64,000 nucleotides of DNA from Fusobacterium varium (GTDB lineage Bacteria; Fusobacteriota; Fusobacteriia; Fusobacteriales; Fusobacteriaceae). A program made the position numbers and the translations under genes. Location: positions 2,914,001 through 2,978,000 of the forward strand of contig AP017968.1 in assembly GCA_002356455.1 (NCBI GenBank), in the 5' to 3' direction. Positions within the stretch are counted from its first letter, which is position 1, and every line of letters starts with the position of its first letter. Shown here one piece after another: positions 1-64,000 of the stretch. Below the pieces are notes generated by a model. That model made no database searches. It was not told the origin of the DNA and worked only from the letters and a program-made list of their open reading frames with translations.

Positions 1-598
1 GTTTACATGTATGATATCCATCAGCTACTGCATGAGTAGCAAATACAGAAAATGGAAGTAATACTTTTTTATCTTTTTCATAATATTTACCAAATACAGT
101 TACAGGAAAAAGCATATTTGACTCACTGTAAGTATCATTGCTGTATCCTGTAAAACTTAACCATGGAATAGATGAAACTGGAGAAAAGTTATCAGGTCGT
201 TCAGGTTTGCTTTTTATTCCTTTTATATCTTTATATTTTTCCATATCATTTACTATGTTGGAATAAAAAACCGAAAAATCTTCTGAATATTCACTCCATA
301 TATCTGAAAAAGTCTTGTCATCTTCATGAAAAATGGTATAAGAGGGATTGCAATAATCCCAATAACCTAAATTTCCATCTTTGTCATAGCTCATTCTAAA
401 TTCTCTATTTCTATTTATTCCTCTCATAACTGCATAAATAATTGTAGGATAGAATTTTAATTTCCTTTCTTTCACTAATTTTAAAAGTTTTGTTATATCC
501 ATATCAACATTAAGATTATATTTGGATTTTATAAAATTTATATAATAGTAATAATATTCTTTTCTTTCCCAAGTTTCCATATCTATCTTGTGAAACAT
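1..598 (-). CDS. cat: chloramphenicol O-acetyltransferase, type A (3' end beyond window)
   Basis: The minus strand reads open from an ATG behind an AGGAGG-like site to the window edge, giving 199 residues without a stop. The N-terminus (FHKIDMETWERKEYYYYY) has the form of type-A chloramphenicol acetyltransferases, and near the edge the protein has HAVADGYH, matching the family HHAVCDGFH motif whose His is the catalytic base for moving acetyl from acetyl-CoA to chloramphenicol. The enzyme is a cytosolic trimer of about 210-220 residues, so only about 10-20 residues are missing. The Cys of the usual motif is Ala here and the preceding His is Thr. Many genomes carry CAT-like chromosomal acetyltransferases of unproven substrate, so resistance is inferred. 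It starts 17 bases after the AlkD-like gene and is probably cotranscribed with it. Confidence 0.85.
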   Translation of the reverse strand, partial: MFHKIDMETWERKEYYYYYINFIKSKYNLNVDMDITKLLKLVKERKLKFYPTIIYAVMRGINRNREFRMSYDKDGNLGYWDYCNPSYTIFHEDDKTFSDIWSEYSEDFSVFYSNIVNDMEKYKDIKGIKSKPERPDNFSPVSSIPWLSFTGYSNDTYSESNMLFPVTVFGKYYEKDKKVLLPFSVFATHAVADGYHTCK

Positions 599-615
599 AC
601 TGCTGCCTCCTAAAT

Positions 616-1329
616 CTATTTCTTTAGACTCTTTACCAATTCTTTATCTTCTTCACTCACTCTGAATGATTCTCTTATTTTTTGGATAGCTTTATTTTGC
701 GTCCATTTATCCAAAGAGTTATCTTTTAAGTATTTTAATGTTTCATCTCTGAATTTTATAAACAATGTTGAAATAAGCCATGCCTGCCCCATTTGTACAT
801 AATATTCTTTATTTTCTACTCTTGAACATATTTCAAATATTTCATCTATATACTCTTTTTCTATATAATAAGACATAAGGGTTATAAGCCCAAATCTTAT
901 TTTCCATTGGTCTTTAGATTCTGCCATATTTTTAACCATTGGATAAAAATATTCTTTCTCTTTTTTTATTATTTTCAGATTACCAATAAAACTGTCACAC
1001 ACTCCCCAATTATCTATTTCATCAGTATATTTTTCTATATACTCTTTTATTATCTCTTTATCTGCTTTAGCAAAACCTATGACTTGTCCTCTTAAAGTAG
1101 TTTCTTCATAATATTTTCCTTTCTTTTGAGCAAGAAAACCTTCCCAATCTCCTTTGGCTATTTTCTTAGCTATATCTTTCACCACTGGACTTCTTAAACC
1201 AATAACTTCAACCTCTGCTCCAATTATTTTATTATGAAATTCTCTGTATTGTTTGTCCTGCATTTCTTTTAATTCGCCAATAAACTCTTTATAATTTTCT
1301 TTATTCCATTTCATTGATGTATAATCCAT
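616..1329 (-). CDS. DNA alkylation repair protein, AlkD-like DNA glycosylase
   Basis: This 237-residue protein is an all-helical HEAT-repeat DNA glycosylase of the AlkD (DNA_alkylation) family, which removes alkylated purines such as 3-methyl- and 7-methyl-purines without flipping the base. The family opening GLRSPVVKDIAKK is present. The residues that line the DNA-binding cleft in AlkD can be matched: Trp and Asp in DNWGVCD, Arg in WKIRFG and Trp in QAWLIS. Length fits the family (about 230). The ATG follows GGGAGGATAAAA, a good ribosome site. The cat-like gene follows directly on the same strand. The family assignment is strong; the exact lesion range is not visible from sequence. Confidence 0.88.
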   Translation of the reverse strand: MDYTSMKWNKENYKEFIGELKEMQDKQYREFHNKIIGAEVEVIGLRSPVVKDIAKKIAKGDWEGFLAQKKGKYYEETTLRGQVIGFAKADKEIIKEYIEKYTDEIDNWGVCDSFIGNLKIIKKEKEYFYPMVKNMAESKDQWKIRFGLITLMSYYIEKEYIDEIFEICSRVENKEYYVQMGQAWLISTLFIKFRDETLKYLKDNSLDKWTQNKAIQKIRESFRVSEEDKELVKSLKK

Positions 1330-1469
1330 TTTTATCCTCCCTGCTCATATTTTATGTTCTCACTTATATATATACCTTAATATTTAAAAAAAATCAAAAT
1401 ATCTCTTGCTAAAAATGATATTTTGGGGTAATAATTACATAAGACTTTGAAAGTACAGGAGGAGTAAAA

Positions 1470-2903
1470 ATGAATTATGTTTTAAATGAATATCTGTCAC
1501 ACCAAAAATATTTTGAGGATATTTCCAGAATTCCTCATGGTTCACACAATGAAAAAGAATTAAGTGACTATCTTGTAAAATTTGCTGAGAACTTAGGATT
1601 AAAAGTAAAACAAGACAAATTGTATAATGTCATAATCTATAAACCTGCAAGTGAAGGCTATGAGAATCATCCTGCAATTATCCTTCAATCTCACATAGAC
1701 ATGGTTTGTGAAAAAAATGGAGACTGTGATTTTGATTTTGAAAAAGATTCTTTAAAATTATACATAGAAGATGGCTTTGTAAGAGCAAAGGGAACTACTC
1801 TAGGAGCTGATGACGGAGTTGGGGCTGCTTTGACAATGGCTGTTCTTGCTGATAAAACTTTAAAACATCCTGCTCTTGAATGTGTTTTTACAGTATGTGA
1901 AGAAGTTGGTCTTATAGGTGCTCAGGCTCTTGATAAAAATGATTTTACTTCAAAAAGACTCATTAACTTAGATAACAGCAGTTCATTAAGTACTTATGTT
2001 TCTTGCTCTGGAGGTCTGAGATTTAGACTAAAAAAGAAACTAGAAATGGTTAAATGCAGTTCTTCCGCTTATAGATTGGAAGTAAGAGGACTCTATGGAG
2101 GACATTCAGGAGGAAACATTCATCTTGAAAGAGGAAACTCAAATAAAATATGCAGCAGAGTTCTTTATCATTTAAACAAAGAAGCTGGAATCAATCTTGT
2201 AAATATAGATGGAGGTTCTAAGGAAAATGCTATTCCTAGAGAAGCTACTGCTATTTTTGCCAGTGCAGCTGATTTTGAAAAAATCAAAAATATCGTTACT
2301 GAACAAAGAGAAAAAATTAAAAAAGAACTTATGTACAGTGATGCTGGACTTACTATAGAAGTTTATGAAGATAAAGCAGAAAAAATGTGTTCAAAGGATA
2401 TAAGTGATTCTATAATTACTATGTTCTACATGCTTCCTAATGGATTTAAACATAGAAGCATGGTAATTGATGGACTTACAGTTGCTTCTCAAAATATGGG
2501 TGTAATTAAAACTATAGATAATGAAGTTATTTGTACATACTCTCTTCGTGGAGCAATAGAATCATATAATGATGAAGGTATGGAAATATTAGTTAACTTC
2601 TGCAATATATTTGGTTTTGAATGGGAAAGCGGTTCACGTTATCCAGCATGGGAATATAGTGAAAATTCTGTTATGAGAGAAATCTTAAAAACTGTATATA
2701 AAGATTTTTATGATAAAGATATTCAGATAAAAGCTACTCATGGTGGTCTTGAATGTGGAGTATTCAAAAAAATTATTCCTGATATTGATATAGTTACATT
2801 GGGAGCTGAATCTTATGATGTTCACACTCCTAACGAGCGTTTAAACTTGGAATCATTTGACAATACATATAAGCTTCTCGTACAATATTTAGAAAATCTT
2901 TAG
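1470..2903 (+). CDS. pepD: cytosol non-specific dipeptidase / aminoacyl-histidine dipeptidase (M20)
   Basis: A 477-residue M20 metallopeptidase that hydrolyses dipeptides, including Xaa-His, in the cytosol. The zinc-site signatures are in the expected places: HIDMV (His75, Asp77), LGADDGVG (Asp115), the general-base pair CEEVG (Glu144/Glu145) and the C-terminal THGGLECG. The length and the insertion between the catalytic and lid domains are those of PepD. The ATG is preceded by an AGGAGG site. Dipeptidases suit an amino-acid-fermenting anaerobe. A GNAT gene follows after only nine bases, so the two are probably one transcript. Confidence 0.95.
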   Translation: MNYVLNEYLSHQKYFEDISRIPHGSHNEKELSDYLVKFAENLGLKVKQDKLYNVIIYKPASEGYENHPAIILQSHIDMVCEKNGDCDFDFEKDSLKLYIEDGFVRAKGTTLGADDGVGAALTMAVLADKTLKHPALECVFTVCEEVGLIGAQALDKNDFTSKRLINLDNSSSLSTYVSCSGGLRFRLKKKLEMVKCSSSAYRLEVRGLYGGHSGGNIHLERGNSNKICSRVLYHLNKEAGINLVNIDGGSKENAIPREATAIFASAADFEKIKNIVTEQREKIKKELMYSDAGLTIEVYEDKAEKMCSKDISDSIITMFYMLPNGFKHRSMVIDGLTVASQNMGVIKTIDNEVICTYSLRGAIESYNDEGMEILVNFCNIFGFEWESGSRYPAWEYSENSVMREILKTVYKDFYDKDIQIKATHGGLECGVFKKIIPDIDIVTLGAESYDVHTPNERLNLESFDNTYKLLVQYLENL

Positions 2904-2912
2904 GAGGTTGTT

Positions 2913-3452
2913 ATGATAGAAGGAAAGAAAATAATTCTGCGTGCTTATAAAGAAAGTGATATTGAAATTTCTTTTAAGCTTATAAATACTCTAAATATAA
3001 GAATGATGCTTGGAAGAGTTGATGTCTTTCCTTTCTCTATGGCTGCTCAAAGAGAATTTATAGAAAAAGCTATGAGTAACAGTGGTCCTGCTTTTAATTT
3101 TGCTATTGAAGAAAAAGAAAGCGGCAAATATATTGGTGGATGCGGAATAAATTCCTATGATTCTAAAAATAGGAAAGTGGTTATTGGACTATGGCTTGGA
3201 GAAGAATATCAAGGAAAAGGTTATGGAAGTGACACTCTTAGAACTCTTTGCAGCTTTATTTTTGATGAAATGAATATTCATAAAATTGACCTTGATTATT
3301 TCAGTTTTAATGAAAAAGGAAAAAAATGTTATGAGAAAGTTGGTTTTAAACAAGAAGGAGTAAGAAGAAAAGAACTTTTTAGATTTGGAAAATACCATGA
3401 TATAATTGAAATGGGTCTTTTTAAGGAAGAACTTATTTTCAAAGAAGATTAA
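2913..3452 (+). CDS. GNAT family N-acetyltransferase (RimJ/RimL-like)
   Basis: A 179-residue single GNAT domain that uses acetyl-CoA to acetylate an amine. The acetyl-CoA loop is visible as YQGKGYGSDTLR (Q/R-x-x-G-x-G/A type) and is followed by the C-terminal YEKVGFKQEGVRRKE that is typical of the RimJ/RimL-like Acetyltransf_3 group. This group includes ribosomal-protein and spermidine acetyltransferases, and the substrate cannot be told here. It has its own AGGAGG site and lies nine bases after pepD. A strong terminator follows the stop codon. Confidence 0.85.
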   Translation: MIEGKKIILRAYKESDIEISFKLINTLNIRMMLGRVDVFPFSMAAQREFIEKAMSNSGPAFNFAIEEKESGKYIGGCGINSYDSKNRKVVIGLWLGEEYQGKGYGSDTLRTLCSFIFDEMNIHKIDLDYFSFNEKGKKCYEKVGFKQEGVRRKELFRFGKYHDIIEMGLFKEELIFKED

Positions 3453-3490
3453 AAAAGCAGGAAGCTCTGATTTGAGCTTCCTGCTTTTTA
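3451..3490. terminator. bidirectional rho-independent terminator
   Basis: A near-perfect stem (AAAAGCAGGAAGCTC pairing with GAGCTTCCTGCTTTT, six-base loop) lies between two converging genes. A-tract on one side and T-tract on the other let it end the GNAT transcript and the SpoIID-like transcript. Confidence 0.9.
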
Positions 3491-3492
3491 TA

Positions 3493-5100
3493 TTACCATA
3501 CATAATTTGCTGCTTCAGTAAATCCTCCTGATGTAGAAAAATATTTTGCATCTACTGGATCTTCTCCATGCATTAAAACTTTTCCTTTTGTACTCTCAAT
3601 AGCTTCTTTAGCATCATCATTCTCAATCTGATTATTATATACCTGGCTTTCAGTAGTATCTTTTACATGAAATCCTTCATTCTTATATCTGAATTTCAAA
3701 TAATCACTTAATGCATAAGTTCTTGCTGCAACTGCTTGAGCTTTAAGAGCTTCTACTCCAAAACTTTGCGGCATTTCACTAGGAACTACCTGTTTTAGAT
3801 AATCCTCCATATAAATCTCATTTATTATTCTAATACCCTTGCTGGCAGTTCTTGAAGGTTTCAACTCTATTATCCCACGATAATTAGGACTTGTAGTATG
3901 CATCTTTTTTATACCTGCTAAAGTGATATAATATCCAGTCCCTTCAACTACTACTGGATTAACAGTTTTTACTCTTTGTTTTCCATTAACTTTTATAGAA
4001 AGTTTTTTTCCTTCATTTATAACCTCTATTTTATGTTTTACTGGTACATCTATTTTAAATCCTGAACCTATTATTTTTAATTTTCCACCGCTATAAAGTG
4101 TTACTTTTGTATGATCCAATCCACCATTACTGTTACTTATTCCAACTCTGATATTTTTATCTACTCCCTTCATACTGTACATATTTTTTATATCAGTATT
4201 AGGATAATATCTTTTTAATACATCTTTATATGAATAATTATAATTTTTAGTTAAATCATAAGCTGTCCATTGAGGCATTCCCACTCCATGACCATTTCCT
4301 CCACCATATAAAGTTATATTTCCAGAACTTTTTTCTATAGCAAAATAAGCTGATGGTAAAAGAGTTATATTATTTCTTAAAGCTTTTAAATTATAACTTT
4401 CAGTTCCACCTTTTGTTCCATATAAAGGAACCGTTCTGTTAGTTTTTATACTATTTTTATCTGCAGTAAGAAGTTTTCTTATATTCAATTCCTTAGATAC
4501 TAAAAATTTGTTTTTATTTGTAGTTACCAAAAGATAAGTTATTACTCCAGATCTTCCTCTTGCAGCTACTTCTACATTTTTTACATCTCCAACTGTTGCT
4601 GCAGTTATAGGGAGAGATTTCCATTCTCCATTGCTTAATGTCATCACATCCCTTGGTCTTACTTTATATACCATAGGCAGATTACGAGCTGCTGAATTCA
4701 TTAACTCCTTTTCAGTAAATGTTATCTTCCATCTCCAATAATTAGAATTTGAACCATATCCTGTTATTGAAGTATCTTTAAAAAATTTAAGCATCTCTTT
4801 CTCATTATATTTTTTAAAGAAACTATATCCATGTTCTTTTAATACATCATTTCCTGGTACAAGATATTCTACAGATTTTCCTTTAAAATTATCTGGAATT
4901 GGAAGTCCATTCTGTTTAAAAAAACTATAATCTAATTCATAATCAGCATCTGTATGCTGGGCTTTTTGTGGTTTAGAACTTGTAAATATTCCTCCAAATC
5001 CACCTCCAGAAGAAGGCTTTTTAGAAGGTGTAGAGCTACATCCAGCTATGTAAGCAGCCATTAATACAACTAGAAATATTTTACTTAAAATTTTTTTCAT
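3493..5100 (-). CDS. SpoIID/LytB-domain lipoprotein with circularly permuted domain order
   Basis: A 535-residue predicted lipoprotein (lipobox AYIAGC, Cys21, then a Ser/Gly-rich linker). It carries all the SpoIID signatures but in swapped order. Residues about 120-305 look like the usual C-terminal half: YWRWKITFTEKEL, then LPSAYFAIE, GHGVGMPQWTAYDLT and LKRYYPNTDI. Residues about 315-535 look like the usual N-terminal half: KNIRVGI, then VVPSEMPQSFGVEALKAQAV with the presumed catalytic Glu, then KYFSTSGGFTEAANYVW at the very C-terminus. SpoIID is a peptidoglycan lytic transglycosylase that trims denuded glycan strands; the organism shows no sporulation genes here, so a cell-wall role at the outer or inner membrane is inferred. 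The gene stands alone, next to kdsB. Confidence 0.85.
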   Translation of the reverse strand: MKKILSKIFLVVLMAAYIAGCSSTPSKKPSSGGGFGGIFTSSKPQKAQHTDADYELDYSFFKQNGLPIPDNFKGKSVEYLVPGNDVLKEHGYSFFKKYNEKEMLKFFKDTSITGYGSNSNYWRWKITFTEKELMNSAARNLPMVYKVRPRDVMTLSNGEWKSLPITAATVGDVKNVEVAARGRSGVITYLLVTTNKNKFLVSKELNIRKLLTADKNSIKTNRTVPLYGTKGGTESYNLKALRNNITLLPSAYFAIEKSSGNITLYGGGNGHGVGMPQWTAYDLTKNYNYSYKDVLKRYYPNTDIKNMYSMKGVDKNIRVGISNSNGGLDHTKVTLYSGGKLKIIGSGFKIDVPVKHKIEVINEGKKLSIKVNGKQRVKTVNPVVVEGTGYYITLAGIKKMHTTSPNYRGIIELKPSRTASKGIRIINEIYMEDYLKQVVPSEMPQSFGVEALKAQAVAARTYALSDYLKFRYKNEGFHVKDTTESQVYNNQIENDDAKEAIESTKGKVLMHGEDPVDAKYFSTSGGFTEAANYVW

Positions 5101-5129
5101 AAGTTTTGTTCCCCCTGAATGATGTTATA

Positions 5130-5870
5130 TTATTTTATTTTTATATTATGTTTTGTGATGTACTCTCTAACTTTATCCAGTTCTTCCTGAGTATCTACCC
5201 CTATTATTTTATAAGGAGTTTCTATAACCTTAATTTTATACCCATTTTCTAACACTCTAAGCTGCTCTAAAGATTCTGAAATCTCTAAAGGAGTAGATTC
5301 CAGTTTTGAATATTCCATTACAAAATCTCTTTTATATCCATATATTCCTATATGTTTATAATAATTTTTTAAGTCTAGATTTCTTGGATAAGGAATTACA
5401 CTTCTTGAAAAATATATTGCAAAATCATTTTTATCAGTTACTACTTTTACAGAATTTGGATTTTCTATTTCTTCCATAGTATTTAATTTATGTTTTAGTG
5501 TACTCATAACAATAGATTTATCTTTTAAAAATGAATCAATTATGGAATTTATCATCTCAGGTTCTATTAAAGGCTCATCACCTTGAATATTTACAATAAC
5601 ATCATATTCAGAATATGTTTCACAAACTTCTGCTATTCTGCTTGTTCCATTACTGTGATCTTTTCTTGTCATAATAACATTTCCATTAAAAGATTTTATT
5701 TCTTTTACTATTCTCTCATCATCTGTTGCAATTACTACATTATCTAATTTTGACAAAAGAGCTCTTCTATATACCCATTCTACCATTGTAAATCCACATA
5801 TATTTTTCAATGGCTTTCCCTCTAATCTTGTTGAGGCATATCTCGATGGTATAACTCCTAAAAATTTCAA
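5130..5870 (-). CDS. kdsB: 3-deoxy-manno-octulosonate cytidylyltransferase (CMP-Kdo synthetase)
   Basis: A 246-residue cytosolic enzyme that joins CTP and Kdo to give CMP-Kdo for lipopolysaccharide inner core. The nucleotide-binding opening IPSRYASTRLEGKPL, the NIQGDEPLI motif and the KHIGIYGY segment are diagnostic of KdsB. The reading frame begins with TTG, not ATG: TTG lies seven bases after GGAGG and no ATG in frame is better placed. It is about 30 bases upstream of the SpoIID-like gene on the same strand. The presence of kdsB shows the organism makes Kdo-containing LPS. Confidence 0.95.
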   Translation of the reverse strand: MKFLGVIPSRYASTRLEGKPLKNICGFTMVEWVYRRALLSKLDNVVIATDDERIVKEIKSFNGNVIMTRKDHSNGTSRIAEVCETYSEYDVIVNIQGDEPLIEPEMINSIIDSFLKDKSIVMSTLKHKLNTMEEIENPNSVKVVTDKNDFAIYFSRSVIPYPRNLDLKNYYKHIGIYGYKRDFVMEYSKLESTPLEISESLEQLRVLENGYKIKVIETPYKIIGVDTQEELDKVREYITKHNIKIK

Positions 5871-5980
5871 TTTACATCCTCCTTCAAATTGTGTAAAATA
5901 AATGTATTGATATTCTTATTATACCTAAAAATAAAAGAATATTCAAAGAAAAAATATCATATTTACATCGGAGGGATTTT

Positions 5981-6757
5981 ATGAAAATGAAAAAAGTTTT
6001 ATCGTTAGTATTTTTGGCCCTTTTTCTTATCTCTTGTTCCAGCACTCCTATTACTGGAAGAAAACAGCTTCTTTTAGTAAATGAAGAAGAAACTATTCAA
6101 AGCAGTTATGCTCAATATGCTCAAGTTATGAAACAAAGCACTGTACTGAATAATAATGATGCAAAACTTGTAAAAAAAGTTGGAAACAATATTGCCAAAG
6201 CTGTAGAGAAATATTTTGAACTACATCCTGAACAAAGAACATCTAAAGTTAAATACCAATGGGAATTTAATCTTATAAAAGATGATACTCCTAATGCTTG
6301 GTGTATGCCTGGTGGTAAAGTTGCTTTCTATACTGGTATTCTGCCTTATACAAAAGGAGAACAAGGAATTGCAGTAGTAATGTCTCATGAAATTGCTCAT
6401 GCAATAGCAGAACACAGCAGAGAACAACAAAGTCAAAGCTTGATACAAGGTGGAGTAGGGGCAGTTCTTCAAACTGCATTTGGTGTTCCACAGGAACTTT
6501 ATGGAAGTGCTTCTAATTTAGTTATGCTTGGATACAGTAGAAAACAGGAAACTGAAGCTGATGAACTTGGACTTATTTTTATGAAACTTGCTGGATACAA
6601 TCCTAACTATGCCCTTACTTTCTGGGAAAGAATGTCTAGTGCAAGTGGTGGAAAACAGTCTCCTGAATTTTTAAGTACTCACCCTAATGATAAAACTAGA
6701 ATAGAAAATATTAAAAAGTTTTTGAATAGTCCTACATTTTTAAACGTTAAAAAATAA
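5981..6757 (+). CDS. M48 family metalloprotease lipoprotein (LoiP/YggG-like)
   Basis: A 258-residue lipoprotein with signal LVFLALFLISC, the Cys being the lipid site. The zinc protease motif HEIAH lies at residues 136-140 and the third ligand is in QETEADELG further on. M48 lipoproteins of the YggG/LoiP group act in the periplasm at the inner face of the outer membrane and take part in envelope protein quality control. The signature CSSTPITGRKQL after the lipid Cys is typical for this group. The ATG follows GGAGGGATTTT. It is transcribed away from kdsB and heads a three-gene run with the phosphatase and the EI24 protein. Confidence 0.92.
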   Translation: MKMKKVLSLVFLALFLISCSSTPITGRKQLLLVNEEETIQSSYAQYAQVMKQSTVLNNNDAKLVKKVGNNIAKAVEKYFELHPEQRTSKVKYQWEFNLIKDDTPNAWCMPGGKVAFYTGILPYTKGEQGIAVVMSHEIAHAIAEHSREQQSQSLIQGGVGAVLQTAFGVPQELYGSASNLVMLGYSRKQETEADELGLIFMKLAGYNPNYALTFWERMSSASGGKQSPEFLSTHPNDKTRIENIKKFLNSPTFLNVKK

Positions 6758-6789
6758 AAAGAATTTATTAAGAAGGGAAATATAAGCAA

Positions 6790-7404
6790 ATGGAAATTTA
6801 TTTTATCAGACATGGAGAAACACTATGGAATACTTTAAAAATATTTCAGGGAAGTTCTGATTCTCCACTTACAGAATTAGGAATATCTCAGGCAGAAAAA
6901 CTTTCAAAAAAACTTAAAGATATCGAATTTACAGACTTTTATTCTTCTCCTATGGGAAGAACCATTCAAACAACAAAAATTATTATGGGAGACAGAAAAC
7001 AAAAAATAAAATTCATAGAAGAATTTAAAGAAATTTCTATGGGTGATATTGAAGGAGTTCCACGCTCAGAATTTGAAGAAAAATATCCAAAAGAATTTTA
7101 TGATTTTTTTAATAATCCTGTAGATTATGATCCAAAAGTTTATCATGGAGAAAATTATTATGAAGTAATAGAAAGAGTGAAAAAAGGATTAGATAAGCTT
7201 TTATCATATCTTAATGTCAATGACAAAGTTGTTGTTGTTACTCATGGAGTAACTTTAAAAGCCTTGTTTCATATTATAACAAAAGAAAAAATGGATGAAT
7301 TAGGTGCTGCTAAAGTTCCACAAAATACAAGCGTTTCAATAGTAAAGTATGAAAATGGAAAATTCAATATAGAAGTTTTTTCTGATACATCACATTTGGA
7401 CTAA
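6790..7404 (+). CDS. histidine phosphatase family protein (GpmB/CobC-like)
   Basis: A 204-residue member of the histidine phosphatase (phosphoglycerate mutase-like) superfamily. The phospho-His motif RHGE is at residues 7-10, the FQGSSDSPLTELG segment follows, and the second catalytic His is in VVVVTHGVTLKAL. The family includes alpha-ribazole phosphatase, cofactor-dependent mutases and broad small-molecule phosphatases; the substrate cannot be assigned. A GAAGGGAAA site precedes the ATG. It lies 32 bases after the M48 gene and 16 before the EI24 gene, so the three probably share a transcript. Confidence 0.88.
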   Translation: MEIYFIRHGETLWNTLKIFQGSSDSPLTELGISQAEKLSKKLKDIEFTDFYSSPMGRTIQTTKIIMGDRKQKIKFIEEFKEISMGDIEGVPRSEFEEKYPKEFYDFFNNPVDYDPKVYHGENYYEVIERVKKGLDKLLSYLNVNDKVVVVTHGVTLKALFHIITKEKMDELGAAKVPQNTSVSIVKYENGKFNIEVFSDTSHLD

Positions 7405-7420
7405 TACAGGAGATTAAACT

Positions 7421-8176
7421 ATGAAAAGTATAAAACTTGTACTGGCTTCCTTTTCTGATTCTTTTAGAATCATCAATGGGGCTAAATTAAAAAAATATTA
7501 TTTTCTGCCAGGAATCATTGGTATTTTCTTATTTATAATTTTAATATTTTTAGCAAATTTACTTTCATTTGAAGTAATGAATTCTCTAAAATCAATATTT
7601 GAACTAGAAAAATACCATACTTTAATTTCCATTTTAATCAGAATAATAATATGGATAGTAGCAGTTTTTCTCTATTATCTAGTATATAAATCACTGCTGT
7701 TACTGCTTTTATCTCCAATATTGGGATATATATCTGAAAGAGTAGACAGTTATCTTACAGGAAAAAAATATGATTTTACAGTCAAAGATAATATGAGATT
7801 CTTAATGAGAGGAGCTGAAGTAGGATTTAGAAGTTTTATTAAACAGCTCATTGGAACATGTGTTATTATGCTGTTAAGTTTTGTTTTTCCTATAAATTTA
7901 TCTATTCCTTTGCTCATATTTTTACTTCAAGGATATTTTACAGGTTTTTCATTTATGGATTATACTTTGGAAAGACATAAATTTTCCCCTAAAGAAAGCC
8001 TTGAATTTTTGAAAAAAAAGAGATTTTATTCTCTGCTATGTGGCAGTATATTTACTCTTCTATTTTTTATACCATTTATTGGTATATTCTTAGCTCCTCT
8101 TGTTACATGTGTAGCAACTACCAAAGTAACTTTGGAACTGATAGAAAGAGATAAAGCTCCAGAAATAATAGATTAA
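7421..8176 (+). CDS. EI24 domain membrane protein (CysZ-like)
   Basis: A 251-residue integral membrane protein with about four to five hydrophobic segments. The segment LLLLSPILGYISERVDSYLTGK and the later QGYFTGFSFMDYTLERHKFSPKES match the EI24/CysZ family, where the tyrosine-rich FMDYTLERH region is a hallmark. CysZ of proteobacteria is a sulfate channel; many EI24 proteins outside sulfate-assimilation operons have no known substrate. No cys genes are nearby, so sulfate transport is not claimed. It ends just before the palindromic element. Confidence 0.8.
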   Translation: MKSIKLVLASFSDSFRIINGAKLKKYYFLPGIIGIFLFIILIFLANLLSFEVMNSLKSIFELEKYHTLISILIRIIIWIVAVFLYYLVYKSLLLLLLSPILGYISERVDSYLTGKKYDFTVKDNMRFLMRGAEVGFRSFIKQLIGTCVIMLLSFVFPINLSIPLLIFLLQGYFTGFSFMDYTLERHKFSPKESLEFLKKKRFYSLLCGSIFTLLFFIPFIGIFLAPLVTCVATTKVTLELIERDKAPEIID

Positions 8177-8177
8177 T

Positions 8178-8397
8178 AAAAATAGAGAGAGATTATCCTA
8201 TAAAAGCTAGATTAAATTTTAGAAATTTGAAAATTAGAAAGGTTATGCAATTAATGAAGTAACTAAAACGTAAAAAACAGTATGTTTGAACAAAGTGAGT
8301 TTACTGTTTTTAGTTTTAAGAACAAAATTAATAATAAACCTTTCTACTGGAAAAGTTCTAAAATTATATTTCTATTAATAAGGTAATCTCTCTTTTT
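8178..8397. repeat. 220-bp imperfect palindromic element
   Basis: The outer arms AGAGAGATTATCCT and AGGTAATCTCTCT mirror each other. Reading inward, ATTTTAGAA, TAGAAAGGTT, ATTAAT and AAAACAGTA on the left each have a mirrored partner on the right, so nearly the whole stretch folds as one long bulged hairpin. The tip is AAAAACAGTA..TACTGTTTTT around a GTTTGAACAAAGTGAGTTT loop. It has no coding potential. It could be a MITE-like element, a structured RNA or an elaborate bidirectional terminator between converging genes. Confidence 0.6.
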
Positions 8398-8400
8398 ATT

Positions 8401-8502
8401 TTATCTAAAATATTTCATTCCAAAAGCTATTATTACTAAAATAAATAATATTACTAATTTTATTTTTATCCTTTTTACATTTCCATCTTTTCTATTAAAC
8501 AT
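8401..8502 (-). CDS. 33-residue single-pass membrane microprotein
   Basis: A very short frame (starts MFNRKDGNVKRIKIK, then about 15 hydrophobic residues, ends FGMKYFR). The start ATG is eight bases after GAGGAG, and that ribosome site overlaps the stop codon of the MocR regulator upstream (AGATGAGGAG), suggesting translational coupling. It has a positively charged N-terminus followed by one membrane span. I know no family for it. It would be made together with the B6 regulator. Support is the ribosome site, the charge pattern and the tight spacing only. Confidence 0.5.
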   Translation of the reverse strand: MFNRKDGNVKRIKIKLVILFILVIIAFGMKYFR

Positions 8503-8515
8503 AATCCACTTCTCC

Positions 8516-9904
8516 TCATCTTAGTTCATCGATCACTTTTTCTAATATTTCTATCCCTTCATCTATTTCTCCTTCATTGCATTGTGCAAAACTTAATCTT
8601 ATGTAATTATATGATTTTTCTGAAAATACTATTCCTGGCAAAATTCCTACACCTCTTTTTGCAAGTTTCATATATACAGCTTCACCAGTTATTTCTTTTG
8701 GAAGCTCTATCCAAAAACACATACCACCCTTAGGTTTATTAATTTTTATATTTTCTATTTTTTTTAGCCTGTTATACATATATTTTTGTTTCTTATGAAA
8801 TTCTTTTCTAGATTTTTCTATATGTTTATTCCAGATACCATTTTCTAGAAAATATTGAAAAACTCTTTGGTTTAAGCCTGAGTTAGATATATCACTGGAA
8901 TATTTTCCTGCTAATACAGAATTTGCTATTTTTTCTGGAGCTATCATAAATCCTAATCTAAAACCAGGCATAAAAACTTTAGAATAACTTTTTATATATA
9001 TCACTTTCTTATTTTTATCATAGCTTTTTATACTTTTTATTTTTTTATCATCAAAATATATATCTGAACTGCAATCATCTTCTATAATATAAAAATCATA
9101 CTTTTCAGCTAATTTTAAAAGTTCAATTCTCTTTTTTTCTGATATTGATATTCCAGTCGGATTATGAAAGGTAGCTGCTGTATATATAAATTTTATTTTA
9201 TCTCTTTTCAGAATATTTTCCAATTCTTTTATATCAAGCCCATCTTTTTTCATAGATATTCTTTCTACTTTTGCTCCATTATTTCTAAAACTTACAATAG
9301 CACCTTTATATGCTGGATCTTCTGTCACTACAATATCTCCTGGATATATTAATGTTTTACTCAATATATCTATCCCTTGTTGAGCTCCTGACATTATTTG
9401 AATATCTTTTGTTTCTACATCTATGCCTTCATCTTTCAATTCTCTTTTTATAGTTTTACGAAGTTCAAGATAACCTTGTGGATTTTCATAAAGAAGAGCT
9501 TTTCCACCATCTCTATCTAAAATGTAATTAATTGCTTTTTTTAATTCTTCAATAGGAAAAAAATCAGCATTTGGTGACGCAGTAGAAAAATCTATCCTAT
9601 ATTCAGAATTAAAGTAACCATATTTAAATATTTCATTTTCCATATGATCTTCCAGATAGAATTTTTTTTCCCTATTGTATTTTACATATGCACCACTACC
9701 ACCTCTAAGATAAATATATCCATTTTTTTCCAATTGTTCATATGCTTTTACTACTGTAGAAGCGCTTACTTCTAAATTTTTAGCAAGATCCCTTATGGAA
9801 AATATTTTTCCTTTTATCTCTCCATTTTCTATTAATTCCTTTAATTTATAATAAAGCTGAAGATATATTTTTTCTCCATTCTCTTTAGATAACTCTATTT
9901 TCAT
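8516..9904 (-). CDS. pdxR: MocR/PdxR-type GntR regulator with aminotransferase domain
   Basis: A 462-residue protein with an N-terminal GntR winged helix (IFSIRDLAKNLEVSASTVVKAYEQLE, about residues 30-60) and a fold-type I aminotransferase domain covering the rest. The PLP lysine is in IKSYSKVFMPGFRLGF, and FHNPTG and EDDCSSD are the other cofactor-pocket motifs. MocR proteins sense PLP through this domain. It is divergent from pdxS, the classic arrangement of PdxR, which activates pdxST and represses itself when PLP is plentiful. The role therefore rests on family plus location. A GTTG-rich gap with two near-identical direct repeats separates the genes. Confidence 0.9.
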   Translation of the reverse strand: MKIELSKENGEKIYLQLYYKLKELIENGEIKGKIFSIRDLAKNLEVSASTVVKAYEQLEKNGYIYLRGGSGAYVKYNREKKFYLEDHMENEIFKYGYFNSEYRIDFSTASPNADFFPIEELKKAINYILDRDGGKALLYENPQGYLELRKTIKRELKDEGIDVETKDIQIMSGAQQGIDILSKTLIYPGDIVVTEDPAYKGAIVSFRNNGAKVERISMKKDGLDIKELENILKRDKIKFIYTAATFHNPTGISISEKKRIELLKLAEKYDFYIIEDDCSSDIYFDDKKIKSIKSYDKNKKVIYIKSYSKVFMPGFRLGFMIAPEKIANSVLAGKYSSDISNSGLNQRVFQYFLENGIWNKHIEKSRKEFHKKQKYMYNRLKKIENIKINKPKGGMCFWIELPKEITGEAVYMKLAKRGVGILPGIVFSEKSYNYIRLSFAQCNEGEIDEGIEILEKVIDELR

Positions 9905-9974
9905 TACCCCTCCAACAAAAAGTGTTGCGGTACAATTAGTAGTTTTTAGAATTGAATAATTTTACATTTTATGT

Positions 9975-10031
9975 GATACTACTATTATAAAATTAATTTT
10001 TTAATAAACTGTATCGATACTCTTATTATAA
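9975..10031. promoter_or_regulatory. paired direct repeats in the pdxR-pdxS gap, probable PdxR operator
   Basis: GATACTACTATTATAA (9975-9990) and GATACTCTTATTATAA (10016-10031) differ at two of 16 positions and are 41 bp apart, about four helical turns. The second copy contains the TATAAT -10 box of pdxS (10027-10032) and is overlapped by the palindrome GTATCGATAC (10011-10020). The pdxS -35 region is poor, as expected for an activator-dependent promoter. MocR regulators are known to bind direct repeats between divergent genes. Confidence 0.6.
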
Positions 10032-10074
10032 TATTAACAAAAAAAATAATCAATAAATATATGGAGGTAAGACT

Positions 10075-10950
10075 ATGTCAAGATATGATTTAAATAAAAA
10101 TTTAGCTCAAATGTTAAAAGGTGGAGTAATAATGGATGTAACTACAGCTGCTGAAGCTAAAATAGCAGAAGAAGCTGGTGCATGTGCAGTTATGGCTCTT
10201 GAAAGAGTTCCTGCTGATATAAGAAAAAATGGTGGAGTAGCAAGAATGTCAGATCCTAAAATGATAAAAGAAATACAAGCTGCTGTTTCTATTCCAGTAA
10301 TGGCTAAAGTGAGAATAGGTCATTTTGTAGAGGCTCAGATACTTGAAGCACTTGAAATAGATTATATTGATGAAAGTGAGGTTCTTACTCCTGCTGATGA
10401 TAGATTCCATGTGGACAAAACATTATTCAAAGTTCCTTTTGTATGTGGTTCAAGAAATCTAGGTGAAGCTTTGAGAAGAATATCTGAAGGAGCAAGTATG
10501 ATAAGAACTAAAGGAGAACCAGGAACTGGTGATGTAATAGAAGCCGTAAAACATATGAGGACATTAAACGAAGATATCAGAAAAGTTGTATCTTCCCCTG
10601 AATCTGAACTTTATCATGTTGCAAAAGAATTAGAAGCTCCATATGATTTAGTAAAATATGTTCATGATAATGGAAAATTGCCAGTTGTTAATTTTGCTGC
10701 TGGTGGTGTAGCTACTCCTGCTGATGCAGCTCTTATGATGCAGCTTGGATGTGATGGTGTCTTTGTTGGATCTGGTATATTCAAATCTGGTGATCCTGCT
10801 AAAAGAGCTGCTGCTATAGTAAAAGCTGTAACTAATTATAACAATCCAAAAATTCTTGCTGAAATATCAGAAGATTTGGGAGAAGCAATGGTAGGTATTA
10901 ATGTTTATTCACTTGCAGAAGATGAAAAAATGGCTAAAAGAGGTTGGTAG
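10075..10950 (+). CDS. pdxS: pyridoxal 5'-phosphate synthase subunit PdxS
   Basis: A 291-residue (beta/alpha)8 synthase that makes PLP from ribose 5-phosphate, glyceraldehyde 3-phosphate and ammonia. The sequence is highly typical: [13 protein letters not shown], the first catalytic Lys in [20 protein letters not shown], the second Lys region [10 protein letters not shown] and [17 protein letters not shown]. It forms dodecamers with PdxT, which feeds ammonia. A GGAGG site precedes the ATG. pdxT follows two bases after the stop codon. Confidence 0.98.
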
Positions 10951-10952
10951 AT

Positions 10953-11528
10953 ATGAAAATTGGTATTTTAGCCCTTCAAGGAGCCTTCTTAGAGCATAAA
11001 AATATCCTTGATTCTCTAAAAATAGACAATTGCTTAGTAAAAACTAAAGAACAATTAGAGGATATAGATGGCATAATACTTCCTGGAGGTGAAAGTACTG
11101 CTATGGGAAAACTTTTGAAAGATTTTAATATCCTTAAACCTCTTAAGGAAAAAATAAAAAATGGTTTTCCTGTATTTGGAACTTGTTCTGGTATGATACT
11201 TCTTGCAGAAAAACTTTCAAACAGTGAAGTTGTACATTTAGGAGTTATGGGAATAGAAGTTAAAAGAAATGCTTATGGCAGGCAATTAGGAAGTTTTGAA
11301 ACAGAAGCAGATTTTAAAGGAATCAGCAAAAAAGTTAAAATGATCTTTATTAGAGCTCCATATGTAGAAAATACAAAAGAAGGAGTTAAAATATTGGCAA
11401 CTGTAAATGAAAATATAGTTGCTGTTAGAGAAAAAAATATGTTAGCTGTATCTTTTCATCCAGAGCTTACTAATGATACTTCTGTTCATGAATATTTTTT
11501 AGATATTATAAAAAATTTTAAAAAATAG
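10953..11528 (+). CDS. pdxT: pyridoxal 5'-phosphate synthase glutaminase subunit PdxT
   Basis: A 191-residue class-I glutaminase that delivers ammonia to PdxS. Catalytic Cys78 lies in FGTCSGMI, the oxyanion segment is LPGGESTAMGKLL and the His/Glu pair is in SFHPELT. The start chosen is the ATG giving MKIGILALQGAF, the usual PdxT beginning, with AGAGG about ten bases upstream inside the end of pdxS. A frame-extended TTG nine bases earlier is less likely. The next promoter begins right after the stop codon. Confidence 0.97.
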   Translation: MKIGILALQGAFLEHKNILDSLKIDNCLVKTKEQLEDIDGIILPGGESTAMGKLLKDFNILKPLKEKIKNGFPVFGTCSGMILLAEKLSNSEVVHLGVMGIEVKRNAYGRQLGSFETEADFKGISKKVKMIFIRAPYVENTKEGVKILATVNENIVAVREKNMLAVSFHPELTNDTSVHEYFLDIIKNFKK

Positions 11529-11557
11529 TTGACTTTTAAAAAAAATTAGAATATACT
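11529..11557 (+). promoter_or_regulatory. sigma70-type promoter of the Trp leader
   Basis: TTGACT and TATACT are separated by exactly 17 bases, immediately downstream of the pdxT stop codon. It should start transcription about 35-40 bases before the leader ORF. Confidence 0.75.
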
Positions 11558-11597
11558 CATTACAAGAAATGAAACTATAAAAAAGGAGGTTATCAAT

Positions 11598-11726
11598 ATG
11601 ACATTATCTAACTTAAACACTGTATTCCAATATTGGTGGTGGAGCTGCACAGAAAAACTGCATACAGAAATTTTTAATGTTAGATATAAGCTTACGTCTT
11701 TTGATAACTTTTATACTTCTGTGTAA
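11598..11726 (+). CDS. leader peptide with three consecutive Trp codons
   Basis: A 42-codon frame with a strong AAGGAGGT site six bases before the ATG. It begins MTLSNLNTVFQYWWWSCT, with TGG-TGG-TGG at 11634-11642 and a Cys and Tyr beside it. Runs of Trp codons in a short translated leader are the hallmark of tryptophan-dependent attenuation. A promoter lies just upstream; a series of hairpins and then an intrinsic terminator lie downstream, followed by a peptide-binding protein gene. No trp biosynthetic gene is near. The frame continues 27 codons past the Trp run, longer than in classical trpL. Function is inferred from structure only. Confidence 0.7.
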   Translation: MTLSNLNTVFQYWWWSCTEKLHTEIFNVRYKLTSFDNFYTSV

Positions 11727-11728
11727 AC

Positions 11729-11848
11729 TCCTTCAAAATATTTGAAGATATAAATCATAATTTATATATCATGTTTTTGAGAGTCCACATGATATATAGA
11801 GAATATCATTTGTTTTTAAAGCAATCTAACCAGATTGCTTTTTTTTAT
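11729..11848 (+). promoter_or_regulatory. leader hairpins and attenuator-like terminator
   Basis: After the leader stop codon come CTTCAAA-ATA-TTTGAAG, ATATAAAT-CATA-ATTTATAT and ATATATCATG..CATGATATAT. The last competes with TGATAT..ATATCA, which uses the same bases. Then comes a clean intrinsic terminator, AAAGCAATCT-AACC-AGATTGCTTT followed by eight T (11818-11848). TCCAC at about 11783 could also pair with GTGGA of the Trp codons. This is the layout of a transcription attenuator before the SBP gene. Confidence 0.6.
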
Positions 11849-11888
11849 TCTTAAAGAACTTTTTTACTATACAGAGGGGGAAACAAAA

Positions 11889-13427
11889 ATGAAAAAGAAA
11901 CTATTGGCTGTAATTTTTTTACTTACTTTTGCTTTATTATTAGGAGGAACAAAAGCTATAAAATCTGAAACTTCATCAGAAACTAAATTAAAAGACACTT
12001 TAGTCATTGCTCAAAAAGCTGAAATTAAAACTCTTGATCCACAGAAAAGTACAGATTCAGTATCTAATAAAATAATCCAGCTTATGTTTGATACTTTAAT
12101 AACTATGGATAAAGATCTTAATCTTCTTCCTGGATTAGCAGAAAATTGGGAATCTATTGATCCTTTAAATACAGTATTTCATTTGAAAAAAGGTGTGAAA
12201 TTTCATAATGGAGATATAATGACTGCTGAAGATGTAAAATTTTCTTTAGATAGAGCAAGAAGTCTTCCTCAATGTGCATATAATTTTACTCCAATAAAAG
12301 AGGTCACTGTAATTGATGAAAATACTATTAAAATAACTACAGATACTCCATTTGGAAGTCTTTTAAATCAACTTAGTATTACAAATTCTTCAATAATAAA
12401 TAAAAAACTTGTTGAAACTTCAGAAGATGTATTTCTTACTAACCCTGTTGGAACTGGACAATTTAAATTTAAATCATGGGATATAGGAAACAAACTTACT
12501 ATGGAAAAATTTGATAACTACTATGGAACTGTTTCAAAACTAAAGGAAGTAGTTATTAAATTTATAACTGAAAATAACAGCAGAATGATTATGTTGGAAA
12601 CTGGTGAAGCTGATATCTCTTTAGATATGGGAGTTATGGATTTAAAATCTATTAAAAGTAATAATTCTTTGGATTTTATAGAAGTAGAAGCTCCTACAAG
12701 TCAGTTTGTTGGTTTTGATACTAAAAATGAACTATTAAAAGATAAAAGGGTCAGACAGGCAATAGCTTATGCAATAGATAATACTGCTATTACTCAAGCT
12801 ATATATGGAGATTCAGCAACTCCTGGAACTTCTGTAGTTCCTCCTGCTATGACAGACTTTAATCCTAATGCTAAAAAATATGACTTGAATACTGCTAAAG
12901 CTAAAGAACTTTTAACAGAAGCTGGGTATCCTAATGGTTTCAGTATTGACTTATGGGTAAGTGATGATTCTGCAAGAATTGATGCTTGCGTTATTATTCA
13001 GGAGCAGTTGAGAGAAATAGGAATCAATACTGAAATTAAAGTTTTCCAATGGGCTACTTATATCAAAATGATTGAAAATGAAAATGAAGTAAAACCTATT
13101 TTCTATATGTCATGGAACACAGCTAATGGAGATTGTGATAAAACTATGTATCCTCTTTTCCATTCATCTCAAATAAAAGGTTCTATGAATGTAACTGCTT
13201 TTGTAAATAAGGACTTAGATGATACTCTTGATAAGGCAAGAATAACAATGGATCCTAAAGTTAGAAAAGAACTTTATGGAAAGGCTCAAGAAATATTACA
13301 GGAAGAGCTTCCTCATTACACTATTCTTTATCCAAAACTAAATCTTGGAATGAGAAAAAATATTCATAATCTTATTATGAAAAATAATGGTTATTTAGAT
13401 CTTACAAATGTCTATGTAACTGAATAG
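11889..13427 (+). CDS. ABC transporter substrate-binding protein, family 5 (peptide/nickel type)
   Basis: A 512-residue secreted solute-binding protein of the DppA/OppA family. The start chosen gives signal peptide MKKKLLAVIFLLTFALLLGG and follows GAGGGGG; the open frame further upstream runs through the terminator and is not used. The family core is visible: TLDPQKSTDSVSNKI, LAENWE, LKKGVKFHNGDIMTAEDVKFS, and later VRQAIAYAIDN. It binds peptides or similar solutes outside the membrane for an ABC importer. No permease or ATPase gene is adjacent, so it works with a transporter encoded elsewhere. Trp-responsive control is suggested by the leader upstream. A terminator follows. Confidence 0.9.
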   Translation: MKKKLLAVIFLLTFALLLGGTKAIKSETSSETKLKDTLVIAQKAEIKTLDPQKSTDSVSNKIIQLMFDTLITMDKDLNLLPGLAENWESIDPLNTVFHLKKGVKFHNGDIMTAEDVKFSLDRARSLPQCAYNFTPIKEVTVIDENTIKITTDTPFGSLLNQLSITNSSIINKKLVETSEDVFLTNPVGTGQFKFKSWDIGNKLTMEKFDNYYGTVSKLKEVVIKFITENNSRMIMLETGEADISLDMGVMDLKSIKSNNSLDFIEVEAPTSQFVGFDTKNELLKDKRVRQAIAYAIDNTAITQAIYGDSATPGTSVVPPAMTDFNPNAKKYDLNTAKAKELLTEAGYPNGFSIDLWVSDDSARIDACVIIQEQLREIGINTEIKVFQWATYIKMIENENEVKPIFYMSWNTANGDCDKTMYPLFHSSQIKGSMNVTAFVNKDLDDTLDKARITMDPKVRKELYGKAQEILQEELPHYTILYPKLNLGMRKNIHNLIMKNNGYLDLTNVYVTE

Positions 13428-13444
13428 CAAAACTTTCCCTCTCT

Positions 13445-13488
13445 AAAAAAGAGGCATTCCTTAAAAAGGAATTGCCTCTTTTTTTTTA
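13445..13488 (+). terminator. rho-independent terminator after SBP gene
   Basis: AAGAGGCATTCCTT pairs with AAGGAATTGCCTCTT (one bulge) and is followed by nine or more T. Confidence 0.9.
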
Positions 13489-13526
13489 TATAATGATTAA
13501 AAGATATTTAAAAAGGAGATTATATT

Positions 13527-14114
13527 ATGTTTGAAAAAAATAGAATAGAAGCATTTAGTGATGGAGTAATAGCCATTATTATAACAATAATGGTATTGGA
13601 ACTAAAAGCTCCTCATAAGGCTGATATTTCTGAGCTTTCCAATTTATTTCCAAAATTTTTCAGCTATATCTTAAGTTTTCTTTATGTTGGTATATACTGG
13701 AACAATCACCATCACACCTTCTCTGCTGTCAATAAAATAAATGGAAAAATACTATGGGCAAATACTCACCTGCTCTTCTGGCTTTCTCTTATACCATTTA
13801 CAACAAGCTGGATGGGTGAAACAAACTTCTCAGGAATCTCTGCTATGATATATGGCGGAATTCTTTTAGCCTGTTCAATAGCATATTTCATTTTAATTCA
13901 TTTACTCATAAAATCACAAGGTAAAAATTCAAAATTAAGAAAAGCTATTGGAAATGATATAAAAGGAAAAATTTCTCCTTTTTTATATCTTATAGGAATA
14001 ATTTCAGCATTTTTCCTTCCAGCAATCTCTTTATTTTTTTATGCTTTTACTGCTGTATTGTGGATAATTCCTGATAATCGTATAGAAAAAATTCATCTGG
14101 AAGAAGAAAAATAA
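13527..14114 (+). CDS. TMEM175/DUF1211-family potassium channel-like membrane protein
   Basis: A 195-residue membrane protein with about six hydrophobic segments. The first helix has the family hallmark RIEAFSDGVIAIIITIMVLE (FSDG motif), which forms the pore filter in TMEM175-type potassium channels. YVGIYWNNHHHTFSAV and the following WANTHLLFWLSLIPF are also typical of DUF1211. Bacterial members assemble as tetramers and conduct potassium in studied cases. A good AAAGGAG site precedes the ATG. It has its own transcript, following a strong terminator. Confidence 0.88.
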   Translation: MFEKNRIEAFSDGVIAIIITIMVLELKAPHKADISELSNLFPKFFSYILSFLYVGIYWNNHHHTFSAVNKINGKILWANTHLLFWLSLIPFTTSWMGETNFSGISAMIYGGILLACSIAYFILIHLLIKSQGKNSKLRKAIGNDIKGKISPFLYLIGIISAFFLPAISLFFYAFTAVLWIIPDNRIEKIHLEEEK

Positions 14115-14116
14115 AA

Positions 14117-14980
14117 TTAATAACATTGTAAGATGAGCCAGGAACTATCAAAATTTTTCTTTTTTAGCTCATCTTTTTTTATAAAGTAATATATTCTTCC
14201 ACAATCTCCAAACATCAGTTCAAAATCATCATCTTCTACTGTATCCAACTGGAATAAAAGCTGCCATTCTTTACTGCCTTTATTCATTTTTTCTTTCATA
14301 GACTTTTCTAGTTCATGAGGTTTTCCACATGAAATCCCATTTGTAACCTCTTCACATTCTAATTTCATATCACCCTGTATAGTATCTGCATACCCTAAAA
14401 ATTTGCTTATAGTATTGCTGTCATTTTCAATATATTTCACAAGTTTTTCTTCATACTCATCATAAAATTCATCATCAATATCTTCATATCCCATATCATT
14501 TAATATTTCATCAAATTCTTCATAAGATGGAACATCTTTTCTATTACTAAATACTATTCTTTTTTCTGGCATTTTATAATCTTTATCTAATTCTTTTGGA
14601 AATTCTCTCTTTTTTAATTTAGAAATATCACCATTATAATAAAATACTTTTGCACTTCCTCTATCTTCTGGAGAAAATCCCCAAGTCATAGTTTCCATTT
14701 CATAAAAAAAGTACAACATCCCACTATCAGGGAGCTGATTTTCCTTATCATATTCTTTTATCTCTTTACAATTAATCTGAACTAAAAAACTTAATGGTCT
14801 ATTTTCTACTTTTCCTTTGTATCCCTTCCCCTCATAATAAAACCATTCAAAGTCTTCTGGTAAATCTGGTCTTCCTCCAAATTTTGAAACACCTATTGAA
14901 AGCTCACTTTCCATTTTCTTTTCAAAATTTATAAGAATTGTATTTTTTCCCATTTCTTTAAATAATTTTTCTAATTCCAT
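14117..14980 (-). CDS. YwqG-family protein (DUF1963)
   Basis: A 287-residue cytosolic protein of the YwqG/DUF1963 family. Typical segments are SKFGGRPDLPEDFEWF, PLSFLVQINCKEI, SGMLYFFYE and, near the end, LLFQLDTVEDDDFELMFGDCGRIYYFI. No biochemical role is established for the family. The start ATG (protein begins MELEKLFKEMG) is seven bases after AAGGAGG; an upstream in-frame ATG without that site is not used. A degraded reading frame ends just before its ribosome site, so this may once have been the second gene of a pair. Confidence 0.85.
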   Translation of the reverse strand: MELEKLFKEMGKNTILINFEKKMESELSIGVSKFGGRPDLPEDFEWFYYEGKGYKGKVENRPLSFLVQINCKEIKEYDKENQLPDSGMLYFFYEMETMTWGFSPEDRGSAKVFYYNGDISKLKKREFPKELDKDYKMPEKRIVFSNRKDVPSYEEFDEILNDMGYEDIDDEFYDEYEEKLVKYIENDSNTISKFLGYADTIQGDMKLECEEVTNGISCGKPHELEKSMKEKMNKGSKEWQLLFQLDTVEDDDFELMFGDCGRIYYFIKKDELKKKNFDSSWLILQCY

Positions 14981-14990
14981 ATTTTCCTCC

Positions 14991-15151
14991 TTAATTTCCA
15001 AATTTTGCCATATCATTTTCCATCTCATCTATTATATTTGAATGCTCATCTCCATTCTTTCCATAATTTACAGCAAAATCTTTTCCACTATAATTTGTCC
15101 ACTAAAACTTATCTGATTTTTTATCTTTAAATTTAAAAGTTTTTTCATCAT
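14991..15151 (-). pseudogene. remnant of a small gene upstream of ywqG-like gene
   Basis: The minus strand has an ATG-ATG start (MMKKLLNLKIKNQ) and, in another frame after an intervening stop, a protein-like tail ending GDEHSNIIDEMENDMAKFGN just before the next gene's ribosome site. A single frameshift would join them. No family is recognised. It may be decayed coding sequence or chance. Confidence 0.3.
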
Positions 15152-15195
15152 ATTACCCCAATAAATTCTTAATTTTATATTACTTTTAAATTAAA

Positions 15196-15246
15196 AAAAA
15201 GTCAACCAACCACTGGTTTAGATAACGCAGCTGGCAGTTGACTTTT
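15196..15246 (-). terminator. terminator after cyclophilin gene
   Basis: AAAAGTCAAC pairs with GTTGACTTTT, with inner CCACTGG/CAGCTGG pairing; T-tract on both sides. Confidence 0.75.
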
Positions 15247-15259
15247 ATTCTTATTTCTA

Positions 15260-15901
15260 TTATTTTTTTAAATCAGGCATTGTTTGAGCTAATATTTCAT
15301 CCATTTTTTCTGTCATTTCTTTATTAGCTTCTAAAAATTTATCCACATTCCCAGTAATTTCTATTGTTTCAATTATATCTCCCTGTTCTACTTTATTAAC
15401 TACAGCTTGATCAGCATCAGAAACTACTTCTCCAAAAATAGTATGTTTATAATTAAGCCATTCAGTTGGTACATGAGTTATAAAGAATTGAGAACCATTT
15501 GTTCCTGGTCCTGCATTAGCCATTGCTAACTTACCTGGTACATTAAATGTAAGCTCTTCAATAAATTCATCTCCAAATTGATATCCAGGTCCCCCTGCTC
15601 CAGTTCCTGTAGGGTCTCCACCTTGAATCATAAAATCTGCTATTACTCTATGAAACTTTAATCCATCATAATATCCTTTTCTTGCTAAATGTACAAAATT
15701 TGTTACTGTTACAGGTGTAGCTTCTGGAAATAATTTTAAATTTATTTCACCTTTTGAAGTTTTTATTTTAGCATTTAAAACTATATTTTCCACCTTTGTT
15801 CCCTCCTTAATATTTAAATCAGCCGAACGACTTTTTCTTGAATGATAAAAAAAACCTCCTGCGATTATTAATAGTAATATTACTATTTTTACCATTTTCA
15901 T
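15260..15901 (-). CDS. cyclophilin-type peptidyl-prolyl cis-trans isomerase, membrane-anchored
   Basis: A 213-residue prolyl isomerase. An N-terminal hydrophobic stretch ([16 protein letters not shown]) gives a signal anchor, so the domain probably sits in the periplasm. The cyclophilin core is complete: [41 protein letters not shown] (catalytic Arg in FHRV), [10 protein letters not shown] and the active-site [14 protein letters not shown]. The start chosen is the ATG five bases after GGAGG; the ATG four codons earlier would overlap that site. A coiled-coil protein gene lies about 40 bases upstream on the same strand. Confidence 0.93.
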
Positions 15902-15943
15902 TTTCTCCTCCATAATTCTATCATACTTTTCTAGAAATCATAA

Positions 15944-16615
15944 TTATTTTTTCATAATTTTATTATAAGTTTCCAGCATTTCTTCTTTTGATATAGTTCC
16001 ATATATTTCATATGGCCACTCTGACTCTAATCTTTTATTCAATACATCAAGTTTTTCTTGAACTTTTATTATTTTTTCTTCTATTTTTCTGAATTCAGCT
16101 CTTACAGGTTGAAGTTTATAAATATATTCAATCTGCTCCTCTTCCTGTATTGCATTCTTCATTTCCATAGAGAGTTTTTCTTCATCTTCCAATACTTTAT
16201 CAGCTCTGTCCAGAAGATCATATTTAATTTTTTCAAGTTCTTTCTTTTCATATTGAAAAAATCTTTTTACTATTTCAGCTCCAGAATCTCCCTTTAATTT
16301 TTCTCTTAATTCTATCTGATTTTTTATATATTCCTCACTGAACTTATTTTCTTTCATTATATCTTCAATATATTTTTTAATAACAGAAAGCTGTTCTTCA
16401 TCGAACTTTTCAACAGCTTCTCCTGTCAAACCACCATAAAGTTTTTCATATTTTGGTATAACATCTTTTTTCAGTATTTCTATTCCTGAAATGTCCCCTA
16501 TCTCTTTCATTTCATCTATTTTTTTATTTATAGATTTAAAAACCTGTAAAATTACTTCTATAGAAAATTTTAAGATTTCATTATTTTTTACCATTTTTTC
16601 CATTACTTTCTCCAT
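15944..16615 (-). CDS. coiled-coil protein of unknown function
   Basis: A 223-residue, strongly charged protein rich in Glu and Lys, with long helical heptad-like stretches (for example from VRAEFRKIEEKIIKVQEK onward) and no signal peptide or membrane span. I do not recognise a family. The start overlaps the last 35 bases of the rRNA methyltransferase gene, and an alternative ATG four codons in (after GGAGAAAG) is equally good. The overlap implies coupled translation with the methyltransferase, so a role linked to RNA or the ribosome is possible but unproven. Confidence 0.7.
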   Translation of the reverse strand: MEKVMEKMVKNNEILKFSIEVILQVFKSINKKIDEMKEIGDISGIEILKKDVIPKYEKLYGGLTGEAVEKFDEEQLSVIKKYIEDIMKENKFSEEYIKNQIELREKLKGDSGAEIVKRFFQYEKKELEKIKYDLLDRADKVLEDEEKLSMEMKNAIQEEEQIEYIYKLQPVRAEFRKIEEKIIKVQEKLDVLNKRLESEWPYEIYGTISKEEMLETYNKIMKK

Positions 16616-17735
16616 AATATTGATAATAATAGCATTTTATTCCACCATTGTATAATTTTCTATTTTTACTAGCTTTTCCACCAAAACATTTTTCAAATTC
16701 TTCATATGAAGTAATTATATAATAAGACCATTTTGGTATTCTCATTCTGCAAACATCTCCAAGAAGACCATACAGTCTTTCAACTGCTTTTTCATCAAGA
16801 AGTCTGTCTCCATATGGAGGATTTGTTATCAAACACCCTTGTCTAGCTTCCATTTCAATATCAAGGAAATTTTTACATTCCAATATTATATCATCTTCTA
16901 CTCCAGCTTTTTTTATATTTTCTTTAGCAATCTCAATAGTTTCAAGATCTATATCTGAACCGTATATTTGTACTTTTTTTTCATAATCTTCATTTGAGAA
17001 AGCTTCATCTCTTACTTCTATCCATTCACTTTCAGGAATAATATCCCATCCTTCAGAAGCAAAATTTCTATTGGCTCCAGGTGCTATATTTCTGGCTATC
17101 ATAGCTGCTTCTATCAGTATAGTTCCTGTTCCACACATAGGATCTAGTAAAGGCCTTTCTCCTCCTGCCCATCTTGATAATTTTACAAGAGCTGCTGCCA
17201 TAGTTTCTTTTATAGGAGCTTCATTTTTTATAGCTCTATATCCTCTTTTATGTAATCCATCTCCGCTTGTATCCATCATTACTATAAAAATATCATTATG
17301 AGCTTGTATCTTAATTGCATATAAAGCTCCATCTTCATAAAAATAATCTTTTTTATATCTTTCTTTCATTTTTTCTACCATAGCTTTTTTAGCTATTTTC
17401 TGTATATCTGATTTTGAAAAAAGTTTAGATTTTACAGAGCTTACCCAGCTTATAGGAAATTCCCCATTTTCAGGAATATAATCAGCCCATTCTATTTTTT
17501 TCATATTTCTAAAAAGATCCTCAAAAGTAACTGCCTTAAATTCTCCCATCTTTATAAATACTCTATCTGCACATCTTAAATGTATATTTGCCTTAACTAT
17601 GTCTTTTACAGTCCCATCAAATTCTACTCTTCCATTAAATGCTCTCACATTTTCAAATCCAAGCTCTACACATTCATCTTTTACAACACTTTCAAGCCCC
17701 ATAGTACTTGAAGCTATCAAAGTTATTTTTTCCAT
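16581..17735 (-). CDS. THUMP-domain rRNA guanine-N2 methyltransferase (RlmL-N/YpsC-like)
   Basis: A 384-residue RNA methyltransferase. The N-terminal ferredoxin-like/THUMP part covers about residues 1-165, followed by a class-I SAM methyltransferase domain with the SAM loop LLDPMCGTGTILIEAAM and the catalytic NPPYGDRL. The family (RlmL N-terminal homologs, often called putative N6-adenine DNA methylase) modifies guanine in 23S rRNA in known cases. Its ATG lies inside the end of the AI-2E family gene, with AAGGAG eight bases before, and its own 3' end overlaps the coiled-coil gene: three genes are translationally coupled. Confidence 0.9.
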   Translation of the reverse strand: MEKITLIASSTMGLESVVKDECVELGFENVRAFNGRVEFDGTVKDIVKANIHLRCADRVFIKMGEFKAVTFEDLFRNMKKIEWADYIPENGEFPISWVSSVKSKLFSKSDIQKIAKKAMVEKMKERYKKDYFYEDGALYAIKIQAHNDIFIVMMDTSGDGLHKRGYRAIKNEAPIKETMAAALVKLSRWAGGERPLLDPMCGTGTILIEAAMIARNIAPGANRNFASEGWDIIPESEWIEVRDEAFSNEDYEKKVQIYGSDIDLETIEIAKENIKKAGVEDDIILECKNFLDIEMEARQGCLITNPPYGDRLLDEKAVERLYGLLGDVCRMRIPKWSYYIITSYEEFEKCFGGKASKNRKLYNGGIKCYYYQYYGESNGKNGKK

Positions 17736-18856
17736 TTTTTCTCCTTTTTATTTTTAATAATTTTACTGCTATTGTTATTAGTTTTTTTTAACTGTATTTC
17801 ATAGATAAGTTTTATTATTCCAAAAGCTGGTACTCCAAAAAACATTCCTACTGGCCCCATAAGACTTCCTCCAATAAGTACTGCTACTATTACCCAGAAT
17901 GTACTCATTCCAACTGTTTCACTTACAATTCTTGGTCCTACAATCCATCCATCTACTGCTTGTCCTACCATCATTGCAATAAAAAGATATATTATTTTTG
18001 AAGGTTCTGCTAAAATTACCAAAAATATAGCAATAGCCCCTGCAATAATAGATCCTACATATGGTATCATATTTCCTATCCCTATCATCAAAGAACTCAA
18101 TAAGGCATATGGAACTCCCGTAAAAAATAATACAATAAAAGTCACAGCTCCAACAAAAGCAGAAGCTATTATCCTTCCCCATACATAATTTAAAAGAACA
18201 TTTCTTGACTGATTAAAAAAATCACTCATATACATTCCTTTTTCTTTTCCCAAAATTATTGTAAGGATATTATTTAAAAATTTAATGAAATACTCTTTAT
18301 CCAATAAAATAAATACAGCAAGAAAAAATCCTATAAAAAATTTACTCAATGCAACAGTCCACCATACAATATTTAAAAGAACTGATATTCCAAATTCCTG
18401 TAAATTTCCTATATTTCTTTTTAATAAGCTAATTATATTATCTTCTATCTGTTTTTCTCCAATTATCAGCAATTCTTTTTCTTTAAGAAAATCAAGAACT
18501 CTTTTTATAAGATTACCTAACTGTTCTTGCATATGAGGAAGCTTATTATACAATTCTTTAAAACTTTTTCCCAACTGTGGCAGTATAAGTCCAACAAACC
18601 CTGCAACTCCTATTATTACTAACACAATGACTATAGATACAGATACCCATCGTTTAAGTTTAAATCTATTCTCTAATTTACTCACTAGAGGTTCTAAGAA
18701 TATAGATATAAATAATGCATATATCATTGGTATAAGATAGCCAATATAAGTACTGTATATATCTTTAAAAGCATCATATTTCTGAAAAAAGCTTTGTATT
18801 AGTATAAGTATTATCCCAGCTCCTAAAAATTTTAAAAAAGTCCATTTCTTTTCCAC
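17723..18856 (-). CDS. AI-2E family transporter (PerM/YdiK/TqsA-like)
   Basis: A 377-residue membrane protein with about seven to eight spans. Characteristic segments are YLIPMIYALFISIFLEPLV near the N-terminus, GVPYALLSSLMIGIGNMIPYVG in the core and VGPRIVSETVGMSTFWVIVAV near the end. Members have been linked to AI-2 export, sodium/proton antiport and unknown transport, so the substrate is open. The frame begins with GTG. It is the third gene of a run that starts with psd and the NusG II-domain gene and continues into the methyltransferase with a 13-base overlap. Confidence 0.88.
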   Translation of the reverse strand: MEKKWTFLKFLGAGIILILIQSFFQKYDAFKDIYSTYIGYLIPMIYALFISIFLEPLVSKLENRFKLKRWVSVSIVIVLVIIGVAGFVGLILPQLGKSFKELYNKLPHMQEQLGNLIKRVLDFLKEKELLIIGEKQIEDNIISLLKRNIGNLQEFGISVLLNIVWWTVALSKFFIGFFLAVFILLDKEYFIKFLNNILTIILGKEKGMYMSDFFNQSRNVLLNYVWGRIIASAFVGAVTFIVLFFTGVPYALLSSLMIGIGNMIPYVGSIIAGAIAIFLVILAEPSKIIYLFIAMMVGQAVDGWIVGPRIVSETVGMSTFWVIVAVLIGGSLMGPVGMFFGVPAFGIIKLIYEIQLKKTNNNSSKIIKNKKEKKWKK

Positions 18857-18865
18857 TATTCTCGC

Positions 18866-19270
18866 CTACCTTATTACGAAATCTAAATCATCCCCATTAC
18901 TGCTGTTTTTTGAATCACCTACTATCTTTATTAAAAGTCTGTCAGGAACACCTATTATAACTTCTCCTGGATCTTTTATCCAGCCTTGTTTTACATTTAG
19001 CTTCAATGGTGAATTAGAAGTTGTAACTCTTACCATATTATCCTTAAATTTAACATTTACTCCTCCAAGGTTTGTATCAACAAAAATATCTCTTTCCTCT
19101 TCCTGCAGAGGATATACATATTGCAGATTTCCATCTACATATATTTCTACCTTAGAAGCTTTTTCTTGGGATAATTTTGTAATATTTATTCCTAAAGTAA
19201 TAAAGAAAAACAGAAGAAAGGAATATATAATCAAATCTCCTATTTTAAAATATTTTGCCTTTCTCTTCAT
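18866..19270 (-). CDS. NusG domain II-containing membrane-anchored protein
   Basis: A 134-residue protein with one N-terminal membrane span (LIIYSFLLFFFITLGI) and a beta-rich domain that fits the NusG_II family (VEIYVDGNLQYVYPL then the GWIKDPGEVIIGVPDRLLIKI closing strand pair). Such proteins occur widely in Firmicutes and Fusobacteria, often near lipid or thiamine-type genes, and have no established function. AAGGAG precedes the ATG. It lies eight bases after psd and ten before the AI-2E family gene. Confidence 0.8.
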   Translation of the reverse strand: MKRKAKYFKIGDLIIYSFLLFFFITLGINITKLSQEKASKVEIYVDGNLQYVYPLQEEERDIFVDTNLGGVNVKFKDNMVRVTTSNSPLKLNVKQGWIKDPGEVIIGVPDRLLIKIVGDSKNSSNGDDLDFVIR

Positions 19271-19278
19271 ATTTCTCC

Positions 19279-20184
19279 TTATCTTTTATGGGTAATTCCT
19301 ATTCTTTCTCCCATATATACTTTTGTTTCAATTCCTTTTTTAGTATTTTCAATTAAATCTTTATCTATCTCTATTTTATCTTTTTCAAAAACTAGTACAC
19401 AAGTAGATCCTCCAAAAAAGAAATATCCCTTTTCTTCACCCTTTTTTACAAATGAGTCTGGTGTATAAGTTTGCTTGATTCCTCCTACCATAGTAGCTCC
19501 AACTTCAAACATTGCTATATCTCCAAATTTTTCTGTACTTAGAATAGAATACTCTCTTTTATTTTCACAGAATATTCTAAAGTTTTTCTTAACAGCATGA
19601 GTAGAAACTGAATAATAGTATCCATCTATTAATTGACTTTTACTTATTTTTCCATCAGAAGGGAAATGAAACCTGTGATAATCTACTGGAGCTAATCTTA
19701 CTATAAGAAAAACTCCTCCTTCATATTTCTGAGCTAATTCTTTACTTCCAAAAAATTCTTCCAGAGTAAATTTATTCCCTTTTATAAAAAATTTATCTTT
19801 ATCACTTAAATTTTTAAATACTATTATTTTTCCATCTGCTGGTGAAACAAGTATATCCTCATCCTGATTAATTGGTCTTCTTCCATCTTTTAATTCTCTA
19901 TAAAAAAAATCATTAAATGAAGTAAATTCCTCTACAGACTTTTTCGCTTCCTCTATATTTATTTCAGCTTCTTCTATAAAAGATGGTATTTTCTTACAAG
20001 ATTCTCTGCTGTCCATTTTTTTTCCATAATATTCTGTAAGAAACTTTTTTCTTACTATCATATTTAAAGGAAGTTCTCCAAGAGGGTTATAATATAAAAA
20101 TTTCAAATACTTTTCTCCTGGCACTTTTTCCACAAGAATCTCTCCTGTTTTTCTCTCTATATATCTTATTTTACTAAATTCCAC
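19279..20184 (-). CDS. psd: phosphatidylserine decarboxylase proenzyme
   Basis: A 301-residue enzyme that turns phosphatidylserine into phosphatidylethanolamine at the inner membrane. The self-cleavage motif is FGGST near residue 255 (LGST in E. coli), where the Ser becomes the pyruvoyl group of the alpha chain. VSPADGKI, RLAPVDYHRFHFPSDG and VGATMVGGI are the other family motifs and include the catalytic His. Length fits the clostridial/fusobacterial group. The start codon is GTG. It is divergent from mgsA, with an 18-bp palindrome in the gap, and heads the run of genes toward the methyltransferase. Confidence 0.95.
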   Translation of the reverse strand: MEFSKIRYIERKTGEILVEKVPGEKYLKFLYYNPLGELPLNMIVRKKFLTEYYGKKMDSRESCKKIPSFIEEAEINIEEAKKSVEEFTSFNDFFYRELKDGRRPINQDEDILVSPADGKIIVFKNLSDKDKFFIKGNKFTLEEFFGSKELAQKYEGGVFLIVRLAPVDYHRFHFPSDGKISKSQLIDGYYYSVSTHAVKKNFRIFCENKREYSILSTEKFGDIAMFEVGATMVGGIKQTYTPDSFVKKGEEKGYFFFGGSTCVLVFEKDKIEIDKDLIENTKKGIETKVYMGERIGITHKR

Positions 20185-20205
20185 ACTATCACCCTTTTTT
20201 ATTTT

Positions 20206-20223
20206 GAAATTACTAGTAATTTC
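20206..20223. promoter_or_regulatory. 18-bp perfect palindrome between psd and mgsA
   Basis: GAAATTACTAGTAATTTC is an exact palindrome centred between two divergent genes, 22 bases from the psd start and 58 from the mgsA start. Its position and symmetry suit a dimeric repressor. The binding protein is unknown. Confidence 0.5.
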
Positions 20224-20281
20224 TCACAGAATTATTATATAATAACTATATCAATTAATTTCCAAGGGAGGAACTATAATA

Positions 20282-20650
20282 ATGGAAAGAATCGCTCTTA
20301 TAGCTCATGACAACATGAAAGATGAAATAGTTACTTTTGTAAAAGAAAATCTTGATTTCTTTAAAGATTTTGAATTAGTAGCTACTGGAACAACTGGGAA
20401 AAGAATAGCTGAAGCAACTGGACTAAATATCCATAGATATCAATCTGGACCAATAGGTGGAGATCAACAGATTGGAGCTGATATTGCTCTCAACAAAATC
20501 AAAGCCGTATTCTTTTTAAGAGATCCTCTTACTGCCCAACCTCATGAACCTGATATTTCTGCTCTTATCAGACTGGCCGATGTGCATAAAATCCCTATTG
20601 CTACTAATCTTTCTACTGCTCGTTTATTAGTGACAGCTTTAAAAAAATAG
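20282..20650 (+). CDS. mgsA: methylglyoxal synthase
   Basis: A 122-residue cytosolic enzyme that converts dihydroxyacetone phosphate to methylglyoxal and phosphate, a bypass that relieves sugar-phosphate stress. The family motifs are all present: [18 protein letters not shown] for phosphate binding, [14 protein letters not shown] with the catalytic Asp, [16 protein letters not shown] and ATNLSTA. Length is normal for the hexameric enzyme. GGAGGAACTATA precedes the ATG. It is a single gene, ended by a terminator shared with pncB. Confidence 0.97.
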
Positions 20651-20657
20651 ATTTTAT

Positions 20658-20695
20658 ATGATGACTCTCTTATTTTTTACGAGAGTCATCTTTTA
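20658..20695. terminator. bidirectional terminator between mgsA and pncB
   Basis: GATGACTCTC pairs with GAGAGTCATC around an 11-base loop with T-rich flanks. On the minus strand the hairpin overlaps the last codons of pncB. Confidence 0.85.
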
Positions 20696-22202
20696 ATATT
20701 TCAGATTGTATAGTTTTTATCATATCATATTTTAATTTTATTAAATTTTCAGAAAGATCCACTTTATATTTATGAGGGTTTTCCAATCTCTTTCTTTCTG
20801 CTGATATTTTCTCTAAACTTTCCAGATAATATTTCTGAGAACCTAATACATCAAATAATTTTTCATATTCATCTGCAATAACTTCTCCATCTTTTACATA
20901 TGTTCTAGTAAGTTTTTTTACACTATATGCGCCCTCTTTTAAATCACTAAATTTAAAATCATACTTCTCATCTCTGATAGTAATATCTTTCCCATTTATT
21001 AATTTTTCTTTATCACTGTCATTCTTTACAAGAGTTACTAAATCAGCATAAGCTAATCCATCTTTGTCATATATTCTATATACTTCCTTAAATCCAGGAT
21101 TGGATATTTTTATAATGTCCTCTGATAATTTTATTACTGGTTCATTGTCTATTTCAACTATTTTATATACTCCTCCAAAGCAAGGATTAGATTTACTTAC
21201 AGCAATTTCATCTCCTACTCCATATGTATCTGCACATACTCCCTGTTCTCTCAATGATCTGATAAGTTCTTCATTCAATGAGTTAGTAAGGAATATTTTT
21301 GCCTTTGTAAGTCCTGCCTCATCCAACATAGCTCTGCATTTTTTAGAAAGATAAGCAAGGTCCCCTGAATCTATTCTTATTCCATATACTCCAGGATAAT
21401 TATCATCTATTCCACAAGCTTTGAATGAATCAATTGCATTTCTTATTCCTATTCCAATTGTATTATATGTATCAATAAGAAGAATGAGTGTATTTGATTT
21501 TCTATTTCTTCTATGTTTTATAAATGTATCAAATGCTATTCTTTCAGCATGACTTCCTACTCCAAAAGTCTGAATATATGAATGAGCCATAGTTCCTATG
21601 CTTGGCACTCCATATTTGTATTCAGTCATAAGGTTTGAATGACTTGTACATCCTCCTATGATAGCAGCTTTATTGCCAGCTACTGCACTGTCAAATCCAT
21701 GAGCTCTTCTGCTTCCAAAAGATGAAACCTGAACAGGATAAGCTGCTCTTGTAACTCTTGAAGCTTTTGTAGCTATTGCCATCTGCATATTCATTATATT
21801 TAATATAGGTGTTTCTAATATTTTTGCTTCTATTAATGGAGCTTTCACAGTAATAACAGGCTCATTTGGATATGCTATTTCTCCATCTCTCATAGCATAG
21901 ATATCTCCAGTAAATTTTATTTTTGAAAGATATTCAACTAACTGTTCTTCATGGATAAGTTTTGAAAAATACATTCTTTTTTCTTCTTCACTTGTACTGT
22001 TCAAAATTTCTATAAGATTAATCACTTCCTGTACTCCAGAAACTACAGCAAATCCTCCATCTTCTGTTTTTCTGAAAAACACATCAAAAACAGCTTCTTT
22101 TCCCTCCATATGCTCCATCAAGAAAATATCACTTTCTGTGTATTGGTATCTATCTGAATTTATCACTCTTGCAAACTCTGTTAAAACTATTTCTCTTTCC
22201 AT
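20670..22202 (-). CDS. pncB: nicotinate phosphoribosyltransferase
   Basis: A 510-residue enzyme of NAD salvage that joins nicotinate and PRPP. Characteristic segments are SFGSRRAHGFDSAVAGNKAA, GGCTSHSNLMTEYKYGVPSIGTMAHS (with the phosphorylatable His region) and, later, GVYGIRIDSGDLAYLSKKCR and TNSLNEELI. Length and the absence of an N-terminal extension fit the bacterial long form. AAAAGGAG precedes the ATG. Transcribed alone on the minus strand. Confidence 0.94.
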   Translation of the reverse strand: MEREIVLTEFARVINSDRYQYTESDIFLMEHMEGKEAVFDVFFRKTEDGGFAVVSGVQEVINLIEILNSTSEEEKRMYFSKLIHEEQLVEYLSKIKFTGDIYAMRDGEIAYPNEPVITVKAPLIEAKILETPILNIMNMQMAIATKASRVTRAAYPVQVSSFGSRRAHGFDSAVAGNKAAIIGGCTSHSNLMTEYKYGVPSIGTMAHSYIQTFGVGSHAERIAFDTFIKHRRNRKSNTLILLIDTYNTIGIGIRNAIDSFKACGIDDNYPGVYGIRIDSGDLAYLSKKCRAMLDEAGLTKAKIFLTNSLNEELIRSLREQGVCADTYGVGDEIAVSKSNPCFGGVYKIVEIDNEPVIKLSEDIIKISNPGFKEVYRIYDKDGLAYADLVTLVKNDSDKEKLINGKDITIRDEKYDFKFSDLKEGAYSVKKLTRTYVKDGEVIADEYEKLFDVLGSQKYYLESLEKISAERKRLENPHKYKVDLSENLIKLKYDMIKTIQSEILKDDSRKK

Positions 22203-22396
22203 ATCCTAACTCCTTTTGACACAAAAATATAGTCTATAAAATAATATGTTTTATCCTAACAATTATATCATTTATTTATCGTTTTTCCAAATTCTTATTT
22301 GATTCAAATCATTTAATCTATCAATTTTTACTTCTTGCAAAAGTCAGAAATTTATAATAGAATTAACTAGAATATAAATTATTTAGAGGTGAAAAT

Positions 22397-22855
22397 ATGA
22401 GAGCAGTTATTCAAAGAGTAAAACATTCAAGTGTCACTGTAGATGGAAAAATTTTGGGTGAGATAGGAAATGGTCTTCTTGTGCTTCTTGGTGTGACACA
22501 TACAGATACAGAAAAAGAAGTAAACTGGATGGCTTCTAAAGTAAAAGATCTTAGAATATTTGAAGATGCAGAAGGAAAGATGAATTTGGGACTGGAAGAT
22601 ATAAAAGGAGAGCTTCTGGTTATATCTCAATTTACTCTTTATGGTAATTGCATCAAAGGACGTCGTCCAGGATTCACAGAAGCTGCCAGACCAGACCTTG
22701 CTGAGCCATTATATAAAAAATTTTTAGAAAAATGCAAAAGTTTTGGAATAAAAACTGAATGTGGAGAATTTGGTGCAGATATGAAAGTGGAACTTCTTAA
22801 TGATGGGCCTGTTACAATGATAATTGATACAAAAGATATTGCAAATTTAAAATAA
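22397..22855 (+). CDS. dtd: D-aminoacyl-tRNA deacylase (D-Tyr-tRNA deacylase)
   Basis: A 152-residue homodimeric enzyme that removes D-amino acids, and Gly from tRNA-Ala, as a proofreading step. It begins MRAVIQRV, contains the active-site SQFTLYG and the cross-subunit Gly-Pro motif as DGPVTMIIDT near the C-terminus, and GRRPGFTEAA. AGAGGTGAAA precedes the ATG. Single gene with hairpins after the stop codon. Confidence 0.97.
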   Translation: MRAVIQRVKHSSVTVDGKILGEIGNGLLVLLGVTHTDTEKEVNWMASKVKDLRIFEDAEGKMNLGLEDIKGELLVISQFTLYGNCIKGRRPGFTEAARPDLAEPLYKKFLEKCKSFGIKTECGEFGADMKVELLNDGPVTMIIDTKDIANLK

Positions 22856-22856
22856 T

Positions 22857-22964
22857 AAAGAAGAAAAAAATTTCTTCTCTTATTTATAAAATTCTTTCTG
22901 TTGATTTAATAGCTGTCAAATGTTATCATATATCTAGATGTCATTCAGCAGCTATTTTTTTATG
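22857..22964 (+). terminator. tandem terminator-like hairpins after dtd
   Basis: First AAGAAGAAA..TTTCTTCTCTT with A/T-rich flanks right after the stop, then ATAGCTG..CAGCTAT followed by seven T near 22910-22962. The second looks like a true intrinsic terminator. Confidence 0.6.
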
Positions 22965-23061
22965 CTCTGAAAGGTATTTTTTATTTTGATTATATACAAA
23001 CTTAGAACACTGAGATATTAAAATACCTCAAAAGTAAAAAGTAACTATAGGGGGTGTTATT

Positions 23062-23694
23062 GTGCTTTATACATCACAAATTAAAAATCTTGATTTATTT
23101 AAAATCAAAGATGATACAGCAGACAAGGTATTTTTTGGATGTGACCAGGAGTGGTATCTGGAAGAAATACAACGTCGTGCAGGATGTGGTCCTACTACAG
23201 CAGCAATGCTTACACACTATTACAGATATATCAAAGAAAGTCCAGAAAAGCTTCCATGTATAAAAAGTTCTATGCTCTCTCTAATGAACGAGTTATGGAA
23301 ATTTGTTACCCCTGGAAATAAAGGAATACCAACTACTGAAATATTCTGTGAAAAATTTAAAACTTATTTAAAAGAAAAAAATATGACAGTTAATTTACAT
23401 ACTCTTGATGTTCCTGAGCCTAATGAGGATAAACCTTCTTTTGAAGTTCTTTTATCATTTCTTCTGAAAGCCCTTTCAAATGACAGACCTATAGCATTTT
23501 TAAATCTATGCAGTGGAGAAGAAACAACTCTTGATAGATGGCATTGGGTAATTCTTACATCCATTGACTATGATACAGAAAATAAGGTTATGCAGGGAAT
23601 TATATATGATGAAAGTATTGAGAAAAAGGTAGACCTTGCTTTATGGCTTAAATCTACTACTCTTGGTGGTGGATTTGTATATATGGATTATTAA
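23062..23694 (+). CDS. papain-fold (C39-like) cysteine peptidase-type protein, cytosolic
   Basis: A 210-residue protein without signal peptide. It has a probable catalytic Cys in RRAGCGPTTAAMLTHYY, at the start of a helix, and a probable catalytic His in DRWHWVILTSIDY, with Asp/Asn candidates further on, the order found in C39-type papain-fold peptidases. No transporter or bacteriocin gene is near, so the usual C39 role in peptide export is not indicated. Start is GTG, seven bases after AGGGGG. Substrate and role are unknown. A bidirectional terminator follows. Confidence 0.65.
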   Translation: MLYTSQIKNLDLFKIKDDTADKVFFGCDQEWYLEEIQRRAGCGPTTAAMLTHYYRYIKESPEKLPCIKSSMLSLMNELWKFVTPGNKGIPTTEIFCEKFKTYLKEKNMTVNLHTLDVPEPNEDKPSFEVLLSFLLKALSNDRPIAFLNLCSGEETTLDRWHWVILTSIDYDTENKVMQGIIYDESIEKKVDLALWLKSTTLGGGFVYMDY

Positions 23695-23698
23695 CTGA

Positions 23699-23738
23699 AA
23701 GTAAAAGAGATTGACTCGTCATCAATCTCTTTTACTTT
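23699..23738. terminator. bidirectional terminator
   Basis: AGTAAAAGAGATTGA pairs with TCAATCTCTTTTACT around a seven-base loop, between converging genes. Confidence 0.9.
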
Positions 23739-24597
23739 AAATATAATACTCATAATAGTCTGCTTGAAAATCTATTTTAAATCCTAATTTTTTATACAAA
23801 TTATAAGCAGGCATATTATCTGAATCTACATCAAGAATAGCTCTCTTTCCTTTTTCAAATGCTTTTTTCAAAGCAAAATTCATTATTTCTTCTCCATATC
23901 CTTTTCTTTTAAAAGAATTTCTTATCCCAAGCCCATATAAAAAAACTCCATCTTCAGTATAATTCATATTAAAAATACCTACATTTTCTTCATCCAGATA
24001 TCCTATATAGGCATCTCTATCAATTGATTTTATTGCATTTTCTACAAAATTTATACTTGTTCCTTCTGGCATTTCAAATATCTCTTCTGTCATTTGAGAA
24101 TATATTTTTTTATTTTTTTCAGTAACTATTTCAAAGTTTAATTTCTTTTCGTCATTCCTTTCCTGAAATTTTTCTTTTGAATAACTCATTGTATATTCTG
24201 ATCTTATCAATCTTATTTCACCAACTTTTTTAAGAACTTCTTTAGAACTTTCACTTTCGGGCTCAGTTACAAATAATATTTTAGATATATCATTTTTTCT
24301 TAAAATTTCAACAGACTCCTCAAAAAGTTTTTTGAATCTCCTTTCTTTTCTATACTTAGGATGAGTAAAAGCTGATATTTCTCCTTCTTCTTTTGTTGGC
24401 AGAAAAACAGTTAAAAAAGCTACTAACTCCTCTTTTTCATATCCAAGAAAAAAACAGGGAATTTCTTTATCAAAGTTTATTTCATTAGATAAAAAAACTT
24501 CTGCTTTAAGATTTTCAAATTCATTACAAATTTTTTGAAGATTAATAATACCATTTTTCTGTTCCTCTGTAAGAATGCATATTTTCTCTATTTTCAA
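23737..24597 (-). CDS. tandem GNAT-domain acetyltransferase
   Basis: A 286-residue protein with two GNAT folds. The N-terminal one (about 1-145) has FLGYEKEELVAFLTVF and ISAFTHPKYRKERRFKKL but a weak acetyl-CoA loop. The C-terminal one (about 150-286) has GLGIRNSFKRKGYGEEIM, a clear acetyl-CoA loop, and NMPAYNLYKKLGFKI. In such tandem proteins usually only one domain is active. Substrate unknown. It is a single gene between a terminator and the glyA promoter region. Confidence 0.82.
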   Translation of the reverse strand: MKIEKICILTEEQKNGIINLQKICNEFENLKAEVFLSNEINFDKEIPCFFLGYEKEELVAFLTVFLPTKEEGEISAFTHPKYRKERRFKKLFEESVEILRKNDISKILFVTEPESESSKEVLKKVGEIRLIRSEYTMSYSKEKFQERNDEKKLNFEIVTEKNKKIYSQMTEEIFEMPEGTSINFVENAIKSIDRDAYIGYLDEENVGIFNMNYTEDGVFLYGLGIRNSFKRKGYGEEIMNFALKKAFEKGKRAILDVDSDNMPAYNLYKKLGFKIDFQADYYEYYI

Positions 24598-24705
24598 TTC
24601 TCCTCCTATAAAAACATAAAACTTATATATTCTAAATCATTATATTACAATTAATTCAGATATCATAATTTATTTTAAAATTTAAATAAATTTTCTATTT
24701 TAATT

Positions 24706-24734
24706 TTGATAAAAAATTATTTTTATGTTATATT
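24706..24734 (+). promoter_or_regulatory. glyA promoter
   Basis: TTGATA and TATATT spaced by 17 bases, about 35 bases before the glyA start, in an otherwise featureless AT-rich gap. No riboswitch-like structure is seen. Confidence 0.65.
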
Positions 24735-24771
24735 ATAAAAATAACTTATTTTTAATTGAGGAGGGGAACCA

Positions 24772-26022
24772 ATGAAAGATTTAGAAAAACTTTTTATTGA
24801 TGACAAAGAGATCTATGATGCCATAGAAGCCGAGAAAAAAAGACAAAATGAAGGAATAGAACTTATCGCTTCGGAAAACTTTGTATCAGAATCGATATTA
24901 GAAGCAGCTGGAAGCGTAATGACTAATAAATATGCTGAAGGTTACCCTGACAAAAGATACTATGGTGGATGTGAATGCGTAGATATAGCTGAAAAGTTAG
25001 CAATTGAAAGAGCAAAAAAACTTTTTGATGTAAAATTTGTTAATGTACAGCCTCACTCTGGCTCTCAAGCCAATATGGGAGTATATAAGGCTCTTTTAAA
25101 TATAGGAGATACTATCTTAGGAATGAAATTAGATCATGGTGGACATTTAACTCATGGTAAAAATGTAAATTTCTCTGGAAAAGATTATAATGTCTATTCT
25201 TATAGCGTAAAAAAAGATGATGAATATATAGACTATGATGAAGTTGAAAAACTTGCACTGGAAATTAAACCAAAACTTATTGTTGCTGGAGCAAGTGCAT
25301 ATTCTAGAACAATAGACTTTAAAAAATTTAGAGAAATAGCTGATAAAATTGATGCTATACTTATGGTGGATATGGCTCATATAGCTGGTTTAGTTGCTGC
25401 TGGGGAACATCCTAGTCCTATTCCTTATGCTCATGTTGTTACTACAACTACTCACAAGACATTAAGAGGTCCTCGTGGCGGAGTAATAATGACTAATGAT
25501 GAAGAGATAGCTAAAAAAATAGACAAAGCTATATTTCCTGGAATACAAGGTGGCCCACTAATGCATATAATAGCCGCAAAAGCTGTTGCATTTAAACAGG
25601 CTCTTGAACCTGAGTTTAAAGAATATCAAAAACAGGTTGTTAAAAACGCTAAAGTGCTAGCTGAAGTTTTAAATGCTGGTGGATTGAGAGTAGTAAGCGG
25701 AGGAACTGATAATCATATGGTTCTTATAGATGTAAAAGCTAACAAAAATCTTACTGGTGCTCAAGTAGAAAAAGCTTTAGGTAAAGCTGGAATTACAGTT
25801 AATAAAAATGGGATTCCATATGATACTGAAAAACCTATGGTTACAAGTGGTATAAGAATTGGCTCTCCTGCTATGACTACTAGAGGTATGAAAGAGGAAG
25901 AAATGAAACAAATCGCCAATTTTATCCTTCAGGTAGTAGATAATATAAATGATGATAAAAAATTAATTGAAATTAGAGAGCAAGTAAAAGAACTTTGTTT
26001 AAAATTTCCATTATATAACTAA
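24772..26022 (+). CDS. glyA: serine hydroxymethyltransferase
   Basis: A 416-residue PLP enzyme that interconverts serine plus tetrahydrofolate with glycine plus methylene-tetrahydrofolate. The PLP-binding Lys is in [42 protein letters not shown] and [11 protein letters not shown] are all typical. Length is standard. GAGGAGGGG precedes the ATG. An IS1182-type element begins 13 bases after the stop codon, so the native terminator may have been displaced; hairpins at the left IS end could replace it. Confidence 0.98.
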
Positions 26023-26034
26023 TATTAAAATAAA

Positions 26035-27805
26035 GGGGCTGTTGCAAATTTAAAACAGCCCAATTATCAAAAAAGCTGACTTGAAGTTTTCTTCTTGTCA
26101 GCTTTTTCTTTTTAAATAAAAAAAGGTATAAAATACTAAAAATTTTTTCAAATTTCTAATATAATATACCTATGCAAAAACCAACTAATAATAACATTTT
26201 TTTTCAATTAAATCAACCTAAACTTTTTAACTTTTTACAATATGAAATTTCTGATAATGGTCCTGTAAGAAAACTTAGCTCAATATTGGAGGGATTAGAT
26301 TTTAGTAGTTTAATGCAAGTATTTTCTTACAAAACAAAGGTACATCCTATCAGAATGTTTTCTATCATTGTTTATGCCTATTCGCGCAATTTAACTTCTA
26401 CTAGAGATATAGAAATGGCTTGCCATGAAAATATTAAATTTAGGTTTCTTTTACAAGATTCTAAAATTCCTGATCACTCTACTATTTCTAGATTCTTAGT
26501 AAAAACTGAAGATATTCTTCCAGATCTATTTGAACAATTCGTTGAAAAAATTTTTGAAATGGAAAATATTTCCACTGAAACAATATATATTGATGGCACT
26601 AAAATTGAAGCATATGCTAATAAATATACATTTGTTTGGAAAAAATCTATTGAGAAATATAGAACTAGATTAGATGAAAAAATTCTTGAATTAATTTCAA
26701 ATTTTAATGATGATTTCAACTTACAATATGACAACTTCCTTGAAATATATTCATATCTTTCTAATTTGAATTTTCAAATAGTCAAAGGTAGAGGAAAGAG
26801 AAAATCTAAAGAGCAAAAGTATTTAGAATTATGCGCAGAATACTTAGAAAAGTATCAAAAATATTCTAATCATTTTAAAAATCTTAATGGTAGAAATAGC
26901 TATTCAAAAACTGATATAGATGCTACTTTTATGAGAATGAAAGATGACCATATGAGAAATGGTCAATTAAAACCTGGATATAATCTACAAATAGGAGTGA
27001 TTAGTGAATATATTTCTTCATATGAAATTTTTTCTAACCCTTCTGATTCTAAAACTTTGATTCCATTTTTAGAGAAAATTTCATCTCAAAATTTAGAAAT
27101 TAAAAATATTGTAGCTGATGCAGGATATGAAAGTATTTCAAATTATGAATATTTGGAAAAAATGGACTATACTTCATACATAAAACCAATATATTTTGAA
27201 AAATCTAAAATCAGAAAGTTTAAAAATGATTTAAACAGAGTAGAAAATTTAATATATAATAATTCTGAAAATAAGCTATTTAGAAAAGATGGATTAGAAT
27301 TAGAATTTCTATACTCTAACAAAAATAATACAGTTCAATATTTTTGGAATCCTGAAACTAACAAAAAAATTAAGTACAATGCGAGATTTAGAATTTTATC
27401 AAATAAATCAAAAGAGAATGTATCAAGCAATTATGGAAAACAATTAAGAATGAACAGAAGTATTCAAGTAGAAGGTGCTTTTGCAGTTTTGAAAGAAGAT
27501 ATGAAATTGCGAAAATTAAAAGTTCGAAGTAAAAAAAGTGTTTTAAGAGAAATATGTTTGTTTTGTATCGCTTACAACTTCAACAGATATCTAAGCAGAA
27601 ATATAAATAATCGCTTAGGAACAACACTTCACTCATTAAAAGTAGCTTAGATAAATAAAAAATCATCTACTTCTTTTTTTGATACTTAAAAATAAATATA
27701 AAAATATAAATTAGCAGAAATCTATAAAATAGATTTCTATTTTTTTATGAAAAATAAGAGAAGCTGCACAAATTAGTTTATCAATCACTAATTTGCAACA
27801 GCCCC
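26035..27805 (+). mobile_element. IS1182-family insertion sequence, intact
   Basis: A 1.77-kb element bounded by inverted repeats GGGGCTGTTGCAAATT (26035-26050) and its complement (27790-27805); the match may extend three A/T bases outward. It holds one full transposase gene. Just inside the left end is GGGCTGTT..AAAACAGCCC and then a terminator-like hairpin AAAAAAGCTGAC..GTCAGCTTTTT, which would block transcription from glyA into the transposase. No convincing target duplication is seen. It lies between glyA and the LysE gene and disrupts neither. Confidence 0.9.
26172..27650 (+). CDS. IS1182-family transposase
   Basis: A 492-residue DDE transposase. The N-terminal DUF772-type domain includes KTKVHPIRMFSIIVYAYSRN and RFLLQDSKIPDHSTISRF. 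The DDE catalytic acids are in IYIDGTKIEAYANKY (first Asp), NIVADAGYES (second Asp) and VEGAFAVLKEDMKLRKLK (Glu). The frame is complete. There is no ribosome site, and a TATAAT box ends six bases before the ATG, so the message may be leaderless, which would keep expression low. Confidence 0.92.
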   Translation: MQKPTNNNIFFQLNQPKLFNFLQYEISDNGPVRKLSSILEGLDFSSLMQVFSYKTKVHPIRMFSIIVYAYSRNLTSTRDIEMACHENIKFRFLLQDSKIPDHSTISRFLVKTEDILPDLFEQFVEKIFEMENISTETIYIDGTKIEAYANKYTFVWKKSIEKYRTRLDEKILELISNFNDDFNLQYDNFLEIYSYLSNLNFQIVKGRGKRKSKEQKYLELCAEYLEKYQKYSNHFKNLNGRNSYSKTDIDATFMRMKDDHMRNGQLKPGYNLQIGVISEYISSYEIFSNPSDSKTLIPFLEKISSQNLEIKNIVADAGYESISNYEYLEKMDYTSYIKPIYFEKSKIRKFKNDLNRVENLIYNNSENKLFRKDGLELEFLYSNKNNTVQYFWNPETNKKIKYNARFRILSNKSKENVSSNYGKQLRMNRSIQVEGAFAVLKEDMKLRKLKVRSKKSVLREICLFCIAYNFNRYLSRNINNRLGTTLHSLKVA

Positions 27806-27815
27806 TTTTATATTT

Positions 27816-28451
27816 TTAATTTTTTAATTTAGCTTTCAATAAGCTTAATCCTAAAAAAATATATATACATCCTGATACTTTACCCATTACCTTGGAAGCT
27901 CCTGATTTTTCAGCTATCATCCCTGCTGCAGAAGAAGCAAACAAAGCAAGAACTATTCCATACAAACTGCTTGTAATAAAAAAACTTAATCCCAACAAAA
28001 GAAATGGAATTATTCCATATTTATTATTCACATCTATAAATTGAGGTAGAAAAGCAAGAAAAAATAAAGCTACCTTAGGGTTTAAGACATTTGTTATCAC
28101 ACCTTGAAAATAAACTTCTTTAAGCTTTTCCTTTTCATTTTTTTCATCTTTTATAAATAAATCTTTTTTATCTAAAATAGTTTTTATTCCCATGTAAACA
28201 AGATATGCTGCTCCCATGTATTTAACAATATTAAATGCTGTTGCTGATTTTGCAAGTATAACAGATAGACCCAAAGCAGCTAATATTGTATGTATCAATA
28301 CACCAGTAGAAATTCCCAAAACGGATATTACACCAGTTTTTTTATCCTTAGACATAGATTTTCCTAAAATATACATAGTATCTGACCCAGGTGTAATATG
28401 CAATATTAAACATGATGTAAAAAAAACTGTATAGTTTACCACTCCAAACAT
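27816..28451 (-). CDS. LysE/RhtB-family amino acid exporter
   Basis: A 211-residue membrane protein with six hydrophobic segments. The LysE-type hallmarks are present: HITPGSDTMYILGKSMS near the N-terminus, GAAYLVYMGIKTI in the third span and TNVLNPKVALFFLAFLPQFI. The family exports amino acids such as lysine, threonine or homoserine lactone; the substrate cannot be set. A GGGGGAAG site precedes the ATG. It follows the YheT hydrolase gene after about 20 bases and is probably in its operon. The IS element lies just beyond its stop codon. Confidence 0.88.
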   Translation of the reverse strand: MFGVVNYTVFFTSCLILHITPGSDTMYILGKSMSKDKKTGVISVLGISTGVLIHTILAALGLSVILAKSATAFNIVKYMGAAYLVYMGIKTILDKKDLFIKDEKNEKEKLKEVYFQGVITNVLNPKVALFFLAFLPQFIDVNNKYGIIPFLLLGLSFFITSSLYGIVLALFASSAAGMIAEKSGASKVMGKVSGCIYIFLGLSLLKAKLKN

Positions 28452-28470
28452 TATTTCTTCCCCCTAATAT

Positions 28471-29409
28471 TTAATTTTCTTCTATACTTTTTACATATTC
28501 AAATAATCTTTCTTCCAACCAATAAGTTTTAGAAAATAATCTTGAAAAACCTACATGTCCCCCATATTTTGGTGTTTCCAATTCCACACAGTCATTTTTG
28601 GCTGCTTCTTTATAAGGATAACATTTCTTTGACATTATTGGATCATCTAAGGGCATTAATATGAGTGTTTTTTTCTTTATGTATGGTATAAAATTTATAC
28701 TGCTGGTTTTTTCATAATAATCTATTGCATCTAAATAACCATTTAATGGAGCTGTAAAAAGATTATCAAAATCTTCAATATCAACTACCTTTGATATAAG
28801 ATTCATATTTATTTTTGTTGGATAAAGAAGAGCTTTTTGAGCTGCTTTCTCTTTTAATTTATTAACAAAATATTTTCTATAAATTATATTTTTAGGTTGT
28901 CTGAAAGCAACAGAATTTGAAACAAGATCACATGGTGGACATACAGCCATTCCACATAAAAGATTTTCTGGATATATTTTTCTTTCACCTAGATATTTTA
29001 ATACAAGATTAGCTCCCAAACTGAAACCTGCAATTACAAGTTCACTGTAATCCTTTGTTTTTTCAATTACAGTTTCTAAATCACAAGTCTGTCCCATATG
29101 ATAAAAGGTAACTTTTTTATTCAGCTCTCCACTGCATCCTCTATAATTCATGGCCAATATATCCCAGCCTCTTTCTGAAAAATATTTAGCAGTTCCTTGA
29201 ATATACTTACTTCTAGAACTTCCTTCCAACCCATGACACAACACTATTACTTTTTTATTATCATTTTTTATCCAGTCGATGTCTAAAAAATCTTCATCAG
29301 ATGTTTTTATTCTTTCTCTGGTATAATTTACACTTATTCTCCTGAAAAGAGTTGGGAAACAAGTATTTATATGTGCATTTCTAAAAATTAATGATGGTTT
29401 ATATTCCAA
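28471..29409 (-). CDS. YheT-family alpha/beta hydrolase
   Basis: About 312 residues, an alpha/beta hydrolase of the YheT/ABHD1-3 group. SLIFRNAHINTCFPTLFRR is the family entry motif, VIVLCHGLEGSSRSKYIQG holds the oxyanion region, and the nucleophile Ser is in VIAGFSLGANLVLKYLG. The late His is probably the one in YGGHVGFSR. A role in ester or lipid hydrolysis is expected, but E. coli YheT itself is uncharacterised. No ATG fits; the TTG seven bases after AAGGGGG is preferred over a TTG seven codons earlier that would place the ribosome site inside the gene. Confidence 0.85.
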   Translation of the reverse strand: MEYKPSLIFRNAHINTCFPTLFRRISVNYTRERIKTSDEDFLDIDWIKNDNKKVIVLCHGLEGSSRSKYIQGTAKYFSERGWDILAMNYRGCSGELNKKVTFYHMGQTCDLETVIEKTKDYSELVIAGFSLGANLVLKYLGERKIYPENLLCGMAVCPPCDLVSNSVAFRQPKNIIYRKYFVNKLKEKAAQKALLYPTKINMNLISKVVDIEDFDNLFTAPLNGYLDAIDYYEKTSSINFIPYIKKKTLILMPLDDPIMSKKCYPYKEAAKNDCVELETPKYGGHVGFSRLFSKTYWLEERLFEYVKSIEEN

Positions 29410-29796
29410 ATTTTTTTCCCCCTTATTCAAGTAAAATTTCCCTAAAATTTATCTTGGGACTCTTTAAGTAAAACATTTTAATCTTTTGATTTTTATTCTC
29501 CCCCGAAAATAAAATTCATTCATTATATACTTTTTTTATACAATTTAATATAAGAATTTCCTTTTTTAGAAAAATTTTATTATTTAATCTTATAAAATTA
29601 ACTTTGAGCGAAAAAAATCTCATATTTTAATATAAAACCATTAAAAATTTTATAACACTTATATTTATAAGTCAATCTTTTTTTAATTTCTTTATAAAGT
29701 TTTTAATTTAATATTGACTTTTTTTTAAGTTCAAGGTATTGTAACTACATAGAAACATTTTTTATATTTCATATCAAAATTCAGTGAGAGGATAAT
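29410..29796. other. AT-rich divergent intergenic region
   Basis: Nearly 390 bases between the YheT gene and a VanZ-like gene. I see no ORF with a ribosome site and no clear RNA structure. The right end holds a plausible promoter (listed separately). A short AAGTCAAT / ATTGACTT inverted pair lies near 29670 and 29713. Confidence 0.5.
29714..29742 (+). promoter_or_regulatory. promoter of the VanZ-like gene
   Basis: TTGACT and TATTGT spaced by 17 bases, about 50 bases before the gene. Confidence 0.5.
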
Positions 29797-30342
29797 ATGA
29801 GAAAAAGAAAATTATTTTTAATTCTCTTTCCACTTTTTTTAGGAATTGGAATTTATCTGCTCTACAGAAGCAGAGATCTCTTTTATTTCAAATTAATACA
29901 TTCTACTTTTTTAAGCAGACCTATTTTGCACATAAGAGATTTTGCAAAATTATATAGGAAATTATTTTCTACATGGGTGGTTTATTCACTTCCTGATGGC
30001 TTATGGCTTTTCTCTTTTGGAGCAGCACTATTAATGGATAGAATATTTTTTTACTATGATTTTGTTATATTTACATGCATATACATTTGGATGATAATTT
30101 TAGAATTTCTTCAATTATATTTTGGAGGACATGGAAGTATGATTGGAACTTTTGATACTATGGATATATTATTTTTTACACTTGGATATCTCCTTATTGT
30201 ATTGATATCTAAATACTATCATAAAAAAAATCCTCCAGATAAGTCTTTAGTTACCATTGAAAATAAGAAAAAAGAAGTTGTTTATAATATAAAAACTATA
30301 TTCATATTCACAATTTTAGGTATTTTGCCAAGCCTTCTTTAA
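29797..30342 (+). CDS. small integral membrane protein, VanZ-like
   Basis: A 181-residue protein with about four to five hydrophobic segments. The pattern SLPDGLWLFSFGAALL, then EFLQLYFGGHGSMIGTFDTMD and ILFFTLGYLL, resembles the VanZ-like layout (charged residue in the second span, E-x-x-Q, then an Asp before the last span), but similarity is limited and it may form its own fusobacterial family. The positively charged tail sits before one last hydrophobic stretch. A GAGAGGATAAT site precedes the ATG. Function unknown. Confidence 0.6.
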   Translation: MRKRKLFLILFPLFLGIGIYLLYRSRDLFYFKLIHSTFLSRPILHIRDFAKLYRKLFSTWVVYSLPDGLWLFSFGAALLMDRIFFYYDFVIFTCIYIWMIILEFLQLYFGGHGSMIGTFDTMDILFFTLGYLLIVLISKYYHKKNPPDKSLVTIENKKKEVVYNIKTIFIFTILGILPSLL

Positions 30343-30344
30343 AT

Positions 30345-30396
30345 TAAAGAGGTTAGTTATATGAGCATCTGCTGCTCTTTGACCAACCTCTTTTTA
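30345..30396. terminator. bidirectional terminator
   Basis: AAAGAGGTT pairs with AACCTCTTT around a bulged stem; T-tracts on both sides, between the VanZ-like gene and the converging ABC permease gene. Confidence 0.75.
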
Positions 30397-30398
30397 TT

Positions 30399-31622
30399 TT
30401 ATTCACTTCTTAAAGCATCTACTGGATTAAGCTGAGCTGCTTTTTTTGCAGGTGTTACCCCAAATACTATTCCTATCGCTGTTGAAACTATCAACGAAGA
30501 AATTATAGAAATTGTAGAGAAGATTGGTGGTATTTTTACTACAAAACCAATTCCTAGCCCTAATAGGATTCCTATAATTATTCCAAGTATTCCTCCAAGC
30601 CCTGTTAAAATGATAGATTCCATTAAAAACTGTATCATTATATCTGCATTAGTTGCCCCTATTGCTTTTCTGATACCTATTTCTTTTGTTCTTTCTATTA
30701 CACTCACCAGCATTATATTCATTACTCCAATACCTCCTACAAAAAGAGATATTCCTGCAACAAAGGTAACAAATATATTTAAAGTAGATAATATATTATC
30801 AAAAGAAGCTGCTGCATTAGACTCAGCATTTACTTCATATAATTCTTCTATTCCTGTTATATCTGCCATAAGTTTTTTAGCATTGGTCATACTTTCAGCT
30901 AATTTTTCTGGATCTTTTGATTCTACTATCAATGAAGTATAACCTCCTGACTGCAAATCAAAAAGTTTATCATAAGTGTTGAGAGGCATTCTTAAAAATC
31001 TTGGTATTCTACGCCCTCCCATTATTTTTATCATCTGTTCCAGAGGATTTTTATACACTCCTACTATTTTATAAGTTATATCATTTCCCCTTCTCCCTTG
31101 TGAAAGCTCCACAGTTTGTCCCACTGCATTCTTTTCATTGGTAAAAAGTGCTCTAGCTGTAAGTTGATCTATTGTTATAACTTTTTCTCCACTTTCGTAT
31201 TCAAAAGGGAGAATATTTCTTCCATAGACAATATCAATTTTATCAATTTCTTCAAAATCTGGAGTAGTTACACTGAGAAACATCATTTCTTTTCTTTCTC
31301 CAATTTTTACTGCAAAGTTGCTGCTGATTTTAGGACTGACAGCTTTAAATTTTCCACTTTCTTTTATTTTATCTATAATACTGTCATCTAGAAGATATTT
31401 CCATCTGAATTCTTCATCCTGTTTATCTACAGATATTGAAAATTTCCCATAACCTCCTTCTTTGAGGTTACCTGTTATATTTTCCTGACCACCTTTTCCT
31501 ATTGCTGACATAGTTATAACAGAAGAAATTCCTATTATTATTCCCAACATAGTAAGAAATGATCGCATTTTATTTCCTTTAAGACTCTGAATGGCACTCT
31601 TCAAACTTTCTATAAAATTCAT
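30399..31622 (-). CDS. MacB-type ABC transporter permease (FtsX family)
   Basis: A 407-residue permease with a MacB layout: first span in MRSFLTMLGIIIGISSVITM (about residue 20), a large periplasmic domain (about 45-270), then three spans starting LNIFVTFVAGISLFVGGIGVMNIM with the FtsX motif VIERTKEIGIRKAIGAT. It is the membrane half of a tripartite efflux pump working with the ATPase, adaptor and TolC encoded directly upstream. Here ATPase and permease are separate genes, unlike E. coli MacB. Its start overlaps the ATPase stop by four bases (ATGA). Confidence 0.93.
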   Translation of the reverse strand: MNFIESLKSAIQSLKGNKMRSFLTMLGIIIGISSVITMSAIGKGGQENITGNLKEGGYGKFSISVDKQDEEFRWKYLLDDSIIDKIKESGKFKAVSPKISSNFAVKIGERKEMMFLSVTTPDFEEIDKIDIVYGRNILPFEYESGEKVITIDQLTARALFTNEKNAVGQTVELSQGRRGNDITYKIVGVYKNPLEQMIKIMGGRRIPRFLRMPLNTYDKLFDLQSGGYTSLIVESKDPEKLAESMTNAKKLMADITGIEELYEVNAESNAAASFDNILSTLNIFVTFVAGISLFVGGIGVMNIMLVSVIERTKEIGIRKAIGATNADIMIQFLMESIILTGLGGILGIIIGILLGLGIGFVVKIPPIFSTISIISSLIVSTAIGIVFGVTPAKKAAQLNPVDALRSE

Positions 31623-32296
31623 TCTGGCTCACCATCTCTTATTATTCTTCCATCTTTAAATAAAAGAACTCTTTTTACATATTTTGCAACTTCTGGTTCA
31701 TGAGTTACTACTATTATAGTTTTTCCCTGTTTATTAAAATCTGTAAATATCTCCATTATCTCTCTTTCAGATACACTGTCCAGATTTCCTGTAGGCTCAT
31801 CTGCAAGTATTATAGCTGGATCATTTACCAATGCTCTCGCTATTGCCACCCTTTGCTTTTGTCCACCAGAAAGTTCATTAGGTCTGTGGTGCATTCTGTC
31901 TCCCAGTCCTACTTTTTTTAATACTTCTTTTGCTTTTTCTTCTCTCTCTTTTTTCCCTACCCCTGCATATATCAAAGGAAGTTCTACATTTTCAAGAGCA
32001 GTCAATTTTGAAAGAAGGTTAAATGACTGAAATACAAATCCTATTTTTACATTTCTTATTTTACATAGTTCTTCATCTTTGATTTTTGATACATCTATAC
32101 CATCTAAAATGTATGTTCCTTCTGAATTTTTATCTAAACAGCCAAGTATATTCATCATTGTTGATTTTCCACTTCCACTGCTTCCCATTATAGCTACAAA
32201 TTCTCCCTCTTCTATGTGAAAGGACAAATCTTTTAATGCATGGAGTTTCATATCACCATTGATATAGTATTTATTAAGATGTTCTACTCTTATCAT
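31619..32296 (-). CDS. ABC transporter ATP-binding protein (MacB/LolD-like)
   Basis: A 225-residue ATPase. Walker A is GSSGSGKST, the Q-loop is FVFQSFNLL, the signature is [15 protein letters not shown] and Walker B is [13 protein letters not shown] followed by a switch His in VVTHEPEV. The closest families are MacB-, LolD- and FtsE-like ATPases that energise FtsX-type permeases by mechanotransmission. Four-base overlaps on both sides (ATGA) with the adaptor and permease genes show one operon with coupled translation. Confidence 0.95.
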
Positions 32297-33402
32297 GCCC
32301 TTCCAGCTCCTTTTCTTTCAGAATTTTTAAACTGAAGAAATACTTTGCTCCCCTCCTTTAAACTTTCATCAGGAGTTACCAATATATTCTCTCCAGCTTT
32401 TAAACCATTTTTTACAACTATGTCATCACCTTTTATATTTTCTACTTCTATTCCTCTTTTTGAAAGTACTCCATCATCAGAACTTACAAATACAAAATAC
32501 TTTCCACTCTCTTCAAGAATAGCTGTCTTAGGTATAAGTATTCCACTATCTCTTTGTTCCAGATATATTATTGCTGACACTTTAAATCCTGGTACTATAT
32601 ATGGAATAGCTTCATCAGGTTTTACTTCTACTTCCAGAACATTTTCTGATGTAGTTTCAGAAACTTTTGATATTCTTGATATTTTTGTTACTACCCCTGG
32701 ATATGATTTTTTCTTTTCAAATACTTCAGGTTTTATCATCAATTTCTGTCCAAGTTCTATATCTTTTACATCATATTCAGGAACTTCCAAAACTATTTTA
32801 ATATCTGACAAATCTGCAATTTCCATAAGAGGAGAGTCTGTATCTACTAGATAATTTTCCTGAGCAGTCAGAGATGTTATTGTTCCACTTACAGGACTTT
32901 CTATTTTTTCTGCTGTTTTAGAAAGGTCTTCCATATATTCTTCTATATTTATTTCTATTTTTCTTATTTCTTCATTTAATTCCTTTACAGCATTGTCAGA
33001 ACTTCCACCTATTTTATTAAGTTCTCTCTCTACTTTAATGTCTCTTTTTAATTTAGCCAATGCCAGTCTTTCTCTTTCCAGTTTTCTCATTGTATTATTT
33101 CTTTCAGTTTCATCAAAAGTCATTAGAATCTGCCCTTTTTCTACATAGTCCCCTTCCTGAATAAAAACTTCATCCACTTTCAATTTTTTATCCACAAAGA
33201 CTTTCTTAGTATCATTTGCAGCAACATTTCCATCAGCCTCTATATATCCTCTTCCACCATTATCTTTAACTCTCAAAGCTGCATATGTTGATATATCTTT
33301 TTTAGTATCAATTGTTGTTCTGTATCTTATAAATTCTACTCCTGCTACTATTACTATCAGAATTATCAAAAGTATTATTTTTATATCAAGCTTTTTTTTC
33401 AT
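32293..33402 (-). CDS. MacA-type periplasmic adaptor of efflux pump
   Basis: A 369-residue membrane fusion protein. One N-terminal span (IKIILLIILIVIVAGVEFI), then a lipoyl-type half (KVFVDKKLKVDEVFIQEGDYVEKGQILMTFD shows the turn), a helical hairpin of about residues 105-160, the second lipoyl half (IESPVSGTITSLTAQENYLVD) and beta-barrel domains (LMKPEV-like segment and GFKVSAIIYLEQRDSGILIPKTAI). It links the inner-membrane permease to the TolC channel across the periplasm. Start overlaps the TolC gene stop (TAATG). Confidence 0.92.
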   Translation of the reverse strand: MKKKLDIKIILLIILIVIVAGVEFIRYRTTIDTKKDISTYAALRVKDNGGRGYIEADGNVAANDTKKVFVDKKLKVDEVFIQEGDYVEKGQILMTFDETERNNTMRKLERERLALAKLKRDIKVERELNKIGGSSDNAVKELNEEIRKIEINIEEYMEDLSKTAEKIESPVSGTITSLTAQENYLVDTDSPLMEIADLSDIKIVLEVPEYDVKDIELGQKLMIKPEVFEKKKSYPGVVTKISRISKVSETTSENVLEVEVKPDEAIPYIVPGFKVSAIIYLEQRDSGILIPKTAILEESGKYFVFVSSDDGVLSKRGIEVENIKGDDIVVKNGLKAGENILVTPDESLKEGSKVFLQFKNSERKGAGRA

Positions 33403-34649
33403 TATTCACCCCTAACCATAATTTCATATATATATCCATTCAATGTATTTATTGCTTTTTCTTTTGCTACTTCATAATCCAAATAATCATCAAAAGATTC
33501 CATAACATCTATATAATTAACTTTTCCCAAATTATATTCAAGTTTTCTTATATTATACTTTGATAATTCTAATTCAGCTTTATTCTTATTTACTTCATAT
33601 TCTTTTAAATAATTATAATAATTATTCATAGCCTGTAATTTTTCAGCTTCATTCTCATCTATTTTTTGTTTTAATGTCACATCTTGCTCCAATAAGCTAT
33701 TTTTTTCTTCTTCTAAATCAAGATTAAAATCAAATAATTTTTTTGAAAATTTTGCAACTACTCTATTTTCATCAAATTTTGTACTATGTTCTACACCCAA
33801 TGATATTTCTGGCATTTTATCATCATACTTTAAATATTTTAAATTTTCATTTGTAAGTTCTTTTTGATATTTAAGTTTATCTAAGTCTTTTACACCATAT
33901 TTTCTCAGTAATTCACTAATATTTTTTTCTATAGGTGATATTTCTGCCAAAGAGCTGTTCCTTATATCAAGTTTATATTCATAATAGAATCTTCCCTGTA
34001 GTTTATTTAAATTATCCTCTAAATTCTTTATTTCTATTTCAAGATTTCTTATACTATATTGAAGTGTATCTAATTCTATTTTTGCTATTGCTCCTAAATT
34101 GAAAGATTTTTTCATAGTATCTTCTTCTTTCTTTAAAGTAGTTAGTCCATTTTTTTTTATTTTAAGTTCAAGTTCATTTATTTTATAATCTCTATATAGA
34201 TTGATAAGGTCTATTTTTTGAGTTTCCATATTTTTTTCATGTGTTACTTTGTCTATTTCTCTGCTTATTTCTAATTTATTAAGTTCATTATCACTTTTGG
34301 AAAAAATGAGATCCTTCAAACTTTTTTCAATACCAAAAGAAGCATAATCATCATCTGAGTTATAAGGTTTTGTTCCTTCAACATAAAAAGGTCCATAGCT
34401 TACTTTACCTGTAGTTTGTAAACTATCTTCTTGATTGCTGTATTCAGAAGTTACTGAAGTTTCTACTCCATTAAAAGTATCCAGCTTATAATATTTTTCT
34501 TTGGAATCATTTGTACTTTTCCTTATTTCATATATTTTATTTTGATAAGAAGTTCTTGATATTTCATCTAAAAGCATATCTAAATTTATCTCTTTCCCAT
34601 AAGAAATAATTCCAAGAGAACAATATATTATTAAAAAAAATTTCTTCAT
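33402..34649 (-). CDS. TolC-family outer membrane efflux protein
   Basis: A 415-residue protein with signal peptide MKKFFLIIYCSLGIISYG and long amphipathic coiled-coil stretches (about 130-250 and 310-400), as expected for the helical barrel of TolC. The segment FNLGAIAKIELDTLQYSIRNLEIEIK and the second-half repeat YNLGKVNYIDVMESFDDYLDYE are the characteristic paired helices. It provides the outer-membrane exit of the efflux pump encoded by the next three genes. The gene heads the operon, with GAAGGAGAAAG before the ATG. Confidence 0.88.
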   Translation of the reverse strand: MKKFFLIIYCSLGIISYGKEINLDMLLDEISRTSYQNKIYEIRKSTNDSKEKYYKLDTFNGVETSVTSEYSNQEDSLQTTGKVSYGPFYVEGTKPYNSDDDYASFGIEKSLKDLIFSKSDNELNKLEISREIDKVTHEKNMETQKIDLINLYRDYKINELELKIKKNGLTTLKKEEDTMKKSFNLGAIAKIELDTLQYSIRNLEIEIKNLEDNLNKLQGRFYYEYKLDIRNSSLAEISPIEKNISELLRKYGVKDLDKLKYQKELTNENLKYLKYDDKMPEISLGVEHSTKFDENRVVAKFSKKLFDFNLDLEEEKNSLLEQDVTLKQKIDENEAEKLQAMNNYYNYLKEYEVNKNKAELELSKYNIRKLEYNLGKVNYIDVMESFDDYLDYEVAKEKAINTLNGYIYEIMVRGE

Positions 34650-34809
34650 CCCTTTCTCCTTCTATATTTTGTGTTTTATATTTAAGTATCTCACTTTTTT
34701 TTGTCCTAAATATGTCAAAATAAATCTTACCTATCTATTATATCAAATTTTTTATATTTTTCATTCTTTTATTTTGTATTTCAAATTTTTTTATTTTCTT
34801 TTTATAAAT

Positions 34810-34894
34810 AAAAAAACTGACTAAAAAACCAAACTAAATTTGAATTTTCTCAAATATAGTTTTATATCTTATCTTTTTTAACAGTCAGTTTTAT
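34810..34894 (-). terminator. long hairpin terminator after EamA gene
   Basis: AAAAACTGACT at one end pairs with AGTCAGTTTT at the other, with an inner CTAAATTTGA..TCAAATATAG stem; T-run on the minus strand side. It may also end upstream read-through into the TolC operon. Confidence 0.65.
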
Positions 34895-34907
34895 TATCTT
34901 TGCTTAT

Positions 34908-35774
34908 TTACTTATTTTCATTTTTTATATTTTTTATTGTAGAGTAAAATACAGTTCCCAAAATAATTGTTCCTCCAATTATTTCTTTTATTGAAAGAAT
35001 TTCATTTAAAAGAAATATCGAAAGTAATATTCCATATAGAGGCTCTAAACTAGAGACTATCCCTGCTGTTTGTGTTTTTATATCTTTCAAACTATTTATG
35101 AAAAGTGTATGTGTTATCCCTGTAAAGACAGTTCCCAAGAGCAGTAATAAAAAAATATCTTTTTTAGTAAGTACTGGTTCCATAATAAAGAAAAAAGGCA
35201 GAAGTACTGCAAGAGATACCAATTGTTCATAGAAAGCTATTACCACTCCCTTATATTCTTTTACATATTTTCTATTCAATAATGAAAGAACTGCATATGA
35301 TAAACTAGATAAAATTCCATATATTACACCTATAGTCATTTCATTTCCCATATGAAAATCAGGTATAACAAATGTTACCCCAGCAAAAGTTATAAAAGCC
35401 AGTATTATATCTTCTTTTTTTAATTTTTCCTCAAAGAAAAAAGGTTCCATAAATGTTACAAAAACTGGGAAAGTAGAAAAAGTCAATAATCCTATTGCCA
35501 CTGTTGAAAATTTTATTCCTTGAAAGAAAGTACACCAATGTATAGCTAATATTACTCCCATGAAAGCTATAATCAACATATCTTTTCTGCTTTTCAATTT
35601 TAAATTTTCTTTAGTTATTGTTAATCCTATATAAAGAAATATACTCGAAAAAAATACTCTCCCCAGCACAATTATTATTGATGGTTGTGTTAAAAATTTT
35701 CCAAATAAGCCTGATACTCCAAAAAGAAATACTGCTATATGAAGTTGTATCAAAGATGATTTCTTATTACCCAT
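34908..35774 (-). CDS. EamA/DMT-family transporter
   Basis: A 288-residue membrane protein with ten hydrophobic segments arranged as two EamA repeats (about 8-135 and 148-282). FGVSGLFGKFL in span 1, the TFSTFPVFVTFMEPFFFEEKL end of repeat one and SSLEPLYGILLSIFLLNEIL in repeat two are typical. The family exports amino acids, nucleosides, sugars or drugs; no substrate can be set from sequence. TGGAGAAAAATAA precedes the ATG. Single gene flanked by two terminators. Confidence 0.9.
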   Translation of the reverse strand: MGNKKSSLIQLHIAVFLFGVSGLFGKFLTQPSIIIVLGRVFFSSIFLYIGLTITKENLKLKSRKDMLIIAFMGVILAIHWCTFFQGIKFSTVAIGLLTFSTFPVFVTFMEPFFFEEKLKKEDIILAFITFAGVTFVIPDFHMGNEMTIGVIYGILSSLSYAVLSLLNRKYVKEYKGVVIAFYEQLVSLAVLLPFFFIMEPVLTKKDIFLLLLLGTVFTGITHTLFINSLKDIKTQTAGIVSSLEPLYGILLSIFLLNEILSIKEIIGGTIILGTVFYSTIKNIKNENK

Positions 35775-35819
35775 TTATTTTTCTCCATAGTTTTATATAT
35801 ATTTTACCATATAAATAAA

Positions 35820-35870
35820 AAAAGAGGTTAACTAAAATTCTATTTCAAGTTATTAGTCAACCTCTATATA
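35820..35870 (-). terminator. terminator after hydrogenase gene
   Basis: AGAGGTTGACTAA pairs with TTAGTTAACCTCT on the minus strand and is followed by seven T. Confidence 0.85.
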
Positions 35871-35880
35871 AATTATTTAA

Positions 35881-37815
35881 CTATCTATTTTTAATTTTTG
35901 GGAAATATTTAGTATGTAAAAGTTCATGTGCTTTATGACTTAATGGATAATCTAAATATTTATCATATATAGCTTTAACATATGGATTTTCATGAGATCT
36001 TCTGATTTTCATTCCTCTGTCTATAGCATTAAGCCCTTCTGCTCTTTTTTCAAGTGTTTCTTGTTTTTTAACAGCTTTTGGCTGTCCTCCTCCACCAATA
36101 CATCCACCTTTGCATGCCATGATTTCAATAGCATGGAAAAATTCTTCTCCTGCTCTTATTTTATCAAGCATTTTTGCGGCTTCTTCCAATCCATGAGCAA
36201 TACCTATTCTAAGTTCTATATGACCTATAGTAAGTTCAGCTGTTCTGAATCCTTCCCAACCTCTTAGCTCTTTAAATTCTATTTCATCAAGATGAGTTCC
36301 TGTTATCATTTCAATAGTACTTCTTGTTGCAGCTTCAATAACTCCTCCTGTTCTTCCAAAAATTATTCCTGCTCCTGAATATTCTCCTAGTGGATTATCA
36401 AATTCTTTTTCTTCTACATTTTTAAGATCAATTCCAGATTCTTTAAATATTTTAATAAGTTCTCTTGTAGAAATAACATAGTCTGTATCATAGTTATCTC
36501 CTCTTGAGAATTCTGGTCTTGAAGCTTCATATTTTTTAGCAAGACATGGCATTATTCCTACTACTGAAACTCTCTCTCTTACATATCCTTTTTCTTTAGC
36601 CCAGATATCTTTTGCTATTGTAGAGAATATCTGCATAGGAGATTTTACAGAAGATGGTACATCAAGCATGTCAGGATAACTTTGTTCAATAAATTTAACC
36701 CATGCCGGACAGCAAGAAGTCAGTATTGGAAGTCTTACTGTATCATCTCCCTTATAGTATCTTTCAAGTCTTTCTTGAAATTCACTTGCTTCTTCCATTA
36801 CAGTAATATCAGCAGCCCAAGTTGTATCAAATACATAGTTTACACCTAATTTTTTTAAGGCTCCCACCAATTTTTTCTCAACATTTGTTCCAGCTTCAAA
36901 TCCAAAAGCTTCTCCAATAGCTACTCTTACTGCTGGAGCTATTTGAACTACAACAATTCTGTTAGGTGTTGCCAAATCTTTTAACAGCTTCATTGTGTGA
37001 TCTCCCTCAAATATTGCTCCTACAGGACAGGCAGCAACACATTGACCACAGTGAGTACATCTGCTTGTATCTAAAACATGTCTTTCCTTTATTTTTCCAC
37101 TGATACATTTTACTGGACATACTCTGGCACAAGCTGTACATCCTATACATTTTTCAGTTATTCTGAACTTTAAAAGATGAATACACTGACCTGCAGCACA
37201 TTTATGTTCTTCTATATGTTCTTCTATTTCTTCATAAAATTCTTCAATACTTTCCAGCACAAGATTATGTCTTTGATTTAATTCTGTCTTGATAGTCTCA
37301 GATAAACGCCTAAGAAGATATATATCTCTCATATTTGCTTTTCCTTTTGAGATTCTATCCAATATTCTCCATATTCTTTCTATTTCATTTTCCACTGATG
37401 TATATTGCACATACTCACTACGCTCTATTTTACTCATTAAAAATTCTACATAGAACTTAGCAAATGATACAATACAATCTTCTTCTGATAAAATAATAAT
37501 ATTTCTATCTATTCCCTCTGGAAATAAAGAAAAGTCAATGACTTTATCCAGACTTTTTTTTGTAAGAAATCCTCCAAAAGGTAATCCAAATTGAGCAGCT
37601 TTAAAACTTTTTTTATTTTTAATTCCACCTGCTAACCCAATTACATCATTTAAAGTTGCATTTTCTGGTATTGCTATAACTCCTGGATTATTTACTCTAC
37701 CAGCAACTACCACCATTCTGCTTCCACTATCAATGCCTTCTCTCTCTTCAATATCTTCAACAGTAGAAAATACTGATCCAAATGAACTTTGGAGAATTAT
37801 ACTTTTGCTTGTCAT
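35881..37815 (-). CDS. [FeFe] hydrogenase with N-terminal SLBB-like domain
   Basis: A 644-residue fused hydrogenase. N-terminal SLBB-like domain (about 35-75, [23 protein letters not shown]), then a NuoF-like helical 4Fe-4S region (about 105-205) in which the usual cluster cysteines are absent, then two ferredoxin clusters (Cys223/226/229/233 and Cys253/256/259/263). The H-cluster domain has all three signatures: TSCCPAW (Cys368/369), MPCLAKKYE (Cys424) and [13 protein letters not shown] (Cys568/572), with the small-subunit domain at the end. It would make or oxidise hydrogen with ferredoxin, and perhaps pyridine nucleotide partners. No maturase (HydE/F/G) or NuoE/F gene is adjacent. AGGAGG precedes the ATG. 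Confidence 0.93.
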
Positions 37816-38105
37816 TTGACCTCCTGATATATTTTAAATTTATTTAGTTTTAAAAATTTGACTTAAAATTCTATTAAATAGGACTTTATTTTGTAAAATA
37901 CAGTTTAACTTTCATATGCTCATTAATATTCTATCAAAAAAAATATAAATTTCAAGTTATTTTTTAATTTTACAAAAAATCTTCATTTTTAAAAGATAAT
38001 CCAATATTCTCGGTTAAATAAAAAGCAAAAAAATGTTTATTTTTTAGTCAAAATAAAAAATATTTATTCTATGAATAAAATCTATTAATTTTTATTAAAT
38101 TCATT

Positions 38106-38303
38106 TTATAATACAAAATTTAAAAGAGTTGTTAAAAAAACTACTATCATTATCTTTATCATCAAAAGTTTTTGATATATAGGCATTTTTAATGTTTCAG
38201 CATAATGTTTTAGAGTTACATATCCCTTAAATTTTTTTTGATTGTTCAAAAATAAGAAAGCATCAAAAGTTATTACAAGCAAAATTATATAGACCATATT
38301 CAT
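38106..38303 (-). CDS. small two-span membrane protein
   Basis: A 65-residue protein with two hydrophobic segments (VYIILLVITFDAFLFLN and KIMIVVFLTTLLNFVL) around a basic linker. GGGAGGATTTT directly before the ATG supports translation. I recognise no family. A terminator separates it from the DUF1456 gene upstream, so it needs its own promoter or receives read-through. Confidence 0.6.
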   Translation of the reverse strand: MNMVYIILLVITFDAFLFLNNQKKFKGYVTLKHYAETLKMPIYQKLLMIKIMIVVFLTTLLNFVL

Positions 38304-38321
38304 AAAATCCTCCCTTTAAAA

Positions 38322-38347
38322 AAAGGCTGACTTATCCTGTCAGCCTC
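38322..38347 (-). terminator. terminator after DUF1456 gene
   Basis: GAGGCTGAC pairs with GTCAGCCTT around a seven-base loop, with seven T after it on the minus strand. Confidence 0.85.
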
Positions 38348-38351
38348 ATTA

Positions 38352-38828
38352 TTAACCTCTATAATAAATAGTCAGTCCTTTTAAAAAGTTTCTGATATAT
38401 TTATCTCCACACTCTCTGTAATTCTTGTGGTCTTCTTTTCTAAAAAGCGCACTTAATTCAGAAGATGATAGCTCTAACCCTGCTAATTTAAAAATTTTTA
38501 ACATGTCATCACTTCTAAATGAAAGAGCTATTTTTAACTTCTTGAGGATGATGTTATTTATATTATTTTTATTTATTTTAACTGCTTGAACTGGTTCACC
38601 AGGTTTTGGTTCCTGTTTACCTCTTTTTAAAATAATAAGTCCATCTAAAAATGCTTCCAAAACTTTATTATTGCACTTTTCAAATCCTTCTTCATCCTCT
38701 TTCTTTAGTAGATTTAATAATTCTTCGTGCTCAATTATACAATCTGCTGATTTAAATATTTCCAACATTACAGAATCTTTTAAATTCAGTGCATACCTAA
38801 CCCTTCTTAATATATCATTGTTTATCAT
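38352..38828 (-). CDS. DUF1456 family protein (YehS-like)
   Basis: A 158-residue protein made of two DUF1456 repeats. Repeat one reads DILRRVRYALNLKDSVMLEIF, repeat two LKKLKIALSFRSDDMLKIF, each followed by a ceLsalLrkedhkny-type stretch (FRKEDHKNYRECGDKYIRNF). YehS of E. coli belongs here and has no established function. GGAGGAAAA precedes the ATG and a good promoter lies about 70 bases upstream. Confidence 0.9.
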   Translation of the reverse strand: MINNDILRRVRYALNLKDSVMLEIFKSADCIIEHEELLNLLKKEDEEGFEKCNNKVLEAFLDGLIILKRGKQEPKPGEPVQAVKINKNNINNIILKKLKIALSFRSDDMLKIFKLAGLELSSSELSALFRKEDHKNYRECGDKYIRNFLKGLTIYYRG

Positions 38829-38894
38829 TTTTCCTCCAAATATTTCTTTATAATCTATAAAATCATATTTCTGTAGATTTATTTATTCCTAATA

Positions 38895-38923
38895 ATTGTA
38901 CTCTATTTACTTATATTTGTCAA
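38895..38923 (-). promoter_or_regulatory. promoter of DUF1456 gene
   Basis: On the minus strand, perfect TTGACA and TACAAT spaced by 17 bases. Confidence 0.75.
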
Positions 38924-38948
38924 TTTAGAATGATATTTTGGGTAATAT

Positions 38949-38998
38949 AAAAACCCATAAATTTTAGAATTTTTATTCTTAAAATTATATGGGTTCAA
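38949..38998 (-). terminator. terminator after autotransporter
   Basis: AACCCATA..TATGGGTT with an inner ATTTTAGAAT..ATTCTTAAAAT stem; a T-tract follows on the minus strand just after the autotransporter stop codon. Confidence 0.8.
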
Positions 38999-39004
38999 AA
39001 AATT

Positions 39005-42000
39005 TTAAAACTTATATCCTATTCCTGCTCCTACTATCCATTCACCTTTAGTCTTATTCTTTCCAGATTGATTATATGAATCTCTTTCTACTGCATAGTT
39101 TCCCTTTACATCAAAAAGTATTCCATTTTCCAGTTCAAGTGCATATTTAGCATTCAATCCTAAGCTATGTTCATTTTTATGAGCAACTAATATATCAAAG
39201 TCGCTTCCACCTTTAAATCTTCCTGTAATATATTCTTCATCAGCTCCATCAAGTATTTTAGTATAGCTTATCCCTGCTGACAGTGTACTTTTACCTTTTT
39301 CATGAGGAATAACTTTTTTAAGGTCTGCCCCTACTTTTCCAACTGTATAATTAAACGATTTAGAATCAGTTTCTATAGCAAGAGCCTCGCTTCCTTCATT
39401 AGCTCCATCTTGATCTATGTATGTATATGATAGAGTTGCATAAGGTTCTAAGAATAGGTTCTCTCCAATATTATGAGAATATCTTCCATTCAGATAAATA
39501 TCATAAGTTATATCATTGTAGTTGTCAGAATATTTCATCACTGGAGATGCTTGACTTGATGCTACTTTATTTATTGCCATTCTGTCAGCATCATAATATC
39601 CATACTGGAATCCTGCTCCTGCTGTTACTTTTAGATTTCCTACATATTTTTTAGCATAAGCTCCCAGATACAATGTACTTCCATCTACTTTTGACCCATT
39701 AGACATATCAGATTTTAATTTATTTCCACCAATTATCACTCCAGAAGTAAGTGTGTCAGATACTCCGTATTCTCCTAGCATATATGCCCCAGTTATCTTT
39801 GTATCTGCATCCATATCAGAACTTCCTATATCATAAGTATAATATCCTTTTCCATAATATATATCTTTAGTTCCGCCATCTACATGAGTAAGTCCGCCAT
39901 ATATCATCCATTTTCCTGTATTGGCTTTAAATTGATTATCAGTCACAATATCTCTAAACATTCCTGCTGATTTTCTTGATAGTTCAGAACTGTATGAGTA
40001 AGGACTTCCTGCATAGATGTTATTCAAATATTCTATGAATGTTACTAGCTGTTCATCACTTTTGATATTAAAGTTTCCTATTAAATCATTAACTGAACTA
40101 ATTCCATGATAAATTTCATTGAGTCCTTTGTATTTAAGAATTTCAGGAATACTCCATCTAAGTACAAGTACTACTTCATTTGAATTTGCTCCAGCTTTTA
40201 TTGTATGAACTTTTGATGTAATATCAAGAGTCTCATTATCTCCCGGTACTATACTATCTTCTAAATTTATGTTTCCAAAAGTTATTATCTCTGTACCATT
40301 TGCTCCATCAAGATCTAACAACATTTTTCCACCAGTTGATGAAACTGTGATTCCTGAATCAAATAGAGCATGTCCTTTTATTTTTCCACTATCTAAATCA
40401 TTTTTATCAAGAGTTAAAAGAAGCTCTCCATCTTTTTCTAATACTATGTTATTTGTTCCAGTTATTGATAAATCACTGGCAAAAGTTACCTTTGTACCTA
40501 CATTTATATTTTCAAAATTAGATATATTGTGTGAAATATTTATACTATCTTCCATATTATCTTCTGTAATTGAAGCCGGACTAGTAACTAAGTTTGTCCT
40601 AAAAGTAAGAGTGTCAGTACCATCTCCACCATTAAGAGTTGCATTAACAATACTTCCTGCTCCTATTGTCAGTTCATCATTTCCATCTTGCATGTCTATA
40701 TCTTGAACTATAATTGATTTTTCTCCTAGTGTAAGTACATCTTTATTAGCAGTAAAAGTTACCTTTCCATTAAAATATACCTCTGATCCTCCTGTAAGAT
40801 TAACTCCATTTGTTCCCATATCTATATCTCCATTGATATAGACCTTATTTCCCAATATAATTTCATTGTTTCCATCACCTAAATCTATCTTCCCGTTTAT
40901 AGTGACATTATCTCCTGATGTGAAAGTATCTTTTCCATCTCCGCCTTCCACATCTCCATTGATGGTAGTATTATTTCCTGCTGTAATAGCATTTGTTCCA
41001 TCTTTCTATCTATACTTCCATTGACTACAGTATTTTTAAGTACTAGTGTATCAGTTTTACTGCTGTCATTACTTCCTAATATAGCAAAGGTATCAGCTTT
41101 TATCCCGCCATTTACTGTTGTATTTGTTAGAGTAAGGCTTCCACCATTTGTGCTATCAAATTCAACTGTTGTTCCATAAGCATTGATTATTGCATTTGAT
41201 AGACTGTTGCCGCTATTATCTCCTACAACTTTAAGAGTATTCTCTATTCCATTTAGAATAACCTTGTCTGTTGTAGCTTTTCCATCACTTATTGGACCAT
41301 TAATACCTGAAGCATCAGTATTATCATAAGCAATATTACTATATAATGCTCCATCTTTTATTCCAAAACTTTTTATTCCTGTTACAGCAGCACCACTAGA
41401 ACTGCTGGCTATAGTTGCTTCTACATTTCTAATAGTGTATTTAATTTCTCCAATAGTTACATCCTCATATGTGTTTCCAAAATTTCCATTCTTAGTAGCA
41501 GAACCATCTGTATTAACAATATCATAATTCTTATAGCCACCACTGCCATCAGCTGTAAAAGCTAGTCCATGGTTTTTTATTTTATTATTACCACCAGCAT
41601 CATCATAAGCAACTATTGATAAGTTGCTATTTACTACACCCCCAGCACTATCACCAGATATAAGAAGTCCATAGTTATTCGCTTCATTCATTGTTCCTGT
41701 ACTTTTTATTGCATTAGCCTTTCCATAAATAGCCCCTGTATTCAGCATATTTTTTATACTATTAGAAGTCTCATCATTTATAGCATTAGTCTCCCCAGAG
41801 ATTACTCCATTATTTACCAGATTTGTTATAACTCCTTCATCAGAATTAACTATCCCACTATTTGTTCCATGAATTACCCCACTGTTTTTCAGAGTTGTTA
41901 TCCCTTTATTAGAAGTATTACTACTATTATAAATTCCATTTCCTCTTTTTTCTGGTGTTATTAAACCTGTATTTATTAGTTCTCCTATATTTCCACCATT

Positions 42001-42621
42001 AACATTATAAATTCCAGTAGCTCCAGCATTACTTCCATCTCCTGTTATTAAACCATTATTTACTAGTCTTTCTATACTACCCCTATTATTTGCAATTCCA
42101 TACCCTGCATGCCCAGATTTTGGTCCTGTTATTAAACCATTATTTTTTATAGTTCCTGTTATAGTTCCTTTATTTGAAATACCATAGCTGCTTCCATAGG
42201 GTTCACTTCCTACTCCAATTATTAAACCAGTATTTGTTATATCTTTTACTATACTTGGTGATAAAATCATTATTCCATAACCAGACTTACTACTACCCCC
42301 ACTAGTTCCACTTATCGTTCCCTTATTTATAATATTTACTCCTGCAGCATTAACATTTATTCCACTACCTTCTCCATCTGCAGTTGTTCCAGATATTGTA
42401 GTGTTGTTTGTATAAGTTGTTGATTCTTCATCCCATATGTTTTCAGTATAGTCTTTACTGAATTTTATTCCACCAGTATCTTGAGTTATTTCTAATCCTG
42501 ATACATCTCCCCCCAGTACTGCTGTACAAGATAGAAGCATTCCCACTACTGCTCTTATCGTTATGTTTTTTCCCCTCTTTTTGTTCCCGCTTTTTACAGC
42601 CTTCATAATTTTTTCTATCAT
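39005..42621 (-). pseudogene. autotransporter adhesin-like protein, split by a frameshift
   Basis: A type V autotransporter of about 1,200 residues. The start ATG follows AGGAGG and opens a long basic signal peptide (MIEKIMKAVKSGN, then TIRAVVGMLLSCTAVLGG). The passenger is built of NxGxI/TG-type repeats (such as INKGTISG, NNGLITG and NTGLITP) and then glycine/aspartate beta-helix turns (LGDGNNEIILGNKV). The last 280 or so residues form a beta-barrel ending in GAGIGYKF with the terminal Phe needed for assembly. Near 41000-41006 the frame shifts: the first frame runs on only about 35 codons to a stop at 40897, while the other frame carries DGTNAITAGNN in perfect continuity. One base seems lost. 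As given, no barrel would be joined to the passenger. Confidence 0.85.
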
Positions 42622-42739
42622 CTTTTCCCTCCTCAAAATATGAACACATATTTTAACCTTATATAAATTCAAAAAAAATTCCAAACCTTGATTTTTAAAC
42701 ATTTTATGAACTTAAAATAGTATTTTGTTACTGTTCGTA

Positions 42740-42767
42740 ATTATATACAAGTGCGAACAGTAGTCAA
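42740..42767 (-). promoter_or_regulatory. autotransporter promoter overlapping a 19-bp repeat arm
   Basis: On the minus strand, TTGACT (42762-42767) and consensus TATAAT (42740-42745) spaced by 16 bases. The spacer and most of the -10 box are the left arm of the inverted repeat. It would give a leader of about 110 bases before the autotransporter start. Confidence 0.65.
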
Positions 42768-42919
42768 TTTATTAATTTTAAAGAATGTTTTAAAATATAA
42801 AACATTGACTTTTTTGAGAAAATAATATATCATTTATTACGTAAGTATAGTGCATTAAATTATGAGTTAAAGAAATTTTTGGTATAAGCAAAATTGTAAG
42901 TGTTCGCACTTGTATATAA
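42741..42919. repeat. perfect 19-bp inverted repeat around a 141-bp segment
   Basis: TTATATACAAGTGCGAACA (42741-42759) and its exact complement TGTTCGCACTTGTATATAA (42901-42919) enclose an AT-rich segment with a second promoter-like sequence (TTGACT 42805, TATCAT 42828, 17 apart) pointing away from the autotransporter. The left arm is also within ACTGTTCG..CGAACAGT (8-bp arms). The layout fits an invertible promoter or paired operators. Confidence 0.7.
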
Positions 42920-42948
42920 AAGTGTCCATTTCAAATGTCTCTTAAACA

Positions 42949-42986
42949 CAAAAATCCTCAATAAATTTATACTGAGGATTTTTTTA
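42949..42986 (+). terminator. terminator-like hairpin on the plus strand
   Basis: AAAATCCTCA..TGAGGATTTTTTT with an inner ATAAATTTAT stem. No plus-strand gene is upstream, so it would end only a transcript from the inverted-repeat region. Confidence 0.65.
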
Positions 42987-43023
42987 ATGAGAAAAGTTTT
43001 TTGATTTTTCAATGTTTTTTATA

Positions 43024-43056
43024 AAAAAACTCAAACTATAATAAGTTTGAGCTTTA
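43024..43056 (-). terminator. terminator after small repeat lipoprotein
   Basis: On the minus strand, AAGCTCAAACTT..AAGTTTGAGTTTTTTT, eleven bases after the stop codon. Confidence 0.8.
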
Positions 43057-43065
43057 AGTATACTG

Positions 43066-43335
43066 CTATTTTTTTTCTTCTTCTACTTCCTCTTCTCCAT
43101 CATAATTCTCATTATCCAGACCTTCTTTTTCATAATCTTCCCTAGTATATCCATTGAAATCATATCCTTCCAGATTGAATCCATCTTTGTCATATCCTTC
43201 AGGATCATATAAAGTATTAGTTTCTTTATGTTTTCCAATATTCTTTCCTTCAATATAAAATCCTCTTTCATCAGTCTGAGCTCCACAAGCACTCATAACT
43301 ATCAACAAAAAGAATATACCTATTATTTTTTTCAC
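43066..43335 (-). CDS. small lipoprotein with GYDxxG-type repeats
   Basis: An 89-residue lipoprotein (signal IIGIFFLLIVMSAC, Cys17 lipidated). The mature part is acidic and carries imperfect five-residue repeats: DPEGY-DKDGF-NLEGY-DFNGY-TREDY-EKEGL-DNENY. Such D/N-x-x-G-Y/F repeats occur in many bacterial surface proteins and phage-type proteins, with no defined function. The tail is Glu-rich. Start is GTG after GGGAGTG. The gene lies upstream of the autotransporter but is cut off from it by its own terminator. Confidence 0.75.
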   Translation of the reverse strand: MKKIIGIFFLLIVMSACGAQTDERGFYIEGKNIGKHKETNTLYDPEGYDKDGFNLEGYDFNGYTREDYEKEGLDNENYDGEEEVEEEKK

Positions 43336-43615
43336 AAAATCACTCCCTTATAATATCATTTAAGGAATTTCCCCATATATATAATACAATATTTAATAAG
43401 AAAAATCAAACATTACAAGTTAGTATTATGTATTTTAATAAAGCTAAAATAAAATTTAATATTCTATAATTCTAATTTTTCTGTAAAAAATTTTTAATGA
43501 TTTTTTTATTTCATGCTTATACTAATAATCAATTTTATAATATTCTTATTTTTTTATATTAAAAATAATTTCTATGTAATTAATTTATAAGCAATTATTT
43601 AATAAATTATTCTTT

Positions 43616-44038
43616 TTAAAGATGTATTATCTCTTTTATATCATCCAAATACTCTGAAAGTATTTTTCTATGACAGCTGTCTGCTTTATCTTCACTGCAC
43701 AAAAAACAAATATTTCCAAAATTATAATTTTTATATTTTTCTTTTACTTTTCGTTCTTTCATCAAATCTAAATAATCAATTTTAAATTTATTTTGATCTT
43801 TATTTTCTCTATATTTTACCATTATATCTTTTGTAGGAGCAAAATCCGAAATATATTCATAATCTATATTTAATATTCTTTTTAGAAAAAAATTCAAGTC
43901 ATTCATTTTTGTAAATCCACATAATTGTGTAGTATTATTTAATCTAATATCAATTACTTTAGTAACTTCATTATTATTTAACAGTGTAAAAAACTCCTCT
44001 GCATTTTTATCATTTACACCTATCGTAAAAATTTTCAT
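43616..44038 (-). CDS. DUF488 family protein
   Basis: A 140-residue protein of the DUF488 family. TIGVNDKNAEEFFTLL at the start, then VIDIRLNN and the Cys-rich ICFLCSEDKADSCHRKILSEYL at the end are typical. The CHR motif is conserved across the family and is suspected to be functional, but no activity is established. It overlaps the stop codon of the acetyltransferase gene upstream (TAATG), so the two are cotranslated. Confidence 0.88.
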   Translation of the reverse strand: MKIFTIGVNDKNAEEFFTLLNNNEVTKVIDIRLNNTTQLCGFTKMNDLNFFLKRILNIDYEYISDFAPTKDIMVKYRENKDQNKFKIDYLDLMKERKVKEKYKNYNFGNICFLCSEDKADSCHRKILSEYLDDIKEIIHL

Positions 44039-44577
44039 TACTCCTCCTTATATTTAAAAAGGCATTTTATAAAACCATTTAGTATATCATGACTAAATTT
44101 AAAACCATTATTAATATAAAAATTGTAGGCTTTATCATTTCCATTTGATACATGAACCAAAATTAAATTTACATCTGGAAAATTTTTAAACCATTCCATT
44201 GATAAATCAATCAATTTTTTTCCTAATCCTATTCCACGATAATTATCTCTGAAATATAAATTATTTATATGTCCTACTTTTTCAGGAATATCCTTCCAAT
44301 CTGGTATTAACTGAAATGGAGATTTTTTTAAATTTTCACTAAAATTGATTGTACAGAAAAGATATCCAATGGGAACATCTTTATCTTTGACTAAAAGAAC
44401 ATAATTTGATAAAGAATTTTTATAACTTGGTTCCATCCTTGTTTCAAAATTCATAGTATCAAATTTTTCCTTTCCCATATGAGCTTTTAATTTTTGAAAC
44501 TGCATAAGCTCATCACAAAGTTCTTTGCACTGCTCAAAATCTTTTTCCACTAAGACTTCTATGTTTAAAGTATTCAT
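44038..44577 (-). CDS. GNAT family N-acetyltransferase
   Basis: About 179 residues, one GNAT domain. The acetyl-CoA loop is YFRDNYRGIGLGKKLIDL and the C-terminal signature NGNDKAYNFYINNGFKF follows. The start ATG eight bases after GGAAG is chosen over an in-frame GTG three codons upstream that overlaps this site. It is the first gene of a pair with the DUF488 gene and is divergent from the HxlR regulator, which may control it. Substrate unknown. Confidence 0.84.
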   Translation of the reverse strand: MNTLNIEVLVEKDFEQCKELCDELMQFQKLKAHMGKEKFDTMNFETRMEPSYKNSLSNYVLLVKDKDVPIGYLFCTINFSENLKKSPFQLIPDWKDIPEKVGHINNLYFRDNYRGIGLGKKLIDLSMEWFKNFPDVNLILVHVSNGNDKAYNFYINNGFKFSHDILNGFIKCLFKYKEE

Positions 44578-44708
44578 TTTATTCACTTCCTTATTATTTT
44601 CAGGTACCTTTTAATAGTATTTTATTATATAATATAAAAAAAACAAGTAGGCACTATTTTGTAATCATACTTACCTAAAAGAAAGAATCTAAAATAAAGG
44701 AGTTTATA

Positions 44709-45059
44709 ATGAATAAAAAATGTCCAATTGAATATACTATTTCTTTAATTAGCGGAAAATGGAAAGTAATATTGATAAAAGAACTTTCTAAGGAACCAGT
44801 GCGTTATGGAGAATTACTAAAAGAAATTCCAGCAATAAGTTCAAAAGTCCTTATACAACATTTAAGAGAGTTAGAAGAAGATGGATTGATTGATAGAAAA
44901 ATTTTCCCTGAAATCCCCCCTAAGGTTGAATATTCATTGAATGAAAGAGGTCGAAGTTTATACAATATTTTTATTGAATTAAGAAAATGGGGATTGATAG
45001 AAGATAATAATGAAAAAGTTGAATGTAATTTCTGTGAAAAATGTAACATATTATTTTAA
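44709..45059 (+). CDS. HxlR-family winged-helix transcriptional regulator
   Basis: A 116-residue regulator. The conserved N-terminal Cys is at position 5 (KKCPIEYTISLISGKWKVIL), and RYGELLKEIPAISSKVLIQHLRELEEDGLI is the recognition helix region. The C-terminus adds a CNFCEKC cluster that is not general to the family and could bind metal or sense oxidation. HxlR proteins often sense reactive carbonyls or oxidants by Cys. The gap to the divergent GNAT gene holds GTAGGCACTA and TACTTACCTA, candidate operator halves. Confidence 0.92.
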   Translation: MNKKCPIEYTISLISGKWKVILIKELSKEPVRYGELLKEIPAISSKVLIQHLRELEEDGLIDRKIFPEIPPKVEYSLNERGRSLYNIFIELRKWGLIEDNNEKVECNFCEKCNILF

Positions 45060-45104
45060 TTTTATGACCTAATTTCTTAAAATTTATTAAAAAATTAGGT
45101 CATA
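45060..45104. terminator. bidirectional terminator
   Basis: ATGACCTAATTT pairs with AAATTAGGTCAT between converging genes, with T-rich flanks. Confidence 0.85.
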
Positions 45105-45111
45105 TTTATAA

Positions 45112-45813
45112 TTAATGCTTCTCTATATAGCTATTTAAAGTTTCATGATATACATCAATTTTTAATTCTTGTGGATCCGTTGTTTCATTCAAAAGTAAAT
45201 CTGCCATATGATGAGCTATTTTACCACCAATTGTCATTGATTTTATACATGATACACAATACACTACAACATCTTTGCAAGGCATTTGAGATGCCCTCAT
45301 TTTTTGAAATTCAGAAATTTTTTCTATAGAAATTTTAGGATAAAAATTATCACCACAACAAATTGATTCAGTTCCACTATATTTAGATTCTATAATATCT
45401 ATATTCATTTTTTTTAAAAGACTTCTTACTGCAAAATGGACTTGTGGTTTTTGTCTATATGAACATGAATCATGTACAGAAACACATTTTCCCATATAAT
45501 CAGGCAAAGGTAAATTTTCTATTCCATCCAAAATCTCCCATATAGAAATTGTTTTTATTCCCTTATATAATGTTCTGTATCTTCTGTCACAACCAGCACA
45601 ATTATTTATTATTGTTGCTCCTTCTGGTAATCCTGGATCATGATGACAACATATATTATGAATTTGAACTTTCCCAAAGTATTTGTTTAATATTTCCAAT
45701 ATTTTTTCTTCTAAGTGAGGTTTATAAACACTCAAAGCACATCCAGGGTTAAAATAGCATTTCGTCATATCAATTTCTGATATTTTTATACTCTCAATCT
45801 TATTTTTTATCAT
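45112..45813 (-). CDS. CCG-domain (HdrB-like) cysteine-rich protein
   Basis: About 233 residues with two cysteine-rich CCG domains of the kind found in heterodisulfide reductase subunit B, GlpC and LutA. Domain one has ICCHHDPGLPE and NNCAGCDRRYRTL. Domain two has HDSCSYR, ESICCGDNFYP and VVYCVSCIKSM. These bind a noncubane [4Fe-4S] or serve as an electron-transfer site. No partner subunit is adjacent, so it is an orphan and its redox partner is unknown. The ATG eight bases after AGGAG is preferred to an upstream GTG. Confidence 0.82.
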   Translation of the reverse strand: MIKNKIESIKISEIDMTKCYFNPGCALSVYKPHLEEKILEILNKYFGKVQIHNICCHHDPGLPEGATIINNCAGCDRRYRTLYKGIKTISIWEILDGIENLPLPDYMGKCVSVHDSCSYRQKPQVHFAVRSLLKKMNIDIIESKYSGTESICCGDNFYPKISIEKISEFQKMRASQMPCKDVVVYCVSCIKSMTIGGKIAHHMADLLLNETTDPQELKIDVYHETLNSYIEKH

Positions 45814-45962
45814 ATTTTCCACTCCTATTTAAAAATAAATTTTTTATAAGGACCCTTTTAATTTCTATAAGAATAATTATATCAAAAAAACTCTTTATTA
45901 TAAATCTATATCTTTTCAATTTTTCTCTTTTCTGTAAATTTTCAAATTATAAATAACTTGAT

Positions 45963-47400
45963 ATAAAAAAAGCTGAGTAACATTTAAAAAAAATGTTTTA
46001 CTCAGCTCTCTTTTTTGTATAATATAGTTACCACCCTAATTATACAAAGGAGACATTCATGCAAATCAAACATATTATCTCTAAAGTCAATATAACAAAT
46101 CTTTTAGGTAAAATCAAGAAATATTTTAAAAATGAACATTTTGAGGATGTTAAACAGACTATTCAAAAATTCTTAGCTTGTTCTATTGATAAATCTTTTC
46201 TCTCTCTTCAATGCCCTAAGTGTCATGAGGCGCATAAAATTAAAGTTACTTATAAATCTAGATTTTGTCCTTCCTGTGGTAAACGTTATTCTGCTGTTTG
46301 AACTGAAAAAACTTCCACTTCTCTTATTGATGTTAAACATAGAAGTGTCCTTTTTACTATTCCTGAAGAACTTAGAATGTTTTTCTTCTATGATAGAGAC
46401 CTTTTAACTAAGCTTGCTTATGCTGTTAATGATGTTTTTAAATATCAATTTCATAACATTAAAGCAAAAAATCAAAGAATTCATAAAATTTCAAAATATT
46501 CCTCTAAATACTTTACTAACTCAGATATCATTCATTATGGATTGATTACTGTTATTCATACCTTTGGGCGCGATCTTAAATGGAACCCTCATATTCATGC
46601 TATTGTTACTTTAGGTGGATTCAATAAAAACTTCCAATTTCTTGAAAAAAAATATTTTCATGTCAATTCCATTGCTGGACAATGGAAAAAAATGGTTATT
46701 GATATTGTTAAATCTGGAAATTATGACAAGCCTGAAATTAAAGCTAAAGCTTATGCTGCTGCTAACTACCTTTATCGCAAAAATACAAGATTCTTTTTCA
46801 ATGTTGCAAAAAATGATTTAAATAATAATATTTATGCAATTAAATATATTGGCAGATATCTGTCAAGAGCTCCTATCGCAGAATATAAAATTGTTGATTT
46901 CTATGATAATAAGGTTACTTTCTATTATGAAAGTCTTGCTGATGATAAACAAAGAATTGAGCTTACTTTAGATGTGGAAACATTTCTTTCCAAATTAATT
47001 ATTCGCATTCCCCCTAAACATTTCAAAATGATTAGGCGCTTTGGAATCTATTCTAGAAATATTAAATCAGAACTTAAAAACATCATGAAATTCATGAGAA
47101 AATATGTCTCTAAATATTCCAATTCTACTTTTTATCAACTTGAAATATGGAACGCTTTTGGAGTAAATCCTTTTTATTGTTTTAAATGTAATGCCAGAAT
47201 GAAAGTTAAAAAAATATCATATTTTAATATACATACAGGCTCCATTTGCTGGAAAGAATATCGCTAAACAGCTGATTAACAATCAGCTTTTTTGTGCTGT
47301 CAATTTTAATCTTATTCAATTAATATATCTAATATGAATACAAAATAATTAACATTTTTTATTTTTTCAACAAATTTATCAAATTATAATTTCCTAAGAA
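45963..47400 (+). mobile_element. IS91-like rolling-circle element, copy 1 of a tandem pair
   Basis: A 1,438-base unit directly followed by an almost identical second unit. It opens with a strong hairpin (AAGCTGAGTAA..TTACTCAGCT plus T-tract), then a TATAAT box and the transposase gene, and ends with an AGCTGATT-AACA-AATCAGCT hairpin. There are no terminal inverted repeats. The 10-base word ATAAAAAAAG stands at the left of each copy and again after copy 2. Confidence 0.85.
46059..47267 (+). pseudogene. IS91-family transposase with internal UGA, copy 1
   Basis: A 402-codon frame interrupted only by TGA at 46299-46301. The N-terminal zinc finger (CPKCHEAHK..FCPSCGKRYSAV) is followed by the stop, then TEKTSTSLIDVKHRSVLFTIPEEL continues in the same frame. 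The catalytic HUH motif is in WNPHIHAIVTLGG, and the tyrosine region is YIGRYLSRAPIAEY. IS91 relatives normally have Trp at the UGA position. In this copy a zinc-finger Cys is Tyr (KVTYKSRF) and a usually conserved His is Arg (IIRIPPKHF), so it is probably the less active copy. AAAGGAG precedes the ATG. Confidence 0.85.
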
Positions 47401-48838
47401 ATAAAAAAAGCTGAGTAACATTTAAAAAAAATGTTTTACTCAGCTCTCTTTTTTGTATAATATAGTTACCACCCTAATTATACAAAGGAGACATTCATGC
47501 AAATCAAACATATTATCTCTAAAGTCAATATAACAAATCTTTTAGGTAAAATCAAGAAATATTTTAAAAATGAACATTTTGAGGATGTTAAACAGACTAT
47601 TCAAAAATTCTTAGCTTGTTCTATTGATAAATCTTTTCTCTCTCTTCAATGCCCTAAGTGTCATGAGGCGCATAAAATTAAAGTTACTTGTAAATCTAGA
47701 TTTTGTCCTTCCTGTGGTAAACGTTATTCTGCTGTTTGAACTGAAAAAACTTCCACTTCTCTTATTGATGTTAAACATAGAAGTGTCCTTTTTACTATTC
47801 CTGAAGAACTTAGAATGTTTTTCTTCTATGATAGAGACCTTTTAACTAAGCTTGCTTATGCTGTTAATGATGTTTTTAAATATCAATTTCATAACATTAA
47901 AGCAAAAAATCAAAGAATTCATAAAATTTCAAAATATTCCTCTAAATACTTTACTAACTCAGATATCATTCATTATGGATTGATTACTGTTATTCATACC
48001 TTTGGGCGCGATCTTAAATGGAACCCTCATATTCATGCTATTGTTACTTTAGGTGGATTCAATAAAAACTTCCAATTTCTTGAAAAAAAATATTTTCATG
48101 TCAATTCCATTGCTGGACAATGGAAAAAAATGGTTATTGATATTGTTAAATCTGGAAATTATGACAAGCCTGAAATTAAAGCTAAAGCTTATGCTGCTGC
48201 TAACTACCTTTATCGCAAAAATACAAGATTCTTTTTCAATGTTGCAAAAAATGATTTAAATAATAATATTTATGCAATTAAATATATTGGCAGATATCTG
48301 TCAAGAGCTCCTATCGCAGAATATAAAATTGTTGATTTCTATGATAATAAGGTTACTTTCTATTATGAAAGTCTTGCTGATGATAAACAAAGAATTGAGC
48401 TTACTTTAGATGTGGAAACATTTCTTTCCAAATTAATTATTCACATTCCCCCTAAACATTTCAAAATGATTAGGCGCTTTGGAATCTATTCTAGAAATAT
48501 TAAATCAGAACTTAAAAACATCATGAAATTCATGAGAAAATATGTCTCTAAATATTCCAATTCTACTTTTTATCAACTTGAAATATGGAACGCTTTTGGA
48601 GTAAATCCTTTTTATTGTTTTAAATGTAATGCCAGAATGAAAGTTAAAAAAATATCATATTTTAATATACATACAGGCTCCATTTGCTGGAAAGAATATC
48701 GCTAAACAGCTGATTAACAATCAGCTTTTTTGTGCTGTCAATTTTAATCTTATTCAATTAATATATCTAATATGAATACAAAATAATTAACATTTTTTAT
48801 TTTTTCAACAAATTTATCAAATTATAATTTCCTAAGAA
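47401..48838 (+). mobile_element. IS91-like rolling-circle element, copy 2 of a tandem pair
   Basis: The same 1,438-base unit as copy 1, head to tail with no spacer. I find two base differences, at 46252/47690 and 47005/48443. Head-to-tail arrays are expected when rolling-circle transposition does not end at the first terminus. The right end abuts the T-tract of the tRNA-Arg terminator. Confidence 0.85.
47497..48705 (+). pseudogene. IS91-family transposase with internal UGA, copy 2
   Basis: Same architecture as copy 1, with the UGA at 47737-47739 at the identical position. This copy keeps the expected zinc-finger Cys (KVTCKSRFCPSC) and the expected His (IIHIPPKHF), so it looks like the parental version. 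If the UGA is read through, as Trp or otherwise, the protein is full length at 402 residues; if not, only an 80-residue zinc-finger peptide and an internally started 296-residue nuclease part could be made. Confidence 0.85.
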
Positions 48839-48842
48839 ATAA

Positions 48843-48874
48843 AAAAAGTTGTAGATATCTAAATCTACAACTAA
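48843..48874 (-). terminator. terminator of tRNA-Arg
   Basis: On the minus strand, AGTTGTAGATT..ATCTACAACT followed by seven T, about 70 bases after the tRNA. The IS pair inserted at the end of its T-tract. Confidence 0.8.
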
Positions 48875-48941
48875 AAAATAAAGTCTATTATTTATATTTT
48901 TAAAAGTTTTATTTTTCATTATTCTCTATTTTTGAGACTAA

Positions 48942-49018
48942 TGGCGCTCCCAAGAGGAATCGAACCCCTAACCCTCTGATCCGAAGTCAGATGCTCTATC
49001 CAATTGAGCTATGGAAGC
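48942..49018 (-). tRNA. tRNA-Arg (anticodon TCG)
   Basis: A 77-base cloverleaf on the minus strand. Acceptor GCTTCCA/TGGGAGC, D arm with AGCTCAATTGGATAGAGC, anticodon stem TCTGA/TCAGA with loop CTTCGGA giving TCG, T arm AGGGGTTCGATTCCTCT, encoded CCA. It reads CGA codons. It stands alone upstream of its terminator. Confidence 0.93.
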
Positions 49019-49032
49019 TTTTTTCTTATTTA

Positions 49033-50244
49033 TCAATTTCTTTCAGCTATCAATTTAGCTGCTATTTCTCTTGCTATATTTTCTAATCTTTCTAAATCTT
49101 CAGTTTTTGGAGTTCCTTTTACTTCTACAGATTCTGCAACTACTTCTATTCCCTTTAGTCCATTAGCAAAAGCTTCTATTCCTCTTACTCCACCACCACT
49201 CCACATCATAGTTCCAAATATTCCTAAATATCTATTTTTTAATCCATAATTTTCTAATTTATGAAGTAATGGTTGTACTTTAGGATAAACTGAATTATTA
49301 TGTGCACAAGAACCAATTACTAATCCTTTATATTTCCATATTTCAGCAACTATAAAAGAATGATCTGTTTTAGAAGCATCATATATTTTTACTTCTTTTA
49401 TTCCTTGAGCATTTAATTCTCTTCCTATAATTTCAGCCATCTTAGCTGTATTTCCATACATACTTCCATAAACTATTACTACTCCCTCTTCTTCTGGAAG
49501 AAGCTGAGCCCAAGTACTGTATAATGATATAACTTTTGCTATATCTTTTCTCCATATTAATCCATGAGAAGGACATATAAGTTTAATTTCAAGCCCACTA
49601 AGTTTTTTAATTGCACTAGTAACCTGTGCTCCATATTTTCCCACTATATTTGCATAATATCTTCTCATTTCATCAATATAAAAATCAAAATTTACTTCAT
49701 CATCAAATATTCCTCCATCTAATGCTCCAAATCCTCCAAAAGCATCATTAGAAAAAAGTATTTTTTCAGTAGTATCATAAGTTACCATTGATTCAGGCCA
49801 ATGTACCATTGGTATCATAGCGAAAGTAAGTTTATGTTTTCCTAAATCTAGGATATCACCTTCTTTTACAGTCACAAAATTTTCATCTGGGAATTCAATA
49901 TTGAACGCTCTAAGCATTCCTAGAGTTTTAGAATTTCCTACTACTTTTACATTTGGGAAAACCCTTAATATATCTTTTAATCCACTTGAATGATCTGGCT
50001 CTACATGGTTAATAACTATATAATCAAGATTTTTTCCAGCAAGTCCTAATATCACTTTTTCAATATAAAGAGCTGAACTTCCAAATTCAACTGCATCTAT
50101 AACGCAAGTTTTTTCATCATTTATTAGATATGAATTATATGCTACTCCATATGGTAATGGCATATAGTTTTCAAATCTTTCAGTTTTTCTGTCATTAACA
50201 CCTATCCATGACACATCATTTGTAACTTTAGTACAACAATACAT
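49033..50244 (-). CDS. FprA family A-type flavodiiron protein
   Basis: A 403-residue cytosolic protein with an N-terminal metallo-beta-lactamase-like diiron domain (about 1-250; HVEPDHSSGLKDIL gives the H-x-E-x-D ligands, then MVHWPES and the late SHGLIW His) and a C-terminal flavodoxin domain (about 255-400; VVIVYGSMYGNTAKMAEII is the FMN phosphate loop). Flavodiiron proteins reduce oxygen to water and/or nitric oxide to nitrous oxide, protecting anaerobes. No rubredoxin fusion is present, so an external electron donor is needed. GGAGGAAAAG precedes the ATG. Confidence 0.95.
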   Translation of the reverse strand: MYCCTKVTNDVSWIGVNDRKTERFENYMPLPYGVAYNSYLINDEKTCVIDAVEFGSSALYIEKVILGLAGKNLDYIVINHVEPDHSSGLKDILRVFPNVKVVGNSKTLGMLRAFNIEFPDENFVTVKEGDILDLGKHKLTFAMIPMVHWPESMVTYDTTEKILFSNDAFGGFGALDGGIFDDEVNFDFYIDEMRRYYANIVGKYGAQVTSAIKKLSGLEIKLICPSHGLIWRKDIAKVISLYSTWAQLLPEEEGVVIVYGSMYGNTAKMAEIIGRELNAQGIKEVKIYDASKTDHSFIVAEIWKYKGLVIGSCAHNNSVYPKVQPLLHKLENYGLKNRYLGIFGTMMWSGGGVRGIEAFANGLKGIEVVAESVEVKGTPKTEDLERLENIAREIAAKLIAERN

Positions 50245-50307
50245 TTCTTTCTTTTCCTCCTAATAAATTTATTTATTCAATAATTGATAATCAATATGAA
50301 GACATTC

Positions 50308-51276
50308 CTATTTTACAAATTTCCTATATCCTGTTTTAAAATCTACTAAATTTCTCATAGGTTTTTTTTCATAAAAAGATTTAAGATTCTCTATAGAGAT
50401 TTTTCTTATTCTTTCAAGTGTTTCCTTTAAATGATATCCTCCTGATACATGTGGTGTAAGTATCAGATTTCTAGCATTCCATAACGGACTTTCTACTGGA
50501 AGTGGTTCTATATCTACTACATCCAATCCTGCTCCTCCCAATTTACCACTGTTTAATACCTCACATAAATCAGCAGTATGAACAGTACTTCCTCTTCCTA
50601 CATTTAAAAGAATTGCTCCTGTTTTCATTTTTTGAAATTTATGGCTGTTAAATAAGTTTTTAGTTTCTTTTGTTTCTGGCAGTGACAAAGCTACAATATC
50701 AAATTCACAAAGTATCTCATCAAGTTTATCTAACTGATATATATCTTCAAGATATTCAGGTACCTCACTTTTATTTCTTTTTATTCCATATACTTTACTT
50801 CCAAGAGCATGCATTCTCATTGCAAACTCTCCTCCTATATCTCCCAAACCTACTACTAATGTTTTTGAACCATATATAGAAGTTACAGCTCCTTCGTCCT
50901 TCCACATATGCTCCTTTTGATTTACAATATAAAGATTTAACTTCTTCTGTAAACTCAATACCATACTTAACATATGTTCTGCAATAGCAAGTCCATATGC
51001 GCCAGTAGCATTTGTCAATATAGTTCCTTCTGAAAGGACTCCTTTTTCGGTATATTGGTTAGCTCCTGCACTATTAAGCTGTATCCATTTCAGATTTTTA
51101 CTTTCTCTTACAGCATCAATAGAAACATTTCCTAAAATTATCTCTGCCTCTTGTACTATAGATCTTTCTGCTTTATCAGGTGTTAGATATATAACTTCAG
51201 CATCTGAAGCTATATTTGCTATTTTTCTCTTATGTTCCTCTTCCATTGGAATAGTAACTAATATTTTTCTTTTCAT
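50308..51276 (-). CDS. D-isomer-specific 2-hydroxyacid dehydrogenase
   Basis: A 322-residue NAD(P)-dependent oxidoreductase. The dinucleotide fold is at LVVGLGDIGGEFAMRMHALG (about residue 140), the substrate Arg is in ILLNVGRGSTVHTADL, and the acid/base pair is Glu in DVVDIEPLP and His in LTPHVSGG. The family interconverts 2-oxo acids and D-2-hydroxy acids; this protein resembles the GhrA/YcdW-like or phosphoglycerate-dehydrogenase-like members, with no clear substrate. AGGAGGAAAG precedes the ATG. It lies 63 bases upstream of fprA on the same strand. Confidence 0.9.
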   Translation of the reverse strand: MKRKILVTIPMEEEHKRKIANIASDAEVIYLTPDKAERSIVQEAEIILGNVSIDAVRESKNLKWIQLNSAGANQYTEKGVLSEGTILTNATGAYGLAIAEHMLSMVLSLQKKLNLYIVNQKEHMWKDEGAVTSIYGSKTLVVGLGDIGGEFAMRMHALGSKVYGIKRNKSEVPEYLEDIYQLDKLDEILCEFDIVALSLPETKETKNLFNSHKFQKMKTGAILLNVGRGSTVHTADLCEVLNSGKLGGAGLDVVDIEPLPVESPLWNARNLILTPHVSGGYHLKETLERIRKISIENLKSFYEKKPMRNLVDFKTGYRKFVK

Positions 51277-51690
51277 TCTTTCCTCCTGAAAGCTGTTCTA
51301 TATACCTTTACCTTATAACTTTCCATAATCCTAAAAAATAACCCTATCTATATAATATTCGACTTATCAAAATATTTCAACTTTTTTATTAAATTTTTAT
51401 AAAAAAGATTTTTTTTTCCCAAAACAGAAAAATTTGTGATATATTTTTATAGTTTTTTTAATTTCTGAAATTAAAGAACATTTAAGATTTAAAGTAGTTT
51501 TGTTTATATTTTTATATTATTTTATATATACACTATTTTCTTTATATTCTCTATTTCTTTTTTATTGTTTTTTTATTCATCTTATTTTCCCACATTATTT
51601 TTTAAAATATTAATTCTAGCCTTTTCTAGCACTTTTCAGCAAATTATGATATAATTTCTTGAAGAAAATTCATATCTAGGAGGTACTCTT
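51277..51690. other. AT-rich intergenic region with lgt promoter
   Basis: About 410 bases with very low GC and many T-runs. I see no ORF with a ribosome site and no stable RNA fold. At its right end TGATATAAT (51647-51655) is an extended -10 box, the probable lgt promoter. Confidence 0.5.
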
Positions 51691-52560
51691 ATGCACCCAG
51701 TTTTATTTACTATAGGCGGATTTGAAATCCGTTTTTATGGTTTAATGTATGCACTATCTTTCTTTATAGGGATAGAAATTGCAAAATATATGGCAAGAGA
51801 AAGAAACTTCAAAACAAGTATAATTGAAAATTATGCATTTGCAGCTATGATTTCAGGTTTATTAGGTGGAAGATTATACTATGTAATGTTTAATTTGGAC
51901 TATTACCTTTATCATCCAGCTGAAATACTTGCAACCTGGCATGGTGGAATGGCCATACATGGTGGAATAATTGGTGGAATAATTGGTACTTTTATCTATG
52001 CCAAAATTAAAAAACTAAATCCTTTAACTTTGGGAGATTATGCAGCTGCTCCTCTTTTGTTAGGACAAGCTCTTGGACGTTTTGGTAATTTTATGAACGG
52101 AGAAATACATGGAGTACCTACTTTTACTCCATGGAATATTATTTTCAGTATAAAGCCAAAATTCTATGAATGGTATTCCTATTATACATCACTTCCTGCA
52201 ATTGATAAAATGGATTTTAACACACTTGTTCCTTGGGGGTTGGTATTTCCTACCTCCTCTCCTGCTGGGAGTGAATTTCCTAATATGGCGCTTCATCCAG
52301 CTATGTTATATGAGCTTATATTAAATTTTATTGGCTTTCTTTTTATCTGGTTTGTACTTAGGAAAAGAGAAAATAAGGCTCCTGGGTATATGTGGTGGTA
52401 TTATATCATAATATACAGTATAATCAGAATTTTCGTAAGCTTCTTCAGAGCTGAAGATCTTATGATTGTAAATATAAGAGCTCCTCATCTTGTAAGCCTT
52501 ATTCTTATTATATTTTCAATAATTATGATAAAACTTGGTGAAAAGAAGATGGCAAGATAA
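51691..52560 (+). CDS. lgt: prolipoprotein diacylglyceryl transferase
   Basis: A 289-residue inner-membrane enzyme with about seven spans that moves diacylglycerol from phosphatidylglycerol onto the lipobox Cys of prolipoproteins. IRFYGLMYALSFFIGIEIA, WHGGMAIHGGIIGGIIG and the signature GRFGNFMNGEIHG (with the essential Arg/Asn) are diagnostic. It would act on the lipoproteins in this window: the M48 protease, the SpoIID-like protein and the GYDxxG repeat protein. TAGGAGGT precedes the ATG. A terminator follows. Confidence 0.97.
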   Translation: MHPVLFTIGGFEIRFYGLMYALSFFIGIEIAKYMARERNFKTSIIENYAFAAMISGLLGGRLYYVMFNLDYYLYHPAEILATWHGGMAIHGGIIGGIIGTFIYAKIKKLNPLTLGDYAAAPLLLGQALGRFGNFMNGEIHGVPTFTPWNIIFSIKPKFYEWYSYYTSLPAIDKMDFNTLVPWGLVFPTSSPAGSEFPNMALHPAMLYELILNFIGFLFIWFVLRKRENKAPGYMWWYYIIIYSIIRIFVSFFRAEDLMIVNIRAPHLVSLILIIFSIIMIKLGEKKMAR

Positions 52561-52574
52561 TTTTCAAAATATTA

Positions 52575-52618
52575 AAAATAAAAACTCTGATCTTAATTTT
52601 TAAGACAGAGTTTTTTTA
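52575..52618. terminator. bidirectional terminator
   Basis: AAAAACTCTGTCTTAAAAATTAAG-like stem: AAAAACTCTG pairs with CAGAGTTTTT around a TCTTAAT..TTAAGA inner stem, between lgt and the converging chromate transporter gene. Confidence 0.85.
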
Positions 52619-53182
52619 TTAATACAGAAAGAAACCCGCTGCTCCACTTAATATCATCATTAGCATTGGATTTATTTTAAATTTTCTTAATAAAAATATA
52701 GAAATGATAAATATTACTACTGCCACTATATTTATATTTATTTTTTCTACTTCTTCTAATTTTGATATACCACCAAAAGCTATCAAAATTATTGTACTGG
52801 CAGATGAAGCTATCAATCCTACTGATACTGCTCTCAATCCACTAAGAATATTTAAAACAGTTTCAATTTTTCTATATTTATTAAAAAAATTATACAATAT
52901 TATGGATATTACAAATCCAGAAATAACACATCCAAAAGTTGCAGTAATTGCTCCTGGTATTCCTGCTATTCTTATTCCCACAAATGTGGAAGTATTTACA
53001 GCAAGAGGTCCTGGTGTCATCTGTGAAATAGTTATTATATCTGTAAATTCTTGAAATGTCAGCCACTTATGTATGTTAACAACTTGTTCCTGTATCAATG
53101 GAATTGTAGCATATCCTCCCCCTATACTAAATAGCCCTATCTGTAAAAAACTTATCAGCAGAATTAAAATTAAAGTCCACAT
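52619..53182 (-). CDS. chromate transporter family protein, half-size (second gene)
   Basis: About 187 residues, one ChrA half with five to six spans. GLFSIGGGYATIPLIQEQVV and MTPGPLAVNTSTFVGIRIAG are the family signatures (G-G-G-Y and P-G-P). Short-chain ChrA proteins work as pairs of separate halves in opposite orientation. The start ATG, behind AAAAGGAGAGAA, lies inside the last codons of the first half, so they are coupled. Real substrate could be chromate or another anion such as sulfate. Confidence 0.9.
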   Translation of the reverse strand: MWTLILILLISFLQIGLFSIGGGYATIPLIQEQVVNIHKWLTFQEFTDIITISQMTPGPLAVNTSTFVGIRIAGIPGAITATFGCVISGFVISIILYNFFNKYRKIETVLNILSGLRAVSVGLIASSASTIILIAFGGISKLEEVEKININIVAVVIFIISIFLLRKFKINPMLMMILSGAAGFFLY

Positions 53183-53751
53183 ATTTTCTCTCCTTTTTTC
53201 TTTTTTATCCATCCATCAATAAAACAGACTACTGAACAAGATAAAATTATAAATATAACATTAATACGAAATATAAAGCTGGCTATAAATGTTATTGGTA
53301 TAATCAAAGACATTATCCTTTGTTTTTCTTTAAAGACAGCTCTGCTCATATCTAAAACAATATCTACTATCAGTGCTCCTACTCCTGCCTCCATTCCTTT
53401 TAATATTGAAGAAATCATTTGATTATCTCTAAACATTAAATAATATACTGAAATTACTCCTAATATAATAAGTGGAGGAAATACAGCTGCTATACAGCTT
53501 ATAACTGCTCCAATCATTCCTGCTGCTTTGTAACCAGATAAAACGGAAAGATTGATAGCTATCGCTCCTGGTGAAGACTGTGCTATTGCAGCCATATCCA
53601 TTAATTGCTCATTATCAAAAAGTTTTTTTCTATCTACAAAATACTTTTTTATCATAGGAATAACTACATATCCACCACCAAAAGTAAAAGCACTTATAAA
53701 AAAATTTATTCCAAAAAGCCATGTCCATATTTCTATTTTACTATTTTTCAT
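53170..53751 (-). CDS. chromate transporter family protein, half-size (first gene)
   Basis: A 193-residue ChrA half. NFFISAFTFGGGYVVIPMIKKYFV and IAQSSPGAIAINLSVLSGYKAAG are the matching signatures. Together with the next gene it makes one two-subunit transporter. The basic C-terminal tail overlaps the start of its partner. It is divergent from a LysR regulator gene with about 115 bases between, the usual place for regulation of the pair by that regulator. Confidence 0.9.
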   Translation of the reverse strand: MKNSKIEIWTWLFGINFFISAFTFGGGYVVIPMIKKYFVDRKKLFDNEQLMDMAAIAQSSPGAIAINLSVLSGYKAAGMIGAVISCIAAVFPPLIILGVISVYYLMFRDNQMISSILKGMEAGVGALIVDIVLDMSRAVFKEKQRIMSLIIPITFIASFIFRINVIFIILSCSVVCFIDGWIKKKKGEKICGL

Positions 53752-53865
53752 TCTTCATCTCCTTTTTTTCTGCTTATTATATTATATCAATTGATTTATA
53801 ATAAATAAAATGTTATTATTTTATAAATAACATGATTTTTTACTAATGATAAAAGGGAGAAAAAT

Positions 53866-54744
53866 TTGAATATAAGACATCTTAATATTTTTAAAATTGT
53901 TTGTGAAGAAATGAATTTTACTCGTGCAGCTGAAAAATTATACATGACACAACCTGCTGTATCTCATGCAATAAATGATTTAGAAGAAGAAATAGGACAT
54001 ATTCTTTTTGATCGTATATCAAAAAAAATATATTTAACTGAAATAGGAAAAATTTTTCTTAGTAAAACTCTAAGAATCTTGGAATTATATAATGATTTAG
54101 AAAATAATTTTTATAGTTCTGAAAAAGATATTCCTATACATATTGGTTCATGTATAACAATAGGTAATTTTTGGCTTCCAACTATTGTAAAGAAATTCAA
54201 AGAAATTTATACTGAAACTCCATTGAAAATAGAAATTGACAGTGCTGCTGTAATAGAAAAAATGCTTTTAGACAACAAGATAGATATTGCTCTAATTGAA
54301 GGAGGAATTCAAAATGAAAATCTTGTCAAAACACTTTTTTCTTCGTATGAAATAAGTGTAATTTGCTCTGTTAATCATCCTTTTTCTAAAAAAAAGTCTA
54401 TCTCTATTGAAGAGTTTTTAAGAGAAAACCTTCTACTAAGAGAAAAAGGAAGTGCTATAAGAGATTGTCTTGATAATACTTTAGCCAGAAAAGATATCTT
54501 TGTTGTTCCTTCATGGACAAGTGTTAACTCTCAGGCATTGATACAGGGAGTTAAAAATAATCTTGGAATAACTGTTCTTCCAGATATATTAATTACAAGT
54601 GAATTAGAAAAAAATGAACTAAAAAAGCTTTTTATTAAAGATTTAAAATTAAAAAATAATAATTATATTGTTTATCATAAAGATAAATATATTTCAAAAA
54701 CTATGTCTGCTTTTATTGAATTAATCAAAAAAATTACTTTATAA
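53866..54744 (+). CDS. LysR-family transcriptional regulator
   Basis: A 292-residue regulator. The helix-turn-helix is in MNFTRAAEKLYMTQPAVSHAINDLEEEIGH (residues 17-46) and a substrate-binding effector domain covers about 90-290. The start codon is TTG, seven bases after AAGGGAG, giving the typical opening MNIRHLNIFKIV. It is divergent from the two ChrA halves and probably controls them; the effector is unknown. A terminator follows the gene. Confidence 0.93.
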   Translation: MNIRHLNIFKIVCEEMNFTRAAEKLYMTQPAVSHAINDLEEEIGHILFDRISKKIYLTEIGKIFLSKTLRILELYNDLENNFYSSEKDIPIHIGSCITIGNFWLPTIVKKFKEIYTETPLKIEIDSAAVIEKMLLDNKIDIALIEGGIQNENLVKTLFSSYEISVICSVNHPFSKKKSISIEEFLRENLLLREKGSAIRDCLDNTLARKDIFVVPSWTSVNSQALIQGVKNNLGITVLPDILITSELEKNELKKLFIKDLKLKNNNYIVYHKDKYISKTMSAFIELIKKITL

Positions 54745-54745
54745 T

Positions 54746-54788
54746 AAAAACAGACTTAAATAAAATTTTAAGTCTGTTTTTATTAAAT
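54746..54788. terminator. bidirectional terminator
   Basis: AAAAACAGACTTAAA pairs with TTTAAGTCTGTTTTT between converging genes. Confidence 0.9.
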
Positions 54789-54791
54789 CTA

Positions 54792-55745
54792 TTATTTCCA
54801 ACTTGACATTCTTTTATCTAGGTCTTCTTTTGCTTCTTCCAGACCTTTCATCATACTTTCAAGAATTTCTTTTACAGTAGTTTTCTCATTTACCATGGCT
54901 GCAACTTGTCCTGCCATCACACTTCCATTGTCAACATCTCCATCAACAACAGCAAGTCTTAATCTACCTGTTCCCATTTGTTCAATCTCTTCTTTAGGAA
55001 CTCCCTCTTTTTCTTTTTCTAATATTAATTTAGCAAATTTATTTTCAATAACTCTTACAGGATGCCCAGTATAGTTTCCAGTTGATACAGTTGATCTATC
55101 TTTAGCTTTTAATATAGCCTGCTTATAATTTTCATGTACTGTACACTCTTCAGCTACTAAAAATTTAGTTCCTACTTGTATACCACAAGCTCCTAATGAA
55201 AGAGCTGCTAAAAATTGTTTTCCTCCTGCTATCCCTCCTGCTGCTATTACAGGAATCTCAACTTTTTCTACTACTTGAGGTACAAGAGCCATAGTTGTTA
55301 TGCTTCCTATGTGTCCTCCACCTTCCATACCTTCAGCTATTACAGCATCTGCTCCAATTCTTTCCATCCTCTTTGCTAGCGCTACTGAAGCTACTACTGG
55401 TAAAACCTTTATTCCTGCTGCCTTTAATTTTTCCATATAAGGCCCTGGATTCCCTGCTCCTGTTGTCACTACTTGGACTTTTTCTTCTATACAGATGTTG
55501 ATTTGTTCTTCTACATCTGCCATCATAAGCATTAAATTTACTCCAAATGGATTAGAAGTTATAGCTTTAGCTTTTCTGATTTCTTGTCTCAAAATATCAC
55601 AAGGCATTCCACCACCAGCAATAATTCCTAGACCTCCCTCTTTAGAAACATGCCCAGCAAGATTTCCATTAGCGATCCATGCCATTGCTCCTTGTATGAT
55701 TGGATATTTTATTCCAAGTAGTTTACAGATCTTGTTATTACTCAT
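54792..55745 (-). CDS. fabK: enoyl-[acyl-carrier-protein] reductase II
   Basis: A 317-residue FMN enzyme that catalyses the last reduction step of fatty acid elongation. [28 protein letters not shown] at the start, [42 protein letters not shown] and [20 protein letters not shown] are close to Streptococcus FabK. FabK replaces the triclosan-sensitive FabI. No other fab gene is near. AGGAGG precedes the ATG. It directly follows a related flavoprotein gene after about 20 bases. Confidence 0.93.
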
Positions 55746-55765
55746 AAATCCTCCTAAAATATAAA

Positions 55766-56704
55766 TTATTCCTTGAATACTTTTTTAAATCTATCAAAAA
55801 TTTCTTTAACTGAAAGGATTTCATTTATTTTCCATGCATCTCTTCCAGCAAAAAATATTCCTTCCTCATAATTACCATCATGTGCTTTTACTAGTCTTTC
55901 ATTTACACAAAATTTATATGTACATTTCTTTAAACATCTATCACAATGCTTTGGTGGTTCTGTAGTTTCATTTAAAACTTTTTTTACATAAGGAGAAATA
56001 ATAGCATTAGCTGGCAGTCCAGCAGAACTCATCATTTCAACTACATCTCCCTCTTTACAATTTATATACATTTGCTTGAAGAAATCATCTACTTCACATT
56101 CTTCAGCAGCTATAAATCTACTTCCCATTTGAACTCCATCAGCACCTAATGCAAGCATTCTTTCTGCATCTTCAGGAGTTATTACTCCTCCCGCACCAAA
56201 AACAGGTATAGATACGTTTTCAGCAATCTCTCCAACTATATCCCATGAATCTTTTTCAGTTCCTAAGTGTCCTCCAGCGTTTCCACCTTCAACAACAATA
56301 GCATCTGCTCCTAATTTTTGAGAAATTTTAGCTAATTTAAGAGATGATACAACTGGTATTATTTTAACCCCAGTTCCTTTAGCCACTTCAAATATATCTC
56401 TTGAGAATCCAGCACCAAATATAATAACATCAATTCCTGCTTCAATAGATGCATGCACAAGATCCATAAAATCAGTAGTAGCATACATGATATTTACACC
56501 TAATGCTCCACCTTTATTTACAATCATATCTTTAGCTCTTTTAATTTCTTTTTTTAGTTCATCTATTGATAATGCTGTTCCAGCTATTACTCCTATTCCA
56601 CCTTCATTTGCAACAGCAGCAGCTAGCTTTGCCATTGATGCTCTGATTGCCATTCCACCTTGGATAATTGGGATGTTTATTTTTAAATCACCTATTGCTA
56701 ACAT
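55766..56704 (-). CDS. nitronate monooxygenase-family flavoprotein with Cys cluster
   Basis: A 312-residue TIM-barrel FMN protein of the 2-nitropropane dioxygenase/FabK superfamily. [46 protein letters not shown] and [13 protein letters not shown] follow the barrel pattern. A C-terminal insert has [14 protein letters not shown] (four Cys in C-x2-C-x3-C-x4-C), possibly an Fe-S or zinc site, not found in FabK. It is probably paired with fabK in an operon but its substrate is unknown. GGAGGTAAAG precedes the ATG. Confidence 0.85.
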
Positions 56705-56791
56705 TAACTTTACCTCCTAATATATAAATAATTATTTTAAATTATAACATATGTAATATTATTAGTAAAGTATTATATAACAGGTGTTTTT

Positions 56792-57529
56792 TTAAATACC
56801 TTTTACCCTTAGATTTTTCCTTAATCTAAGGAAGTTCTCAAGGTTTTCTATTGATGAGTTTATTATATACTTTTCAGGAAAGTCAGTGTTTTTTAATAGC
56901 CTTTCAGCTTGCTCAAAATTCCCTATATCATATGAAATATGTGAATCTGTTCCTAATGAAACCATACAGCCATATTGTTTACACAATTCCAATATTTTTT
57001 GACAATTAGGTTCTGACCCTAATCTTGAAGAAACTAGAGATGAATTATTAAGCTCTATTGCTATACTTAATTCTTTAGCCTCTCTTACAACTGCTTCATA
57101 ATCAATGGGAAATTGTGGATTTCCTAAATGAACCATTATATCTATTTTTTGTTTTCTCATGATATTGAGTACTGCTCTAGTATTTTTTTCTTTATTTCCT
57201 ACTTCTCCATATGCTTCTACTGGATGAAGACCACAAAGAATTATATCCATTACATCATACACTCTTTGATTTATATCAAAGTTTCCACAATCATCCACTA
57301 AATTAGTTTCTACTCCTTTGAGTATTCTCATTCCTTCTACCTCTTTAGGAATCACTTTCATATTTACCAAACTCCACCAATGAGGAGAGTCTTGTAACGC
57401 TGGTCCATGATTAGTTATTGCAATAACTTTCATTCCTTTTTTTAGAGCAGAATTTATATCTTCTTCTAATGTACTGTATGCATGTGGATTTGCATTAGTA
57501 TGTATATGTAAATCTATAAGATATGGCAT
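56792..57529 (-). CDS. PHP-domain phosphatase (YcdX-like)
   Basis: About 245 residues, a PHP-domain metallo-hydrolase of the YcdX type. Metal-binding motifs are DLHIHTNANPHAY at the start, AITNHGPALQ, KGVETNLVD, CGLHPVEAY, MVHLGNP and SLGTDSHIS near the end. YcdX enzymes bind three metals and hydrolyse phosphate esters; the natural substrate is unknown. The ATG opening MPYLIDLH is chosen; an in-frame GTG three codons earlier sits only one base after the AAGGA site. Confidence 0.9.
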   Translation of the reverse strand: MPYLIDLHIHTNANPHAYSTLEEDINSALKKGMKVIAITNHGPALQDSPHWWSLVNMKVIPKEVEGMRILKGVETNLVDDCGNFDINQRVYDVMDIILCGLHPVEAYGEVGNKEKNTRAVLNIMRKQKIDIMVHLGNPQFPIDYEAVVREAKELSIAIELNNSSLVSSRLGSEPNCQKILELCKQYGCMVSLGTDSHISYDIGNFEQAERLLKNTDFPEKYIINSSIENLENFLRLRKNLRVKGI

Positions 57530-57710
57530 CCCTATCACTTCCTTTCGTTATATTATATCATAACTTCACTAGAGTTCAAAATAATTACAGCAGTTATATT
57601 TATAATTTTTTGATAAAAAAGTAATTTTTTCAAATTAAGTTTTAAAAAATAGAATACAAGGCAGTAATAATTAGAAAATATTTTTGCTTTGTTTCAAAAA
57701 ATAAAAAAAG

Positions 57711-57827
57711 CTTGGCAAGTTCCTATCCTCCCGGGAGGCTTCCCTCCAAGTACTTTCAGCGTTTACGGGCTTAACTTCTGGGTTCGGAATGGGACCAGGT
57801 GTACCCCCGCAGCTATTCTTACCAAGC
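57711..57827 (-). rRNA. rrf: 5S ribosomal RNA
   Basis: The minus strand runs CTTGGTAAGAATAGC to GGAACTTGCCAAG; the ends pair as helix I and the conserved TCCCATTCCGAACCCAG loop is present. Length about 117 bases. A T-rich tract follows and should end the operon. Confidence 0.95.
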
Positions 57828-57899
57828 TGTGTGTTTATCATTTCTAATAGACACTTGAAACTATATAGTAGCATACGCTTTCGCGCTTTTCAATCTTTA

Positions 57900-60807
<2,908 letters not shown>

Positions 60808-60976
60808 TATTTTGTTTTTGTTTAATTTGATTGACAGCTAACTCTGTTTATATAAACAAGAGTTAAAATTGTATTTATCTACTATATAGTTTCCAATGTC
60901 CATTTGATAAGTTATCCAGCGCTTATACGCTGTAAGAACATTATCAATAGAATAGAGAAAGAGAAATGATCTCCTT
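60808..60976 (-). other. 16S-23S spacer without tRNA
   Basis: About 170 bases. No tRNA cloverleaf (such as Ile or Ala) is present. Flanking processing stems are visible as AT-rich complementary stretches, including a CTATATAGTTTC segment that resembles the 5S-23S spacer's TGAAACTATATAG. Confidence 0.7.
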
Positions 60977-62488
<1,512 letters not shown>

Positions 62489-62780
62489 CTATTTACTCAG
62501 TTATTAAACTGATTGTTTACACCTATTTATTGTTTGTTGATTTTTTCATCTCTCTCTATTCTGTTGTTAATGTCCTTTTTTATTGCTTTTCTTTTCTGTC
62601 CCCTTTTCTCGTGGACAAGGATTATAATACCATAATTAATACTTTCCGTCAATAACTTTTTTTAATTTTTTTCAAATATTTTTTATCTCTGTCAAAAAAC
62701 CGCTAAAATTAAAGGCTTTTCTCAATATTTTTTATAAAATATAATTATTTTTACCAAAAAATTTTTATTTACACAAACAT
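62489..62780 (-). promoter_or_regulatory. rrn operon upstream region and promoter
   Basis: On the minus strand, TTGACG (62647-62652) and TATTAT (62624-62629) are 17 bases apart, about 140 bases before the 16S start. A second TTGACA lies about 45 bases further upstream without a good -10. The leader contains a GGACA..TGTCC stem. No coding sequence is seen. Confidence 0.6.
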
Positions 62781-62787
62781 TCTATTT

Positions 62788-62834
62788 ACAAAAAAAGATG
62801 CTTAAAAGAATTTATATTCTCTTAAACATCTTCA
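62788..62834 (-). terminator. terminator after aminopeptidase P gene
   Basis: On the minus strand, AAGATGTTTAAGAGAAT pairs with ATTCTTTTAAGCATCTT, then seven T. Confidence 0.9.
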
Positions 62835-62841
62835 ATAACTT

Positions 62842-64000
62842 TTATATTTTTCTAGTATATTTCTTTAACCAATCTCTCTCCTCTTCATTTAGAAATGGAG
62901 AAATTTTTTCAAATACTACTTGATGGTAATTATTTAAAAAGTCTTTTTCTTCTTCATTTAAAAGTTCTGAAACTACTCCATCTAAATCTAATGGTGCATA
63001 AGTCATAGTTTCAAATACCATAAATTGTCCAAAATCTGTTTTTTCAGCATTTCTCACTATTAATTCATTTTCAAGTCTGATTCCATGAGAACCTTGAATA
63101 TACACTCCTGGTTCATTTGTTACAGTCATTCCTGCTTCTAATACTTGTGGATTATATTGCCATCTTATACTATGTGGGCCTTCATGTACATTCAAAAGAA
63201 ATCCAACTCCATGACCTGTTCCGCATTTATAATCTATTCCTCTTGACCATACTGGTTTTCTAGCTAATATATCTAAGTTTGTTCCTGTAACTCCATGAAG
63301 AAATTTAATTTTTGAAAGTGATAACATTCCTTTTAATACCAAAGTGAAATGTTCTTTTATTTCATCACTGCATTCCCCTAACACAAAAGTTCTAGTTATA
63401 TCTGTAGTTCCATCTATATACTGTCCTCCAGAATCCACTAAAAGAAGATTTTTGGGTGCAAGTTTACTGTTTGAATCTTTACTAGCACTATAGTGCATCA
63501 TAGCTGCATTTGCTTCATATGCTGAAATAGTATTAAAACTTGGTTCTAAATAATCTTTCCATTCTTTTCTAAAAGATTCTAATTTTTCAGCTGCACTTAT
63601 CTCAGTTATTTCCTGATTTTTAATATTTTTTTTAAGCCAGTGCATAAATTTTGTAACAGCAACTCCATCTTTTATATGAGCATTTTTAAGATTTTCTAAT
63701 TCTATATCATTTTTACAAGCTTTCATAAGAGTACTTGGATTTGGTTTATCTATTATTTCAGTTCCTATTGGAATATTATTATAAATAAGATAATTTACTT
63801 TATTTGTATCTAAAAGTACAATATCCTTTTCTGATATATTTTTTACCTCTTCATATATAGAAAAATAGTCTTTTAATTTGATATTTTTATTAACGAAATA
63901 TTCCTTAACTTCTTCTGTTATTTTATTTTTATCTATATACAATATAGCTTCTTCAGTAGAAATCATTGCGTATGATAAAGAAACAGGATTATTTTTTATA
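62842..64000 (-). CDS. aminopeptidase P family protein (M24B), 5' end beyond window
   Basis: The frame stays open to the window edge: upstream of an internal Met at 63966 the minus strand encodes NNPVSLSYAMISTEEAILYID, matching the middle of long-form Xaa-Pro aminopeptidases, so that Met is not the start. The catalytic pita-bread domain has the metal ligands in LLVDSGGQYIDGTTDITRTF (two Asp), GTGHGVGFLLNVHEGPH (His), TNEPGVYI (Glu) and HGIRLENELIV (Glu). The long form is about 590 residues and removes N-terminal residues before Pro. About 200 N-terminal residues are outside the window. Confidence 0.93.
   Translation of the reverse strand, partial: IKNNPVSLSYAMISTEEAILYIDKNKITEEVKEYFVNKNIKLKDYFSIYEEVKNISEKDIVLLDTNKVNYLIYNNIPIGTEIIDKPNPSTLMKACKNDIELENLKNAHIKDGVAVTKFMHWLKKNIKNQEITEISAAEKLESFRKEWKDYLEPSFNTISAYEANAAMMHYSASKDSNSKLAPKNLLLVDSGGQYIDGTTDITRTFVLGECSDEIKEHFTLVLKGMLSLSKIKFLHGVTGTNLDILARKPVWSRGIDYKCGTGHGVGFLLNVHEGPHSIRWQYNPQVLEAGMTVTNEPGVYIQGSHGIRLENELIVRNAEKTDFGQFMVFETMTYAPLDLDGVVSELLNEEEKDFLNNYHQVVFEKISPFLNEEERDWLKKYTRKI

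What the first reader, a model, noticed from the sequence alone, without database searches (positions are those of the whole stretch)
42741..42919. Perfect 19-bp inverted repeat built into the autotransporter promoter: possible invertible switch
The two arms are exact. The left arm supplies the spacer and most of the -10 of a strong minus-strand promoter (TTGACT-16-TATAAT) whose -35 lies inside the enclosed segment. Inverting the segment would put TTGTAA in place of TTGACT (spacing 15), giving a weak promoter, and would turn a second promoter (42805-42833) toward the autotransporter. Surface adhesins are classic targets of promoter inversion. A pair of operators for DNA looping is the main alternative. 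No recombinase gene is in the window.
Basis: partly seen in the sequence, partly recalled or inferred. Interest (0 to 1): 0.7.

Follow-up and report, generated by a model that had tools for sequence, protein, structure and literature searches.

The report
Fusobacterium promoter switches for surface adhesins
The inverted repeat is one of about thirty near-identical DNA flip-switches in this Fusobacterium genome, each able to turn a promoter toward or away from a surface-protein gene, so the bacterium probably turns its many autotransporters on and off at random.

Summary
The repeat is real: exact 19-bp arms at 42741-42759 and 42901-42919. The functional unit is larger: two 26-bp quasi-palindromes (42733-42758, 42902-42927), each two 10-bp half-sites around a 6-bp core. 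The same site occurs about 40, 46, 29 and 40 times in four Fusobacterium genomes, mostly as inverted pairs 141-233 bp apart. In 58 of 58 distinct pairs from three genomes the two cores are identical, although cores differ between pairs (shuffled partners: mean 8.9, maximum 20). In a fourth genome, not used to find the rule, it held in 11 of 11. That marks a strand-exchange region, not an operator. Interiors carry near-consensus promoters (53 of 67; shuffles 2%) and usually lie upstream of autotransporter or HU-like genes. Both orientations occur among paralogues, including two loci of one genome with collinear flanks and an inverted interior. The likely enzyme is a distant 198-aa tyrosine recombinase. 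Inversion of this copy itself was not observed, and its target gene is frameshifted.

The parts
42733..42758 (+). left (gene-proximal) 26-bp recombination site GTTCGTAATT|ATATAC|AAGTGCGAAC
   Evidence: site family; sequence
42743..42748 (+). 6-bp core (crossover region) of the left site, ATATAC
   Evidence: cores identical within 58 of 58 pairs; 11 of 11 in a fourth genome
42902..42927 (-). right (gene-distal) 26-bp site, minus-strand sequence GGACACTTTT|ATATAC|AAGTGCGAAC; outer half-site degenerate
42912..42917 (-). 6-bp core of the right site (GTATAT on +, ATATAC on -)
42749..42911 (.). segment predicted to invert (between the cores)
   Evidence: homologous segment inverted relative to the autotransporter in L106/L202 and L207
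42805..42833 (+). conserved promoter TTGACT-17-TATCAT, now pointing away from the autotransporter (predicted OFF); predicted to drive it after inversion
   Evidence: near-consensus promoter in 53 of 67 interiors against 2% of shuffles
42740..42767 (-).
42950..42985 (.). conserved hairpin with T-run beyond the right site; would stop transcription from the segment promoter in the present orientation
   Evidence: inverted repeat 42950-42963/42970-42983; conserved in copies; not flagged by the simple terminator scan
40897..42621 (-). autotransporter, N-terminal part (574 aa, start MIEKIMKAVKSGNKKRG, ribosome-binding site about 42627-42634)
   Evidence: start conserved in paralogues
39005..40951 (-). 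autotransporter, C-terminal part with PF03797 beta-domain, in another frame
   Evidence: frame change near 41005

Best explanation
This is an invertible promoter (inverton), one of a genome-wide family in large-genome Fusobacterium (F. varium/ulcerans type). A tyrosine recombinase encoded elsewhere binds the two inverted 26-bp sites and exchanges strands in the identical 6-bp cores. This flips the roughly 163-bp segment between them and turns its promoter (42805-42833) toward or away from the autotransporter at 42621. In the sequenced state the promoter points away and runs into a terminator at 42950-42985, so the gene is predicted OFF. Shown here: paired sites, matched cores, promoter enrichment, both orientations among paralogues, and co-occurrence with a recombinase family. 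Inferred: the identity of the enzyme (recombinase B, a 198-aa orphan), actual flipping of this copy, and the effect on expression.
For: The 26-bp site occurs about 40, 46, 29 and 40 times in G000, G001, G002 and G007. The other 57 genomes of the family have none, apart from one weak match in G004. There are 67 inverted pairs in three genomes. Cores (positions 11-16) are identical in 58 of 58 distinct pairs against a shuffled mean of 8.9 and maximum of 20, while outer half-sites match in only 12 and inner half-sites in 23. In G001, found later, the count is 11 of 11. When only half-sites were used to find pairs, 54 of 55 matched, and the exception is not a real site. The segment is 80% identical between copies against 46% for the 5'UTR. 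A promoter scoring at least 11 lies in 53 of 67 interiors against 2% of shuffles. Both orientations occur: in the window's cluster L106/L202 is inverted and L207 is inverted over 166 bp at 77%; G002 L196 and L198 have collinear flanks (77-86%) and an inverted interior (87%), and re-inverting between the cores raises identity from 79% to 89%; G007 L213 and L218 behave the same with a 98% downstream flank. A 198-aa tyrosine recombinase family at 75% identity or more exists only in the four genomes with sites.
Against: Only one orientation was seen for this locus; there are no reads or strains to look at. Most copies are in the same predicted OFF orientation (37 OFF, 5 ON, 6 unclear), so flipping may be rare or strongly biased. 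The right outer half-site here is degenerate (GTGTCC), and the target gene is frameshifted, so this copy could be decaying. ON/OFF rests on promoter consensus and conservation, not on transcripts, and in the 151-bp family a second consensus-like promoter faces the gene in the OFF state.
Confidence: 0.88

Rival explanations
1. The two sites are operators of a dimeric regulator that loops the promoter region; nothing inverts.
For: Sites are quasi-palindromic, 169 bp apart, and the left one overlaps a consensus-like -10.
Against: An operator pair has no reason to share an otherwise variable 6-bp centre in 58 of 58 pairs while half-sites differ. Interiors are found in both orientations with collinear flanks.
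Confidence: 0.04
2. The segment is a small-RNA gene divergent from the autotransporter; site R is part of its terminator.
For: Strong conserved promoter on the plus strand with a terminator behind it. In G007 the distal site is a perfect hairpin followed by a T-run.
Against: The transcript region is inverted in several copies. It does not explain the matched cores, the presence of the same sites at porin, capsule and HU-like genes, or the link to a recombinase. A short OFF-state transcript is compatible with the switch.
Confidence: 0.05
3. The sites were active switches in the past, but this locus is now locked and the pair is a relic.
For: Frameshift in the target gene, degenerate right outer half-site, one orientation seen. 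Two G002 relatives have lost the segment altogether and keep one site (L049, L050).
Against: The arms and cores here are still exact over 19 bp and the promoter is conserved.
Confidence: 0.2
4. Inversion is real but the enzyme is another recombinase (recombinase A, the 189-aa relative or an integrase).
For: Recombinase A is 96-97% identical in G000, G002 and G007 and is also absent from genomes without sites. Several other integrases are present.
Against: G001 has 46 sites but no intact A (best intact hit 77%, which is B; the other is broken). A is flanked by its own, different repeats. The 189-aa type may also have a shorter relative in G009, a genome without sites (relatedness not tested).
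Confidence: 0.35

Closest known systems
Global promoter inversion in Bacteroides fragilis (Mpi, Tsr0667, Tsr19/BF2766)
   Same: Many short invertible promoters scattered over one genome, sharing a site type and controlling surface structures, served by a distant master invertase (Mpi inverts 13 regions; PMC4747536).
   Different: Different phylum and sites; targets are mainly autotransporters; about 27 pairs in one genome; predicted tyrosine enzyme, whereas Mpi is a serine recombinase. Tsr19 is a tyrosine enzyme that inverts two regions.
ipuS/upaE, fimS and hyxS switches of uropathogenic E. coli (FimB, FimE, FimX, IpuA, IpuB)
   Same: Tyrosine recombinases flip a short promoter segment; ipuS controls an autotransporter operon (PMC6083910).
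   Different: There, inverted repeats of 7-16 bp at single loci, and most of the recombinases lie beside their element. Here, a 26-bp site with matched 6-bp core at dozens of loci and no recombinase beside the switch.
RecV switches of Clostridioides difficile (cwpV, flg)
   Same: Tyrosine recombinase acting at several unlinked switches (PMC5903667, PMC2784873).
   Different: Seven sites with mostly unrelated repeats; here one site family throughout.
Suggested phase variation of Fusobacterium autotransporters
   Same: Phase variation of F. nucleatum autotransporters has been suggested (cited in PMC6346709).
   Different: Nucleotide tracts were the mechanism considered there; I found no report of promoter inversion in Fusobacterium in the papers searched.

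Membership tests
Invertible promoter (inverton) of tyrosine-recombinase type | A pair of inverted recombination sites flanking a promoter upstream of a gene | tested here: met
Invertible promoter (inverton) of tyrosine-recombinase type | Identical strand-exchange core in both sites, of about 6-8 bp, between half-sites | tested here: met
   58 of 58 and 11 of 11 pairs
Invertible promoter (inverton) of tyrosine-recombinase type | Both orientations exist for members of the family | tested here: met
   (paralogues and species, not one culture)
Invertible promoter (inverton) of tyrosine-recombinase type | Both orientations of this locus within one strain | not testable with these tools
   no reads; only one assembly of this locus
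Invertible promoter (inverton) of tyrosine-recombinase type | Cognate recombinase in the genome, with catalytic residues | tested here: inconclusive
   198-aa PF00589 proteins with R, K, HxxR, H and Y in place, co-occurring with the sites; activity untested
Invertible promoter (inverton) of tyrosine-recombinase type | Orientation changes expression | not testable with these tools
   no transcript data for this locus
Serine-invertase switch (Mpi, Hin, Gin type) | Small serine invertase in every genome with sites | tested here: not met
   G001, G002 and G007 have only one large serine recombinase each (456-504 aa)
Serine-invertase switch (Mpi, Hin, Gin type) | 2-bp crossover at the site centre | tested here: not met
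   identity spans six central positions
FimB/FimE-like recombinase switch | Recombinase of about 200 aa without an N-terminal arm domain | tested here: met
   198 aa, PF00589 over residues 11-183
FimB/FimE-like recombinase switch | Recombinase gene beside the switch | tested here: not met
   no recombinase in the window; the nearest B copy to any pair is about 3.5 kb from the pair at 3160572
Operator pair for DNA looping | One shared recognition sequence, centre not specific to the pair | tested here: not met

The most novel reading that the evidence does not exclude
A single orphan tyrosine recombinase (B) is the master invertase of about 30 promoter switches per genome, covering over half of the medium-size autotransporter repertoire together with HU-like, porin and capsule genes. 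Its paralogue A inverts its own gene, so switching ability would itself be switched. This would be the first promoter-inversion regulon described in Fusobacteriota and one of the largest known for a tyrosine recombinase.
Probability: 0.45. Interest if true: 0.85.

Novelty: new variant of a known kind. Interest (0 to 1): 0.74.

Why it matters
F. varium Fv113-g1 has 44 autotransporters, and only a few are well expressed in culture (PMC5720691). A genome-wide set of promoter switches would explain that and would mean that clonal populations carry many surface variants. It gives a site pattern (GTTCKCNTTT-N6-AAANGMGAAC) and candidate enzymes that can be tested directly, and it warns that adhesion or immune studies on single cultures of these gut bacteria may sample one of many phase states.

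Tried and rejected
The 19-mer alone found no further copy in the genome; only the 26-bp half-site pattern showed the family. tblastn-confirmed scans of GTDB contigs with the autotransporter C-terminus found nothing. The two-arm pattern found nothing in GTDB contigs and one viral-catalogue contig in the same orientation. Plasmid and phage collections had no match. A serine invertase was considered because of the 26-bp length and dropped (and the six-position core). A transposon or MITE reading of the segment was considered after L049/L050 and dropped, because the 'empty' copies keep one full site. Recombinase A was first taken as the enzyme and then demoted.

Full report
Observation. The 19-bp arms are exact and unique in the genome, and such a repeat is not expected by chance (0 in 20 shuffles). 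The genome has a 3,965,155-bp contig plus two more. That fits published F. varium Fv113-g1 (3.96 Mb and two plasmids, 44 autotransporters; PMC5720691); this identification is my inference.

From repeat to site family. In a congener (G002) the stretch 42600-42988 recurs at about ten autotransporters with 76-80% identity. Two of these (L049, L050) lack the segment exactly from the repeat and keep a single site. The segment is more conserved between copies (80%) than the 5'UTR (46%). Aligning left and right ends showed 26-bp quasi-palindromes GTTC-N18-GAAC. A pattern for them hits about 40 places in G000, 46 in G001, 29 in G002 and 40 in G007. The other 57 genomes of the family have none except one weak match, and the reversed control is clean apart from single hits in two of those genomes.

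They are recombination sites. The sites fall into 67 inverted pairs 141-233 bp apart. Position by position, the two members of a pair agree at 11-16 in every one of 58 distinct pairs, although these positions vary between pairs; half-sites do not show this. Searching by half-sites only, so that the core is not part of the search, gave 54 of 55, and the exception is not a true site. A fourth genome not used before gave 11 of 11. A matched centre that varies from pair to pair is what a strand-exchange region needs and what an operator does not. A six-position core between 10-bp half-sites fits tyrosine recombinases (general knowledge of Xer-type sites) and does not fit the 2-bp crossover of serine invertases. 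The cores are not unique to each pair: 11 core sequences, one of them used by 24 of 54 pairs.

They flip. Orienting all interiors by the gene they face, most relatives agree, but some are reversed. In the window's own cluster, L106/L202 of G002 (inverted alignment score 24.5 against -4.5, best of 200 shuffles 15) and L207 of G007 (77% over 166 bp, inverted) are reversed. The cleanest case is two loci of one genome, L196 and L198: flanks collinear, interior inverted, identity 79% as found and 89% after re-inverting between the cores. G007 L213 and L218 are similar.

What they control. Interiors hold a near-consensus promoter in 53 of 67 cases against 2% of shuffles. The genes are autotransporters, HU-like proteins (PF00216; one tested) placed near autotransporters, small outer-membrane proteins, capsule and LPS genes (names other than the tested ones are from sequence inspection). 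An automatic rule finds a switch at 15 of 28 medium-size autotransporters of G000 and none of its 18 giant ones. It misses the window gene because of the frameshift. By promoter direction 37 are OFF, 5 ON and 6 unclear.

The window copy. Its conserved promoter (42805-42833) points away from the gene and toward a terminator, so OFF is predicted. After inversion the promoter would lie at about 42855-42827 on the minus strand, about 200 bases before the start codon at 42621. The target gene is split by a frame change near 41005, so this copy may be less functional than its siblings.

The enzyme. The 13 tyrosine recombinases of G000 include six of 189-198 aa, plus a 322-aa reading of one close relative. 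Two related 198-aa types stand out. Type B (G000 3156432 and 3237238, G001 358180, G002 2057860, G007 992076) is in all four genomes with sites; no genome without sites has a relative above 57% identity. Type A (G000 1631168 and orthologues) lacks an intact copy in G001. A lies in an approximately 800-bp segment with its own 20-21-bp repeats, reversed in G007 relative to G000 and G002, so it probably flips itself. B is therefore the better candidate. The catalytic residues are present, Pfam gives PF00589 for A, NCBIfam gives only weak Xer matches, and the nearest solved structures to B are XerC-like and XerA proteins.

Known and new. Promoter inversion by distant master invertases is known in B. 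fragilis (PMC4747536), and inversion upstream of an autotransporter in E. coli (PMC6083910). The papers searched held no promoter inversion in Fusobacterium; subscription literature was not searched, so an earlier report cannot be excluded. What is new here is the site family, its number, the matched-core rule and the link to the Fusobacterium autotransporter expansion.

Noticed in passing
L256:5088-5881, L254:4683-5475, L255:4981-5773: Recombinase A (198 aa) sits in an ~800-bp segment bounded by 20-21-bp perfect inverted repeats (AAATATCTTATATTAACCATT) and is inverted in G007 relative to G000/G002; the neighbours include lipoprotein, FadA-like and HU-like genes. A self-inverting recombinase gene.
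   Followed up: partly
window 40897-41005: The autotransporter is split between two frames (574 aa and 648 aa), with the change near 41005 and no obvious repeat tract there: pseudogene or sequencing error.
   Followed up: partly
L049, L050 (G002:C1:1661450 and 2753688): Autotransporter-type loci where the segment is gone and one site remains: loss through recombination, or an empty form.
   Followed up: partly
L202 (G002:C1:3448377): This predicted ON copy has a transposase-like ORF just inside its autotransporter, which appears interrupted by an insertion element.
   Followed up: no
L048:4291-4752 (G002): An IS200-like transposase ORF lies between the switch and its autotransporter.
   Followed up: no
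L042-L050, L107 and G000 loci: Many switch-controlled autotransporters are preceded by the same small gene set (a replication-protein-like ORF of about 290 aa, a DnaC-like ORF of about 272 aa, small ORFs of 97-105 aa), as if the adhesin genes were once spread by a mobile element.
   Followed up: no
window 46059-47267 and 47497-48705: Two ORF pairs of equal size and spacing (80 + 296 aa); the 296-aa protein of the first is a Y2_Tnp-type transposase (PF04986): probably a tandem insertion-sequence duplication.
   Followed up: no
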